From Actinomycetota bacterium (GTDB lineage Bacteria > Actinomycetota > Acidimicrobiia > IMCC26256 > VFJJ01), in assembly GCA_009886115.1 (NCBI GenBank), contig VFJJ01000187.1, positions 1 to 50,891 on the forward strand: a stretch of DNA of 50,891 bases, written 5' to 3'. This document shows positions 1 to 50,891 of the stretch, one piece after another. Both the position numbers and the translations under genes were made by a program. Below the pieces are notes generated by a model. The model was not told the DNA's origin and did not search any database. It saw only the letters and a program-made list of their open reading frames with translations. Position 1 is the stretch's first letter, and the number at the start of each line of letters is the position of its first letter.

Positions 1-832
1 CATCGGCGTCGACGCCCGTCCCGTGGGGAATCGAGAGCAGCGGCGGGGGCTCGGCCCGAAGGTCGGGGAACGCGAAGCCTCCCCGGTGAGCCAGGCCGAC
101 CTCGCGGACGAGCTCGGCGACGCCCCACTGGGCATGGACGAGCATGCCCCGCTCGGCCAGCCAGTCGACGGCGGAGCTGCCCGAACGGGGACGGCCGCTG
201 TAACCGCCCATCGCTATCGACCCCGAGATCGCCACGCTGGCAGTGGCGTTCGCGGCCATCCGCTCGAGGAGCACGGCGACCTCGGGGGGAGCTCCGGCGA
301 GGATCTGTTGGACCCGGCCCGAGTCGGCGAAGACATCGGTGACCATGCGCAGGAGGTCGGCCTTCTTGGCCGTCCCCACCACGAGCTCGAGCGCACCGGC
401 GACGTGCTTGAGCTCCTCGACCGTGCGCAGGCCCAGCAGTGCAGCTGCGGGACGCCCGAGACCCGCGGCACCGCTGAGGGCCCTCGGGAGCTCACCGACG
501 AGCTTTACGAGCCGACCGTCGACAGTGACCAGCGCCAGCTCGGCGAGGCGAGCCAGCCCCGCCTCGACCTGGGCCAGCGTGGCTCCCGGGCCGGCCAGCT
601 CGGCAACGGCATCGGGGGTCACCGGTGTGGGAACCAGAGCGACGAGCTCGAGCAGCTGGTGGCTGAACTGATCGAGCCGGCTGAGGCAGCGCAGCTGCGA
701 ACCCCACTGGCTCGCAGCGACAGCCAGCCGATCGAACGTGAGGGGCGGACGAGCCAAGAGGTCGTCGCGCACCTCGAACAATCGCGTCAACGCGGCGTCG
801 TCGAGCTCTCGTAGCTCCGCACTCAATCCCAT
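1..832 (-). CDS. helicase-associated-domain protein, N-terminal part (partial)
   Basis: The minus strand is open from an ATG at 832 to the window edge, about 277 codons with no stop. The N-terminus (LRELDDAALTRLFEVRDDLL, then RPPLTFDRLAVAASQWGSQ) and the following winged-helix-like leucine/alanine-rich stretch resemble the actinobacterial helicase-associated proteins of the Rv0862c type, usually encoded beside an XPB-like DNA helicase. A GGGAGG Shine-Dalgarno sequence lies 6 nt before the ATG at 832; a second in-frame ATG at 838 sits directly on that site and is less likely. The C-terminal part is outside the window, so the helicase C-terminal-like domain cannot be confirmed. Family assignment is by recalled resemblance only. 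Confidence 0.6.
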   Translation of the reverse strand, partial: MGLSAELRELDDAALTRLFEVRDDLLARPPLTFDRLAVAASQWGSQLRCLSRLDQFSHQLLELVALVPTPVTPDAVAELAGPGATLAQVEAGLARLAELALVTVDGRLVKLVGELPRALSGAAGLGRPAAALLGLRTVEELKHVAGALELVVGTAKKADLLRMVTDVFADSGRVQQILAGAPPEVAVLLERMAANATASVAISGSIAMGGYSGRPRSGSSAVDWLAERGMLVHAQWGVAELVREVGLAHRGGFAFPDLRAEPPPLLSIPHGTGVDAD

Positions 833-960
833 GGTCATCCTCCCAAACTCGCCCGACCCGAGGGTAGCGAGGAATCACCGACGTGTCATTCTCGGGCGGG
901 GCCGGCGCAGCGGGGACGATGCCGGGTGACGAACGGCGACGGGTGCGGGCGGCGGCTGCG

Positions 961-1508
961 TCACCCGGAGTCGGCAGCCAGACCTTCGGCGAAGGAGAGG
1001 ACGTCAGCAACGTCCAATACGCTGCTCGAGATCCGTACCAGCACGTCGTCGGCCCGGCCGTAGACGAGAACGATGGCACCGTCGACATCGAGGACTCGGC
1101 CGGCGCGCCCTCCGATGCTGACCACTTCACCCCCGGTGAGCCCGAAGGCGCCGCCATAGGGGGTGGCGTCGTCGGGGGCGAGGCGCGACAGGCCGGGGCG
1201 GTGCGCGGCCGAGACCGTAGGGACCGTCGCGGGTCGCGTGCCGGCCGGGATGGTCCACGTGCTCGGGAACGAGTCGGCGGGCGGGGGCGGCAACGGCGGG
1301 CACGGGAGCGTTCCCGTGTCTCCGATCGGCCGCACCGGGATCTCAGGGCTTTCGCGCCACACGCACGCGTCGGACGGCGTTGCGTCGTTCAGATCGAGCC
1401 AGACCAGCCGGAGACGACGACGATCGCGTCCCGGCCTCCGTCAGAGCACGCGGCGGCTGCCAACGCCATCGCCAGGCCCGCCACGGCCGGTCCCCATCCG
1501 CGCGTCAC
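961..1508 (-). pseudogene. small lipoprotein gene with apparent frameshift
   Basis: Two reading frames appear to make one gene. A GTG at 1508, directly after GGGAGG, begins a 39-codon frame with a clear lipoprotein signal (GLAMALAAAAC, lipobox cysteine at residue 21) that hits a stop at 1389. The next frame is codon-biased (GC-rich third positions) from about 1405 and continues to the stop at 961 as a 133-residue frame ending DVLSFAEGLAADSG. That second frame has no convincing start: GTG at 1362 lacks a ribosome site and coding bias extends upstream of it. Joining them near the GTC trinucleotide run at about 1410 would give an exported lipoprotein of about 180 residues with a Pro-rich linker. 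It may be a real mutation or a one-base sequence error. Function unknown. Confidence 0.55.
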
Positions 1509-1572
1509 CCTCCCAGTGCGCCCGATCCTGACGGGCCCCGGGGCGCCGGGGAGCACGGAGCAGGGAGCAGGG

Positions 1573-2073
1573 TCAGCGCCGGTCGGCGACGCGCAGGCCG
1601 ACCTGCACCGTGGCGATGACGCAGCCGTCGGGCCCCGCCCGCCACGAGTGCTGCACACCGTTGACGAGCACACAATCGCCGACGTACAGGCGCACGGAAC
1701 CGTTCTCGAGGCCGAGCTCGACGTCGCCGCGAACGACGAGCCCGTAGTCGACGGTGGGCGTGTCGTGCATGGGGGCCTCGAGCCCCGCACCCATCTCGGT
1801 GATGATCCACTTGGTACCCGCGGGCGCCACGTCGAACGACGCCGTATCGATCGACACGGTCGGATCGGCCGAGAGCAGGGCCGGCTCGGCGTCGAGACAC
1901 CAGAGCTCGCTGACGACGGCCTGTCCCGGCCCCGGCGTGGCCTCGGGCGAGCCCCCAGCCACACGTCGCAACGGCGCGTCGATGCGATCGCCTCGGAAGG
2001 CCACCGGCGCGTCGCCGTCGGAGACCACGACCGAGCGGCCATCGGCATCGAAACCCGTCACCACTCGTCGCAC
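1573..2073 (-). CDS. cupin-fold protein
   Basis: A 166-residue protein with a C-terminal single cupin barrel: MHDTPTVDYGLVVRGDVELG followed by a GDCVLVNGVQHSWR turn match the two conserved cupin motifs, with HDTxxxDY and the later His as likely metal ligands. The N-terminus (MRRVVTGFDADGRSVVVSDG) is typical of small actinobacterial cupin-domain proteins of unknown substrate, often near catabolic genes. The GTG start at 2073 has GGGAGG 5 nt upstream. It follows the quinone-oxidoreductase/hydratase operon on the same strand but is separated from it by a strong hairpin, so it is probably transcribed separately. No enzyme function can be assigned. Confidence 0.8.
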   Translation of the reverse strand: MRRVVTGFDADGRSVVVSDGDAPVAFRGDRIDAPLRRVAGGSPEATPGPGQAVVSELWCLDAEPALLSADPTVSIDTASFDVAPAGTKWIITEMGAGLEAPMHDTPTVDYGLVVRGDVELGLENGSVRLYVGDCVLVNGVQHSWRAGPDGCVIATVQVGLRVADRR

Positions 2074-2170
2074 GTCGACCTCCCTCTCGCTCTCGGCTAC
2101 GGCGCGCGCCCCGTCGCCGCGGGCGCGCCGTCCGGCAAACGTAGCGACCAGCGCCGCACCGGGCTAACCC

Positions 2171-2224
2171 CTCCAACTGTCAGCGTGGCACCTCGGATTC
2201 GGGGTGCCACGCTGACAGTTGGGG
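2171..2224 (-). terminator. long perfect hairpin at 3' end of the oxidoreductase operon
   Basis: Positions 2173-2192 and 2203-2222 are a perfect 20-bp inverted repeat. The 10-base spacer itself pairs further, leaving a four-base loop, and the flanks add a wobble and a G-C pair. The stop codon of the minus-strand oxidoreductase gene (2180-2182) lies inside the left arm. There is no U-run, as is common in actinobacterial terminators. A small palindromic mobile repeat is an alternative. Confidence 0.7.
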
Positions 2225-3199
2225 TTCGGGGACCACGAGCACCTTGCCCAGCGCCCGCCGGTCGGCGACCTCGGCCAGCGCCACGGCCACGTCGGCGAGC
2301 GGGTGGGTCGAGCTCAGGTGGGGGACGAGCCGACCGGCGGCGAGGTGCTCGATCATTTCGGCGCGGTCGCGGTCCATCAGCGCCGGCGCTCGGTCGCCGA
2401 AGGTGCGCATCTCGAAGCCCTTGATGGTGATGCCCTTGAGCAGCACCAGGTTCAGGGCGATGCGCGGGATCTCGCCCGACGCGAAGCCGACGGTCACGAA
2501 CCGGCTCCCCCATCCCAGGGCCCGCAGCGCCTGCTCGGCCGCCGGCCCGCCCACGGGATCGATCACGACATCGGCGCTGCCCCCGGTGATCTCCTTGATC
2601 CGACCGCGGAGATCGTCGCTCGTGTACTCGATGAGCCCCTCTGCGCCACGTTCTCGGCACAACGCCAGCTTCTCGGGCGACGATGCCGCAGCGATCACCC
2701 GGGCGCCGAGCAGACGGGCCACCTCCACCGCGGCCAGGCCCACACCGCCAGCCGCTCCGAGCACGACCACCCACTCACCCGGCTGCACCTCGGCGACCGA
2801 ACGCAAGGCGTGGTAGGCGGTGGAGTGGGCCACCCAGAACGCCGCGGCGAGGCTCAGGTCGACCCCGTCAGGAACAGCCACGAGTCCCGAGGCCGACGCC
2901 ACGACGTACTCGGCGAAGGCGCCGTTCATCGCCGCGCCCAGCACCCGGTCGCCGACGGCAGCAGCACTGACACCTTCACCCACCGCGTCGACGACACCGG
3001 CGAACTCGCTTCCGGGCACGAACGGCGTGGGGACCGAGACCTGGTACTTGTCGGCGATCAGGAGCACGTCGGGGAAGTTGACCGCCGCTGCGGCGACGCG
3101 CACCAGCACCTGGCCCCGGCCCGGCTCGGGGACGGGGATCTCGTCGATCGTCAGCGTTTCGGGCGGTCCGTACGCGTGGCAGACGGCGGCACGCATCAT
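2180..3199 (-). CDS. zinc-independent quinone oxidoreductase-type MDR enzyme
   Basis: A 339-residue medium-chain dehydrogenase/reductase. The N-terminal GroES-like part contains VNFPDVLLI and PGSEFAGVVDAVG; the Rossmann part has the nucleotide motif GAAGGVGLAAVEVA. The structural and catalytic zinc cysteines are absent, which fits the NADPH:quinone reductase (Qor) branch. Such enzymes act on quinones or alpha,beta-unsaturated acyl compounds, and the adjacent acyl-CoA dehydrogenase and enoyl-CoA hydratase suggest an acyl-CoA-linked role (inference). MMRAAVCHAYG is the family-like start; an ATG at 3223 overlapping the upstream stop would add eight residues by translational coupling. The last 14 or so residues are encoded by a large hairpin and may be dispensable. 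Confidence 0.85.
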   Translation of the reverse strand: MMRAAVCHAYGPPETLTIDEIPVPEPGRGQVLVRVAAAAVNFPDVLLIADKYQVSVPTPFVPGSEFAGVVDAVGEGVSAAAVGDRVLGAAMNGAFAEYVVASASGLVAVPDGVDLSLAAAFWVAHSTAYHALRSVAEVQPGEWVVVLGAAGGVGLAAVEVARLLGARVIAAASSPEKLALCRERGAEGLIEYTSDDLRGRIKEITGGSADVVIDPVGGPAAEQALRALGWGSRFVTVGFASGEIPRIALNLVLLKGITIKGFEMRTFGDRAPALMDRDRAEMIEHLAAGRLVPHLSSTHPLADVAVALAEVADRRALGKVLVVPEPQLSAWHPESEVPR

Positions 3200-3219
3200 G
3201 GTGCGACGACCTCTCGCCG

Positions 3220-4008
3220 TCATCGGCCCGCCCAGCGCGGCGCTCGGCGCTCGGCGAAGGCCGTGGCGCCCTCGACGGCGTCGGCGCTGGCGAACACAGG
3301 ACCGGCGACCTCGGAGATCCGGTCCCACGGCAGCGCCCCGATCGACTCCCACATCAGTCGCTTCGTGGCCTGCACGGCCAAGGGCCCGTTGGCTGCGATG
3401 CGCCGAGCGAGGTCGAGGGCCACGTCGATCAGGTCTGCGGCGGACACGACCCGGTTGACGAGCCCGAGCTCGAGCGCTCGACGAGCGTCGATCTGCTCGC
3501 CCGTGAGCCCCATCTCGAGCGCGACGGCGAGCGGGAGCCGACGGGGCAGCTCGGTCCCGCCGCCGCCGGCCAGGAGACCCCGGCTCACCTCGGGCAGCCC
3601 GAAGCGGGCGTGCTCGGCGGCCACGACGAGGTCGCAGGCCAGCACGAGCTCGAAGCCGCCCCCGACCGCGATGCCGTTGACCGCGGCGATGACCGGCTTG
3701 GCGAAGCCTCCCCGGGTGAGCAGCTCCAGCCCCGAATGATCGGCCTCAGCCTGGGTCTCGCGCGCCCCGGCTCCGGCCCCGGCCTGGGTCTCGCGCGCCT
3801 CGGCGAAGGCCTTGAGGTCCATGCCGGCGCTGAAGACCCGCTCGCCGGCGCCGGTGAGCACGACCGCGCCAACGGTGTCGTCGCCGGCGGCGCGGCGGAA
3901 CGCGGCGCCGATCGCTGCCGCGGTGGGCCCGTCGAACGAGTTGGCCCGCTCGGGTCGGTTCAACCGCACGAGGGCCACCCCGCCGTGAAGCTCGTAGTCG
4001 ACGCCCAT
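3220..4008 (-). CDS. enoyl-CoA hydratase/isomerase (crotonase family)
   Basis: A 262-residue crotonase. The oxyanion-hole segments are visible as SAGMDLKAF and NGIAVGGGFELVLACDLVVA, and LPEVSRGLLAGGGG carries the usual glutamate region. It probably hydrates an enoyl-CoA in beta-oxidation-like degradation. The ATG at 4008 shares one base with the stop of the upstream acyl-CoA dehydrogenase (TGATG), and its own stop touches the next gene, so the three genes form one translationally coupled operon. An 18-bp direct repeat (3749-3766 and 3782-3799, 33-bp period) encodes a duplicated ARETQA segment after the first oxyanion motif, lengthening a surface loop by 11 residues. Confidence 0.9.
   Translation of the reverse strand: MGVDYELHGGVALVRLNRPERANSFDGPTAAAIGAAFRRAAGDDTVGAVVLTGAGERVFSAGMDLKAFAEARETQAGAGAGARETQAEADHSGLELLTRGGFAKPVIAAVNGIAVGGGFELVLACDLVVAAEHARFGLPEVSRGLLAGGGGTELPRRLPLAVALEMGLTGEQIDARRALELGLVNRVVSAADLIDVALDLARRIAANGPLAVQATKRLMWESIGALPWDRISEVAGPVFASADAVEGATAFAERRAPRWAGR
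3749..3799. repeat. in-frame 33-bp-period duplication within crotonase gene
   Basis: The 18-mer GCCTGGGTCTCGCGCGCC occurs at 3749-3766 and 3782-3799. The period of 33 bp preserves the reading frame and yields two ARETQA copies in the encoded protein. Confidence 0.85.
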
Positions 4009-5219
4009 CAGCTGTCCCCCCTTGGGTTTTCACGGTGCGCGCTGGCTCCCGCGCCGGCACCGGCCCGCTTGATGATCCGGCGGGCGATCGACCACCTGTG
4101 CACCTCCGACGGCCCGTCGTAGATACGGAAGGCCCTGATGTCACGGAAGATGCGGGCCACGACCGTGTCGTCGGTGACGCCGAGGCCACCGAGGATCTGC
4201 AGGCTGCGATCGGCGACACGCCAGACGGCTTCCGAGCACACGGTCTTGGCCACGCTCGACGCCTCGTTCCCCCGATCACCCTGGTCGAGCATCCACGCCG
4301 TGTGCCAGATGTGCAGGCGCGCGGTCTGCAGGTCGATCTCGTTGTCGGCCAGCATGAACCCGACCCCCTCGTGGGCGCCGAGCACCTGTCCGAACGCCTG
4401 ACGCCGAGCGGCGTACTCGGCTGCGATGTCATGAGCTCGACGGGCTGCGCCGAGCCACCGCATGCAGTGCGTCAGCCGGGCCGGGGCCAGGCGAACCTGC
4501 GCGTACCGGAACCCGGCGCCCGCCTCGCCGAGCACGGCGTCCACCGGCACACGCATGTTCTCGAAGCGCAACACGCCATGGCCGCCCGTGAACGACGAGT
4601 CGAGCGTGTCGAGCGTGCGCTCGTACACGAAGCCCGGGGTGTCGGTGGGCACGAGGAGCATCGTGGCGCCGTCACCCTCCTTGACCATCACGATCGCGAC
4701 GGCCGCGCCTTCGGCGCCCGTGATGAGCCACTTGCGGCCGTCGACCACGTACTCGTCACCGTCACGGACGGCCGTCGTCAGCATCATCGACGGATCGGAA
4801 CCCGCACCCGGGCTGGGCTCGGTCATGGCGAAGCAGGTCCGAATCTCACCCGCCGCATGGGGGCGCAACCATCGCTCCTTCTGGGCGTCTGTGGCCACGT
4901 GCTCGAGCAGATGGGCGTTGCCCTCGTCGGGTGCCGCGACGTTCATGGCCACGGGGCCGAGCATCGAGTACCCCGCTTCCTCGAACACCAGCGCCCGTCC
5001 GATCTGGCTGAGCCCGAGCCCCCCGTAGCTCGGCGACACATGGGGCGACAGGAGCCCAGCAGAACGGGCGTGGCCCACGAGCTCGGACCGCAGCTCATCG
5101 GTCGGCCCGTGGGCGCCCCACCGCGGGTCGGCCTCGTACGGGATCACCGTCGCCCGCACGAAGGCGGCGGTCCGCTCGGCAACTTCACGGATCGCAAGGT
5201 CGGGGCTGAAGTCGATCAC
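4008..5219 (-). CDS. acyl-CoA dehydrogenase
   Basis: A roughly 403-residue FAD-dependent acyl-CoA dehydrogenase. Family motifs include FAMTEPSPGAGSDPS (flavin/substrate loop), VVDGRKWLITGAEG, and the C-terminal LQILGGLGVTDDTVVARIFR and FRIYDGPSEVHR. In many short- and medium-chain enzymes the last segment reads YEGT with a catalytic Glu; here it reads YDGP, as in ACAD10/11-like members, so the base may be Asp or elsewhere. The GTG at 5219 (VIDFSPDL) is preferred because GAGGTGA precedes it by 4-5 nt; an ATG at 5264 would add 15 residues without a ribosome site. First gene of a coupled three-gene operon. Confidence 0.9.
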   Translation of the reverse strand: MIDFSPDLAIREVAERTAAFVRATVIPYEADPRWGAHGPTDELRSELVGHARSAGLLSPHVSPSYGGLGLSQIGRALVFEEAGYSMLGPVAMNVAAPDEGNAHLLEHVATDAQKERWLRPHAAGEIRTCFAMTEPSPGAGSDPSMMLTTAVRDGDEYVVDGRKWLITGAEGAAVAIVMVKEGDGATMLLVPTDTPGFVYERTLDTLDSSFTGGHGVLRFENMRVPVDAVLGEAGAGFRYAQVRLAPARLTHCMRWLGAARRAHDIAAEYAARRQAFGQVLGAHEGVGFMLADNEIDLQTARLHIWHTAWMLDQGDRGNEASSVAKTVCSEAVWRVADRSLQILGGLGVTDDTVVARIFRDIRAFRIYDGPSEVHRWSIARRIIKRAGAGAGASAHRENPRGDS

Positions 5220-5358
5220 GGGCTCACCTCGACCGCGCCGGCTCGGACGGTCTGTGTCGTGCATCGGGACGGGCTGGCCAGGCGACGCCCGTGGGGAACG
5301 ACCGATGCTACGGCCGGCATCGGCCGAGCGACCGGCCCGGGGCGCGAGACTCTGATCT

Positions 5359-6756
5359 GTGAGCGAGCCCCACCTTGAAGCACTGGCCTGGGCTGAGCCC
5401 TACCCCTACTGGTACGACGACGTCGATGAGCCCGACGCCAACGACACGCTGGTGCGCACCGAAGCATGTGACCTGTGCATCGTCGGCGGCGGGTACACCG
5501 GTCTGTGGACCGCCATCATCGCCAAGGAGCGCGACCCGTCCCGCGACGTCGTGCTCATCGAGGGCGACACCTGTGGATTCGGAGCGTCGGGCCGCAACGG
5601 TGGTTTCGTGGATGCCAGCCTGACCCACGGGATCGCCAATGGGGAAGCACGCTTTCCCAGGGAGCTGGCCCAGCTCGAGCGGCTTGGCCTCGCCAATCTC
5701 GACGGCATCGAAGCGGCCATCACCCGCTACGCCATCGACTGCGACTTCGAACGCACCGGTGTCATCGATGTCGCCACCACCGAGCACTATGTGTCCGAGT
5801 TACGTGACGACCAGACGTTGCTGCGATCGCTTGGCCAGGACGTCGAGCTGCTCGACCGCGACGCCATGCACGCGCAGGTGCACTCGCCCACCTATCACGG
5901 TGGCCTGTGGCGCAAGGATCGAGCCGCGCTCGTCGACCCGGCCCGGCTGGCGTGGGGCCTCAAGGCCGCGGCGCAACAGCTCGGCGTGCGCATCTACGAG
6001 CACACCAAAGCCACCGACCTCGAGCGTGACGGTGTGGGCGTGATGGTCACCACCCCGTTCGGACGTGTCAGAGCCGCCCGCGTCGCCCTGTGCACCAATG
6101 CTTTCCCGCCGCTGCTGCACAAGATGAAGCGCTACGTGATCCCCGTCTACGACTACTGCATGGTCACCGAGCCGCTCACCGCCGAGCAGCTCGCCAGCAT
6201 CGGCTGGGCGAATCGCCAAGGCCTGTCAGACACCAACAACCAGTTTCACTACTACCGCCTGACCCAGGACAACCGCATCCTCTGGGGCGGTTACGACGCG
6301 GTGTATTACTTCGCCAGCAAGGTGCGCTCGGAGTTCGAGACCCGTCCCGAGACCTGGGTCAAGCTCTCCGAGCACTTCTTCACGGCCTTCCCCCAACTCG
6401 AGGGCATCCACTTCACGAACGTGTGGGGTGGGGCGATCGACACCTGTACCCGCTATTGCGTGTTCTGGGATACGGCCATGCACGGACGGGTCGCCTACGC
6501 GCTCGGCTACACCGGCCTCGGCGTGGGCTCGACCCGTTTCGGCGCCGAGGTGCTCGTCGATCTGCTCGACGGTCGCCGCACCGAGCGCACCGATCTCGAC
6601 TTCGTGAAGGATCAGCCCATCCCCTGGCCGCCGGAGCCCTTCCGATTCGTAGGCATCCAGCTCACCCGCTGGGCGCTCAACCGGGAAGACAAGAGCGGCA
6701 AGCGCAACCTGTGGCTGCGCGGCCTCGACAAGATGGGCCTCGGATTCGACTCGTGA
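5359..6756 (+). CDS. FAD-dependent amine/amino acid oxidase-like protein (DAO family)
   Basis: A 465-residue flavoprotein. The N-terminal dinucleotide motif is CDLCIVGGGYTGLWTA, followed by the second FAD motif region FGASGRNGGFVDA and a late YALGYTGLGVGSTRFGAEVL that closes the flavin site. This layout matches DAO-superfamily enzymes such as gamma-glutamylputrescine oxidase (PuuB) and other amine oxidases. Residues 1-35 (PYPYWYDDV) also match PuuB-like proteins. The substrate is unknown; an agmatinase-family gene lies 3 kb downstream, so a polyamine link is possible but speculative. Start is GTG at 5359 with no clear Shine-Dalgarno. It ends at a shared bidirectional hairpin facing the VOC gene. 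Confidence 0.85.
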   Translation: MSEPHLEALAWAEPYPYWYDDVDEPDANDTLVRTEACDLCIVGGGYTGLWTAIIAKERDPSRDVVLIEGDTCGFGASGRNGGFVDASLTHGIANGEARFPRELAQLERLGLANLDGIEAAITRYAIDCDFERTGVIDVATTEHYVSELRDDQTLLRSLGQDVELLDRDAMHAQVHSPTYHGGLWRKDRAALVDPARLAWGLKAAAQQLGVRIYEHTKATDLERDGVGVMVTTPFGRVRAARVALCTNAFPPLLHKMKRYVIPVYDYCMVTEPLTAEQLASIGWANRQGLSDTNNQFHYYRLTQDNRILWGGYDAVYYFASKVRSEFETRPETWVKLSEHFFTAFPQLEGIHFTNVWGGAIDTCTRYCVFWDTAMHGRVAYALGYTGLGVGSTRFGAEVLVDLLDGRRTERTDLDFVKDQPIPWPPEPFRFVGIQLTRWALNREDKSGKRNLWLRGLDKMGLGFDS

Positions 6757-6802
6757 GCCCGCGCGGGCCGGTCGCACCCCCACGAACCGTCCCACTCCCA
6801 CG

Positions 6803-6849
6803 AAATGTGCGCGGAAATGCTCACCCGGTGCGCATTTCAGCGCACATTT
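6803..6849. terminator. bidirectional terminator hairpin between convergent genes
   Basis: The arms 6803-6820 and 6832-6849 pair over 10 bp plus 7 bp with one mismatch, enclosing an 11-base loop. It lies between the 3' ends of the plus-strand FAD oxidase (6756) and the minus-strand VOC gene (6864), so it can terminate both. The AAAT ends give short T-runs on either strand. Confidence 0.75.
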
Positions 6850-6863
6850 GGGCGGGCTCGGCC

Positions 6864-7664
6864 TCAGCCGGCCTCGTCGGCCTGCTCGGCCAACTTGGCC
6901 AACTTGAGCACGGCGAACGTGGCACCGTCAGGGTCGATCAGCACGGCGAAACGGCCGGGCGGGATGTCGGTTGGAGGCACCATGACCGTCCCGCCGAGCG
7001 CGGTACAGCGAGCCGCGGTGGCGTCGGCATCGTCGACGGCGAAGTAGACCATCCAGTGCGGCGGAACCTGGGGCGGGTACTCGTCGCCCATCTCCATCAT
7101 GCCGCCGATCGAGCTGCCGTCGGCCAGCTTCCACTCGGTGTAGGCCATCTCGTCCATCGGAATGGTGTCGCCCGTCCAGGCGAACACGGAGCCGTAGAAC
7201 GCCTTGGCCGCCTCGATGTCCCGGGTGGCCAGCTCGTTCCAGCACAGCGTGTTGGGCTCGTTCACGAGACGAGCACCGGCGTGCGCCCAGGGCTGCCAGA
7301 TGGCGAACACAGCGCCACCGGTGTCCATCAGCACGGCCATGCGGCCGACGTCGAGGATGTCCATCGGGGGCATCCGCACGGTCCCGCCGGCGTCGGCCGC
7401 CAGCTTCGCGGACGCGTCGGCGTTTGCGACGGAGACGTAGGTCGTCCACACCGTGGGCTGATCGGGGTTCATCTTCGCCCCGACCCCGGCCACGGGAAGC
7501 CCGTTGACCTCCATCATCGTGTAGCCGCCCGCCTCGGGCATGGGTGCAACCGAAGCCGTCCAACCGAACAGGCTGCTGTAGAAGGCGGCCGCGGCCACCG
7601 GATCGGGGCTCCCCAGATCGACCCAGGACGGGGTTCCCGGTGCGTACGACGTGCGCTCGACCAT
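6864..7664 (-). CDS. two-domain VOC (glyoxalase/bleomycin resistance fold) protein
   Basis: A 266-residue protein made of two tandem VOC modules of about 125 residues. Each begins with a substrate-domain motif (GTPSWVDLGSPDPVAAAAFY; NTLCWNELATRDIEAAKAFY) and ends with a D-G-A-x-F-A strand (DTGGAVFAIWQP; DPDGATFAVLKL). Such proteins resemble mycobacterial CFP32-like glyoxalase-fold proteins; the ligand is not predictable. The start ATG at 7664 (MVERTS) has GGAGG 5 nt upstream; an earlier in-frame ATG at 7676 overlaps that site and is rejected. It converges on the FAD oxidase gene. Confidence 0.85.
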   Translation of the reverse strand: MVERTSYAPGTPSWVDLGSPDPVAAAAFYSSLFGWTASVAPMPEAGGYTMMEVNGLPVAGVGAKMNPDQPTVWTTYVSVANADASAKLAADAGGTVRMPPMDILDVGRMAVLMDTGGAVFAIWQPWAHAGARLVNEPNTLCWNELATRDIEAAKAFYGSVFAWTGDTIPMDEMAYTEWKLADGSSIGGMMEMGDEYPPQVPPHWMVYFAVDDADATAARCTALGGTVMVPPTDIPPGRFAVLIDPDGATFAVLKLAKLAEQADEAG

Positions 7665-7784
7665 GATGGCCTCCAAGGGCTCTATGGCATCGCTCGGATG
7701 CGCTCAACGTAGGTCGCGGCGGAGGGTACGTCCAGGGTTCGACCACGCCACGACGGCGGGCCCACGACAATCCTTGACCTCTGG

Positions 7785-9434
7785 TCAGCCGGCGCCGGGA
7801 GCTCCCCGTTCGGAACGGGGGTTGCCGGCCCGGTCCGTCGACACGTCGACGGCGGTGATGCCGGAGGGCACCGGGATCGGCGTTTCGTCCCAGACCAGAT
7901 CGGGGACGGGAACCGCAGCCGGGAGAGCTGTTCGCGACTCGGCGCTGAGCGAGTAGTCGCCATGTGCAGGGTCACGGAGGACGGGCTCAACGGTGTTGAC
8001 GGCGTTACCCGAGCGAATCCCGGTCTCGCTGCACGTCGAGCTCGACTCGGGACACCCGTCCCCGGTTCCGAGCACGTGATCGACGGGCCCGTTCCAGAGC
8101 ACGTTGCCTTCGATGCGGAGGTCGTCGTCGGCCAATGAGGGCGACGGGACGCCGCTCGACGATGGCGGCTCGAGCGGCCCGTCGACCTGGAGATGCTGCC
8201 ATTGCGACTGCGCCCCCGCGGGGTTCACGATCACGTTGTTGACGAAGTACACGTGGCGGTTCGGGATCAGAGCCTCCTCGCCGGCAGTCGAGCCCCAGCC
8301 GCCCGCGTCGTGATGTGCAGCGCAGACGTCGAGCGTGCCATCGCAGCCTCGCCGGCCGTGCACGAACTCCACCACGTGGCTGCGCGTACCGACCGAGTAC
8401 AGGGTGTTGTAGGCCAGCACGACGTTGAAGCCGCCGGCGACACCGAGACCCGCACCCTCGGTGTCGTGCACGACGTTGTTCACGATGGCGATCCCGTATG
8501 CCTCGTAGTTCAGCCACGGCGCGGTCATGAACTCGAAGCCGGTTCCTTGGCCGGCAGAGATCCCACCGGTCCCACAATCGAAGACCTCGTTGCCGGAGAA
8601 GGTCAGGTACGCGCTTCCCCCCTTGGCGTAGAGGCACCAGTCCTGTGCGTCGTGGATCCGGCTGCCCTTGACGTGGCCGTACTGCACGGCGACGAAATCG
8701 ATCGCGTTGTCCTGGGCTCCGTGGATGTCGGAGGACTCGATGTAGATGTGCTGCGACTGGTTGATCTTCACGGTCTCGTGGGCCTCGGAGCCACCCGAGA
8801 GCTCGACGTCACGGAGGAGGATGTGGTCGCACTGCTCGCAGTGGAACGTGTCGCCCTCACGGATGATGTCGACACCGAGGAGCGCGAAGTGACTCACGCC
8901 GAACATGTTGATGTCGGCCTCGAACACCGCCGTGTGGAGACCGTCGGCCGCCTCGATGATGATCGGCGCTTCGGCTGTGCCGTGACGGTCTTCCCAGTAG
9001 GTGACCGAGCCCTCGACGGGGTAGGAGCCGGCGACGAGCCGAAGGCGGTAACCAGTTTCGAGCTCGACGCCCGACGGGACCAGGCGCCAGGCCGCGTCGA
9101 TGGTTTGGAGCGCGCTCGACCGCTCGCGGCCGTCGTTGGCGTCGTCACCGTTGTCGGGATCGACCCAGATGTCGAGGCCGCTGAACTCGCCGAGCTCGTA
9201 GGCCCCGCTGACCTGTCCCGGCTCCACTGATCCCGCTCCCGACTGGTTCGGCGCTCCGGCCGCTCCATCGTCGGCCCCGGAGTCGTCGACACCCGCCTCA
9301 GTGCTGGAATCCGAACGGTCTGTCGTCGCTTCGACGTCAGACCCTTCGGCCGCCGTCGAGGAGCTCTCGTTCCCACAGGCCGAGATCAACAGCGCGCCGA
9401 CCGCTATCGCCGCCCACACCTTCGAGATACGCAT
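7785..9434 (-). CDS. secreted lipoprotein with right-handed parallel beta-helix
   Basis: A 549-residue lipoprotein: signal peptide at residues 1-19 with lipobox LLISAC (Cys20), a Ser/Thr/Asp/Glu-rich linker to about residue 80, then a pectate-lyase-like beta-helix. Supporting signs are the entry motif DIWVDPDNGDDANDG and repeated strand-turn units such as SQHIYIESSDIHGAQDNAID, SAYLTFSGNEVFDCGTGGI and AIVNNVVHDTEGAGLGV. The NGDDANDG opening is typical of surface polysaccharide-binding or -cleaving beta-helix proteins; no catalytic site is evident. Cysteine pairs (CEQC, GRRGCDGTLDVC) fit an exported protein. The ATG at 9434 has GGGAG 5 nt upstream, so I prefer it to the ATG at 9455. Confidence 0.8.
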   Translation of the reverse strand: MRISKVWAAIAVGALLISACGNESSSTAAEGSDVEATTDRSDSSTEAGVDDSGADDGAAGAPNQSGAGSVEPGQVSGAYELGEFSGLDIWVDPDNGDDANDGRERSSALQTIDAAWRLVPSGVELETGYRLRLVAGSYPVEGSVTYWEDRHGTAEAPIIIEAADGLHTAVFEADINMFGVSHFALLGVDIIREGDTFHCEQCDHILLRDVELSGGSEAHETVKINQSQHIYIESSDIHGAQDNAIDFVAVQYGHVKGSRIHDAQDWCLYAKGGSAYLTFSGNEVFDCGTGGISAGQGTGFEFMTAPWLNYEAYGIAIVNNVVHDTEGAGLGVAGGFNVVLAYNTLYSVGTRSHVVEFVHGRRGCDGTLDVCAAHHDAGGWGSTAGEEALIPNRHVYFVNNVIVNPAGAQSQWQHLQVDGPLEPPSSSGVPSPSLADDDLRIEGNVLWNGPVDHVLGTGDGCPESSSTCSETGIRSGNAVNTVEPVLRDPAHGDYSLSAESRTALPAAVPVPDLVWDETPIPVPSGITAVDVSTDRAGNPRSERGAPGAG

Positions 9435-9530
9435 TCGTGCTCCCACTCGCCACACCGAGCACTCGGGTCATCGTTCGATGTCGGCGCCAGGCCCAGATAG
9501 GTAAGTGAGGTCGCGTCTGGAACCCGTCCC

Positions 9531-9536
9531 TATCCT
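9531..9536 (+). promoter_or_regulatory. -10 box for leaderless agmatinase-like gene
   Basis: TATCCT ends 6 nt before the ATG at 9543, and there is no Shine-Dalgarno sequence. The spacing puts the predicted transcript start at or next to the A of the start codon. Confidence 0.5.
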
Positions 9537-9542
9537 GGGCTC

Positions 9543-10571
9543 ATGACGGAGACCGTCCCGCCCCATCGTCCTATCGACCCAGCGGAGGCCGAGCAGCGCG
9601 CCACGTTCGCTGTGCGCACCTTCGCCCAGCGCCCGATGGTCGCCGATCTCGAGGCGCTCCGACGCTGGCAACCCGACGTGGCCATCATCGGCGCGCCGTA
9701 CGACCTGGCCGTCACGAACCGGCCCGGCGCCCGCTTCGGGCCGAGCGGGGTGCGCAACCAGTCGTACTTCAGCGGCACCTACCACCTCTCGTGGGGCATC
9801 GACGTGTTCGAGTGGCTCGAGGTCGTCGACGGGGGCGACGTGTGGATACCCCACGGCCAGCCCGAGCGGGCCCACGCCAACATCCGCCAACGCGTGCGTG
9901 AGATCGCCGGGCTGGGCATCGTCCCGATCATCGTGGGCGGCGACCACTCGATCGCCTGGCCCAACGGGACGGGCGTCGCCGACGTGCACGGGTACGGCCG
10001 GATCGGCATGGTGCACTTCGACGCCCACGCCGACACGGCCGACACCATCGAGGGCAACCTGGCGTCGCACGGTACGCCGATGCGCCGGCTCATCGAGTCG
10101 GGCGCCGTCCCTCCGCGGAACTTCGTGCAGATCGGGCTGCGCTCGCACTGGCCCGAGGCCGACACGTGGGACTGGATGCACGAGCAGGGTCTCCGCTGGT
10201 TCCTCATGGACGCGGTCGTCGAACGTGGACTCCCGGCGATCGTCGAGGAGGCCATCGCCATCGCCACCGACGGCTGCGACCTCGTGTACCTCTCGATCGA
10301 CATCGACTCCCTCGACCCGGCCTTCGCCCCGGGAACCGGCACTCCCGAGGTGGGCGGGCTCACGACGGCAGAGCTGTTGCGGGCCGTCCGCCGGGTCGTG
10401 AGCGCCACGAACGTCGTGTGCATGGACATCTGCGAGGTCTCGCCGCCGTACGACCACGCCGACCTCACCGTCAACGCCGCCCATCACCTCATCATGGAGG
10501 CGTTGGCAGCCATGGCGGCCAAGAAGCGGACCGCCGCGGGCGTCTCGCCGGGCCCGCCCCAGCACGCCTGA
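9543..10571 (+). CDS. agmatinase/arginase-family ureohydrolase
   Basis: A 342-residue ureohydrolase. The binuclear manganese ligands are all present: GGDHS near residue 132, DAHAD near 160 and SIDIDSLDP near 252. The family hydrolyses guanidino compounds (agmatine, guanidinobutyrate, arginine) to urea plus an amine. The spacing of these motifs and the GTGTPEVGGL segment fit the agmatinase/guanidinobutyrase branch better than arginase, but the true substrate is open. The start is read from a -10-like TATCCT 6 nt upstream rather than a ribosome site. It diverges from the beta-helix lipoprotein gene across about 110 bp. Confidence 0.88.
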   Translation: MTETVPPHRPIDPAEAEQRATFAVRTFAQRPMVADLEALRRWQPDVAIIGAPYDLAVTNRPGARFGPSGVRNQSYFSGTYHLSWGIDVFEWLEVVDGGDVWIPHGQPERAHANIRQRVREIAGLGIVPIIVGGDHSIAWPNGTGVADVHGYGRIGMVHFDAHADTADTIEGNLASHGTPMRRLIESGAVPPRNFVQIGLRSHWPEADTWDWMHEQGLRWFLMDAVVERGLPAIVEEAIAIATDGCDLVYLSIDIDSLDPAFAPGTGTPEVGGLTTAELLRAVRRVVSATNVVCMDICEVSPPYDHADLTVNAAHHLIMEALAAMAAKKRTAAGVSPGPPQHA

Positions 10572-10790
10572 ATCGGCGCGCGGGCCCGCGCGACCGCCAA
10601 CGGCTGCTCGTCGCATGCTCACGCAAACCCTGTGACCACAGGCACGACGAATGCGAGGCGACAGTGGCGAGCCCGGAGGGAGGCCGCAGGCACGATTTCA
10701 GGTACAATCAGCTGACTGAATGCCGGGGACGAGTCCCGGGCGCCAGGCCACGGAGTCCGACGACACGAGAGTCACCCAGGAGGATCGGCC
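10572..10790 (+). promoter_or_regulatory. 219-bp leader/promoter region of amidohydrolase gene
   Basis: No gene is seen here. A 16-bp perfect GC palindrome lies at 10577-10592 just after the ureohydrolase stop and could act as a weak terminator. At 10703-10708 there is a TACAAT -10-like hexamer that runs into AATCAGCTGACT (10706-10717), a motif shared with two other upstream regions in this block. A further leader of about 80 nt follows before the TTG start. Confidence 0.45.
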
Positions 10791-11978
10791 TTGAGGCTCG
10801 ACTACGCCATCACCGACTGCGATACGCATTGCTACGAACCACGCGATGCCTTCACGAGGTATCTCCCATCGGCATACCTCGACCGCACTGTGACCACCTT
10901 TGTCGACGCGAGCGGGTTCGAGCGGATCTTGACGGGCAGCCGGGTCGCCACGTTCGTCTCGGAGGCCGGCCTGGGCTTCGACCAGGCCTATCGCCCGGGC
11001 ACGTTGAAGGAGATGCTCAGGCAGATGGGCTCGGGCAATCCCGAGGAGGCCTACCAGCCCGAACCCATGCGCCCGGAGTACCTGCGACGCGAGCCGCGGG
11101 AGGCTCTGCTGCGCCAGCAGGGCGTCGACCGGTGCGTGCTCTACCCGGCCAGCATGGCGCTGTCGGCCGAGCACTACCTCGACGACACCGACGCGCTCTA
11201 CGTGAACCTCCAGTCGTTCAACCGCTGGTACAACGAGGAGTGGGGCTTCAACCGTGACGGCCTCATCTACGCGACGGCGGTGCTCTCGTTGCGCGACCTC
11301 GATCGCGGTGTCGCGCTGGCCGACGAGATCATCGCCGCGGGCGCCCAGTTCGTGCTGCTCCCCACCGGCCCGGCCTACGGGCGCTCACCGGGAGACCCCT
11401 ATTTCGACCCGATCTGGTCGCGGTTGAACGAGGCCGGCGTCACCATTGCCTTTCACATCATGCCCTTCTGGTACTTCGATGCGTTGTCGCCGGCATGGGG
11501 ACACGCCAACGACCCGGCGTCGTGGCACATGGCGGCGTGGCAGTGGATGAACGTGTATGGCGAACGTCCGATCATGGACACCATCTCGGCCCTGATCTTC
11601 GACAACCTCTTCAATCGCTTCCCCAACCTCAACTGCCTCGTCTCCGAGCACGGCGCCAGCTGGATCCCCCACATGCTCGAGCTCATGGACAAGAGCCGAG
11701 GCATGGGGCGCAACGGGCCCTGGATCGGCGGGAAGCTCACCGAACGTCCGAGCGCGATCTTCAAGGAGCGCGTGCGGGTCACGCCCTATCCCGAGGACGA
11801 CGTGGCGGCGCTCATCGACCGGCTGGGCGGCGATTCGTCGTGCCTCGTGCTGGGCTCCGACTTCCCGCACGCCGAAGGAGTGGCCGAGCCGGCCGACTTC
11901 ATCGACGGTCTCCGGTCGCTCGACGACGTCACGACCCGGGGCATCGTCTCCACCAACGCCGCCAAGCTGTTCGAGTAG
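10791..11978 (+). CDS. amidohydrolase-2 (ACMSD-like) metal-dependent hydrolase/decarboxylase
   Basis: A 395-residue TIM-barrel protein of the amidohydrolase-2 group. It has the N-terminal metal motif DCDTHCYEP (DxH variant), a mid-protein IAFHIMPFW, NCLVSEHGASWIPHML, and the closing LGSDFPHAEG aspartate motif. Relatives include ACMSD, gamma-resorcylate decarboxylase and many uncharacterised hydrolases of aromatic or cyclic intermediates. The TTG start at 10791 gives MRLDYAITDCDTH, and AGGAGGATCGGCC precedes it, a good ribosome site. A second paralogue at 13444 and CoA-transferases downstream suggest one catabolic gene block. Confidence 0.85.
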   Translation: MRLDYAITDCDTHCYEPRDAFTRYLPSAYLDRTVTTFVDASGFERILTGSRVATFVSEAGLGFDQAYRPGTLKEMLRQMGSGNPEEAYQPEPMRPEYLRREPREALLRQQGVDRCVLYPASMALSAEHYLDDTDALYVNLQSFNRWYNEEWGFNRDGLIYATAVLSLRDLDRGVALADEIIAAGAQFVLLPTGPAYGRSPGDPYFDPIWSRLNEAGVTIAFHIMPFWYFDALSPAWGHANDPASWHMAAWQWMNVYGERPIMDTISALIFDNLFNRFPNLNCLVSEHGASWIPHMLELMDKSRGMGRNGPWIGGKLTERPSAIFKERVRVTPYPEDDVAALIDRLGGDSSCLVLGSDFPHAEGVAEPADFIDGLRSLDDVTTRGIVSTNAAKLFE

Positions 11979-11995
11979 CCGAGGTTCGACGGGCA

Positions 11996-12021
11996 CGTGT
12001 CGCCCACCGGCGAGCGACACG
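11996..12021 (+). terminator. hairpin after amidohydrolase gene
   Basis: An 8-bp perfect inverted repeat (11996-12003 with 12014-12021, 10-base loop) begins 17 nt after the amidohydrolase stop. There is no T-run. It also lies beyond the end of the convergent small gene at 12056. Confidence 0.55.
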
Positions 12022-12055
12022 GCCAGCGAGCGGGCGGCGTCTGGCGGACGAGCGG

Positions 12056-12364
12056 TCAACCGGTTCGCCGCCGGAGCCGGTGGAAGCCCACCGCGATCAC
12101 GCCGTCGTCGTGGCCGTGGTCGACCAGCTCGGTGCGCACGAGCAGGGTGTCGCCGTCGCAAGCGCCGTCGACGGCCAGCGCGCCCGGGTCGTGAGCGTTG
12201 CCCGGGCCGAGAGGGTCGCCAGTTTCGGCGATGCTCGACGACGCCAGGTCGAGCGCGGTCGCTTCCAGCGTGACCAGGATGGGGCCGTGGTGCAGCGTGT
12301 CGATACCGATACGTGACGAGAGACCGGCGATCTCGTAGCCCGCGGCGACCCCTGACGTGGTCAT
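12056..12364 (-). CDS. small protein, unknown function
   Basis: A 102-residue frame starting MTTSGVAAGYEIAG with GC-rich third codon positions throughout, so I treat it as coding. The middle (GALAVDGACDGDTLLVRTEL) faintly resembles the GPIAVEGAEPGD-type segment of acetamidase/formamidase N-termini, but it is far too short for that enzyme (about 300 residues or more). It could be a remnant or an unrelated small beta protein. There is no strong ribosome site; in-frame upstream codons exist to 12442 but look non-coding. It is convergent with the first amidohydrolase and shares the strand of the GntR gene. Confidence 0.4.
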   Translation of the reverse strand: MTTSGVAAGYEIAGLSSRIGIDTLHHGPILVTLEATALDLASSSIAETGDPLGPGNAHDPGALAVDGACDGDTLLVRTELVDHGHDDGVIAVGFHRLRRRTG

Positions 12365-12518
12365 GACCTGGTCGTGACGAGCGCGGCGACGAGCGCGGTA
12401 CGTCCGTGAAGGGTCAGGCCCGTCATCTCGGTCGACAACCACATCGGGTCATCTCGACCGGGGCCTGTAACTGTCCGACACAATCATCCCAGCAGATCAA
12501 CTGATCCCGATCAGATGC

Positions 12519-13250
12519 TCAGCTGAATGCGTCGACGATCGTGCCGCCCGTCTCCCCGAGGATGTTGCCGGCGGCCCGGAGGTGGGCGAGCCACAACGCT
12601 TCGGCGTCGTCGGCGGCGCCGACGCGGATCAGCTCGACGAGCTTGCGTCGGGTGCGTTCGGCCTTGCGGGCCAGGCGTTCGTCGCCCGGGTGGGGGACGC
12701 GTGTGTAGGCCCGGGTGACGGCCCGGGTGATGTGCTCGAGCATCGCCGTCAACAGGATCAGCGCTTCGTTCTCGGTGAGCTGCACGAGCAGAGCGTTGAA
12801 CTCGCCGAACCGCTCGGGCTCGGCGACGGTGTCGTAGCTGTCGAGCCAGGTCCCGAGCTTGTCGGCGCTGGCGATCCGGTCCCGCCGACTGGCCACCCAC
12901 CGGGCCGCGGGGGCCTCGACGATGGCACGCACCTCGACGACGTCGGCGATCGTGCAGCCCCGGTGCTGGAGCACGAGCGAGGCGTACCGGGCCGCGGCTT
13001 CGTGTGACGGGACCTGTACGCGCGCTCCACCCCGAGCGCCGCGCCGAACCGTGATCAGCCCCTCGGACTCGAGGATCCGGAAGGCCTCGCGCAGGGTCGG
13101 CCGGGAGATGGAGAACTCCGCCATCAGCGTCGTCTCGGGAGGAAGCGCGGCGCCCTCGCCCAGGTCGCCATGAACGATCTGGCGGCGGATCTGCTGCGCG
13201 ACGAGCTCAGCCGCTTTGGGCACTCGCACTTCGACCCGCTCGAGGCTCAT
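12519..13250 (-). CDS. FadR-subfamily GntR transcriptional regulator
   Basis: A 243-residue regulator. The N-terminal winged helix (residues about 12-78) shows QIRRQIVHGDLGEGAALPPE, FSISRPTLREAFRILESEGL and ITVRRGARGGARV, the standard GntR recognition pattern. The rest is an all-helical FCD-type effector domain (VVEVRAIVEAPAARWVA; AHLRAAGNILGE) that binds small organic acids in known members. It is divergent from the second amidohydrolase gene across 193 bp, so it probably controls that gene and perhaps the CoA-transferase genes, responding to a pathway intermediate (inference). Just after its stop there is a CTGATC/GATCAG inverted repeat at 12501-12514. Confidence 0.88.
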   Translation of the reverse strand: MSLERVEVRVPKAAELVAQQIRRQIVHGDLGEGAALPPETTLMAEFSISRPTLREAFRILESEGLITVRRGARGGARVQVPSHEAAARYASLVLQHRGCTIADVVEVRAIVEAPAARWVASRRDRIASADKLGTWLDSYDTVAEPERFGEFNALLVQLTENEALILLTAMLEHITRAVTRAYTRVPHPGDERLARKAERTRRKLVELIRVGAADDAEALWLAHLRAAGNILGETGGTIVDAFS

Positions 13251-13443
13251 CGGTCGGCCTGTCGTTCACCTGAGGTACGTGGCACGTATGAATCAGTGCA
13301 ACGAACTTACCTTGTCGCTACTCCAGTCAGGGATGATGGTCAGGCCCCGACACCTCGGCAGGCCCCTCGTGCTGCCGCTCGATCAATCAGCTAACCTTGT
13401 CAGCGGATTATTGCCTGCGAACGAGGTAGGGAGAGGGGCCGGG
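13251..13443. promoter_or_regulatory. divergent regulatory region, GntR/amidohydrolase
   Basis: This 193-bp region separates two divergent genes. It contains two direct copies of a CTWACCTTGTC sequence (13307-13317 and 13391-13401), and the second overlaps CAATCAGCTAAC (13384-13395), which is shared with other units of the block. A possible minus-strand promoter for the GntR gene is TTGCAC followed 18 nt later by TACCTC (about 13269-13303). These are candidate operators for the GntR protein. Confidence 0.45.
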
Positions 13444-14598
13444 ATGTTCAAGCTCTTCAGCGTCGACGACCACATCGTCGAGCCGGCCGATGTATGGAGC
13501 AGTCGGGTTCCCGCAGCGATGCGCGATCGGGCCCCCCACGTCGTGGAGGCCGACGGCCGCGAGATGTGGGTCTGGGAGGGCGGCCGGGAGCTCACGATGG
13601 GCCTCAACGCGGTGGCGGGTACGCCGATCGAGACCTGGGGGGTCGAGCCCGTGCGCTTCTCCGACATGATCCCCGGGTGCTACGACCCCACGGCCCGGGC
13701 TCAGGACTTCCTGTCGAACGGGATCTTCGCCAGCGTCGCCTTCCCGACGCTGCCCGGGTTCGCCGGCCGGAAGTTCATGACGTTCGGGGACAAGGATCTC
13801 GCCCTGGCCTGCGTGCAAGCCTGGAACGACTTCCTGATCGACGAGTGGTGCGCAGCCGCTCCCGAGATGTTCGTCCCCATGGTGATCGCCCCGGTGTGGG
13901 ACGTCGACCTCGCGGTGACCGAGACGTTGCGCTGCCTCGCCAAGGGGGCCAAGGCGTTGTGCTGGCTGGAAGACCCGGCCAACATCGGGCTCCCCGGATA
14001 TCACGGGCCGTACTGGGAACCGCTGTTCGCGCTGTGCGAGGAGGCCGGCCTGCCCATCTGCATGCACATCGGCGGCGCGCTGCCGACGGTGTCGTTGGAG
14101 GGCACGGTTCCGATGGTCGAGATCGCCGCAGCGTTCGCGCACGCCGCCCGGTCGTCGGTGAACATGATGGTGAGCCCCATCCCCCGCAAGTACCCGGGGC
14201 TCAAGCTCGTCTGGTCAGAAGGTGGTATCGGCTGGATCACCGCCGCGCTCGAGCGGGCCGATCGGCAGTGGCTGCGCCACCAGCACTGGACCAAGGTTCC
14301 CCAGGCCGAGGTGCTGCCATCCGAGGTTGCCCGGCGGAACATGTGGTTCTGCATGATCGAGGAACCGATCGGTCTGAGCTACCGCCACGACTTCGAGGTG
14401 GGGCACATCCTGTTCGAGTCTGACTACCCGCACGCCGACAAGCCGTTCCCGAACACGCAGGCCGCGTGCGCGACGCTGTTCGACGGTGTGCCGCAGGCCG
14501 AGGTCGACCTGATCACCCACGGCAATGCCGAGACGCTGTTCAACTTCGCGTTGTCGCCGCGGCTGATTGCCGAGCACACCGCTGCTCTCACCCCATGA
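13444..14598 (+). CDS. second amidohydrolase-2 (ACMSD-like) protein
   Basis: A 384-residue TIM-barrel hydrolase starting MFKLFSVDDHIVEP, where DDH is the N-terminal metal motif. Other family signs are LPICMHIGGALP, LKLVWSEGGIGWI and HILFESDYPHADKPFP, which carry the remaining metal/catalytic His and Asp. It resembles amidohydrolases near CoA-transferase and acyl-CoA genes in actinobacterial degradation clusters. The ATG at 13444 is chosen over an earlier in-frame GTG because it begins the family-like sequence and follows the purine-rich GGGAGAGGGG. It is divergent from the GntR gene and probably co-transcribed with the two CoA-transferase genes that follow. Confidence 0.87.
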   Translation: MFKLFSVDDHIVEPADVWSSRVPAAMRDRAPHVVEADGREMWVWEGGRELTMGLNAVAGTPIETWGVEPVRFSDMIPGCYDPTARAQDFLSNGIFASVAFPTLPGFAGRKFMTFGDKDLALACVQAWNDFLIDEWCAAAPEMFVPMVIAPVWDVDLAVTETLRCLAKGAKALCWLEDPANIGLPGYHGPYWEPLFALCEEAGLPICMHIGGALPTVSLEGTVPMVEIAAAFAHAARSSVNMMVSPIPRKYPGLKLVWSEGGIGWITAALERADRQWLRHQHWTKVPQAEVLPSEVARRNMWFCMIEEPIGLSYRHDFEVGHILFESDYPHADKPFPNTQAACATLFDGVPQAEVDLITHGNAETLFNFALSPRLIAEHTAALTP

Positions 14599-14677
14599 CC
14601 GGACTCATCGGCGGACCAGGCACGCCCGAGACCGGACGGGCAAGTGACTTCGCTCACCGCACGACCGGGCTGACCCG

Positions 14678-17245
14678 ATGACCGGGCCGCTGCTGGGAGA
14701 GAACGTCGTCGATCTCTCCACGGGGATCGCCGGGGCCTATTGCACCAAGGTTCTGGCCGACGGCGGCGCCGACGTCGTGAAGGTCGAAGCGCCAGGCGGC
14801 GATCTGCTCCGGCGCTTTTCGGCCAGTGGCGCCACCATTCCCCCCGACGACGACGGCGCGCTGTTCCAGTATCTCGCCGGCGGCAAACGCAGCGTCGTGG
14901 CCGATCCGGCCTCGACCGTCGACCGCACGCTCGTGGCCGATCTCGTGCGGGCGGCCGACGGCGTGGTGTGGTCGCCCGGTTCGCCCTTGGCCGAGCATCC
15001 CGAGCTGTCGCCTGACGCGTTGCGGCGACTGGCCCCGCAGGCGACCGTCGTCGCGGTGACATCCTTCGGACTCCACACGCCCTGGTCGGATCGTCCTGCG
15101 ACCGAGGCCACCCTGCAGGCCATGTGTGGCAGCGCCGGCCAGCGGGGCACGATCGAGACTCCGCCGCTCATCGTGGGTGGTCGCCTCGGCGACTACGAGG
15201 CGGGGATGCTCGCCGCCGTCTCGTACCTGATCTCGCGTCATCGGCGTGTTCGTCGTGGTAGGGGCGCCACGAACGAGCCCGGCCAGCTCGGTGGTCCCGG
15301 CGAGCTGGTCGACGTGTCGGCCCTCGAAGCGCAGTGCCTGACGAACGTGATGTATCCCATCACGTTCACCTCGATCGCTGGTTTCCCCATGCGGCCCGTG
15401 CGCATGACCAACCTGCCGGGGATCCATCCGAGCGCGGACGGCTTCATCGGGTTCATGGTGGTGACGGGCCAGCAATGGCTCGACTTCTGCGCCATGGTCG
15501 AACGACCCGACTGGGCCGAGGACGAAGCGCTCTTTCGCATGACGACAAGGGCCGAGCGTCGGGCCGAGCTGGTGGGCCACATCGACCGTTGGACGGGCCA
15601 GCGCACATCCGAGGAGATCACCGACTTCGCCAACGGGTTGCGCATCCCGGTGGCCGTCCTCGGGAACGGTGCGACGCTGCCCGACGCAGCCCAGTTCCAC
15701 GAGCACCACTGGTACGTGCGCAACCCGCGGAGTGGATTCCTCCAACCCGACGTGCCGTACACGTTCGGGGCCGGGTCGGGAACCAGCCGCAGGGCGCCGG
15801 CAGCGGCACCCCGACTGGGCGAGCACACCGCGTCCGTCGCGGACGCGCTTCGTGCCAGCGCACGTCGCCCGCATTCGCCGAGTCCCGAGCCCCAGCCCGA
15901 CCAGCCGGAGCCGCCGTTCGATGCGTCGCGGCCAGGCCCGCCACCGGGTCGGGCTGGCCACGAGCCCGCCGAAACCGGGGGGCGACCGTTCGACGGGCTG
16001 CGCGTGCTCGACTTCTGCAACAACTGGGCCGGACCCATCGTCGGGCACGTGATGGCGCTGTTCGGGGCCGACGTGATCAAGATCGAGTCGACGGTCAAGC
16101 CCGATCCCTTGCGCTTCAACACGATCAAGCCGCTCGACAGTGATCGGTACTGGGAGTGGTCGCCGCTCCAACACGGTCCCAACACGTCCAAGCGCGATCT
16201 CACGCTCGACATGGCCAGCCCCCAAGGGCGGGAACTTGCGCTCCGCCTCGTCGCCCAGAGCGATGTCATCGTGGAGAACTTCAGCCCTCGGGTGATGGAG
16301 CAGTGGGGGCTCACCGAGGAGGCCGTGCGGGCCGCCAACCCGGCTGCGGTGTTCCTTCGCGCCCCGGCCTACGGCCTGACCGGCCCGTGGCGAGATCGGG
16401 TGGGCTATGCCCAGACCATCGAGATGACAGCCGGGTTGGCCTGGGTCACCGGCCTGGCCGAGCTGGCACCCGAGATCCCCAACGGCCCGTGCGACCCCAT
16501 CGCCGGGCTCCACGCCACGACCGCCCTGTTGTTGGCGTTGGAGCACCGGCGCCGATCAGGTGACGGCATGGTGCTCGAGGTGCCCATGGTCGGGGGAGCG
16601 CTCAACGTCGCAGCCGAGCTGGTCATCGAGCACTCGGCCTACGGTGCGGTGCTCGGGCGTGACGGCAATCGCAGCCCGACGGCCGTGCCTCAGGGTGCCT
16701 ATCGCACGAGCGACGACGACCTGCCGTTCGGGCAGGGGCGCTGGGTGATCATCTCCGTCGTCGACGACGCCCGATGGGCGGCTCTGGTCGCTGCGCTGGG
16801 TGAGCCGACGTGGGCGACCGATCCCGAGCTGGGCACGGCCGCCGGCCGCCGAGCTGCACACGACGTCATCGACGAGCACCTCGCGAACTGGTGCCGGGAG
16901 CGTTCGGCCGGGGATGTCGAGGCGCTGCTGCTGCCGGCTGGCATCGCCGTTGCCAAGGTGCGATTGCCGCACGAGCAAACCGAGCTCGAACCCTTGGTGG
17001 CCCGATCGTTCTTCACGACGCTGGAGCATCCGGTGACGGGCGCCACCGTCCACGGCGGGTTCCCGGCGCTGTTCTCGGCCGGGCCCGACCCGGCCGCGCT
17101 CCATCGGGGTCCGCCGCCGACGTTGGGCCAGCACAACCATGAGATCCTCGGCGGCCTCCTCGGGCTCGACGCCGACGAGATCGCCCGCCTCGAATCGGCC
17201 GGGGTGATCGGCACCCGGGTCGGCGGCGGGTCGACAGCCTGGTGA
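14678..17245 (+). CDS. double-length CaiB/BaiF (family III) CoA-transferase
   Basis: An 855-residue protein built from two complete family III CoA-transferase units. Unit 1 (about 1-400) starts MTGPLLGENVVDLSTGIAGA with GADVVKVEAPGGD and LVDVSALEAQ; unit 2 (about 430-855) starts RPFDGLRVLDFCNNWAGPIV with GADVIKIEST and a terminal PTLGQHNHEIL. The units are joined by a Pro-rich linker. Family members move CoA between acids or act as racemases. In unit 2 the usual V-D-V/A motif reads VLEVPMV, so the two halves may not be equivalent. Being a fusion, it may form the interlocked dimer within one chain. The start ATG at 14678 lacks a good ribosome site. Confidence 0.85.
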   Translation: MTGPLLGENVVDLSTGIAGAYCTKVLADGGADVVKVEAPGGDLLRRFSASGATIPPDDDGALFQYLAGGKRSVVADPASTVDRTLVADLVRAADGVVWSPGSPLAEHPELSPDALRRLAPQATVVAVTSFGLHTPWSDRPATEATLQAMCGSAGQRGTIETPPLIVGGRLGDYEAGMLAAVSYLISRHRRVRRGRGATNEPGQLGGPGELVDVSALEAQCLTNVMYPITFTSIAGFPMRPVRMTNLPGIHPSADGFIGFMVVTGQQWLDFCAMVERPDWAEDEALFRMTTRAERRAELVGHIDRWTGQRTSEEITDFANGLRIPVAVLGNGATLPDAAQFHEHHWYVRNPRSGFLQPDVPYTFGAGSGTSRRAPAAAPRLGEHTASVADALRASARRPHSPSPEPQPDQPEPPFDASRPGPPPGRAGHEPAETGGRPFDGLRVLDFCNNWAGPIVGHVMALFGADVIKIESTVKPDPLRFNTIKPLDSDRYWEWSPLQHGPNTSKRDLTLDMASPQGRELALRLVAQSDVIVENFSPRVMEQWGLTEEAVRAANPAAVFLRAPAYGLTGPWRDRVGYAQTIEMTAGLAWVTGLAELAPEIPNGPCDPIAGLHATTALLLALEHRRRSGDGMVLEVPMVGGALNVAAELVIEHSAYGAVLGRDGNRSPTAVPQGAYRTSDDDLPFGQGRWVIISVVDDARWAALVAALGEPTWATDPELGTAAGRRAAHDVIDEHLANWCRERSAGDVEALLLPAGIAVAKVRLPHEQTELEPLVARSFFTTLEHPVTGATVHGGFPALFSAGPDPAALHRGPPPTLGQHNHEILGGLLGLDADEIARLESAGVIGTRVGGGSTAW

Positions 17246-17265
17246 CGTCGTGACGAGGCGGGCGC

Positions 17266-18516
17266 ATGAGTGAGTTGCTGGCTGGGATACGGGTGATCGA
17301 GTCGGCCATGCTGTTCAACGGAGACACCGTCGGCGCGCACCTCGGCGATCTCGGCGCCGACGTCATCAAGGTCGAACAGCCGACACGAGGCGATTACCTA
17401 CGCCATTTCCTCGGCCAGTTGGTTCCCGGCCACAGCCCGGCCCATGTGCAGATCAATCGGAACAAGCGCAGCGTCACCATCGACCTCCGTTCCGAGCAGG
17501 GCCGTGAGGTGTTCTGGCGCTTGCACGCCACCGCCGACGTGTTCGTCGACGGCAACGCAGCCGACGCCTGCACCCAACTCGGGATCGGCTACGACGACCA
17601 GCGCCGCCGCAAGCCCGACATCGTCTACTGCCAATACACCGGCTATGGCGCGACCGGGCCCTACGCAGCGATCCCCACGCACGGCCAGATGATGGACGCG
17701 TTGGCCGGGGCATATCCGATGGAGATGGGCGCAGACGGCGAGCTCCATCCAGTTCCGCCCGTCGGCCCCATGCGGGGAGTCGACACTGGCGGCGAGGGAA
17801 CGGCCGCGGGAGCGATCCATGCGGCGTTCCACATCGCGGCGGCGTTGGTGCAGCGAGCGCACACCGGCGCCGGGTGCTACATCGACATATCGGGTACTGA
17901 AGGGGTCATCTCCCAGGCTTGGATCGCTGCCACGTACGCGCTCAACGAGCACCGCATCACCGATTTCACCACGATGCCGGCCACCGTCGACGGCGTCATG
18001 ACCGGCGCCACCTACCAGTACTACGAGTGCTCAGACGGCAACGTCGTCTTGTTCTGCTGCATCGAGCCGAAGTTCTGGCGGAACTTCTGTCGCGCGGTAG
18101 GGCGCGACGACCTGATCGCCATCCATGCCGGTGGTCGCGAAGGCGGTAACCCCGTCGATTTCGGTGTCGGCGAGACGGCGCTGCGCACGGAGCTGCAGGC
18201 GATCATCGGAGCGCTACCGCTCGCGCACTGGGTCGGCGTCGCCGCCGAGCACGACATCCCCATGGGTCCGGCGTACCGGTCGGTGCTGGAAGCCGCGGCC
18301 GACCCGCATCTCGTGGCCCGCGGCACCCTGCACACCGCCGTGCATCCGCAGGCCGGCGAGTACACGTTCGTCAAGGAAGCGGGGATCGTCGCCGGCCAGC
18401 CCTACCGCATCCGCCACCACGCACCCACTCTGGGCCAGCACACCGGCGAGGTGCTGGCGGAGCTGGGCTACACCCCCACCGAGATCGCGACCCTGGCTGG
18501 CCTCCGCGCGATCTGA
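17266..18516 (+). CDS. CaiB/BaiF (family III) CoA-transferase
   Basis: A 416-residue single-unit family III CoA-transferase: LAGIRVIESAMLFNGDTVGA, LGDLGADVIKVEQPTRGDYL, GAGCYIDISGTEGV (with the usual aspartate) and the terminal HHAPTLGQHTGEVL. It is usual length for the family. It starts 20 bp after the double-length transferase and is almost certainly in the same operon, so the two may form a pair acting on the same acyl-CoA. The substrate cannot be read from the sequence. A 146-bp spacer with a palindromic operator follows, then a broken SDR gene. Confidence 0.88.
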   Translation: MSELLAGIRVIESAMLFNGDTVGAHLGDLGADVIKVEQPTRGDYLRHFLGQLVPGHSPAHVQINRNKRSVTIDLRSEQGREVFWRLHATADVFVDGNAADACTQLGIGYDDQRRRKPDIVYCQYTGYGATGPYAAIPTHGQMMDALAGAYPMEMGADGELHPVPPVGPMRGVDTGGEGTAAGAIHAAFHIAAALVQRAHTGAGCYIDISGTEGVISQAWIAATYALNEHRITDFTTMPATVDGVMTGATYQYYECSDGNVVLFCCIEPKFWRNFCRAVGRDDLIAIHAGGREGGNPVDFGVGETALRTELQAIIGALPLAHWVGVAAEHDIPMGPAYRSVLEAAADPHLVARGTLHTAVHPQAGEYTFVKEAGIVAGQPYRIRHHAPTLGQHTGEVLAELGYTPTEIATLAGLRAI

Positions 18517-18650
18517 CGGCCACCAGCCTCGGGCCGTGCTCAGGGCCGGCGGACGGGCTCATCATCGCCTCCGGGACGGGAACGTCGCCCGCTCCCGCTC
18601 GAGCACGTTCAGACCACTGCGGCTCCCCGCCTGACCCTTTACGAGCCTTC

Positions 18651-18670
18651 CGAATCAGCTAGATGATTCG
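18651..18670. promoter_or_regulatory. 20-bp palindromic operator before truncated SDR gene
   Basis: CGAATCA and TGATTCG form 7-bp arms around GCTAGA; only one base pair of the 20-bp palindrome mismatches. It lies immediately upstream of TATCGT (18674-18679), a -10-like hexamer 7 nt before the ATG at 18687, so a bound repressor would cover the promoter. The left half contains the AATCAGCT core also found upstream of both amidohydrolase genes. Confidence 0.6.
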
Positions 18671-18686
18671 AGTTATCGTAGCGACG

Positions 18687-18792
18687 ATGGTTACCGGGAG
18701 CAGCCTGGCCGGCCGGGTGGCCGTGGTGACCGGAGCCGGTCGCGGGATCGGTCGGGCGCACGCCGTCACCCTGGCCGAGCGCGGCGCCGGGG
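18687..18792 (+). pseudogene. short-chain dehydrogenase, N-terminal fragment
   Basis: The frame from the ATG at 18687 reads as the start of a short-chain dehydrogenase/reductase: SLAGRVAVVTGAGRGIGRAH holds the full TGxxxGIG cofactor motif, continuing AVTLAERGA. The homology then ends abruptly and the frame runs into sequence belonging to the terminator of the opposing DJ-1 gene. Only about 34 of roughly 250 residues remain; the Ser-Tyr-Lys catalytic part is missing. The upstream promoter and palindrome look intact, so this is a 3' truncation by deletion or rearrangement rather than slow decay. It was probably part of the amidohydrolase/CoA-transferase block. Confidence 0.75.
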
Positions 18793-18793
18793 A

Positions 18794-18824
18794 GTTGACG
18801 CCCGTGCACCGGGCGCCCGTCAAC
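18794..18824 (-). terminator. hairpin at the DJ-1 gene stop codon
   Basis: GTTGACG (18794-18800) pairs with CGTCAAC (18818-18824), with further internal CCCG/CGGG pairing. The stop codon of the minus-strand DJ-1-like gene (18820-18822) is in one arm. The SDR fragment ends just beyond the other arm, placing the rearrangement junction at about 18788-18793. Confidence 0.5.
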
Positions 18825-19476
18825 GACCGCCGGGCCGCACGCCACTCACGATGCCGTCGACCAGAGCCCTCACCTCGGCCGAGGCCTTGAGCGGCGAGCC
18901 GGCGTCGAACGGGGGCTGCGGGTCGTACTCGATGGCGAGCTGTATGGTCTCGGCGACGGTCTGTCCGGCGATGCGCTCGACGAGCACCAGCGCCATGTCG
19001 ATCCCGGCCGAGACCCCCGCGCCCGTGATCACCTTGCCCGCCACGACCACACGATCGAGCGTCGGACGAGCGCCGAAGCGCGATAGCAGCTCGAGCGCCC
19101 GCCAGTGGGAGGTGGCATCGAGACCCTCCAGGACGCCGGCCGCTCCCAGCAGCAGCGAGCCCGTGCAGACCGATGTCGTCCACGTGGTCGTGGGATGGAC
19201 GGCTCGGATCCAGTCCACCACCGGGTGGCCGTGCATCATCCTGCGGGCGATCAAGCCACCGGGGACGACGATCACGTCGGGGGCGGAGGTCTCGGCCAGC
19301 GCGTGCTCGACCTCGATGGCCAGCAGCCCCGAGTCGGACCGCACGATGCCCGGCTCGGGAGCGACGAAGCGCAGGTCGACCCCGGGCATTCGCGAGAGCA
19401 CCGCGTAGGGGCCGATGGCATCGAGCGCGGTCACCTCGGGGTACAAGACGATGGCAATCTGCATGGTTGCGTGCAC
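18820..19476 (-). CDS. DJ-1/PfpI-family protein
   Basis: A 218-residue protein of the DJ-1/PfpI (glutamine amidotransferase-like) fold: IAIVLYPEVTALDAIGPYAV at the N-terminus, IVVPGGL, and the nucleophile elbow TSVCTGSLLLGAAGVL with its cysteine. This is the stand-alone version of the N-terminal domain in the neighbouring AraC-type regulator; relatives include isonitrile hydratase (InhA of Pseudomonas) and uncharacterised hydrolases. GTG at 19476 has GGAG 9 nt upstream; an ATG at 19464 (MQIAIVLYPEV) is the alternative. It lies downstream of the regulator on the same strand and is probably co-transcribed with it. Confidence 0.85.
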   Translation of the reverse strand: MHATMQIAIVLYPEVTALDAIGPYAVLSRMPGVDLRFVAPEPGIVRSDSGLLAIEVEHALAETSAPDVIVVPGGLIARRMMHGHPVVDWIRAVHPTTTWTTSVCTGSLLLGAAGVLEGLDATSHWRALELLSRFGARPTLDRVVVAGKVITGAGVSAGIDMALVLVERIAGQTVAETIQLAIEYDPQPPFDAGSPLKASAEVRALVDGIVSGVRPGGR

Positions 19477-19513
19477 GATCAGGGGCTCCTCGTGTGTGGT
19501 GGACTGCCGCCGC

Positions 19514-20485
19514 TCAGCCGGCTACGGCTCGAAAGTGCTTGCGGTACATGGCGGGTGTCGTGCCGACCACTCGAACGAACGATCGGTGGAACGTCTCGGC
19601 CGATGCGAAGCCACATCGGGTGGCCACGCTGGCGCTCGGCTCCCGGCTCGTCTCCAACACGCGCCGCGCTGCCTCGATGCGCAGCCGCTCCACGTACGAG
19701 CCCGGGGTCGTCCCGACCTCTCGGGCGAAGGCCCTCGCGAAGTTCCGGTCGCTCATCACGGCTCGGCGGGCCAGTGCCGCAACGCTGAGGTCGGCATCGA
19801 GATGGTCGGCGATCCAGGCCTGCAGCTCCCTCAGGGGTTCCCGCAGTGCCCCCTGCCCGGCCAGCTGGGCGCTGAACTGGGCTTGGCCCCCAGGTCGAAC
19901 CATGTAGAGCACGAGCCAACGGGCGACCTCGAGAGCGACATCGCGTCCGTGGTCGTCGGCCACCAGGGCCAGCGCCAGATCCATGCCCGCCGTGACGCCG
20001 GCCGAGGTCCAGACGTTCCCGTCCCGCACGAACACCGGGTCGGGCTCGACGGTCACGTTCGGGTACTCGCCAGCGAGACGGTCGCAGCGCGCCCAATGGG
20101 TGACGGCCCGCCGGCCGTCGAGCAGGCCGGCCGCAGCGAGTACGAAGGCGCCTGAGCACACCGACGTGACACGGCGACTCCGGCGGGCCAAGCGGGAGAC
20201 CGCTCCAACGAGGGACGGGTTCCGGGCCGCGTCGTACACACCCGAGCCCCCGGCGACGATCAGGGTATCGATCGGTCCCCGTATCCGGGCGAGCGCGGCA
20301 TCGGCGACAACGGTCAGGCCGCTCTCGGTCGGCACCGGACCCAGCTCGCTCGCGGCGACGCTCACCCGGTAGCCGGGAGGCTTCAACCGCCCGGCGCCGG
20401 TGAAGACCTCGAACGGCCCGACCAGGTCGAGGGCCTGGATCCCGTCGAACACCACGATCACGACGCGGGGTGCAGCACCGTTCAT
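19514..20485 (-). CDS. GlxA-type AraC-family transcriptional regulator
   Basis: A 323-residue regulator with an N-terminal DJ-1/PfpI-like domain (VVIVVFDGIQALDLVGPFEV; TSVCSGAFVLAAAGLLDGRR, residues about 1-190) and a C-terminal double helix-turn-helix AraC domain (LSVAALARRAVMSDRNFARA; FASAETFHRSFVRVVGTTPA). Regulators of this type (GlxA, CdhR, ArgR of Pseudomonas) often control catabolism of quaternary amines or amino acids. The next gene on the strand encodes a stand-alone protein of the same N-terminal fold, suggesting that enzyme and sensor share a ligand type (inference). Start taken as ATG 20485 (MNGAAPRVV); GTG or ATG codons up to 20500 are possible. Confidence 0.87.
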   Translation of the reverse strand: MNGAAPRVVIVVFDGIQALDLVGPFEVFTGAGRLKPPGYRVSVAASELGPVPTESGLTVVADAALARIRGPIDTLIVAGGSGVYDAARNPSLVGAVSRLARRSRRVTSVCSGAFVLAAAGLLDGRRAVTHWARCDRLAGEYPNVTVEPDPVFVRDGNVWTSAGVTAGMDLALALVADDHGRDVALEVARWLVLYMVRPGGQAQFSAQLAGQGALREPLRELQAWIADHLDADLSVAALARRAVMSDRNFARAFAREVGTTPGSYVERLRIEAARRVLETSREPSASVATRCGFASAETFHRSFVRVVGTTPAMYRKHFRAVAG

Positions 20486-20562
20486 CACCCGATGATGCAC
20501 CGTCGCCCAGACGGCAGCAATGACAAGTTCTTGACGTTCTCAGCCACCCTTGCCCATGCCGC

Positions 20563-21318
20563 TCAGACGATGGCGCTGGTGTCGTTGACCAGCGCGACAA
20601 GCCCGAGGACGGCGATCCCGAGCCACACCGAGCGCGTCGCCCACATCCACCCCGGCCGTGGCTGCGACCGGATCTCCCGGGCGATCTCGCCGAACGGCAG
20701 GACCGACCAGATCGCGGTGGTGGCGCCCACGAACACCAGCACGAAGAGCGAAGCAGGGAACGCAGCGACGGTCGCCATCGGCACGATCCATCGGCGTCGC
20801 CGACCCCGGTCGAACCAGGTGTCTGCGCGCTGGGCCCAGTGCAGCATCGGCCCGATGAGCGCCCCGAACAGGGCCGGTACGGCGACGAACAACGCGACGG
20901 CGAACCAGGCCGGCTTCAACAGCGTGAAGTCGACTCCGTCGGCATGCACGAGCATCGAGCCGATCACCACGCCGGCACCCAGCGCGGTCGTCAGAGCCCG
21001 AAACCACGCCGGCCCGATCAACCACGGCTCCACCGCCCTGTAGACCCCAGCCCCGATCACCCCGAACGCCGCACCCAGAACCAGGAGGTTGTAGCTGCCG
21101 CCGAACGTGAACGTGCCGATCTCGAAGCCGTCGTCGCTCTCGACGCCCCGCACCGAGTCGGGCGACGTGAGCCGCAGCGCGAGCATCGCCAATCGACCAC
21201 CGACACCGCCGACGAGCACCCCAAGGAGCACGCCCGCGAACGCGATGACGCGCAACCGCTCGAGCACGCCCCGCCCGTGAGACATCGACTCCCCGTCGAC
21301 TTCCTCAGCCACCGTCAT
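20563..21318 (-). CDS. multi-pass membrane protein, unknown function
   Basis: A 251-residue integral membrane protein. Hydrophobic segments are visible near residues 22-48 (VIAFAGVLLGVLVGGVGGRL), 75-95 (NLLVLGAAFGVIGAGVY), 105-125, 135-160 (FAVALFVAVPALFGALIG), 180-205 and 225-248, giving five or six membrane passes. A basic cluster RGRRRRW precedes the fifth segment. I do not recognise the family; similar proteins are annotated only as hypothetical membrane proteins in actinobacteria. It follows nothing obvious in an operon: the class II aldolase gene ends 150 bp upstream in a different unit, and the AraC-type gene lies 77 bp downstream. Confidence 0.75.
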   Translation of the reverse strand: MTVAEEVDGESMSHGRGVLERLRVIAFAGVLLGVLVGGVGGRLAMLALRLTSPDSVRGVESDDGFEIGTFTFGGSYNLLVLGAAFGVIGAGVYRAVEPWLIGPAWFRALTTALGAGVVIGSMLVHADGVDFTLLKPAWFAVALFVAVPALFGALIGPMLHWAQRADTWFDRGRRRRWIVPMATVAAFPASLFVLVFVGATTAIWSVLPFGEIAREIRSQPRPGWMWATRSVWLGIAVLGLVALVNDTSAIV

Positions 21319-21471
21319 GCCCTACAGACGATCGAGTTGCACAGCCGGGTGACACGCACGCGGGCGACGCGACACCCCCGAGCGGTGGGCACGACGACGT
21401 CACACGGCACGTCCTTGTGCCCGATGCTCGGAACCAGACCAAGGGTGCGATGCCGCCGCCCAGCCGACGAA

Positions 21472-22617
21472 TCAGCTCATGGGGACCTGGTTGAGGATGC
21501 GGCCGTCGACACGCTCGAAGATCTCAGACAGGTTGGGACCGGTGATCGTGAGGCCATGGTTCTTCTGGCCGATCACGGCCTTGCCCGGCTCGGGCGACTC
21601 GCGCACGAGCTGGGCGACCGAGCGGGCCAGCTCGATGGTGCCGCACGGATAGTTGATCTCGGTCGAGCGGATGTCGGGCATCCAGCCGTGCACATGCAGG
21701 ATCGCGCCCACCTCGGGGTGCTCCCGGTAGATCATCCAGTGCTCGATGGCGTCGACCGAGACCCGCCGCGGCTTCTTCACCGACGGCGGGACCGACAGCC
21801 GGATCACTCGTCGGTCGGCGTCGAATCCCTTGACCATGAGGATGTGCTCACCGACGACCCGCATGTCCGTCTTGTCGACACCCGAGGCGCTCATCCAGAA
21901 CCGTTCGGCGTCGTGGCGGGCCGAGACGTTGCCGTAGGAGAGCCCGCCGATGCCGTAGAGGCGCATGACGTGGCGGAAGTCCTTCTCCGACAGCATGTCC
22001 TGGAGCGGGAAGGGCGCCGGCAACAGGTTGAGCGAACCGAGGCGCTGGCCAGCGTCGTGGATGGCCCTGGTGGTGTCGTCGCCGTCCCACAGCTCGGGCT
22101 CGAGGTCGGGATCGAACTCGTTGTCGATGACGAGGCGAGACAGCGCCAGCGGCGCCACACGCGAGTAGAGCTCCTCGAAGTACCCGCGCTCGTCGAGGAG
22201 CGGGTCGGTGGTGGCCCGGTACACGCCCTGCTCGAGCGTGATGAAGTGCGCGATGAGCCGGTCGCCTTCGGGAACGGCGTAGAGACAGAGGTTCGACAGG
22301 GCCCGCACGAGGTAGGGGTACGCAGCGTGGATGAGCCGCTCGGGCGCGTCCGGGGCCTCGACGACGGCGAGGACGAACGTCGGGGAAGCCTTGCGTCGGA
22401 AGGGCTTCGGGTTCGCGTGGTCGACCACGTTGATGACGACGGCGGTCTCCCCGGTGGCCTCAGAGTCCTCCGGGTGCCCGTGGGCGATCATCGCCGAACG
22501 GAGCCCGTCGACGAGCCACTCCGCTCCGGGTGAGGTCGGGGTGCCCCACACGGCGAACGAGGCCTTGGCCGGTGCTACGGGTTCGTACAACACGGCGTCG
22601 AGTTCAGCGGCGCGCAT
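21472..22617 (-). CDS. class II aldolase/adducin-domain protein with extra N-terminal domain
   Basis: A 381-residue protein. Residues about 195-381 form a class II aldolase/adducin domain: GGLSYGNVSARHD, FWMSASGVDKTDM, AILHVHGWMPD (zinc-binding HxH) and IGQKNHGLTITG (third His). Residues 1-190 form a separate domain that I do not recognise (ASFAVWGTPTSPGAEWLVDG; VVINVVDHANPKPFRRKASP; ALSNLCLYAVP). Class II aldolases cleave or epimerise sugar phosphates; the N-terminal domain might regulate or supply a partner. AGGAGG 4 nt before the ATG at 22617 fixes the start, although the frame stays open far upstream. It is divergent from bpa. Confidence 0.8.
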   Translation of the reverse strand: MRAAELDAVLYEPVAPAKASFAVWGTPTSPGAEWLVDGLRSAMIAHGHPEDSEATGETAVVINVVDHANPKPFRRKASPTFVLAVVEAPDAPERLIHAAYPYLVRALSNLCLYAVPEGDRLIAHFITLEQGVYRATTDPLLDERGYFEELYSRVAPLALSRLVIDNEFDPDLEPELWDGDDTTRAIHDAGQRLGSLNLLPAPFPLQDMLSEKDFRHVMRLYGIGGLSYGNVSARHDAERFWMSASGVDKTDMRVVGEHILMVKGFDADRRVIRLSVPPSVKKPRRVSVDAIEHWMIYREHPEVGAILHVHGWMPDIRSTEINYPCGTIELARSVAQLVRESPEPGKAVIGQKNHGLTITGPNLSEIFERVDGRILNQVPMS

Positions 22618-22781
22618 CAGTCCTCCTGCGGACGGGATGCTCCTGCGGAGCGTCGATGGTGTGTAGTCGATCACGGGCTCCCGGGTCGATCCGGGATCGA
22701 ACCGAGTCGGGCGAGGCGAGCGAGATGTCGAGCCCGCAGATTGTGTCGCACGGGGACGGGTACCGGGTCGATACGGCCCTC

Positions 22782-22787
22782 TATGCT
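22782..22787 (+). promoter_or_regulatory. possible -10 box for bpa
   Basis: TATGCT ends 7 nt before the ATG at 22795, and only a weak purine stretch precedes the start. This would give an essentially leaderless transcript. No good -35 hexamer is visible. Confidence 0.35.
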
Positions 22788-22794
22788 CCCAGGC

Positions 22795-23373
22795 ATGGAC
22801 GAGACGACTCGCTCGACGAGCCCCCAGCATGCCGGCACCGACGGCCCCCATCCCGAAGGTCTGCGCCCGATCGAGGTGGCCGAGGTCGAGGTGGTCGACG
22901 GCGGTCCGACCGTCGACGGGCAACCCGCGACCGAGGGGTCTCCGGGCGCAGACGACGCCGAGCAAAAAGAAGCCGTCACCCACCCGTCGAAGCTCATCCG
23001 GATCGCGTCGATGGTGCGTACGCTGCTCGACGAGGTGCGACAGGCTCCGCTCGACGAGGCCGGCCGGGCTCGGTTGCGCCAGATCCACGAGCATTCGCTC
23101 GAGGCACTCGAGACGGTGCTCTCCGACGACCTCCGCCAGGAGCTCGAGGAGGTCGTGCTGCCGTTCACCTCCGACACCCCGTCCGAATCGGAGCTGCGCA
23201 TCGCCCAGGCCCAGCTCGTGGGATGGCTCGAGGGGCTCTTCCACGGGATCCAGGCGTCGATGTTCACCCAGCAGGCCATGGCCCAACAGCAGATGGAGCA
23301 GATGCGCCGCCGGTCGATCGAGGGCGGGCAACGCCCCGGTGGCCCCGAGCGCCTTCCGGGCGCATATCTGTAG
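22795..23373 (+). CDS. bpa: bacterial proteasome activator
   Basis: A 192-residue protein matching Bpa (PafE, Rv3780 family). After a variable acidic N-terminus (residues 1-60) comes the conserved helical bundle: HPSKLIRIASMVRTLLDEVR, RLRQIHEHSLEALE, ELEEVVLPF, and AQAQLVGWLEGLFHGIQ with the Q-rich MAQQQMEQMRRR. The C-terminus is GAYL, close to the GQYL tail by which Bpa docks into alpha-ring pockets of the 20S proteasome and opens its gate without ATP. Its presence implies that the organism encodes a proteasome. The ATG at 22795 begins the typical sequence; a longer in-frame start at 22741 is less likely. It precedes the DAHP synthase gene by 65 bp. Confidence 0.85.
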   Translation: MDETTRSTSPQHAGTDGPHPEGLRPIEVAEVEVVDGGPTVDGQPATEGSPGADDAEQKEAVTHPSKLIRIASMVRTLLDEVRQAPLDEAGRARLRQIHEHSLEALETVLSDDLRQELEEVVLPFTSDTPSESELRIAQAQLVGWLEGLFHGIQASMFTQQAMAQQQMEQMRRRSIEGGQRPGGPERLPGAYL

Positions 23374-23424
23374 GCGCAGCTCCTCGGCGGCGAAACGCGT
23401 TCCCGGGGTCGGGGCGCCCATCGG

Positions 23425-23430
23425 TATCCT
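23425..23430 (+). promoter_or_regulatory. -10 box for near-leaderless aroG
   Basis: TATCCT, the same hexamer as before the ureohydrolase gene, ends 8 nt before the ATG at 23439. No ribosome-binding sequence is present between them. Confidence 0.45.
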
Positions 23431-23438
23431 CGGATGCC

Positions 23439-24821
23439 ATGAGCCTCGACGATCCCACCCGAGCCGGCTCGGCCCGTCAGTCCTGGTCGCCCGGCTCGTG
23501 GCGCGCCCGGCCGGCGGTGCAGCAGCCCGACTGGACCGACCCGGACGAGCTCGAGATGGTGATCGACGAGCTGCGTCGTCAACCCCCGCTGGTGTTCGCG
23601 GGTGAGGCCCGGAACCTCACCGCGGCCCTGGCCCAGGTCGCGTCGGGGAAGGCCTTCCTCCTGCAGGCCGGAGACTGCGCCGAGTCGTTCGAGGCGTCGA
23701 CGGCCGACAACCTGCGCGACAAGCTCAAGGTGATCCTGCAGATGGCCGTCGTGCTCGCCTATTCCACGGGCGTCCCGGTGGTGAAGGTGGGTCGCATCGC
23801 CGGCCAGTTCGCCAAGCCCCGATCGACGCCCACCGAGACCCGCGACGGCATCGAGCTCCCGTCGTTCCGAGGGCACATCGTCAACGACATCGGCTTCGAC
23901 CCCAAGTCGCGAGCCGCCGATCCGCACCGCATCCTCCAGGCCTACTTCCGGTCGGCCGCATCGTTGAACCTGCTGCGGGCCTTCACCAAGGGCGGCTTCG
24001 CCGATCTGTCCAAGGTGCACCTCTGGAACCTGGAGTACGTCAAGTCCTCACCCGAGGGCGAGCGCTACGAGGAGGTCGCGGCAGGCATCGCGTCGGCCCT
24101 GCGCTTCATGAGCGCCTGCGGGATCGACCTCGACACCGAGCCCCAGCTCCATGAGGTCGACCTGTACACGTCGCACGAGGCGCTGATCCTGGGTTACGAG
24201 GAGGCGCTGAGTCGGCGCGACAGCCTCACGGGCGACTGGTACGACTGCTCGGCCCACATGCTCTGGATCGGCGAGCGGACCCGTCAGATCGATGGCGCCC
24301 ATGTGGAGTTCCTGGCCGGGGTGCACAACCCGCTGGGCGTGAAGCTGGGGCCGTCGTGCAGCACCGACGAGGTCATCGCGCTGTGCGAGCAGCTCAATCC
24401 GGCTCGGATACCGGGACGGCTGACGCTCATCTCCCGGATGGGCGCCGACCACATCCGCGAGATGCTGCCGCCACTCGTGCGGGCCGTCACCGACGCCGAC
24501 CATCCCGTGGTGTGGGCCTGCGATCCCATGCACGGCAACACGTTCACCTCGGCCTCGGGCTACAAGACCCGCCACCTCGACGCCATCCTCGAGGAAATCC
24601 GAGGGTTTTTCGCCGTCCATCGCGCGAATGGGACCGTTCCCGGGGGCGTGCACATCGAGCTCACGGGCGAAGACGTCACCGAGTGTCTCGGGGGAGCCGA
24701 GAACGTGCTGTCGGAGCACCTCGAGCACCGGTACGAGACGATGTGCGATCCCCGGCTCAACGCCCGCCAGTCGCTCGACCTCGCGTTCCGCCTCGCAGAG
24801 ATGCTCCGTTCGGGCAGCTGA
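23439..24821 (+). CDS. aroG: class II 3-deoxy-D-arabino-heptulosonate-7-phosphate synthase
   Basis: A 460-residue class II (plant/actinobacterial type) DAHP synthase, which condenses phosphoenolpyruvate with erythrose 4-phosphate in the first step of the shikimate pathway. Diagnostic segments include LLQAGDCAESFEAS (metal-binding Cys and PEP site), VVKVGRIAGQFAKPRS, FRGHIVNDIGFD, GLKLGPS-like GVKLGPSCS, ISRMGADHIREMLPP, VVWACDPMHGNT (metal His) and GGVHIELTGEDVTECLGG (metal Glu). Length agrees with the Mycobacterium enzyme (462 residues). The ATG at 23439 starts MSLDDPTRAG after a TATCCT box; the frame is open upstream through bpa but that part is not coding. It lies 64 bp before kgd. Confidence 0.95.
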   Translation: MSLDDPTRAGSARQSWSPGSWRARPAVQQPDWTDPDELEMVIDELRRQPPLVFAGEARNLTAALAQVASGKAFLLQAGDCAESFEASTADNLRDKLKVILQMAVVLAYSTGVPVVKVGRIAGQFAKPRSTPTETRDGIELPSFRGHIVNDIGFDPKSRAADPHRILQAYFRSAASLNLLRAFTKGGFADLSKVHLWNLEYVKSSPEGERYEEVAAGIASALRFMSACGIDLDTEPQLHEVDLYTSHEALILGYEEALSRRDSLTGDWYDCSAHMLWIGERTRQIDGAHVEFLAGVHNPLGVKLGPSCSTDEVIALCEQLNPARIPGRLTLISRMGADHIREMLPPLVRAVTDADHPVVWACDPMHGNTFTSASGYKTRHLDAILEEIRGFFAVHRANGTVPGGVHIELTGEDVTECLGGAENVLSEHLEHRYETMCDPRLNARQSLDLAFRLAEMLRSGS

Positions 24822-24873
24822 CGCCACGCCGACCGTCGAACCGTGAGAACGCTGGCCGGGCGAGACGGTCGAG

Positions 24874-24879
24874 TACCTT
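24874..24879 (+). promoter_or_regulatory. -10 box for leaderless kgd
   Basis: TACCTT ends 6 nt before the GTG at 24886. The spacer CGGGGT is not a convincing ribosome site, so the transcript may begin at the start codon. Confidence 0.45.
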
Positions 24880-24885
24880 CGGGGT

Positions 24886-27800
24886 GTGCTCGCGAGCTCT
24901 GATTTCGACCAGTTCGGGCCCAACGCGGGCCTGATCGAAGACCTCTACCAGACCTGGCTGGAGACCCCGGCTGCGGTGCCCGACGAGTGGCGTCGATGGT
25001 TCGCGTCGCCGGCGGTCGACGGTGACACGATCGATCAGCGCCGGTCGGGCAACGGAACGATCACGACGACGAGTGCGCCGACCGCCCCCGAGGCTGCCGC
25101 TGGCCCGTCCGCCGTGGCCTCCACCACCGAGCACACCGTCATCGAGGTCGCGTCCCGGCCGAGCACGCCGGGCGCCACCGTCTTCGACGGCGACACCGCC
25201 GTCACCCTGCGAGGCGCTGCGGCCCGTATCGCCGAGAACATGTCGGCATCGCTCAGCGTCCCCACGGCCACGTCGGTGCGCGACATCCCGGCGAAGCTGC
25301 TCGAGGTCAACCGGACGATCCTCAACAACCACTTGACCCGCCAGCGCCAGGGCAAGGTGAGCTTCACACACATCATTGCCTTCGCCGTCGTCCGGGCCCT
25401 CCGTGACGTCCCGGCGATGAACGCCGGATTCGCATCCATCGACGGCCAGCCGACGCACGTCCGCCATGCCCACGTGAACCTGGGCCTGGCCGTCGACCTC
25501 GAGAAGGCCGACGGCTCGCACAACCTCGTCGTTCCCAACATCAAGCGGGCCGACACGATGGACTTCCAGGAGTTCCGTCAGGCCTACGAGGAGTGCATCC
25601 GCAAGGCGCGCGGTGGCAAGCTCGGGGCCGACGACCTGGCGGGCACCACGGTCACGGTCACGAACCCGGGCACCGTGGGCACCGTCCACTCGGTGCCGCG
25701 CCTGATGCCCGGGCAGGGCTGCATCGTCGGCGTCGGCGCCATCGACGTGCCCGCTGGTTTCGCCGGGGCCGACCCGGCGTCGTTGGCCCGGATGGGTGTG
25801 GGCAAGACGATCACGCTCACGAGCACCTACGACCATCGCATCATCCAGGGCGCCGAGAGCGGCGAGTTCCTGGGGCGGCTGCATCGTCTCCTGCTCGGCG
25901 AGCACGGTTTCTACGACGACGTCTTCAACAGCGTGCGCGTGCCCTACGTCCCGGCCCGCTGGACCCACGACATCAACCCGCAGGACGAGGTGCGGGGCGG
26001 ACTCGAGAAGCAGGCGCGCGTCTTCCAGCTCATCAACATCTACCGGGTCCGAGCGCACCTCATGGCCGACCTCGATCCCCTGGGCATGCGCGCGCCCAAG
26101 ACCCACCACGAGCTCGACCTCGCGTACTGGGGCCTGTCGATCTGGGACCTCGACCGCGAGTTCCTCACAGGCGGGCTGGCGGGCCGTCCGGTCATGGCGC
26201 TGCGCGACATCCTCGGGGTGCTGCGCGACGCGTATGCCCGCACCATCGGCGTCGAGTACATGCACATCCAGGAGGTCGACCAGAAGGGTTGGATCCAAGA
26301 TCACGTCGAGGGCGTGCCCAACCCGGTCACCCACGACGATCGGGTGCGCATCCTCGAGCATCTGCGCGCCGCCGAGCTGTTCGAGCGTTTCCTGGGCACC
26401 AAGTACCTGGGGCACAAGCGTTTCGGGATCGAAGGCGGCGAGAGCCTCATCCCGATGCTGGTGAGCCTGCTCGATGCGGCGTCCGACGACGGATGCACCG
26501 ACGTGGTCATGGGGATGGCACACCGCGGGCGTCTCAACGTCCTGGCCAACGTGATCGGCAAGTCGTACGGGCAGATGTTCCGGGAGTTCGAGGGCGATCT
26601 CGACCCCACCACCACCCAGGGCTCGGGCGACGTCAAGTACCACCTCGGGGCTACGGGCAAGCACACCTCGCCCGCCGGAAACACCATCGATCTGCGCCTG
26701 TCGGCCAACCCGTCGCACCTCGAAGCAGTCGACCCGGTCGTGCAGGGGATGGCCCGGGCGATGGGCGACAAGCGAGGCCCCGACGGCGCCCGCAAGGTGA
26801 TTCCCGTGGTGTTGCACGGCGACGCCGCGTTCGCCGGCCAGGGCGTGGTCGCCGAGACGTTCAACCTCTCGGCCCTGCCGGGATACGGCGTCGGCGGCAC
26901 GATCCACGTGGTCATCAACAACCAGGTCGGGTTCACCACCTCACCCGACCAGGCCCGCTCGTCCGAGTACCCCACCGATGTCGCCAAGATGGTGCAGGCA
27001 CCCATCTTCCACGTGAACGGCGACGATCCCGAGGCCTGCGTCAGGGTGGCGCGCCTGGCGTTCGCATACCGCCAGGCCTTCGGCCGCGATGTGGTGATCG
27101 ACATGTGGTGCTATCGGCGCCACGGCCACAACGAGACCGACGAGCCGAGCTACACCCAGCCCCGGATGTACGGCGTCATCGACAAGCACCTGTCGGTGCG
27201 GGAGCTGTACCTGGCCAAGCTCGTCGACCGGGGCGACGCCACCGAGGAGCAGGCCACCGCGGCGCGCCACGAGTTCGAGGCCCGCCTCCAGCTCGTGTTC
27301 GACGAGGCCCATCTGGCCCAGCCCCAGGACCCGGCCCGGCTCCCGATCACCCCCGACATGCGCGACGCCACCACGACGGCTGTCGCCCACGACGTGCTCT
27401 CCCACGTGGTCGACGCTCTGGTCGCGGTGCCCGACGGGTTCACCGTGCATCCGAAGCTCGCTCGCCAGATCGCGGCCCGGCGGGAGCTCTTCGAGCACGG
27501 AGAGGTCGACTGGGCGCTGGCCGAGCATCTCGCCGTGGGCTCGCTCGTGATGGAAGGCCACTGGGTTCGCGTGGCCGGACAAGACAGTCAGCGGGGCACG
27601 TTCAGCCACCGCCACGCCGTCCTCGTCGACCATCTCACCGAGGCCGAGCACACCTCGTTGGCTCATCTGACCCCGATGCCCAGCCCGGCCGGAGCGGCTG
27701 ACACGGTCCCGATCCTGGGTCGGTACGAGGTCTGGGACTCCCTGCTCTCGGAGTTCGCCGGTCTGGGGTTCGAGTACGGCTACTCGGTCATCGACGAGTC

Positions 27801-28572
27801 GGGGCTGGTGTCCTGGGAGGCCCAGTTCGGCGACTTCGTCAACGGCGCCCAGGTGATCATCGACCAGTTCCTCGTCGCCGCCGAGTCGAAATGGTCGCAG
27901 CGCTCGTCCCTCGTGATGCTGTTGCCCCATGGGTTCGAGGGCCAAGGGCCCGAGCATTCCTCGGCCCGCATCGAGCGCTTCCTCACCCTGTGCGCCGAGG
28001 AGAACATGCGCGTGTGCTACCCGACGACCGCTGCGCAGTACTTCCACCTCCTGCGCCGGCAGGTGCACTCGTCGGCTCGTCGCCCGCTCGTGGTGTTCAC
28101 GCCGAAGAAGTACCTGCGCATGCCGTCGACCCGTTCGAGCGTCGACGACCTGATCTCGGGGCACTTCCGCGAGGTGCTGGGCGACACCACGGCCGAGCGT
28201 GAACCGGCGGCCGTGACCCGGATCCTCGTGGCTTCGGGCAAGATCGTCCACGAGCTCATCGAGCGCCGCGACCAGCTCGGCGCTCCGGTCGCCGTCGCGC
28301 GCCTCGAGCAGTACTACCCCTTCCGCGACGACCTCCTGCTCAAGGTGCTCGAGCGCTACCCCAACGCCCGTCAGGTCACGTGGGTGCAGGAGGAGCCCGA
28401 GAACATGGGCGCCTGGAGCTGGATCGACCGGCGCCTGTTCATGCTGGTGCAGGGACGGTGGATCCTCGACGTCGTCGCCCGGCCCGAGAGCGGCTCGCCG
28501 GCCTCGGGCTCGTCAGCAGTTCACGACCGCCAGCACGAGCATCTGCTTCAGCAGGCCTTCGCCGACCTGTGA
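24886..28572 (+). CDS. kgd: multifunctional 2-oxoglutarate decarboxylase/dehydrogenase E1-E2 (Kgd type)
   Basis: A 1228-residue fused TCA-cycle enzyme. Residues 1-40 (DQFGPNAGLIEDLYQTWLE) are the E1 N-terminal helix; 41-100 a linker; about 105-330 an E2 succinyltransferase core without lipoyl domain, ending in the active site TYDHRIIQGAESGEFL; about 350-1228 the thiamine-diphosphate E1 part (MGMAHRGRLNVLAN, HGDAAFAGQGVV, INNQVGFTTSP, QEEPENMGAWSWI). This architecture is specific to actinobacteria, where the protein decarboxylates 2-oxoglutarate, makes 2-hydroxy-3-oxoadipate and joins a lipoylated E2 to form succinyl-CoA. Start GTG 24886 with a TACCTT box 6 nt upstream. A hairpin spans the stop codon. 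Confidence 0.95.
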   Translation: MLASSDFDQFGPNAGLIEDLYQTWLETPAAVPDEWRRWFASPAVDGDTIDQRRSGNGTITTTSAPTAPEAAAGPSAVASTTEHTVIEVASRPSTPGATVFDGDTAVTLRGAAARIAENMSASLSVPTATSVRDIPAKLLEVNRTILNNHLTRQRQGKVSFTHIIAFAVVRALRDVPAMNAGFASIDGQPTHVRHAHVNLGLAVDLEKADGSHNLVVPNIKRADTMDFQEFRQAYEECIRKARGGKLGADDLAGTTVTVTNPGTVGTVHSVPRLMPGQGCIVGVGAIDVPAGFAGADPASLARMGVGKTITLTSTYDHRIIQGAESGEFLGRLHRLLLGEHGFYDDVFNSVRVPYVPARWTHDINPQDEVRGGLEKQARVFQLINIYRVRAHLMADLDPLGMRAPKTHHELDLAYWGLSIWDLDREFLTGGLAGRPVMALRDILGVLRDAYARTIGVEYMHIQEVDQKGWIQDHVEGVPNPVTHDDRVRILEHLRAAELFERFLGTKYLGHKRFGIEGGESLIPMLVSLLDAASDDGCTDVVMGMAHRGRLNVLANVIGKSYGQMFREFEGDLDPTTTQGSGDVKYHLGATGKHTSPAGNTIDLRLSANPSHLEAVDPVVQGMARAMGDKRGPDGARKVIPVVLHGDAAFAGQGVVAETFNLSALPGYGVGGTIHVVINNQVGFTTSPDQARSSEYPTDVAKMVQAPIFHVNGDDPEACVRVARLAFAYRQAFGRDVVIDMWCYRRHGHNETDEPSYTQPRMYGVIDKHLSVRELYLAKLVDRGDATEEQATAARHEFEARLQLVFDEAHLAQPQDPARLPITPDMRDATTTAVAHDVLSHVVDALVAVPDGFTVHPKLARQIAARRELFEHGEVDWALAEHLAVGSLVMEGHWVRVAGQDSQRGTFSHRHAVLVDHLTEAEHTSLAHLTPMPSPAGAADTVPILGRYEVWDSLLSEFAGLGFEYGYSVIDESGLVSWEAQFGDFVNGAQVIIDQFLVAAESKWSQRSSLVMLLPHGFEGQGPEHSSARIERFLTLCAEENMRVCYPTTAAQYFHLLRRQVHSSARRPLVVFTPKKYLRMPSTRSSVDDLISGHFREVLGDTTAEREPAAVTRILVASGKIVHELIERRDQLGAPVAVARLEQYYPFRDDLLLKVLERYPNARQVTWVQEEPENMGAWSWIDRRLFMLVQGRWILDVVARPESGSPASGSSAVHDRQHEHLLQQAFADL

Positions 28573-28580
28573 GGTCGGCG
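28560..28580 (+). terminator. hairpin over the kgd stop codon
   Basis: An 8-bp inverted repeat (28560-28567 with 28573-28580) has a five-base loop holding the TGA stop (28570-28572). It is followed at once by a 13-bp tandem repeat rather than a T-run. Confidence 0.5.
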
Positions 28581-28585
28581 GCGCA

Positions 28586-28630
28586 ACGGGCGGACGGGAC
28601 GGGCGGACGGGACGGGCGGACGGGACGGGC
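28586..28630. repeat. 13-bp tandem repeat between convergent genes
   Basis: ACGGGCGGACGGG is present in three perfect copies (28586-28598, 28599-28611, 28612-28624) plus a partial fourth. It fills the spacer between the 3' ends of kgd and the cupredoxin-like lipoprotein gene. Confidence 0.85.
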
Positions 28631-28659
28631 GCTCGGGACGACGCTGGGATGGCCCCGGA

Positions 28660-29271
28660 TCACGCCGGGTCGTCGACCTCGACACTGCTGACCATACCGA
28701 GATCGACGTGGCTCTCCCCGGCGTCGTTCGCCACGTAGCAGACCAGGATGTACGTGCCGGAGTCGATCGACACGACCATCTCGGTGGTCTCGCCCGGAGC
28801 GGCGATCATGGCTACCGGATCGGTGACCACCGCCGAGAAGTCGGGAGCGGCGAGCACGTCGGCCACCGTGACGCCGGCCACCATGGGCCCGAAGATCAGC
28901 TCGTGGTTCTCGAGGCCCTCATTGGTGAACCGTAGGAGCCCCGTGGGGGCGATCGTACGAGGGTGGCGGTACTCGTACTCGAGGCCGACCACGTCGAATG
29001 CCTTGAGGGCCACCGGTTCGCTCGACGTCGCCGCGGGGATCGATGTCGCCGTGGACCCCGTGGACCCCGTCGACGAAGCGGAGACCGACGTTGTCGAAGG
29101 CGTGGTTGGCTCGGCAACGGTCGACGCGACTGAAGACGCGCCCGGTGCGACAGTCGTCGACGACGCCAGCACATCGCCGATCGAGTCGCCCATGCCGCAC
29201 GCCGCCCCCACGAGCGCAGCCGCAACCCCGAACACCAAGACCGCGAGCGGCGCGCGTCGAGGTTGCACCAT
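28660..29271 (-). CDS. cupredoxin-like lipoprotein
   Basis: A 203-residue exported protein: signal peptide with lipobox VGAAC (Cys25), a Ser/Thr-rich linker to about residue 90, then a cupredoxin-like beta-sandwich. Candidate type 1 copper ligands are the His of LENHELIF and the cluster Cys-x8-His-x4-Met in VCYVANDAGESHVDLGM, which is the plastocyanin/amicyanin arrangement. It may carry electrons or bind copper at the cell surface. The ATG at 29271 (MVQPRRAP) lies 20 bp after the DapA-family gene, so the two are probably co-transcribed, though no functional link is evident. The linker explains the low-complexity Ser/Thr codons. Confidence 0.78.
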   Translation of the reverse strand: MVQPRRAPLAVLVFGVAAALVGAACGMGDSIGDVLASSTTVAPGASSVASTVAEPTTPSTTSVSASSTGSTGSTATSIPAATSSEPVALKAFDVVGLEYEYRHPRTIAPTGLLRFTNEGLENHELIFGPMVAGVTVADVLAAPDFSAVVTDPVAMIAAPGETTEMVVSIDSGTYILVCYVANDAGESHVDLGMVSSVEVDDPA

Positions 29272-29291
29272 CGTTCCGGCACGCACGATGG

Positions 29292-30191
29292 TCAGACCGC
29301 AGCCCGCTCGACGGCCGCGAGCGCGGCGTCGATCGCCATCGACGACGCGTCGCCCATGGGTTGGCGGACGTGGGGCGTCGAAATGCGGCCCTGGGCGTGC
29401 AGCACGCCCTTGATCACCGCCGGGTTGGGCTCGGTGAAGAGGGTCCGGGTGACGGGCAGGAGCGCCTCGGCGTGGGCCCGGCCCTCGTCGAGCTTGCCAG
29501 CCAAGGCGCACTCGACCAGCGCTACGAAGCGCTCCGTACAGCAATGGGCCGCCGCGGCGATGGCGCCCCGCCCGCCCATGAGCACGATGGGATAGATGTA
29601 GGGATCGTCGCCGCAGAGCACGGAGAAGTCGTCGGGGGCACCGGCGAGCACCTCGAGCGTGTCGAGATCGACGCCGCCGACGGCCTGCTTCACGCCGGCG
29701 ATGTTGGGGACACGAGCAAGCTCCAACACGGCCTTCGAGCCCACGACCCGTCCGGTGCGGTACGGGATGTTGTAGATGACCACGGGGACCGGGCTGGCTG
29801 CGGCCACCGTGCGGAAGTGGGCGACGATCGCGCTCTCGGACGGGCGCACGTAGTACGGCACGACCGTGAGCGCAGCGATGACACCGGGAACGCCGGCCAG
29901 AGCCTGGTGGAGCGCGACCGTGGTGCGGGTCGAGTACGTACCAGCGCCGACGATGAGCCCAGCCCCCCGATCGACGCACGCGCGGGAACAGGCTGCGATG
30001 ACCCCCGCCCGTTCGTCGGCGTCGAGGGCGTGGGCCTCGCCCGTGGTGCCCAGAGCCACGATCCCCGCCGCGCCGGCCGCGAGGTACTCGCCGCACAGCC
30101 GCTCGATGCCCACGAGGTCGACCTCATCGGCATCGGTGAACGGTGTGATGAGGGGGACCCAGACGCCGTGGAGGTCGAGACCGTCAACCAT
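29292..30191 (-). CDS. DapA-family (dihydrodipicolinate synthase/N-acetylneuraminate lyase) aldolase
   Basis: A 299-residue class I aldolase of the DapA superfamily. The pyruvate-binding GTTGEAHAL (Thr49-Thr50), the catalytic Tyr140 in VVIYNIPYRTG and the Schiff-base Lys168 in NIAGVKQAVG are all present. Length and motifs fit 4-hydroxy-tetrahydrodipicolinate synthase (lysine biosynthesis), but the family also includes sugar-acid and hydroxyglutarate aldolases and no lysine genes are adjacent, so I give no symbol. It starts 9 nt after the DUF983 stop; TAAGGT 6 nt before the ATG could be its own -10 box. Confidence 0.85.
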   Translation of the reverse strand: MVDGLDLHGVWVPLITPFTDADEVDLVGIERLCGEYLAAGAAGIVALGTTGEAHALDADERAGVIAACSRACVDRGAGLIVGAGTYSTRTTVALHQALAGVPGVIAALTVVPYYVRPSESAIVAHFRTVAAASPVPVVIYNIPYRTGRVVGSKAVLELARVPNIAGVKQAVGGVDLDTLEVLAGAPDDFSVLCGDDPYIYPIVLMGGRGAIAAAAHCCTERFVALVECALAGKLDEGRAHAEALLPVTRTLFTEPNPAVIKGVLHAQGRISTPHVRQPMGDASSMAIDAALAAVERAAV

Positions 30192-30200
30192 GGCGAAACC

Positions 30201-30650
30201 TTACCCACGCCGGGCCGGGAAGGCCCGCCACGGAGCGTGAATGAGCTCGAGCTCGTGGCGCTCGAGCGGCCCCCACCACAGGCTCAGCGCCATCCAGACG
30301 GTCTTCGACCAGGGATAGAACACCAGGGGCATGACGGCGTTCACGACCCCCACCGTGATCCCGATGCCGAGCCAGGGCGGGTCGGGCCACAACGCCACCA
30401 ACAAGGTGATGAACAGCACGAAGAACAGCGCCTCGGTGACGACGATGTTCACAGCCATGGCCCCGGTCCAGTAGCCCGCCTCGCCCCGGTCGAAACGGAG
30501 GTTGCATTGCGGGCAGTCGTCGACGAGCGTGAACCATCGACGGAACAGGTGACCCGCACCGCACTGCGGGCAGTGCTTGCGAAGCGCGCGCCACACCATG
30601 CGGGGCCACGGGGGCGCGGTTCGGACCGGCGCAGTCCGGGTGGTGACCAT
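30201..30650 (-). CDS. DUF983-family zinc-ribbon membrane protein
   Basis: A 149-residue protein with an N-terminal zinc ribbon (HCPQCGAGHLFRRWF and DDCPQCNLRFDRGE, four cysteines near residues 27-50) followed by two hydrophobic segments (AVNIVVTEALFFVLFITLLV; WLGIGITVGVVNAVMPLVFY). This matches DUF983 proteins, found beside cytochrome oxidase genes in alphaproteobacteria and scattered in actinobacteria; the role is unknown. Its ATG overlaps the stop of the uracil-DNA glycosylase gene by one base, indicating translational coupling. Confidence 0.85.
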   Translation of the reverse strand: MVTTRTAPVRTAPPWPRMVWRALRKHCPQCGAGHLFRRWFTLVDDCPQCNLRFDRGEAGYWTGAMAVNIVVTEALFFVLFITLLVALWPDPPWLGIGITVGVVNAVMPLVFYPWSKTVWMALSLWWGPLERHELELIHAPWRAFPARRG

Positions 30651-31408
30651 CAGCCGGCCTCACCGGTGGCTGCTTCGCCCGTGCCCGCGTCGACGTGCGT
30701 CGCCATCGGAGCCTGTGGAAGGCCCACGATCGCCCGGGCCCGCAGGAAGACGGCGTCGAGCATGGCGGGCGTGAGCCGTCCGGTGAAGGTGTTCTGCTGG
30801 CTGGGATGGAACGAACAGACGATCGTTGGCCCACCCGCCAGGGGCACCTCGACACCGTGACCGAAACGGGGTCGCGGTCTCGGGGCGGCCCGACCCGAGG
30901 CCTCCCACGCCCGCCAGAACGCCTGGTACCCGAAGGCGCCCAAGGGAACGACGACCCGTACGGTCGGCAACATCGCCAACTCGCGCACCAGGAAGGGCTG
31001 GCAGCGATCGCGCTCGTCGGGTGTGGGCGTGTTGGCTGGCGGTGCGCAGCGGACGGCGGCGGTCACGTAGGCGCCGTGCAGCACGAGCCCGTCGCCCACC
31101 GAGACCGCGGTGGGCTGGTTGGCCCATCCGCAGCGGTGCAACGACGCGTAGAGGAAGTCGCCTGAACGGTCGCCCGTGAACATGCGCCCGGTGCGGTTGG
31201 CGCCGTGCGCTGCTGGAGCCAGGCCGACGAGCAGTAGCTGGGCCTCGGGGTCGCCGAATCCCGGAACCCCTTGCCCCCAATAGGTTTCGTCGCGAAAAGA
31301 CGCGCGGCGCTCGATAGCGACCTGCTCGCGCCAGGCCACGAGACGGGGACAGGCGCGACAGCGCGACACCTCGTGCTCGAGCGCAGTCAACGAGTCGCCG
31401 TCGGCCAT
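30650..31408 (-). CDS. uracil-DNA glycosylase, family 5-like (UdgB), Fe-S
   Basis: A 252-residue Fe-S uracil-DNA glycosylase. The N-terminal CRACPRLVAWRE (Cys17, Cys20) and later cysteines (RCAPPANTP; DRCQPFL) can ligate a 4Fe-4S cluster. The motif GLAPAAHGANRTGRMFTGDR is characteristic of family 5 (UDGb), whose active site lacks the polar residue of other families, and CSFHPSQQNTFTGRLTP is the second active-site loop. It removes uracil and other deaminated bases, a relevant job in such a GC-rich genome. The start ATG at 31408 has a TACCAT box 7 nt upstream, so the transcript may be leaderless. Confidence 0.88.
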   Translation of the reverse strand: MADGDSLTALEHEVSRCRACPRLVAWREQVAIERRASFRDETYWGQGVPGFGDPEAQLLLVGLAPAAHGANRTGRMFTGDRSGDFLYASLHRCGWANQPTAVSVGDGLVLHGAYVTAAVRCAPPANTPTPDERDRCQPFLVRELAMLPTVRVVVPLGAFGYQAFWRAWEASGRAAPRPRPRFGHGVEVPLAGGPTIVCSFHPSQQNTFTGRLTPAMLDAVFLRARAIVGLPQAPMATHVDAGTGEAATGEAG

Positions 31409-31415
31409 GGCTCCG

Positions 31416-31421
31416 ATGGTA
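31416..31421 (-). promoter_or_regulatory. -10 box for leaderless uracil-DNA glycosylase gene
   Basis: On the minus strand TACCAT lies 7 nt before the ATG at 31408. The intervening CGGAGCC has a GGAG that is too close to the start to be an ideal ribosome site. Confidence 0.4.
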
Positions 31422-31513
31422 GGGACGGGCGAGGGCGGGCCCCTGACTCGAAGTCGGGCGACGTGCTAGACCCGTCGAGCCATCGCGCCGTGAAGCCCGT
31501 CGAGGAGGCCGGT

Positions 31514-32665
31514 ATGAAGTTCGGGGTGTCGCTGTTCCTGCAGAACCACGCCGACTGGGATCGCTACGAGTCGATCGAGCGGGGAGGGCCGGTCGTCGCC
31601 CCCACGGTGTCCGACTCCCAGGTGTTCGCCGAAGACCTGCGCCTCGGTCGGCTGGTCGAGCCCTTGGGCTTCGACTCGATCTGGAGCGTCGAGCACCACT
31701 TCACGCCCTACACGATGGTCACCGACGTCATGCAGATGCTCGCCTACTTCGCCGGCTGCACCGAGCGCATCGAGATGGGCACGATGGTCGTGGTTCTGCC
31801 CTGGCACGACCCGCTCCGCGTGGCCGAGCAGATCGTCAATCTCGACCACATGCTCGGGGGCCGTGCGATCACGATCGGTTTCGGGCGCGGTCTGGGCCGG
31901 CGCGAGTTCGGCGCGATGCGCGTTCCGATGGACGAGTCGCGTGAGCGCTTCACGGAGGCGTTGGCGATCATCCGCCTGGCGCTCACCGAGGAATGGTTCG
32001 AGTTCGACGGGACGTTCACCAGCATCCCCCGCACCACGTTGCGCCCTCGGCCCCTCTCCGATCCCGACCGTCTCCTGGCCAGCATGTACGGCGTGTGGGG
32101 CAGCCCCCAGTCGATCCCGACCATCGCCGAGACCGGGCTCAAGCCCCTGTTCATCCCGCAGTCGTCCTGGAGCGACTACGCCGAGCACATGGCGCAGTTC
32201 AACACCCTGCGGGCTGCGGCCGGGCACGCACCGGCCAATCCCCGCATCGCCGTGTGGGTCTACTGCGCGCCGACCGATGAGGCCGCTCGGACCGGCGCCC
32301 GGCAGTGGATCCCGAACTACGCAGACACCGCCTACCGCCACTACGAGATCGGCGGAACGCACTTCGGTGCCACCAAGGGGTACGAGCAGTACGCGGCGAA
32401 CAGCGCTGCCGCGTCCACACCCGAGGCCCGCAAGGCCATGGGCGAGATGTACATGGACAACCAGGTGTGGGGAACGCCCGAGATGTGCCTGGAGAAGCTG
32501 GCTGCGATCAACGACCTGATGGGGCCCGACCATTTCGTGGGTGTCATGCGCTATGGCGGGATGCCGATCGACGAGGCCGAGGCCAGCATGCGCCTCTTCG
32601 CCAACGAGGTCCTCCCGGCGGCGCAGGCCCTACCGATCGGTCAGGCGCTCAACGCGGTGGTGTGA
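31514..32665 (+). CDS. LLM-class flavin-dependent oxidoreductase
   Basis: A 383-residue luciferase-like monooxygenase-fold protein: MKFGVSLFLQN at the first strand, FDSIWSVEHHFTPYTMVTDV, LPWHDPLRVAEQIVNLDHML and GFGRGLGRREFGAM are the standard LLM landmarks. Such enzymes use FMN or F420; the short sequence does not tell which. The substrate is unknown. GAGGAGG 6 nt upstream fixes the ATG at 31514. Its 3' end overlaps the 3' end of the opposing PilT-like gene by 25 bp, so no terminator separates the convergent genes. Confidence 0.88.
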   Translation: MKFGVSLFLQNHADWDRYESIERGGPVVAPTVSDSQVFAEDLRLGRLVEPLGFDSIWSVEHHFTPYTMVTDVMQMLAYFAGCTERIEMGTMVVVLPWHDPLRVAEQIVNLDHMLGGRAITIGFGRGLGRREFGAMRVPMDESRERFTEALAIIRLALTEEWFEFDGTFTSIPRTTLRPRPLSDPDRLLASMYGVWGSPQSIPTIAETGLKPLFIPQSSWSDYAEHMAQFNTLRAAAGHAPANPRIAVWVYCAPTDEAARTGARQWIPNYADTAYRHYEIGGTHFGATKGYEQYAANSAAASTPEARKAMGEMYMDNQVWGTPEMCLEKLAAINDLMGPDHFVGVMRYGGMPIDEAEASMRLFANEVLPAAQALPIGQALNAVV

Positions 32666-34077
32666 GCCGGGCCCTCGCTCCGCAGCGCCAAGGTCTCGTC
32701 GTAGAGGTCGGGGTCGCGTACGAGACCCCGGGCCACGTCGGGATCGACATCGCCCCGGAGGACCGCCTCGGCCAGCGCCACGTCGTAGGCCTGCGAGCCG
32801 GCCGCTCCAGCGGCGACGAGCTGGGCGATCCGGTCGATGGCGCCGCCGGCGATCGCGGCGCTCACCTCGCTGTCGACGACGAGGCTCTCGCAGACCGCCA
32901 CCGTGGTCGGCTCCTGGGCATCGTTCCAGCCGAGCCCGGGGACGAGCTGCTGGGCGAACGCCCCCCGGAGACAGACCGACATCTGACGCCGGATCCGGGA
33001 CCGGTCCTCGGGGCGAACGGCTTCGAACATCCAGGCGACCATCGAGGGAACGTCGAGCTCGGGGACCGCCGCCAGCACGAAGACGCCCCGAGCGGCCGCG
33101 GCGACAGCGGCCATCACCGCAGCTGCGTCGGGAAGCGAGCCGGCCATCACCACGTCGGCGTCCTGGACCCGAGTGTCGTCGAGCCCATGGGCCATCGACG
33201 GCACGTCGACACCGACGGAGCGCTGCCGGACGGCCCCGATCCGTGACCCGATGACGTACTCGACGGGGTCCTCGATGGTCACCGCCATGATGGCCCTGCT
33301 CGCGACCAGGTGGTCGACGACGCTGGCCATCGTCGTCGTGACGCCGCTGCGTCGGCCGCCCCCCACGAGCACGAGCCCACCGTCCCCCCGATCGACGAGC
33401 TCGAGAAGCGCCGCCCACTGGTCGGGCAGTCCGAGCTCGCCCATCGGCGGCACCCTGAGCGGCAGCACCCTGGCGGCGACGCCGAACGTGCTGCGCTGGC
33501 GCGAGATCGCCGCGCGCAGACGCCGGCCACCGTGGTAGACGGTCACCGTCAGCGAGCTCCACTCGGCCCCGATCTGCTCGAGCGATAGTCCCCCCACGCC
33601 ACGGGCGAGCTCACGGACGTCCTCGGCTGAGAGCGCACCGAAGCCGGGGACGGGCGCCATCGCGCCACCGATTCGAGCCAGCGGGGGCTCCCCCGGAGCG
33701 AAGTGGATGTCGGTCGCACCCAGCTCCAGCGCGACGGTCATGATCGACTCGATCGACATCGGCTCGAAGATCCGGTGCGTCGACGCGAGATCCTGGAGAT
33801 GCTCGAAGACCCCGTCGGGGGCGAGCACAACGCGCACCGGGATGCCCACGGCTCGGCTGAGCTCGGCGACGGTCGACGCCAGCGGGAAGCTGGGGAACGC
33901 GATCACCAGCATCCCGTCGAGCACCCCGATGGGGGCTGCGCCGAACTGCGCCGGCACCATGCGGATCGCGGCAGGGTCGAGCTCGGGCAGGTCGTCGGCG
34001 CCGAGGACGGGAACGCCCGCAGCCCGGGAGCTGCGCGTTGCGTCGTCGAGACGAGCGGCCACGAGGTCAGAGTGCAT
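32641..34077 (-). CDS. PilT/GspE-like ATPase with degenerate nucleotide-binding motifs
   Basis: A 478-residue protein with the full fold of secretion/twitching ATPases: an N-terminal PAS-like half (IFEPMSIESIMTVALELGAT, DIHFAPGEPPLARIGG, about 105-140) and a RecA-like half with TIEDPVEYVIGSRIGAVRQR. The active-site motifs are altered. Walker A reads GGGRRSGVTTTM (about 238-249) where PilT has GPTGSGK, so Lys is Val. Walker B reads DADVVMAGSLPD (about 305-316), with Ser for the catalytic Glu. The His-box TLHT is absent. It may be a non-catalytic partner or a regulator in a pilus or secretion system, none of which lies in the window. Long domain-only conservation argues against a pseudogene. 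Confidence 0.8.
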   Translation of the reverse strand: MHSDLVAARLDDATRSSRAAGVPVLGADDLPELDPAAIRMVPAQFGAAPIGVLDGMLVIAFPSFPLASTVAELSRAVGIPVRVVLAPDGVFEHLQDLASTHRIFEPMSIESIMTVALELGATDIHFAPGEPPLARIGGAMAPVPGFGALSAEDVRELARGVGGLSLEQIGAEWSSLTVTVYHGGRRLRAAISRQRSTFGVAARVLPLRVPPMGELGLPDQWAALLELVDRGDGGLVLVGGGRRSGVTTTMASVVDHLVASRAIMAVTIEDPVEYVIGSRIGAVRQRSVGVDVPSMAHGLDDTRVQDADVVMAGSLPDAAAVMAAVAAAARGVFVLAAVPELDVPSMVAWMFEAVRPEDRSRIRRQMSVCLRGAFAQQLVPGLGWNDAQEPTTVAVCESLVVDSEVSAAIAGGAIDRIAQLVAAGAAGSQAYDVALAEAVLRGDVDPDVARGLVRDPDLYDETLALRSEGPAHTTALSA

Positions 34078-34403
34078 GGGTGCTCATCGGCATCGGCGGC
34101 CCCCGAGACGAGGGAATTCTCGGGTTGGCGAGCCGCCGTGACGCCGTCTCGAGCTCCCCTGAGGTTCGCGCAGAAGCTCGCGAAGTGCCCCGCTCTGCCC
34201 CCGTCCCGAGGACCCCGGATCCGTCCGCCCGCTGCCCGCCGGTCAACATCGACGCCGCCACCGCCTGAGGCCACCGCCCGAAGCCCACCGCGGCATCGGC
34301 ACGTCGACGTCGTCGGCGCCGGTTCCGAGCGAGACACCGTGCGGGATCCTGAGCGAGAGCGAGAGCGAGAGCGAGGGCCGGGGTCGCCGTAGCCTGGGCG
34401 GTC
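34078..34403. other. 326-bp divergent intergenic region, no gene seen
   Basis: This lies between the divergent PilT-like and diacylglycerol kinase-like genes. Frames here are short and without family resemblance. A (GAGCGA)4 tandem repeat occupies 34351-34374, and TAGCCT at 34390-34395 is a -10-like hexamer 8 nt before the GTG at 34404. Confidence 0.5.
34351..34374. repeat. hexanucleotide tandem repeat (GAGCGA)4
   Basis: Four perfect copies of GAGCGA lie 30 bp upstream of the diacylglycerol kinase-like gene, roughly where a -35 element would be. Copy-number change would alter promoter spacing. Confidence 0.85.
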
Positions 34404-35405
34404 GTGGACCTGACGCTGATCGTGAACCCGGTGGCCTCGTCGGTCACCGACCGGCGCCGGCGACGGGTCGAGGAGCAGCTCCGTTCCCTCGGAACGGTCG
34501 AGGTCGTCGAGACGCGCCGGCGCGGTCACGCCACCGAGCTGGCCGTCGACGCCGCCCGGCGCGCCGTCGACGCCGTGGTCGTCCTCGCCGGCGACGGAAC
34601 CCTCAACGAGGCCGCCAACGGGCTTGTTGCATCGGCTGCGGGTTCCGGTGGGGCGCGCCCGGCCCTGGCAGTGCTGCCCGGCGGATCGACGAACGTGTAC
34701 GCGCGGGCGATCGGTGTGCCCAACCAGCTCGGCGCCGCCACGGCCGTCGTGGCCGAGGCGCTGCGTACCCGGAACGTACGGAGCATCGGTGTCGGCGCGG
34801 TCAACGGGCGCCGCTTCCTGTTCCACTGCGGCATCGGTTTCGACGCTGCGGTCATCGAGCGGGTCGAACGTCGACAGGGTTTCCTCAAGCGCCATGCCAC
34901 GCCGCTCTGGTTCGGCGTGAACGCGCTCGCCACCTGGGCCCGTCGCGCCAACCGCCAGACGTCGTTCACGATCTCCGCCGACGGGACGCCACGCATCGAC
35001 CACTGCCCCTTTGCGATCGTGTCGAACATCAGCCCCTACACCTACCTCGGCCCCCGGCCGCTGGTGGTCTCCCCCGGCGCGACCATCGACTCCCCGCTCA
35101 CCGTGATGGGGCTGCAGACCCTCCGGCTCGGCGTCGTGCTCCGGACGCTCGCCTCGGCGATGGCTCGTGGGCGTTACCTGCACGACGAGCCGCTGATCCA
35201 GCACCGGACCGGCGTCGAGCGCCTGATCGTCGAGAGCGCGGCTCCCGTCCCCTACCAGGTCGACGGCGACTTCCTCGGTCGCCTCAGCCGTTTCGAGCTG
35301 ACGTTCGAACGCGACGCCCTCGACATCGTGGTCCCCGATGACATCGTGGTCCCCGAGTGCAGCAACAGAGCGTGGCCCCGCCCGAAGCGACACCACGACC
35401 GCTGA
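34404..35405 (+). CDS. diacylglycerol/lipid kinase-family protein
   Basis: A 333-residue DAGK-catalytic-domain protein. LTLIVNPVAS opens the domain, VVVLAGDGTLNEAANGL is the ATP-binding GGDGT-like motif (here AGDGT), and LPGGSTNVYARAIGVPN and GIGFDAAVIERVE follow as in YegS/DgkB-type kinases. It may phosphorylate diacylglycerol or a related lipid at the membrane face. GTG at 34404 is the start, with a TAGCCT box 8 nt before it. The C-terminus carries a short duplicated DIVVP-type segment and a basic tail. Its stop directly abuts that of the opposing glycerophosphodiesterase gene, also a lipid enzyme. Confidence 0.85.
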   Translation: MDLTLIVNPVASSVTDRRRRRVEEQLRSLGTVEVVETRRRGHATELAVDAARRAVDAVVVLAGDGTLNEAANGLVASAAGSGGARPALAVLPGGSTNVYARAIGVPNQLGAATAVVAEALRTRNVRSIGVGAVNGRRFLFHCGIGFDAAVIERVERRQGFLKRHATPLWFGVNALATWARRANRQTSFTISADGTPRIDHCPFAIVSNISPYTYLGPRPLVVSPGATIDSPLTVMGLQTLRLGVVLRTLASAMARGRYLHDEPLIQHRTGVERLIVESAAPVPYQVDGDFLGRLSRFELTFERDALDIVVPDDIVVPECSNRAWPRPKRHHDR

Positions 35406-36149
35406 TCACGGGCGCAGCGCGCTCACGGCGATGTCGGGCACGTTCGTGATGATGGAGTCGACGCCGGCCTCGGCCATCCGGCGCATCGTCGACGGGTCGT
35501 CGACCGTCCAGACGCTGATCGCGACTCCCCGAGCATGGGCGGCCCCGACCACCTCGTCGAGCACCGCGTCGCCGAGCTCGCCGAGGCTCCACAGGGGAGG
35601 GTGCAGCGCCTGATGACCATGCGACGTCACGAGCTCCACGGCCTCGATCGCGTCGAACGTCGGCATGATCAGCCACCCCGTCCGCAGCTCGGGAGCCACC
35701 TCCTTGACGCGCCCGATCGTGAGCGGATTGAACGACGAGACCACGAACTCGAGTGACGTTCCCGCTCGATTCAGCGCGACCAGCACCGCAGCCACGTCAT
35801 CGGCGATCTCGTGACGGGAGTCGTACTCGGGTTCGGCGGGTGAGCTCTTGATCTCCACGTTGACCACGCCGGTGCAGGCGTCGAGGGCCTCCTCGAAGGT
35901 CGGGATCCACGGGGCCGAGCGGCGGAGGTCGGCCATCGTCACCTTCGGGATCAGCCCGATGTCTTCGACCGAGAGATCATGGTGGACCACGAGGACACCG
36001 TCAGCCGTGCGGCGCACATCGAGCTCCACCCCGTCGGCGCCGAGCTCGGTCGCCAGGCGGAACGCCTCCGTGCTGTTCTCGCGTGCTCGGGCGCTCGCGC
36101 CCCGGTGGGCGAGGATCCGCGGGCCGGCGTTTCCGGATGAGCTCGACAT
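35406..36149 (-). CDS. glycerophosphodiester phosphodiesterase
   Basis: A 247-residue GDPD-family TIM barrel. ILAHRGASARARENSTEAF carries the first catalytic His and Arg plus the metal Glu; GVELDVRRTADGVLVVHHD provides Glu, Asp and the second catalytic His; VVNVEIKSSP has the third metal ligand. It hydrolyses glycerophosphodiesters to glycerol 3-phosphate and an alcohol, probably cytosolic since there is no signal peptide. It is convergent with the diacylglycerol kinase-like gene, with zero bases between the stop codons. The ATG at 36149 gives the usual length. Confidence 0.9.
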   Translation of the reverse strand: MSSSSGNAGPRILAHRGASARARENSTEAFRLATELGADGVELDVRRTADGVLVVHHDLSVEDIGLIPKVTMADLRRSAPWIPTFEEALDACTGVVNVEIKSSPAEPEYDSRHEIADDVAAVLVALNRAGTSLEFVVSSFNPLTIGRVKEVAPELRTGWLIMPTFDAIEAVELVTSHGHQALHPPLWSLGELGDAVLDEVVGAAHARGVAISVWTVDDPSTMRRMAEAGVDSIITNVPDIAVSALRP

Positions 36150-36407
36150 GTCCGCTCGCTTTCTCCCTGATGACGGCGATGGGGCGATCGTGGCGATCGC
36201 GCCCGCCGTGGTCGTTCTGGCCCAGAAACTGTGACGAAGTTCACATGTTCATCATATGTTTCAATGGTTTTGATTGCTTCTGCTGTTTGCAGCAGTGATC
36301 CGATCCTCGTATGGTCGCGATCGGAAACGATCGTGAGCACCACGGCACGCCGTCGGTGCAGCGCCGTTCCGGACATCAGTTCACTCGAGTGCTGGGGGAG
36401 CACCACT
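36150..36407 (+). promoter_or_regulatory. whiB1 promoter and AT-rich upstream region
   Basis: The 258 bp between the divergent glycerophosphodiesterase gene and whiB1 contain no gene. Positions 36239-36292 are markedly AT-rich for this window. TTGCAG (36287-36292), a 17-bp spacer and TATGGT (36310-36315) make a plausible sigma-70-type promoter, giving a leader of about 85 nt. GGGGGAG lies 7 nt before the GTG start. Confidence 0.55.
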
Positions 36408-36725
36408 GTGGCCTTGACTTGGGACCGTACACATGATTGGGACGGCGGAGCCTGGAGGGACCGGGCATCGTGTCGAAGCTCCGATCCCGACCTGTTCTTC
36501 CCCGTGGGGACGACCGGATCGGCTCGGGAGCAGATCCAGGCAGCCAAGGTCATCTGCAAAGCCTGCGCCGTCACGGCCCAGTGCCTCGAGTTCGCCGTCA
36601 TGACGAACCAGGAATCAGGGATCTGGGGCGGGATGTCTGAGGACGAGCGCCGCAAGGCCCGGGCTCGCGGCATCGACGTGCTGGTGGCGCTCAAGCCCAA
36701 GCGGCGCAGCCTCGTCGGCTCCTGA
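36408..36725 (+). CDS. whiB1: WhiB-family Fe-S regulator, WhiB1 type
   Basis: A 105-residue WhiB protein. The four cluster cysteines are Cys22, Cys50, Cys53 and Cys59 (CRSSDPDLFF; CKACAVTAQC), followed by GIWGGMSEDERR, the glycine-rich turn, and a basic KPKRR tail for DNA binding. The sequence DPDLFFPVGTTG and its place convergent with a PdtaS-type kinase match mycobacterial WhiB1, an essential NO-sensitive 4Fe-4S protein that binds SigA. The GTG at 36408 is chosen because GGGGGAG lies 7 nt upstream; in-frame codons back to 36231 run through the AT-rich promoter and are not coding. The leader suggests post-transcriptional or autogenous control. Confidence 0.92.
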   Translation: MALTWDRTHDWDGGAWRDRASCRSSDPDLFFPVGTTGSAREQIQAAKVICKACAVTAQCLEFAVMTNQESGIWGGMSEDERRKARARGIDVLVALKPKRRSLVGS

Positions 36726-36750
36726 GCCTTGTGAACTGAGGCGTCACCGG

Positions 36751-36792
36751 GGCTGAGAGGCCATCGAGCGCACGCCCGGTGGCGTCTCAGCC
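36751..36792. terminator. hairpin between convergent whiB1 and pdtaS
   Basis: GGCTGAGAGGCC (36751-36762) pairs with GGCGTCTCAGCC (36781-36792) over 12 bp with one mismatch and an 18-base loop. It begins 25 nt after the whiB1 stop and includes the pdtaS stop codon in its right arm, so it could serve both genes. Confidence 0.55.
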
Positions 36793-38337
36793 CTCACGCT
36801 CGTGGAGAGGGATCTCGATGTGGGTTCGGGCACCGCGCCCGCCACCCTCGTTGCCCAGTTGGAGCGCTCCGCCGAGCTCGGTGGTCACGAGGGTCTGCAC
36901 GATCGACAGTCCGAGGCCCGTTGCCGCGCCCAGCGAGAAGCCCTCCGGAAACCCGATGCCGTCGTCGCTCACCTCGACGACGAGACGGTCTCCGGAGAGG
37001 CGGCCGAGCGACACGTCGACGTGGGCGTCGCCATCGGGATGCGAGCTCACCCAACCGGGCGGGAACGCGTGGTCGACGGCGTTCTGCATGAGCTCGTTGA
37101 GCGCCACGGCGAGGGGGGTCGCCACCTCGGGGGGGAGCTCGCCCGCATCGCCCGTGACCGAGAAGCGGATGCGGCGATCGGGCCCGGTGAAGGCGTCCTC
37201 GACCATGCGAACGAGGGGTCTGATCACCTCGTCGAAGGGCACGACGTCGCCGGCCGCTCTCGACAGGGTCTCGTGCACGAGCGCGATCGAGCCGATGCGG
37301 CGCGTCGATTCCTCCAGCGCCTGCTTGGCCTCCGGCGATTCGAGGCGCCTCGACTGGAGGCGCAAGAGCGCGGCGATGGTCTGCAGGTTGTTCTTGACGC
37401 GATGGTGGATCTCGCGAATCGTGGCGTCCTTCGACACGAGCAAACGGTCACGCCGACGGACGTCGCTCACATCACGAACGAGCACGACGGCCCCGTCGGG
37501 GACACCGCCGGCGATGATCGGGATCACGCGCACGATGATGGAGGTGTCGCCGCGTTCGGTCTCTTCGAGCTCGGGGACACCCGTGGCCAGGGCCCGTTGG
37601 ATCGGGCCGTCGGCGAAGCCCACCTCCGACAGGAGCAGGCCCCGCACGTTGGCGTGGATCCCCAACCGGTGCAAGGCCGACATGGCATTCGGGCTCATGT
37701 AGCGCACCCGGCCGTCGGCCTCGACGAGCATGCAGCCGTCGCCGACGCGAGGCGCGTCCTCGGGCTCGGCGTCGTCGCCCGGGTACGGGAACGCCCCGGC
37801 GGCGATCATGCGGGCGAACCGGTCGAAGATCTCCTGGTAGACGCGTTCGAGCTCGCCCGAACGGCGCAGCGCCGTGGTGGGGGCGTCACGGCTCAACACG
37901 GCGATGGCCCGGTCCTGGAAGACGACGGGGACGCAGAAGCAGAACACGCGCTCGTCGCTCGCGCGCTCGCCGCCGCCCGAACCCCCGGCGACACCCGAGA
38001 GCCCATGCCCCGACGGCCCCCCGATCGTCGGCACCCGGATGCTGCCCTCGGTGATCTCCCTGGTTCTCCAGCCTCGGCCGGCGATGGGGCGCTCGGCTTC
38101 GTCGAAGACGTGACCGACGAGGTCGTCCTGGTACATGGTCTGACCCGTGGTGGGTCGGAGCTGGCCGAGCACGACGAAGCGGTGCCCATCGGAACCGGCG
38201 ACGGGCGCCATCAGCAACAGGTCGGAGAACGAGAAGTCGGCGAGGAAGCCCCACGATCCGGTGAGGCGCTTGAGGTGCGCGATCTCGTGCCAGAGCAGGT
38301 CGGTGTGGGTTCGGGCGAGCTCGGGGAGGGTCTGCAC
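36787..38337 (-). CDS. pdtaS: PdtaS-type histidine kinase
   Basis: A 516-residue soluble sensor kinase. Residues about 1-170 form the GAF-like sensor region, about 200-300 a PAS domain (GCMLVEADGRVRYMSPNAMS), then a HisKA_2 dimerisation helix with the phospho-acceptor in REIHHRVKNNLQTIAALLRL, and a HATPase domain (NELMQNAVDHAFP; EVSDDGIGFPEGF; GLGLSIVQTLV). In mycobacteria PdtaS phosphorylates the RNA-binding antiterminator PdtaR and sits convergent with whiB1, exactly as here. There are no membrane segments. The gene starts 5 nt after thiI ends, so it is the last gene of a long operon. Start GTG at 38337. Confidence 0.9.
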   Translation of the reverse strand: MQTLPELARTHTDLLWHEIAHLKRLTGSWGFLADFSFSDLLLMAPVAGSDGHRFVVLGQLRPTTGQTMYQDDLVGHVFDEAERPIAGRGWRTREITEGSIRVPTIGGPSGHGLSGVAGGSGGGERASDERVFCFCVPVVFQDRAIAVLSRDAPTTALRRSGELERVYQEIFDRFARMIAAGAFPYPGDDAEPEDAPRVGDGCMLVEADGRVRYMSPNAMSALHRLGIHANVRGLLLSEVGFADGPIQRALATGVPELEETERGDTSIIVRVIPIIAGGVPDGAVVLVRDVSDVRRRDRLLVSKDATIREIHHRVKNNLQTIAALLRLQSRRLESPEAKQALEESTRRIGSIALVHETLSRAAGDVVPFDEVIRPLVRMVEDAFTGPDRRIRFSVTGDAGELPPEVATPLAVALNELMQNAVDHAFPPGWVSSHPDGDAHVDVSLGRLSGDRLVVEVSDDGIGFPEGFSLGAATGLGLSIVQTLVTTELGGALQLGNEGGGRGARTHIEIPLHEREG

Positions 38338-38342
38338 GCTGC

Positions 38343-39518
38343 TCAGCCCCCGACGGACGGCCGACGCACGGCCCGGGCGAGCGCGTCGTCGACCAGCGCC
38401 GCGACGTCGTAGAGGGTCTCGGCCGCGTCGAGCTCGCGGGCGCTCGAGCGCGTCGCCGGGTCGCGGGGCTCGAACAGCGTGCAGCAGTCCTGATGGGGCT
38501 CGATCGACAACTCGTAGGTGCCGATGGCCTCTGCCGTGGCGATGATCTCCACCTTGTCGTGTCCGATCAACGGCCGCAGCACGGGAAGGGTCGCGATGGC
38601 GCCGACCGCCGCGATGTTCTCGAGTGTCTGAGAGGCCACCTGGCCCAGGCTCTCACCGGTGACGATCGCCCCGGCGCGCTCGCGCTCGGCGATGCGCTCG
38701 GCGATGCGGAGCATCAGCCGTCGATACAGGAGGGTCCGCAGCGGAGACGGCGCCGCGAGGGTCACCTCTCGCTGGGCTTCACCGAGCGGAACCGACCACC
38801 ACGGGCGATGCGCCCCCCACGGTCGCATGGCAGCCACGAGCCGCTCGACCTTGCGCTCCGACGACGGGTCGGTGAAGGGCTGCCCGTGGAAGTGCACCGG
38901 CACGGGATCAGCGCCTCGCTTCATCATGCGCCACATGGCAACGGGCGAGTCGATCCCCGCCGAGATCAGTGTGACGACCCTCCCGCTCGTGCCCACGGGG
39001 AGGCCACCGGGCCCGACGATCTTCGTGGCCGACACGTAGGCCCGGGCGCCCACGATCTCGATGCGCAGCGTCATCTCGGGGTTCGACAACGACACGCGCT
39101 TGTCGAGCCGGGTACGGATCAGCTCCCCCACCGTCTCGTTGACGACCTGGCTGGTGGGCTCGAACGCCGTGCGCGAGCGCCGGGCTCGCACGGCGAACGT
39201 CTGGTACGGGACAGCGACGTCACCGTAGGCCGCGACCTCGAGCGCAACCCGGGCGATCTCGTCGAGATCGGCCGCGGCCACGAGCACCGGCGCCACGTTG
39301 GCCACGCCGAAGACCCGGGTGCACACCTCGAGCGCCCCGGGCTTGGGCGTCACGATCTCGAGGCGGCCGTCGAGCAACCGCACCCGCTCGGCCATCGGAT
39401 CGCCCGGGATGCCGAGCGCCCGCTGCAAGTTGCGCTGCAGCGCCTTCTCGAAGACGTGACGATTGCGCCCCTTGAGGCCGATCTCGTGGTAGTGGACGAG
39501 CAACAGGTCGGGGGTCAC
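38343..39518 (-). CDS. thiI: tRNA 4-thiouridine synthase ThiI (no rhodanese domain)
   Basis: A 391-residue protein: N-terminal ferredoxin-like/THUMP domain (HYHEIGLKGRNRHVFEKALQ, about 5-165) and a PP-loop adenylating domain with SAGIDSPVAMW (about 183-193), HFHGQPFTDPSS and GESLGQVASQTLENI. ThiI adenylates U8 of tRNA and installs sulfur, and supplies sulfur for thiazole in some bacteria. The C-terminal rhodanese domain of the enterobacterial enzyme is absent, as in many Gram-positives; a HQDCCTLF pair is near the C-terminus. It needs a cysteine desulfurase donor. Start GTG 39518 is the family-like beginning (TPDLLLVHYHEIGLKG); no ribosome site. Confidence 0.92.
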   Translation of the reverse strand: MTPDLLLVHYHEIGLKGRNRHVFEKALQRNLQRALGIPGDPMAERVRLLDGRLEIVTPKPGALEVCTRVFGVANVAPVLVAAADLDEIARVALEVAAYGDVAVPYQTFAVRARRSRTAFEPTSQVVNETVGELIRTRLDKRVSLSNPEMTLRIEIVGARAYVSATKIVGPGGLPVGTSGRVVTLISAGIDSPVAMWRMMKRGADPVPVHFHGQPFTDPSSERKVERLVAAMRPWGAHRPWWSVPLGEAQREVTLAAPSPLRTLLYRRLMLRIAERIAERERAGAIVTGESLGQVASQTLENIAAVGAIATLPVLRPLIGHDKVEIIATAEAIGTYELSIEPHQDCCTLFEPRDPATRSSARELDAAETLYDVAALVDDALARAVRRPSVGG

Positions 39519-39543
39519 ACCAGCATCATCGCGCCCCGCGTGC

Positions 39544-40836
39544 TCAGCGAGCGGTCCCGAGGAAGAGCGCGTCGGCGATCGCGGCCAGACCGCGGAGGTC
39601 GTGGACGTCGGCATCGGTCTGGGGGACCGTGAGCACGAGGTCGGGAGCGCCCGCGAGCTCCGACCGCAGCTCGGCCTCACGTTTCGCGACCACCGAGAAG
39701 TTCCGGTACGACTCGGCCAGGGTCGCGAGGAGTCGCTCGGTGCGGGCCACCTCGGCCAGCGCGGGCTCCCCGGTGTGCGCCAGGGCCTCGGCGATCGCCC
39801 GTCCATCATCGATGAAGCGCCGAGCAGCCTCCTCACCCGCGGGCTCGACCAGCGCCGTCGAGAGCGTCTTGTTGAGCACCAGCGCTCCGATGGGCAGATC
39901 TCGCTCGGCCAACGCGGCGAGGAAGAACTCAGCCTCCTGCAGCGGCGCCGATTCCAGCGTGGAGACCACCGCGAACGTCGTCCGGCGATCGCGCAGGAGA
40001 CGCTCGACCGCATGGGCCCGTTCGACGAAGCCGTCGTACATCGTCTGGAAGTTCACGAAGAACTCGGCGATGTCCTCGAGGAACTGGCTGCCCAGGATGC
40101 GGTCGGCCACCTGGTAGAAGGGGCGGCTGGCCAGGTTGACGAGCCGAGCGCCCCGACGGCCGCCGATTCGGTACGGCACCGTGAGCCATCGCAGCAGCCG
40201 GCCGCCGAAGAACTCGGCCATGCGCTGAGGAGCGTCGAGGAAGTCGATGGCGTTGCGGGTCGGGGGCGTGTCGACGACGATCAGGTCGTATCGTCCGGCG
40301 CTGTGGAGCTCGTGGAGACGCTCCATGGCGATGTAGTCGTGGCTCTGCACGAAGCGCGCCGTGATGTTGCGGTACAAGGGGTTCTCGAGGATCCGGTAGG
40401 CCGTCGCCTCATCGGGCGAATGGCGCAGCACCAAGGCGTCCCACGACTGCTTGGTGTCGAGCATGGCCGCCCACAGCTCACCTCGGACCTCGATCCCGGC
40501 TGCGGCCAGGATCTCGGGCGAGACGCGCCGTTCGACGTTGCCCAGCCCACCCCGCAAGCCGAGCGCGTCCGCCAGCCGCTTGGCCGGATCGACCGTGAGC
40601 ACGAGCACGCGTCCGCCGAGATGCGTGGCCGCCCCGAGCGCGGTCGCGGCGGCGATGGTCGTCTTGCCAACTCCCCCGGAGCCGCAGAACACCACCACCT
40701 CCTTGGCGGCCAGGAGCGGCTCGAGCCCCGCGACACGAGACCGGGCACTGGGCGAGGGACGCTCGCGTCGAGCCTGACGTGAAGGTGAAGGAGTACGCCG
40801 GGTCGCCGATGCGCTGGATCGCCGGGGCGTCGCCAT
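39544..40836 (-). CDS. ArsA/Get3-family ATPase, BagB/Rv3680-like
   Basis: A 430-residue ArsA-like ATPase. After a basic low-complexity N-terminus (residues 1-35) comes the deviant Walker A FCGSGGVGKTTIAAATALGA, the signal-transduction motif VLTVDPAKRLADALGL, and the Walker B region YDLIVVDTPPTRNAIDFLDA. Arsenite-binding cysteines are not evident. It pairs with the next upstream ATPase gene by a one-base TGATG overlap; the pair resembles mycobacterial Rv3679-Rv3680, reported to act together in protection against nitric oxide and glycerol-derived stress. Both proteins probably form one heteromeric complex. Confidence 0.88.
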   Translation of the reverse strand: MATPRRSSASATRRTPSPSRQARRERPSPSARSRVAGLEPLLAAKEVVVFCGSGGVGKTTIAAATALGAATHLGGRVLVLTVDPAKRLADALGLRGGLGNVERRVSPEILAAAGIEVRGELWAAMLDTKQSWDALVLRHSPDEATAYRILENPLYRNITARFVQSHDYIAMERLHELHSAGRYDLIVVDTPPTRNAIDFLDAPQRMAEFFGGRLLRWLTVPYRIGGRRGARLVNLASRPFYQVADRILGSQFLEDIAEFFVNFQTMYDGFVERAHAVERLLRDRRTTFAVVSTLESAPLQEAEFFLAALAERDLPIGALVLNKTLSTALVEPAGEEAARRFIDDGRAIAEALAHTGEPALAEVARTERLLATLAESYRNFSVVAKREAELRSELAGAPDLVLTVPQTDADVHDLRGLAAIADALFLGTAR

Positions 40837-41840
40837 CAGATCCCCAGCTCGTCGCCGATCGCCTCGGCGATGAGGCGCGTCACCCGGATACCGGCGGACC
40901 GCACGAACAGCTCGGGCAGATACAGCTTCGGGAGATCGATCGCCTCGTGCAGCCGGGTGAGATGGGCGGCCCGACTGCGGCGCAGCGCCACGGCCAGGCG
41001 CCCGGCCGCGATCACCGAGCTCGCTCCCGGACCGGCCCGATCTCGGAGCACCGCGCCCGCAGGCTCCTCGGCGAGCGCGCCGAACAGCACCTCGTCGGCC
41101 CGGTGGAGCAACTCCGGCAGCACCCGGTTCACGAACACCACCCCGAGAGGGACCTCGAGCTCGTCACGAACCCGGGCGATGAGCTCGATGGTCTCGGCAA
41201 CGGGCATCTCCTCGGGCGTCACGACCACGTTGAGGGCCGTGATCTCGGGATCGGCCAGCAGCGCCTGGAGCCATCCGGTCTGGTCGCTGACCGAGCCCAT
41301 CCGCACCAGCCCGCCGATCGCCTCGGGAGCGCCCAGTTGCGCGACCACGTGACCCGAGGCCGCGGCGTCGACGATCACGAGATCCCACGGCGCCCGTCCC
41401 TCGATCGACTCGCGAACCTCCCAGCCGATCTTGCCGATCGTGAGGATCTCCTTGACGCCGGGTGCCGCGTTGGCGACGAAGTCGAACATCGAGGCGATGG
41501 GGCCGATGCGCCCCACCATCGGGACCCGCAGGTTGAGCTTCAGGTACTCGCGCAGCGACGCCTCGGTGTCGATCGTCATGACCGAGATCCCCCGAGCCAC
41601 CTCCACGGGCTCGAAGCCCACCCGGGCGTGCTCGAAGAGATCGGTGAGATCGCCCTTGGCGTCGACCTCGACGACGAGCACACGCTTGCCCCGCTGGGCC
41701 GCCAAGTGGGCCAGGCCCGCGGCAACGGTGCTCTTGCCCACCCCGCCCTTGCCCGTGACGACGAGCAGCCGGCGATCGAGCAGCCCCGATCCGGCGGGGC
41801 CGCCGTGGGGCCCTCGTCGAGGTGGCGTTCGGGTCGACAC
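40836..41840 (-). CDS. ArsA/Get3-family ATPase, BagA/Rv3679-like
   Basis: A 334-residue partner ATPase. It has the deviant Walker A VTGKGGVGKSTVAAGLAHLA near residue 25, VEVDAKGDLTDLFEH, and the Walker B WDLVIVDAAASGH, where the second motif differs from BagB-like DTPPT. Rv3679-like proteins show the same AAASGH segment. The start is uncertain: GTG at 41840 leaves a 46-bp gap to the DUF3107 gene but lacks a ribosome site, and longer frames run into that gene. The stop overlaps the start of the second ATPase. Confidence 0.85.
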   Translation of the reverse strand: MSTRTPPRRGPHGGPAGSGLLDRRLLVVTGKGGVGKSTVAAGLAHLAAQRGKRVLVVEVDAKGDLTDLFEHARVGFEPVEVARGISVMTIDTEASLREYLKLNLRVPMVGRIGPIASMFDFVANAAPGVKEILTIGKIGWEVRESIEGRAPWDLVIVDAAASGHVVAQLGAPEAIGGLVRMGSVSDQTGWLQALLADPEITALNVVVTPEEMPVAETIELIARVRDELEVPLGVVFVNRVLPELLHRADEVLFGALAEEPAGAVLRDRAGPGASSVIAAGRLAVALRRSRAAHLTRLHEAIDLPKLYLPELFVRSAGIRVTRLIAEAIGDELGI

Positions 41841-41886
41841 GCGAGCCGGACGGGGCTGCGCCGCCGGGCTGGGACGGTCCGCGTGC

Positions 41887-42117
41887 CTAGCTCGCGCCGA
41901 ACCCGACCTTCTTGCGGTCACGTTCGGCGTCGATCTCGACGTACGCGATCTTGTCGACCGGAATGCCCGACCGGTTGCCGTGCTTGTCGTGGAGCCAGAG
42001 CACCGAGCTCGCCCCCGACACGGCCGACTCGATCGCCGCGACCTGCTCGACGCCGTCGCCATCGACGTCGACCCGGATCTCCTTGGGTGAATGGATGATG
42101 CCGATCCTGATCTCCAC
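41887..42117 (-). CDS. DUF3107-family small protein
   Basis: A 76-residue protein matching the actinobacterial DUF3107 family (mycobacterial Rv3208A/TB9.4): MEIRIGIIHSPKEIRVDVDG at the N-terminus and VDKIAYVEIDAERDRKKVGF at the C-terminus. Function unknown; a small alpha/beta fold is expected. The GTG at 42117 has GGGAG 8 nt upstream. It is the first gene of a minus-strand unit that continues through two ArsA-like ATPases, thiI and pdtaS. Confidence 0.88.
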   Translation of the reverse strand: MEIRIGIIHSPKEIRVDVDGDGVEQVAAIESAVSGASSVLWLHDKHGNRSGIPVDKIAYVEIDAERDRKKVGFGAS

Positions 42118-42245
42118 GCTCGTGTCTCCCGCGCGCTCGAACGCCGTCGTGGCGTCGGTTCCGACGTTGTGCAGGGGAGGCTACCCGGCGGGGCCGCCGG
42201 CCCCGGACCCCCACCGTCCGATCGGCCCGCGCCCCGGGCCGGGCC

Positions 42246-43142
42246 TCAGGCGTGCTCTCTGATGAACGCACCGACCCGTCGCACGGCCTCGCGACCCTCG
42301 GGAAACACCGAAGCGAACCCCTGGAAGACGTGGATCATCTCGTCCCAGACCTCGAGGCTCACCTCCACCCCGGCCGTTCGCGCCGCGGCCACCAGCGAAC
42401 GGCTGTCGTCGAGCAGCACCTCGGCGTCACCCACCTGGACGAGCATCGGCGGGAGACCGGCGAGGTCGGCGTAGAGAGGCGACGCGCACGGATGCCGGCG
42501 GTCGCCGTCGCCGAGGTACGCCGCGGCCATGCGAGCCAGCCCCGCCTGCTGGCACATGACGTCGACGGAGGCCCGGGTGTCCATCGTCTCGCCCCGCAAC
42601 GCCAGGTCGAACCAGCCCGACATCGTGACCGCGCACGCCGGCAGGACCAGCCCCTCGTTGCGGGCCCGGACGAGCGTCGCCACCGTCAACCCTCCACCAG
42701 CCGAGTCGCCCACGATCGCGCACCGGCCCGAGCCGCCAGCGTGGGCGACCAGCCATTGCCACGCAGCGAGCGCGTCGTCGACTGCCGCGGGGAAGGGATG
42801 CTCGGGGGCGAGCCGGTAGTCGACGAGGAGCACCCGGGCGTGGGCCTCGAGCGCCACGGCGGCCGCGAGGTGCCGATGGGTGCGGATCGAACCGATCGTG
42901 TAGCCGCCGCCGTGCAGGTACAGCACGCAACGGCCGCCGCCACCCGAGCGCGGCGTCACCCACTCGGCGTCGACCCCCGCGGCCGAGACCGGCGTGCACA
43001 CCACGTCGATGAGTCCCGCGCCGTCGGGGGGTGCCCCGTCGTCGAGGATCCGGCGCAGCTCGGGGAAGGGCAGATCGTCGGGGAAGCGTTGCGCCCGCAG
43101 GACCTCGACGAACCGGTTGAACTCCTCAGAGGCCACCGTCAC
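42246..43142 (-). CDS. alpha/beta hydrolase, hormone-sensitive lipase family
   Basis: A 298-residue esterase/lipase. The HSL-family oxyanion motif HGGGY lies at residues 77-81 and the nucleophile elbow GDSAGG at 145-150 (Ser147); DYRLAPEHPFPAAVDD is another family block. The catalytic Asp is probably in VGDAEVLLDDS and the His in MIHVFQGF. It hydrolyses short-chain acyl esters in characterised relatives. It stands 31 bp after the mrp gene on the same strand and may be co-transcribed with it; no functional link is apparent. Start GTG 43142 (MTVASEEFNRFV). Confidence 0.88.
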   Translation of the reverse strand: MTVASEEFNRFVEVLRAQRFPDDLPFPELRRILDDGAPPDGAGLIDVVCTPVSAAGVDAEWVTPRSGGGGRCVLYLHGGGYTIGSIRTHRHLAAAVALEAHARVLLVDYRLAPEHPFPAAVDDALAAWQWLVAHAGGSGRCAIVGDSAGGGLTVATLVRARNEGLVLPACAVTMSGWFDLALRGETMDTRASVDVMCQQAGLARMAAAYLGDGDRRHPCASPLYADLAGLPPMLVQVGDAEVLLDDSRSLVAAARTAGVEVSLEVWDEMIHVFQGFASVFPEGREAVRRVGAFIREHA

Positions 43143-43173
43143 CTACCCGCTCACCTGGGAACCGCTCACCTGT

Positions 43174-44283
43174 TCACCTGATCTTCAGCTCCGGACGGAA
43201 GCGCTTGCGCGGCGCGAGATCCTCGTCGACCGCACGAGCGATCTCACGAAACAACGCGGCCGGCTCCGAGTCGGGGGCGGTCGCCGTGATCGGTCGACCG
43301 TTGTCGCCACCCTCGCGCAGGGCGGGCACGAGCGGGATCCGACCGAGCAACGGAACCTCGAGACGCTGGGCGAGATCCTGGCCCCCGCCCGAGCCGAAGA
43401 TCTCGTAGGCCGTGCCGTCGTCGCCGCGGAACCACGACATGTTCTCGACCACGCCGATCACCGTGAGCCGGACCTTCTTCGCCATGGCCGCGGCGCGTTG
43501 GGCAACCGTCTGCGCAGCGGCCTGGGGCGTCGTCACCACGATGACCTCGGCCCGGGGCAGGAACTGCGCCATCGACAGGGCGACGTCGCCGGTCCCCGGG
43601 GGCATGTCGATCACGAGGTAGTTGGGCTCGTTCCAGTACACGTCGGTGATGAACTGCTCCAACGCCTTGTGCAGCATGGGTCCCCGCCACACGACGCCCT
43701 CGGCTTCCGACGCGAAGAATCCGATCGAGATGTAGCGCACGCCATAGGCCTCGGGCGGGATGATCACCCGGTCGATGGCGTGCGGGGCCCGGGCCACGCC
43801 GAGCATCCGGGGAATCGAGAATCCCCACACGTCGGCGTCGAGCACGGCGACCTTCTTGCCCCGCTGGGCCAAGGCCACGGCCAGGTTCACGGTGACCGAC
43901 GACTTCCCCACGCCGCCCTTGCCCGACGAGACGGCGATCACACGGGTGCGGGAATCGGTGAAGGGGTTGGCCCGGGCGCCCTTCTCGTCGACGGGGCTCA
44001 GCCGAGCCGCCAGCGCCTTCTCCTGCTCCTCGTCGAGGTCGTCGAACTCCACCTCGACCCGGTCGATCCCGACGACCGACGCCAGTGCCCGTCGCACCTG
44101 GGCGCCAGCCTCGTCGGCCCAGGTGTCGGTGGGCACCGACACGGTGAGCGTGACCGTCGCCGTCGCCTTGGAGACCTCGATGCTCTCGACGAGGCCCAGC
44201 TCGACGAGCGACCGTCCGAGCACCGGATCGGGCACGGATCGCAGCGCGTCGAGCAGCTCGGTCTCGGACGGGGCAGGCGACAT
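43174..44283 (-). CDS. mrp: Mrp/ApbC-type Fe-S cluster carrier P-loop ATPase
   Basis: A 369-residue Mrp protein: N-terminal MIP18/DUF59-like domain (LLDALRSVPDPVLGRSLVEL, 1-90), the deviant Walker A SSGKGGVGKSSVTVNLA near residue 115, LDADVWGFSIPRMLG, and VIDMPPGTGDVALSMAQFLP. The usual CxxC cluster-binding pair near the C-terminal half is not visible as CPHC; the matching segment reads ENMSWFRGDDG, so cluster binding may differ from the E. coli protein. It probably transfers Fe-S clusters. GGAG lies 7 nt before the ATG at 44283. Divergent from the SufR-like regulator. Confidence 0.9.
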   Translation of the reverse strand: MSPAPSETELLDALRSVPDPVLGRSLVELGLVESIEVSKATATVTLTVSVPTDTWADEAGAQVRRALASVVGIDRVEVEFDDLDEEQEKALAARLSPVDEKGARANPFTDSRTRVIAVSSGKGGVGKSSVTVNLAVALAQRGKKVAVLDADVWGFSIPRMLGVARAPHAIDRVIIPPEAYGVRYISIGFFASEAEGVVWRGPMLHKALEQFITDVYWNEPNYLVIDMPPGTGDVALSMAQFLPRAEVIVVTTPQAAAQTVAQRAAAMAKKVRLTVIGVVENMSWFRGDDGTAYEIFGSGGGQDLAQRLEVPLLGRIPLVPALREGGDNGRPITATAPDSEPAALFREIARAVDEDLAPRKRFRPELKIR

Positions 44284-44335
44284 GGGACGCTCCGACGGGG
44301 TGATGAGGACAACGGGCGGGATTTCCACTACGGCG

Positions 44336-44352
44336 ATAGGTACAATACCGAT
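44336..44352. promoter_or_regulatory. inverted-repeat operator overlapping regulator -10 box
   Basis: ATAGGTACAATACCGAT is an inverted repeat (GGTA-CAA-TACC core, flanking AT/AT pairs, one mismatch). It contains TACAAT (44341-44346), a near-perfect -10 hexamer 6 nt before the GTG at 44353, so the regulator gene is probably leaderless and the site ideally placed for autorepression. Confidence 0.6.
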
Positions 44353-45108
44353 GTGCACGACCATCTCCCCCGCTCGGGTCCGTCCTCTCCCGGGTCGCAC
44401 ACCGAGCCCCGTCACCTCGACCACGACGAGTTCGCCTCGTACGTGACGGCGGTCACCAGCGCGTTCGGCGATCCGACCCGGCGCGAGATCTACCTCTACG
44501 CGAGGGAGCCGGGAGTCGGCGTCACCGCGGCCGACGTCGCCCGCCACTTCGCGTTGCACCCCAACGTGGCCCGGCATCATCTCGACAAGCTGGCAGCGGG
44601 GGGCTATCTCGACGTCGACCTGGCCCGCACCGAGAGTGCCGGTCGCCCCTCGAAGCGGTACCGCTCGGTCGCTCCTCTGCAGACCCTCGACTTCACCCCC
44701 CGGCGCGACGATCTCATCGCCATCCTCCTCATCCGCACGATCGAGCGTCTCGATCCCCTGGAGGCGTCGAAGCTGGCCGAGGAGGTCGGATTCGAGTACG
44801 GGACGGCGTTGGCGGCCCGCATGTCACCGCTCGAGGGACAGCATTCGGTCAAGTCGGCGATGGCGGCCGTGGCCGACGCGCTCACCGCGCACGGCTTCGC
44901 GGCCCACACCGAAACCGTCAACGACGGGCTGCGGATCGTCTCCGAAGCCTGCCCGTTCGGCGCATCTGCGCAACGCTTCCCCCACGTGATGTGCGCCATC
45001 GACCGCGGGATGGTGCGGGGCATGCTCTCGGGCCTCTACGGCGACACGCAGCCCCTGCAGTCGGAGACCCGCCACTCCGGGGCCGACCACTGTGTCACCC
45101 TGGTCTGA
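44353..45108 (+). CDS. SufR-like winged-helix regulator (putative Fe-S sensor)
   Basis: A 251-residue regulator with an N-terminal ArsR/DeoR-like winged helix (FGDPTRREIYLYAREPGVGV; HPNVARHHLDKLAAGGYLDV; SAGRPSKRYR). The C-terminal half has cysteines that could hold an Fe-S cluster: SEACPFG, VMCAIDRGMVRGML and DHCVTLV, the same layout as SufR-type repressors of SUF operons. It sits divergent from mrp and 41 bp before a cysteine desulfurase-like gene, fitting control of Fe-S assembly (inference). Start GTG 44353: TACAAT 6 nt upstream and no ribosome site suggest a leaderless mRNA. Confidence 0.85.
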   Translation: MHDHLPRSGPSSPGSHTEPRHLDHDEFASYVTAVTSAFGDPTRREIYLYAREPGVGVTAADVARHFALHPNVARHHLDKLAAGGYLDVDLARTESAGRPSKRYRSVAPLQTLDFTPRRDDLIAILLIRTIERLDPLEASKLAEEVGFEYGTALAARMSPLEGQHSVKSAMAAVADALTAHGFAAHTETVNDGLRIVSEACPFGASAQRFPHVMCAIDRGMVRGMLSGLYGDTQPLQSETRHSGADHCVTLV

Positions 45109-45149
45109 GTCGCCGAGCGCCGCCGCGAAGCCTGCGAGCCGCTGAGCCG

Positions 45150-46364
45150 ATGGCTCGCGTCTACCTCGATCACACGTCCACCACACCGCTGCGACCCGTG
45201 GCCTTCGAGGCGATGCTGCCCTACTTGCGCGAGCACATCGCCGATCCCGGTCGGGTGTACCACGAGGGCCGCACCACCCGGGTGGCGATCGAGGACGCCC
45301 GCGAGCAGATCGCTGCCTTCGTGGGCGCCCGGCCCCGCGAGGTCGTGTTCACCTCGGGCGGGACGGAGTCGGTCGTCACGGCGTTGCGCGGCGGCTTCGC
45401 TCGTGGTCTCGACGCTCGTGGTCTCGACGCTCGTGGTCTCGACGCCCGCGGTCTCGACGCCCGCGGTCTCGGCCACGTGGTCACCACGGCGGTCGAGCAC
45501 TCGTCGGTGCTCGAGACAGCCCGGGCGCTCACGGGCGCCGAGCTCACGGTCGTGGGCGTCGACCGCAGCGGCCGGTTCGACGCGGCCGAGGTGATCGACG
45601 CGATCCGCCACGACACGGCGATCGTCAGCGTGCAGACGGCGAATCACGAAGTCGGCACGCTCCAACCGGTGGCCGAGGTGGCGGCGGCGTGTCGAAGCCG
45701 GGGCGTGCTGGTGCATATCGACGCGTGCGCCTCGCTCGGCCAGGTGGCGCTGGCGTTCGCCGATCTCGGAGCCGATCTGTGCTCGATCGCCTCGCACACC
45801 CTGGGCGGCCCCAAGGGGGTGGGTGCCATCCTGGTGCGACGGGGCCTGCGCATCCCGCCGCTGATGCTCGGCGGCGCCCAGGAGCGCGGGCGCAGGGCGG
45901 GCATCGAGAACCTCCCGGCCATCGCCGGCTTCGGAGCGGCCGTGGGCGAGCTGGCCGCCACCGTGTCACCGTCCGACGGCCGGAACCGCCTCGAGCTCGA
46001 AGCCGCCAGGGCCCGCGACCGCACCGACCGGCTGGCACGCGGCGCGCTCGCCGTGGCCGGGGTCGAGCGGTACGGCCCGAACGACCCCACCGGGCGGCTC
46101 CCCAACCTGGTGTGCCTGGGGATCGCCGGCGTCGAGGCCGAGCCGATCCTGCTCGGGCTCGATCAGCACGGGGTGGCCGTGCACTCGGGGTCGTCGTGCT
46201 CTTCCGAGGTGCTCGAGCCCTCGCCGGTGCTCGCCGCCATGGGTGTCGACGCCGACCGATCCTTGCGGGTGAGCGTCGGCTGGTCGAGCGTCGACTCCGA
46301 CATCGACCGTTTCCTCGAGGCCTTTCCCGACGTGGTCGACCGGCTCCGCTCGTTGCGCACCTGA
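45150..46364 (+). CDS. cysteine desulfurase-like protein lacking the PLP lysine
   Basis: A 404-residue NifS/IscS-fold protein: YLDHTSTTPLRPVAFEAMLP, VVFTSGGTESVVTALRG, TTAVEHSSVLETA, TANHEVGTLQPVAEVA, and the sulfur-accepting loop Cys350 in HSGSSCSSEVLEP. The Schiff-base motif SxHK-x2-GPKG reads SHTLGGPKGVG, so Lys is Thr217, and the Gln of the DAxQ motif (usual PLP contact) is Ala in HIDACASLGQ. A five-fold RGLDA repeat extends a loop near residues 84-108. Either PLP is bound without the lysine, another Lys serves, or the protein is non-catalytic. It follows the SufR-like gene by 41 bp. Start ATG 45150 matches the family. Confidence 0.85.
   Translation: MARVYLDHTSTTPLRPVAFEAMLPYLREHIADPGRVYHEGRTTRVAIEDAREQIAAFVGARPREVVFTSGGTESVVTALRGGFARGLDARGLDARGLDARGLDARGLGHVVTTAVEHSSVLETARALTGAELTVVGVDRSGRFDAAEVIDAIRHDTAIVSVQTANHEVGTLQPVAEVAAACRSRGVLVHIDACASLGQVALAFADLGADLCSIASHTLGGPKGVGAILVRRGLRIPPLMLGGAQERGRRAGIENLPAIAGFGAAVGELAATVSPSDGRNRLELEAARARDRTDRLARGALAVAGVERYGPNDPTGRLPNLVCLGIAGVEAEPILLGLDQHGVAVHSGSSCSSEVLEPSPVLAAMGVDADRSLRVSVGWSSVDSDIDRFLEAFPDVVDRLRSLRT
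45399..45473. repeat. 15-bp tandem repeat inside desulfurase-like gene
   Basis: Five tandem 15-bp units: three identical GCTCGTGGTCTCGAC copies (45399-45443) then two GCCCGCGGTCTCG variants. It is in frame and encodes ARGLD repeats in a loop where relatives are short. Confidence 0.9.
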
Positions 46365-46389
46365 GCCCCACCCGCCCTCGACTCTGCGG

Positions 46390-46421
46390 CCACACAGCCA
46401 CACAGCCACACAGCCACACAG
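46390..46421. repeat. octanucleotide tandem repeat (CCACACAG)4
   Basis: Four perfect copies of CCACACAG lie in the 61-bp spacer between the convergent desulfurase-like and LysM genes. The sequence is non-coding. Confidence 0.9.
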
Positions 46422-46425
46422 CCGC

Positions 46426-47346
46426 TCAATCACCCAGCCGCTCCGGGACGGGCACCAGCTCGAACACCTGACCGGGGAAGATCAGGTCGGGGTTCGACGG
46501 GTCGGCGAGCAGCGGACGCACGTGGTCGACGAGCGCGCTCCAGTAGACCGCGACCTCCCGGTCCGACGGCGCCGCGCCCCACGCCGACGCCAGGGTCTGC
46601 TCGGCGATCGCCCACAGGTGATCGCCTCGTTCGACTTCCCAGACCTCGCCCACGGCCAGGAGATCGACGGGCGCGGGCGCTGGCCCCTCACCGTCCCCGA
46701 CGCCCCGGACGTCCCCGGCACGCCCGACGGACGCGATGGCCGAGAGCTCGAGCGGACTCCGAGGGGAAGCCCCGGCTGCGATGGCGGCCTCCCCACCCGC
46801 GGCAGCTCCGTCGCCCGAAACCTCGATCGCCGCATCGGGATCGGACACCTCGTCGACGACGGTCATCACCTCGATCAGCGGATCGGGCGCATTCGGGGCG
46901 TCCAGTCCGTCGGGATGCTCGACCTCCTGGGCCGTTGCGGCGCGGGCGCTCACGGCGGCCATCGAGCCCACGGCCGAGACGGTGAACGTGGCCCCGACGA
47001 CCAGCTCGACGAGGCGCCGGGCCCAGAGAGGGGTGATGCCGCGGGCGAGGGCGCTCGAGCGGGTCGAGCACGTCAGCACGGCGAGCGCGTGTGCTGTCAG
47101 AACGATCGTCAGGTATGCGCCGAGCGCCACGACCGCCAAGCGCCCCAAGGAGAACATGGCGGTCACGGCACCCTGTCGATCGAGCCACGACATCCATCGC
47201 GCCGGGTCGACGCCCGGACCGTCGAGGCCCATCGGCGCGCCTGTTGCCAAGGCGACCGTGACGATGGCGATCCCGGCCGCCCACAGGCCGATCGCTCGGG
47301 CCCCGATGCACTCTCGGCATTTTTGATGTCTTGCTATTGTTTTCAT
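46426..47346 (-). CDS. membrane-anchored LysM-like protein
   Basis: A 306-residue protein with hydrophobic segments near residues 18-37 (IGLWAAGIAIVTVALATGAP), 62-92 (FSLGRLAVVALGAYLTIVLT) and 112-135, a long Ala/Gly/Pro/Asp-rich linker, and a C-terminal LysM-like module (WEVERGDHLWAIAEQTLASA, then NPDLIFPGQVFELVPVP). LysM binds peptidoglycan. It is divergent from the WXG100 genes and could anchor the secretion system to the wall (inference). The first residues (MKTIARHQKCREC) are encoded in unusually AT-rich DNA. ATG start at 47346. Confidence 0.75.
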   Translation of the reverse strand: MKTIARHQKCRECIGARAIGLWAAGIAIVTVALATGAPMGLDGPGVDPARWMSWLDRQGAVTAMFSLGRLAVVALGAYLTIVLTAHALAVLTCSTRSSALARGITPLWARRLVELVVGATFTVSAVGSMAAVSARAATAQEVEHPDGLDAPNAPDPLIEVMTVVDEVSDPDAAIEVSGDGAAAGGEAAIAAGASPRSPLELSAIASVGRAGDVRGVGDGEGPAPAPVDLLAVGEVWEVERGDHLWAIAEQTLASAWGAAPSDREVAVYWSALVDHVRPLLADPSNPDLIFPGQVFELVPVPERLGD

Positions 47347-47450
47347 GATGTTTCATGTTGTACCATGCGATCGGGAGCACCGCAACCGCGATGCTCCCGA
47401 TCGACCCCGGGACGGCCACGCGTGGGTCCTCCCCACGAAAGGAAGCTCTC
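47347..47450. promoter_or_regulatory. divergent promoter region of LysM and WXG100 genes
   Basis: Positions 47318-47365 are AT-rich. CATG occurs exactly every 10 bp at 47344, 47354 and 47364, and ATGTTTCA (47348-47355) also occurs in the whiB1 upstream region (36256-36263). AAAGGA lies 7 nt before the WXG100 ATG at 47451. Specific -35/-10 boxes are not clear. Confidence 0.4.
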
Positions 47451-47720
47451 ATGTCCATGATCGGAGCCAACCTCGAGCAGATGCTCACCCTGGCGGTCAC
47501 GTTCGAACGTGACGCCGCCGCCGTGGGGGAGCTGCGGGCCCGCATCACAAACACCCTGGCCAGCACGTCGTGGACAGGGCGGGTTTCCGACACCTTCCGC
47601 GACCAGTGGAACAGTCAGTTCTCGTCCACGCTCGGGCAGCTGCAGGATGCGTTGGTCAACAACGCCAGGGTCGTCCGGGCCACGAGCGACGGGATCAACG
47701 CCGTCGCCAACGGCGGCTGA
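47451..47720 (+). CDS. WXG100-family (ESAT-6-like) protein
   Basis: An 89-residue helical-hairpin protein with the WxG turn in LASTSWTGRVSDTFRDQW at about residue 41-43, the length and position expected of WXG100 type VII substrates. The N-terminus MSMIGANLEQMLTLAVTFER predicts helix 1 and the C-terminal half helix 2, without signal peptide. No YxxxD/E secretion tail is obvious. AAAGGA 7 nt upstream supports the ATG at 47451; the frame is open from 47355 but upstream is promoter. It is followed 9 bp later by a second WXG protein. Confidence 0.85.
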   Translation: MSMIGANLEQMLTLAVTFERDAAAVGELRARITNTLASTSWTGRVSDTFRDQWNSQFSSTLGQLQDALVNNARVVRATSDGINAVANGG

Positions 47721-47729
47721 GTCCGAGCC

Positions 47730-47987
47730 GTGCCCAGCTCCACCGACCTCCGGGTGGCGGCCGCCCGCCTGCACCGGCAGGCCGGCACGCTCGGGTCGCT
47801 GCTCACGAGCGTCGAGCTCGGACCTGACGCCTGGTCGGGTCGAGCCGCCGACCGCTTCCGCGCCGAGCTGGAGCGCCGGCGTTCGGACGTTGCGACGGCC
47901 GTCGCTCAGCTCAACCGCATCGCCGACACGCTGATCGTCGAAGCCGCCGTCGCCGACGCCGCAGCCCGCGCCGCCGTCCCAGGCTGA
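47730..47987 (+). CDS. second WXG100-like protein
   Basis: An 85-residue protein starting GTG 47730, with WSG at residues about 35-37 (GPDAWSGRAADRFRAELERR) between two predicted helices. It is the probable dimer partner of the preceding WXG100 protein, as in EsxA/EsxB-like pairs. The spacing of 9 bp indicates one transcript. No other domain is visible. Confidence 0.8.
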   Translation: MPSSTDLRVAAARLHRQAGTLGSLLTSVELGPDAWSGRAADRFRAELERRRSDVATAVAQLNRIADTLIVEAAVADAAARAAVPG

Positions 47988-48085
47988 TCCTTGGCGTGGC
48001 GCACGTCGGCGACCGTCGCCGGCGTGCGCCGCTCCCCACCTCGTTCCCAGGACTCGAACCGGGGAACCCACTCCCGAGGACCACG

Positions 48086-50891
48086 ATGACCGACCTGCTG
48101 CGTCTCACGGTCACGAGTGCCGATGCGAGCGCCGACTGGACCATCGGCGTAGCCGATCCGGCGAACCTGAGCCTGGCCCAGCTCCTCGGCACGATCGCGG
48201 CCACCGAAGCCAAGAGCCCCGACGGGAACGCCGGGCCGGGGCCGGGATCGGGGCCGGGATCGGGGTCGGCGTCGGGGTCGGGGTCTCCCGCCACCGTCGT
48301 GGTCGACGGCTCGCCGATGTCGGTCGACACGTCGATCGATCGGGCCGGGCTCCTCCCCGGATCGGTCGTCTCGCTCGAACGCCTCGATTCGATCGACCTG
48401 GTCGGCGAGCTGCTCGTGCTGAACGGCCCCGATTCCGGGCGTCGACACGGCATCGCCCGCCGAGCCGGAACCGTCGCCGTGGGTCGCGGCCCGGGCGTCG
48501 ACGCCGACCTGCTCTCACCCACCGTGTCGCGCCGGCATCTCACGCTCACACCGGTTCACGACGGCGTCGAGATCACCGACCTCGGCTCCTGCAACGGCAC
48601 CACACACGGACGGTCGCCCGTCGGCTCGCTCACGTTGGCGCTGCGCAGCGGACCGACCGAGATCCGTGCCGGAGCAGTGAGGATGGAGCTCCGCCAGCCG
48701 AACCCCGCCGCGCCGGCGGCGGGGGTCGTGCGTTTCGCCCGTCCACCACGGATCAACGAGCCTCGACCCGCCACGACGGTTCCGGCTCCCGCCGAGCCAC
48801 GGCCGGCCCCCCAGCCCGCTCGCTTCAGCTGGGCCACGGCGACGGTCCCGCTGGTGCTGGGGATGGCGATGGCGCTCCTGCTCGATCCCCGATTCGCGCT
48901 CTTCGCGCTCGCCAGCCCCGTCATAGCCGGAGGCACCTGGTGGGAAGACCGGCGACGGTGTCGACGGGAGCTCGGGCGGATCGCCGTCGAGCATTCGCAT
49001 GCCGAGCGCCGCCTGGTCGAGCAGCTCGCGGAACGTGCCGACGAGCTGCGCTCCTGGCTCGACCGTCGCGCGCCACCACCGGGCGCCTGGATCGATCGTG
49101 TTCGTCGAGGGTCGTCGCGGCTCTGGGAGCGTCGCCCAGGACACCACGACCATCTCCTGGTGCGGCTCGGGGAGGCGGCCATCCCGTGGACCCCCGCCAT
49201 CGAGACCACGGCCAGCGCCAGGATCGAGCGACCCGATGGCTCCGAGGTGATCACCGACGCGCCGCTGGCCGTCGCGTTCGGGCCCGGACGATGGATCGGC
49301 CTGGCCGGACCCGAAGACGACGTTCGGGCGTGCGCTCGAGCGATCCTGGTGCAGGTCGTGTGCGGACACGGTCCGGCCGACATCTCGGTCGATCTCCGGG
49401 CCACGGACCCGGCGACTCTCGACCGCCACTGGGATTGGTGCAAGTGGTTGCCCCATCTCGTCGATACCGATGGCGGTTGCGGAGCGATCGAGCCCGACCC
49501 GGCACAACCGCGTGCGACGGAAGCGTCGCCGGTGGACGTCGGCGTGCTCGGCTCGTCGGACGTCGGTGTGGTCGGGGGGACGACGTTCGCGATCGTCGAC
49601 GCGGCCGTGGCCGGGTGCGATCTGCCGGACCGCTGGCGCGACCGCGCGACTGGCATCGTGATCGTGGCTCACCGGCGTGATCTCCCGGCCTGGTGCACGA
49701 CGGTCGTCGACATCACCGGAGCCGGTGTCGCCCGGGCCACCGACGTGCGGTCGGGACTGACGATCGACCCGGTCCTCGTCGACGGCACCGCGCTCGATGT
49801 CGCCACCGAGACAGCCCGAGCCCTCGCTCGCCACGTCGATCCCGAGGTCCGCCGACCCGGCGGGGAGCTCCCCGGCGACGTGGCGCTCACGACGATCCTC
49901 GGTCACCACGCCTGCGACGACAGCGGGCGTCACGACGACGGCGCGTGCGACGACGGCGCGTGCGACGACGGCGTGCAGTCGATCATCGAGCGGTGGACGG
50001 CCAACCCGAGCGGGAGGCCTGCGGCGATCATCGGGGTCACGCCCGACGGCCCGTTCGTGCTCGACCTGGCTGCGGACGGTCCCCACGCTCTGGTCGCGGG
50101 CACGACCGGCGCTGGCAAGAGCGAGCTGCTCCGAACCTTGGTGGTGTCGCTGGCGCTGCACGCCGACCCCGAGCACCTCGCGTTCGTGCTCGTCGACTTC
50201 AAGGGGGGCAGCGCCTTCGATGCCTGTGCGGCGCTGCCCCACACCGTGGGCGTCGTCACCGACCTCGACGAGCGCCTGGCCGCCCGAGCGCTGCGTTGCC
50301 TCGAAGCCGAGCTGCGCCGGCGCGAGCAGATCCTCCGCGAGGCCGGAGCGAGCGACATCGCGCGCTACCACCGGTCCCAGGTCGCGGCAGGTCCCGATGC
50401 TCGCTCGCCCTTGCCCCGACTGGTCGTGGTGATCGACGAGTTCGCGACGTTGGCCTCGGAGCTCCCCGACTTCGTCGCCTCCTTGGTCGACGTGGCCCAG
50501 CGCGGCCGCAGCCTCGGGGTTCATCTCGTGTTGGCGACCCAACGACCGTCCGGCGTCGTGAGCGCGGCGATCCGGGCCAACACCAACATCCGCATCGCCT
50601 TGCGGGTACAGGACTCGGCCGATTCATCCGACGTGATCGACCGGCCCGACGCGGCACGCCTGCCTCGACGGGCACCGGGTCGGGGACTGGTGCGGCTCGG
50701 GCCCGGTGAGATCGTCCCGTTCCAGACGGCGCTGTCGAGCTGCGTGTCGGGGCTCGGTCAGCGACCGGCGATCACCGTGGCCCCCTTCGGTATCGGTGTT
50801 CGCCTCGACACCGTCTCGTCGTCGCCCGAGGCCCCGGCTCGGCCGTCGGATGCAGGCGCCGCACCCATTGCCGCACCCGGCGCCGCACCCG
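48086..50891 (+). CDS. FHA-containing FtsK/SpoIIIE ATPase of a type VII secretion system (EssC/EccC-like, partial)
   Basis: The frame from ATG 48086 is open to the window end (935 residues so far). Residues 1-100 look like a ubiquitin-like (YukD/EccD-type) domain interrupted by a Gly/Ser linker (SIDRAGLLPGSVVSLERLD). An FHA domain follows (VGRGPG near 132; SPTVSRRHLTL near 148; GSCNGT near 170), then two membrane segments at about 255-285 and an FtsK/SpoIIIE ATPase with Walker A GTTGAGKSELL near 672 and Walker B VVVIDEFATL near 780, QRGRSLGVHLVLATQRP near 810. FHA plus membrane plus ATPases is the EssC layout of Firmicutes rather than the EccC layout of mycobacteria. Further ATPase domains would lie beyond the window. 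Confidence 0.85.
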   Translation, partial: MTDLLRLTVTSADASADWTIGVADPANLSLAQLLGTIAATEAKSPDGNAGPGPGSGPGSGSASGSGSPATVVVDGSPMSVDTSIDRAGLLPGSVVSLERLDSIDLVGELLVLNGPDSGRRHGIARRAGTVAVGRGPGVDADLLSPTVSRRHLTLTPVHDGVEITDLGSCNGTTHGRSPVGSLTLALRSGPTEIRAGAVRMELRQPNPAAPAAGVVRFARPPRINEPRPATTVPAPAEPRPAPQPARFSWATATVPLVLGMAMALLLDPRFALFALASPVIAGGTWWEDRRRCRRELGRIAVEHSHAERRLVEQLAERADELRSWLDRRAPPPGAWIDRVRRGSSRLWERRPGHHDHLLVRLGEAAIPWTPAIETTASARIERPDGSEVITDAPLAVAFGPGRWIGLAGPEDDVRACARAILVQVVCGHGPADISVDLRATDPATLDRHWDWCKWLPHLVDTDGGCGAIEPDPAQPRATEASPVDVGVLGSSDVGVVGGTTFAIVDAAVAGCDLPDRWRDRATGIVIVAHRRDLPAWCTTVVDITGAGVARATDVRSGLTIDPVLVDGTALDVATETARALARHVDPEVRRPGGELPGDVALTTILGHHACDDSGRHDDGACDDGACDDGVQSIIERWTANPSGRPAAIIGVTPDGPFVLDLAADGPHALVAGTTGAGKSELLRTLVVSLALHADPEHLAFVLVDFKGGSAFDACAALPHTVGVVTDLDERLAARALRCLEAELRRREQILREAGASDIARYHRSQVAAGPDARSPLPRLVVVIDEFATLASELPDFVASLVDVAQRGRSLGVHLVLATQRPSGVVSAAIRANTNIRIALRVQDSADSSDVIDRPDAARLPRRAPGRGLVRLGPGEIVPFQTALSSCVSGLGQRPAITVAPFGIGVRLDTVSSSPEAPARPSDAGAAPIAAPGAAP
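49934..49973. repeat. 15-bp tandem repeat in the EssC-like gene
   Basis: GACGACGGCGCGTGC occurs twice (49934-49948, 49949-49963) plus a partial copy to 49973, encoding DDGACDDGACDDG just before the ATPase domain, in frame. Confidence 0.85.

Follow-up and report, generated by a model that had tools for sequence, protein, structure and literature searches.

The locus

The window analysed here is a stretch of 50,891 nucleotides (contig VFJJ01000187.1, assembly GCA_009886115.1) from a bacterium of the class Acidimicrobiia. On its forward strand, positions 45150 to 46364 encode, from an ATG start, a 404-amino-acid protein with the IscS/NifS fold and without the lysine that forms the Schiff base with PLP. 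The Pfam model Aminotran_5 matches nearly the whole open reading frame (E 1.2e-54), and the AlphaFold model (pLDDT 94, 96 homologues as input) aligns with IscS structures at Z ~50 (360–372 residues aligned, rmsd 1.4–1.6), so that by both Pfam and structure match the protein has the class V aminotransferase fold. The closest fold match is IscS of Mycobacterium tuberculosis (4ISY; Z 51.1, 40% identity, 366 residues aligned). The best NCBIfam models are those of NifS-type and IscS-type desulfurases, with scores below the equivalog cut-off in both cases (321 bits against 531 for NifS, 229 bits against 643 for IscS).

Alignment to solved cysteine desulfurases confirms the residue assignments of the preliminary description of this locus: Thr217 (codon ACC, 45798–45800, in SHTLGGPKG) occupies the position of the Schiff-base lysine, Ala194 (45729–45731, in DACASLG) that of the glutamine of the DAxQ motif, and the catalytic, persulfide-carrying cysteine of the flexible loop is intact as Cys350 (46197–46199). 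As for the other PLP contacts, which in E. coli IscS are Asp180, Asn155, His104, Gln183 and Thr243' (the last contributed to the PLP phosphate by the neighbouring subunit), the window protein has Asp191, Asn165 and His117, and carries Ala in place of the Gln and Ile in place of Thr243'. T72, H117 and H216, presumably the equivalents of the canonical T76, H104 and H205, are all present, as is Arg373 (46266–46268) at the position of the substrate-carboxylate arginine. The protein thus shares the Cys loop, the Asp and the Asn with canonical IscS/NifS and differs from it in having neither the Lys nor the Gln, and in carrying Cys322 (46113–46115; Asn, Ser or His in the outgroup) and His345 (46182–46184; Ser or Ala in the outgroup), the latter five residues N-terminal of Cys350.

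The sole lysine of the window protein is K222, in GGPKG. We considered it as a replacement Schiff-base lysine and rejected it: position 222 varies among the 100 subfamily members (K in 36, P in 19, A in 15, R in 8, T in 7 and L in 6), and three members that lack the Schiff-base lysine (L038, L123 and L124) contain no lysine at all, so that no substitute is apparent. The gene also contains an in-frame 15-bp tandem repeat (45398–45482, forward strand; 5.7 units encoding GLDAR) in a low-confidence loop, which homologues do not have. Directly past the stop codon, at 46389–46439, lie 4.4 perfect copies of an 8-bp repeat, GCCACACA.

The regulator and mrp

Both neighbours named in the preliminary description, a SufR-like regulator and mrp, are present, and the Fe-S-related setting that it proposed is borne out. 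Upstream on the same strand lies a gene for an ArsR-type winged-helix regulator with three invariant cysteines (44353–45108; start GTG at 44353 or later); divergent from it, on the reverse strand, lies a gene for an Mrp/ApbC-type Fe-S carrier ATPase with an N-terminal FeS_assembly_P domain (43174–44580, true start probably near 44300). This arrangement is widespread: in 93 of 101 loci the regulator gene lies ahead of the desulfurase-like gene in the same orientation, at a distance of 120 bases or less in 89, and mrp is divergent on the regulator's far side nearly everywhere, including at loci whose desulfurase-like protein lacks the lysine. At the remaining 8 loci, where no regulator adjoins it, the desulfurase-like gene is present and mostly still divergent from mrp; the regulator is therefore not an obligate partner.

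The winged helix of the regulator is of the HTH_20 type, and C185, C199 and C232 are present in 93 of 93 regulators. It has the winged helix and three conserved cysteines expected of SufR; against the SufR model TIGR02702 it scores 18.2 bits (cut-off 178.8, not reached). Structure comparison of its model gives weak hits to ArsR repressors, in the N-terminal half, and to TRAPP/BcsD-type folds. In M. tuberculosis SufR (Rv1460) the three cysteines C203, C216 and C244 are needed for the Fe-S cluster (PMC6034842). The window regulator resembles Rv1460 in its winged helix and in three invariant cysteines close to the C-terminus, and differs in their spacing (14/33 as compared to 13/28) and in being divergent from mrp rather than adjoining suf genes.

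Several further observations concern these neighbours. A second mrp, divergent from a three-Cys regulator (CPF...C...C) and with no desulfurase, is found on another contig of the same genome (C73; L201:2892-4886), showing that the mrp–regulator pair also exists alone. Two ArsA/GET3-type ATPases resembling mycobacterial BagB and BagA are encoded near mrp (39544–42062, reverse strand), and ArsA/GET3-like reading frames recur close to mrp in some members of the class. In part of the class, CcmG-like thioredoxin and CcmF-like reading frames, named by eye, recur ~3–4 kb downstream of the desulfurase-like gene (L144:1-1900 and similar loci).

A distinct subfamily in Acidimicrobiia

Searches recovered homologues of the window protein in 50 of 58 genomes from the window's order (E <= 1e-75) and in 100 of 395 from the class Acidimicrobiia (E <= 1e-80), usually as one copy per genome, and close relatives with named records come from Acidimicrobiia or Actinomycetota. 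In the tree the 100 members form one clade, apart from other NifS/IscS proteins. All 100 share D32, R35, C322, H345, C350 and E353; the corresponding residues in the other NifS/IscS proteins are N, S/G/A, N/S/H, S/A, C and, for the most part, G. Arg373 is likewise kept in every member. We found no literature on this subfamily in open-access sources.

The lysine has been lost repeatedly

The Schiff-base site is Lys in 84 of the 100 members, Thr in 8, Ser in 3, Pro in 2 and Arg in 3. The protein of the cultured isolate IMCC26256 (CP011489.1) is among those with Lys. The Thr, Ser and Pro states (13 members, the window protein included) are confined to the window's order; the three Arg-bearing proteins (L167, L168 and L186) come from other orders and have no lysine anywhere in their sequence. 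On the best tree at least five changes are needed to account for Thr, Ser and Pro, and seven if two changes to Arg are included, counts that give the number of changes and not their direction. The five fall on the window branch, on a six-species Thr clade, on a four-species Ser/Pro clade, and on L059 and L062, the forks around the window branch being poorly settled. A single clade of all 13 Lys-less members is rejected (AU p 0.006). Loss of the lysine is thus a recurrent event within this one subfamily.

A sequencing or assembly error at the single codon might be suspected in a source genome that is a 224-contig draft assembly, and the preliminary description had held that such an error would be implied if homologues all carried Lys. 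Most do, but Lys is absent from 12 further homologues, which belong to four other lineages, and another three have Arg. Moreover, ACC is two changes away from AAG/AAA, as are the codons ACT, TCG and CCG found at this site (ACG is one change away), and Thr, Ser or Pro occurs in several independent genomes. Poor assemblies are not the cause either, since the canonical IscS paralogues of the order have the lysine (HK) and the Gln in 30 of 30 cases. This recurrence across genomes refutes the error, to which we assign a negligible probability, and the absence of the lysine from the window protein is solid.

We also considered W218, next to the lost lysine, as a filler of the vacated pocket: it is found in 11 of 13 Lys-less members and in 3 of 87 others. 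Pocket filling is not established, because the comparison amounts to only two independent pairs on well-supported branches, or five on all branches. The window protein itself has Leu at position 218.

Apparent stepwise dismantling of the PLP site

Other parts of the PLP site have changed as well. The residue that corresponds to T243' (position 252 of the window protein) is Thr in 54 of 54 outgroup sequences as compared to 3 of 100 members. None of the 48 proteins used from the order has the DAxQ Gln, and many members from other orders lack it as well; by this distribution the Gln change is older than the loss of the lysine. Among the 13 Lys-less proteins, T72 is changed in 5, H216 in 4 and H117 in 3. 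All three equivalents are lost in L123 and L124, and H117 and H216 are lost in L059. Judged from the aligned residues, the losses appear to have followed an order: the T243' anchor, then the Gln, then the Lys, and then, in some members, T72, H117 or H216. This proposal is based on the identity of the changed residues and not on a p value: erosion at positions 72, 117 and 216 has no significance by independent pairs, and the enrichment in the pocket is descriptive only, because a few positions away from it (3, 376 and 384) vary about as often. Cys350, Arg373, Asn165, Asp191, D32, R35, C322, H345 and E353 are retained in 13 of 13 Lys-less proteins.

The functions of Asp191, Asn165 and Arg373 lie with PLP or the substrate, and their retention even without the lysine points to a possible remaining ability to bind PLP, PMP or an amino acid.

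The Lys-less genes are under purifying selection

For close pairs of genes in the same Lys-less state, dN/dS (Nei-Gojobori) is 0.103 (L125/L126), 0.113 (L123/L124) and 0.177 (L030/L127), as compared to 0.086–0.221 for Lys-bearing pairs; wider Lys-less pairs inside the Ser/Pro clade give 0.21–0.28. The root-to-tip length of Lys-less proteins shows no significant excess over the rest (p 0.14); that of the window copy is the shortest of all. The Lys-less genes are under purifying selection and are not decaying, in agreement with the preliminary description, which had called decay unlikely on the grounds of conservation and context. Drift of a redundant desulfurase whose activity had become dispensable would fit the progressive loss of PLP contacts, the canonical desulfurases elsewhere in the genome, the repeat expansion in the window copy and an in-frame stop in one relative (genome G057, locus L141). 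It is largely refuted by the dN/dS values of ~0.1–0.18; the absence of a significant rate excess, the kept invariants and synteny, and the short window branch also speak against it, and we consider it improbable.

Sulfur supply elsewhere in the genome

A second, canonical desulfurase, which the preliminary description had proposed to look for, is present: IscS is encoded on contig C138, and SufS together with SufU on contig C97. No IscU was found in the window genome, where the sole NifU_N match is the SufU adjoining SufS; 11 of 12 Lys-less relatives have one NifU_N match each, by a count of matches irrespective of gene setting. Canonical IscS is present in 12 of 13 Lys-less genomes.

This co-occurrence would fit a catalytically dead window protein that pairs with the cell's canonical IscS (or SufS) in a heterodimer and regulates it allosterically. 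IscS active sites are located at the dimer interface, and trypanosomatid deoxyhypusine synthase offers an example of activation by a dead paralogue (PMC3663545). However, identity between the window protein and the canonical paralogue is only ~42% and the genes are unlinked; furthermore, the Lys-bearing members would have to pair as well, or the partner would have to switch at every loss. We therefore give this arrangement little credence.

Comparison with Lys-less archaeal IscS

A studied precedent exists in Archaeoglobus fulgidus IscS (PDB 4EB5, 4EB7 and 4HVK; D199K mutant, 4R5F), in which the lysine is replaced (Lys199Asp) and no desulfurase activity is reported (PMC7585200), and which supplies a Cys ligand to the cluster on IscU (PMC7585200; PMC9769115). 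It shares with the window protein the IscS fold (Z 49–50 against the window model, 36–40% identity), the replaced Schiff-base lysine (Asp there, Thr here) with the catalytic Cys kept, Ala at the Gln of DAxQ, and a replaced T243' (Ser there, Ile here). It differs in having Leu at the site of Arg373, in being without D32, R35, C322, H345 and E353, and in lying outside the Acidimicrobiia clade; the lysine was lost in the window's subfamily independently. The partner differs too, being IscU in A. fulgidus, whereas the window genome has SufU beside SufS. As it encodes no IscU, the A. fulgidus mode is not literally transferable: the window protein matches this type in fold, missing Lys and retained Cys, and not in its partner. 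IscS1 of Methanosarcina acetivorans is likewise reported to have no catalytic Lys, with canonical copies present in the same genome (PMC7585200); it differs in being archaeal and paired with IscU1.

An apparent pseudo-desulfurase outside the subfamily is the NifS-like L112 (Endomicrobium sp.), in which Val stands in for the Lys, Cys for the Gln and Leu for the substrate Arg, and the catalytic Cys is retained.

The window protein could be a PLP enzyme that does without the Schiff base, holding PLP non-covalently through Asp191, Asn165, His117 and Thr72 and acting slowly, by way of an external aldimine, on cysteine or some other substrate. Asp191, Asn165 and Arg373 are found in all Lys-less members, T72, H117 and H216 in the window protein, and PLP is marked in the published structure figure of the Lys-less 4EB5 (PMC9769115). 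However, L123/L124 have lost all of these last three contacts and L059 two of them, and A. fulgidus IscS is reported inactive as a desulfurase; we regard such chemistry as unlikely. The preliminary description had offered a relay or scaffold and a PLP enzyme of new mechanism side by side; the former is now favoured, because more PLP contacts are lost while the Cys-loop invariants stay.

A possible non-catalytic role

The most likely reading, which we hold with middling confidence, is that the window protein is a pseudo-desulfurase: a non-catalytic, Cys-bearing Fe-S or sulfur ligand or relay for the regulator/Mrp locus. We infer the lack of desulfurase activity, the ligand or relay role and the partner alike. 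The IscS-fold homologue, presumably a dimer, would be unable to hold PLP by a Schiff base and therefore, we propose, would not release sulfur from cysteine. Cys350 of the flexible loop, with Cys322, His345, Glu353, Asp32 and Arg35, could instead act as a thiol/persulfide or as an Fe-S or metal ligand, and the protein would deliver, insert or sense sulfur or a cluster for the three-Cys regulator, whose gene shares the same apparent transcription unit, and for the divergent Mrp carrier. The sulfur would come from canonical IscS or from SufS–SufU elsewhere in the genome. Since the lysine was lost repeatedly while the gene, the sulfur-carrying Cys and the neighbours were kept, the job is probably independent of enzyme chemistry; the ancestral role of the subfamily may still be PLP catalysis, because most members (84 of 100) keep the lysine. 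More tentatively, the subfamily may have been remodelled several times, and in parallel, into PLP-free proteins in which C322, H345 and C350, with D32, R35 and E353, would hold or pass on an Fe-S cluster, a metal or a persulfide for the co-transcribed regulator and Mrp; together they would form a module, built around a dead desulfurase, that senses Fe-S status.

The A. fulgidus precedent and the recurrence of the loss within one subfamily both go beyond the preliminary description. Lys-less IscS was already known from a few archaea and explained through the IscU partner; the present case is one of parallel loss of the cofactor site in one bacterial subfamily, with Lys-bearing members alongside, a fixed regulator/Mrp locus and no IscU. 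In Acidimicrobiia, the annotation 'cysteine desulfurase' may be wrong for Lys-less copies. The natural series from Lys+/Gln+ through Lys+/Gln− and Lys−/Gln− to Lys− with further losses offers a direct test of a desulfurase's non-catalytic role.
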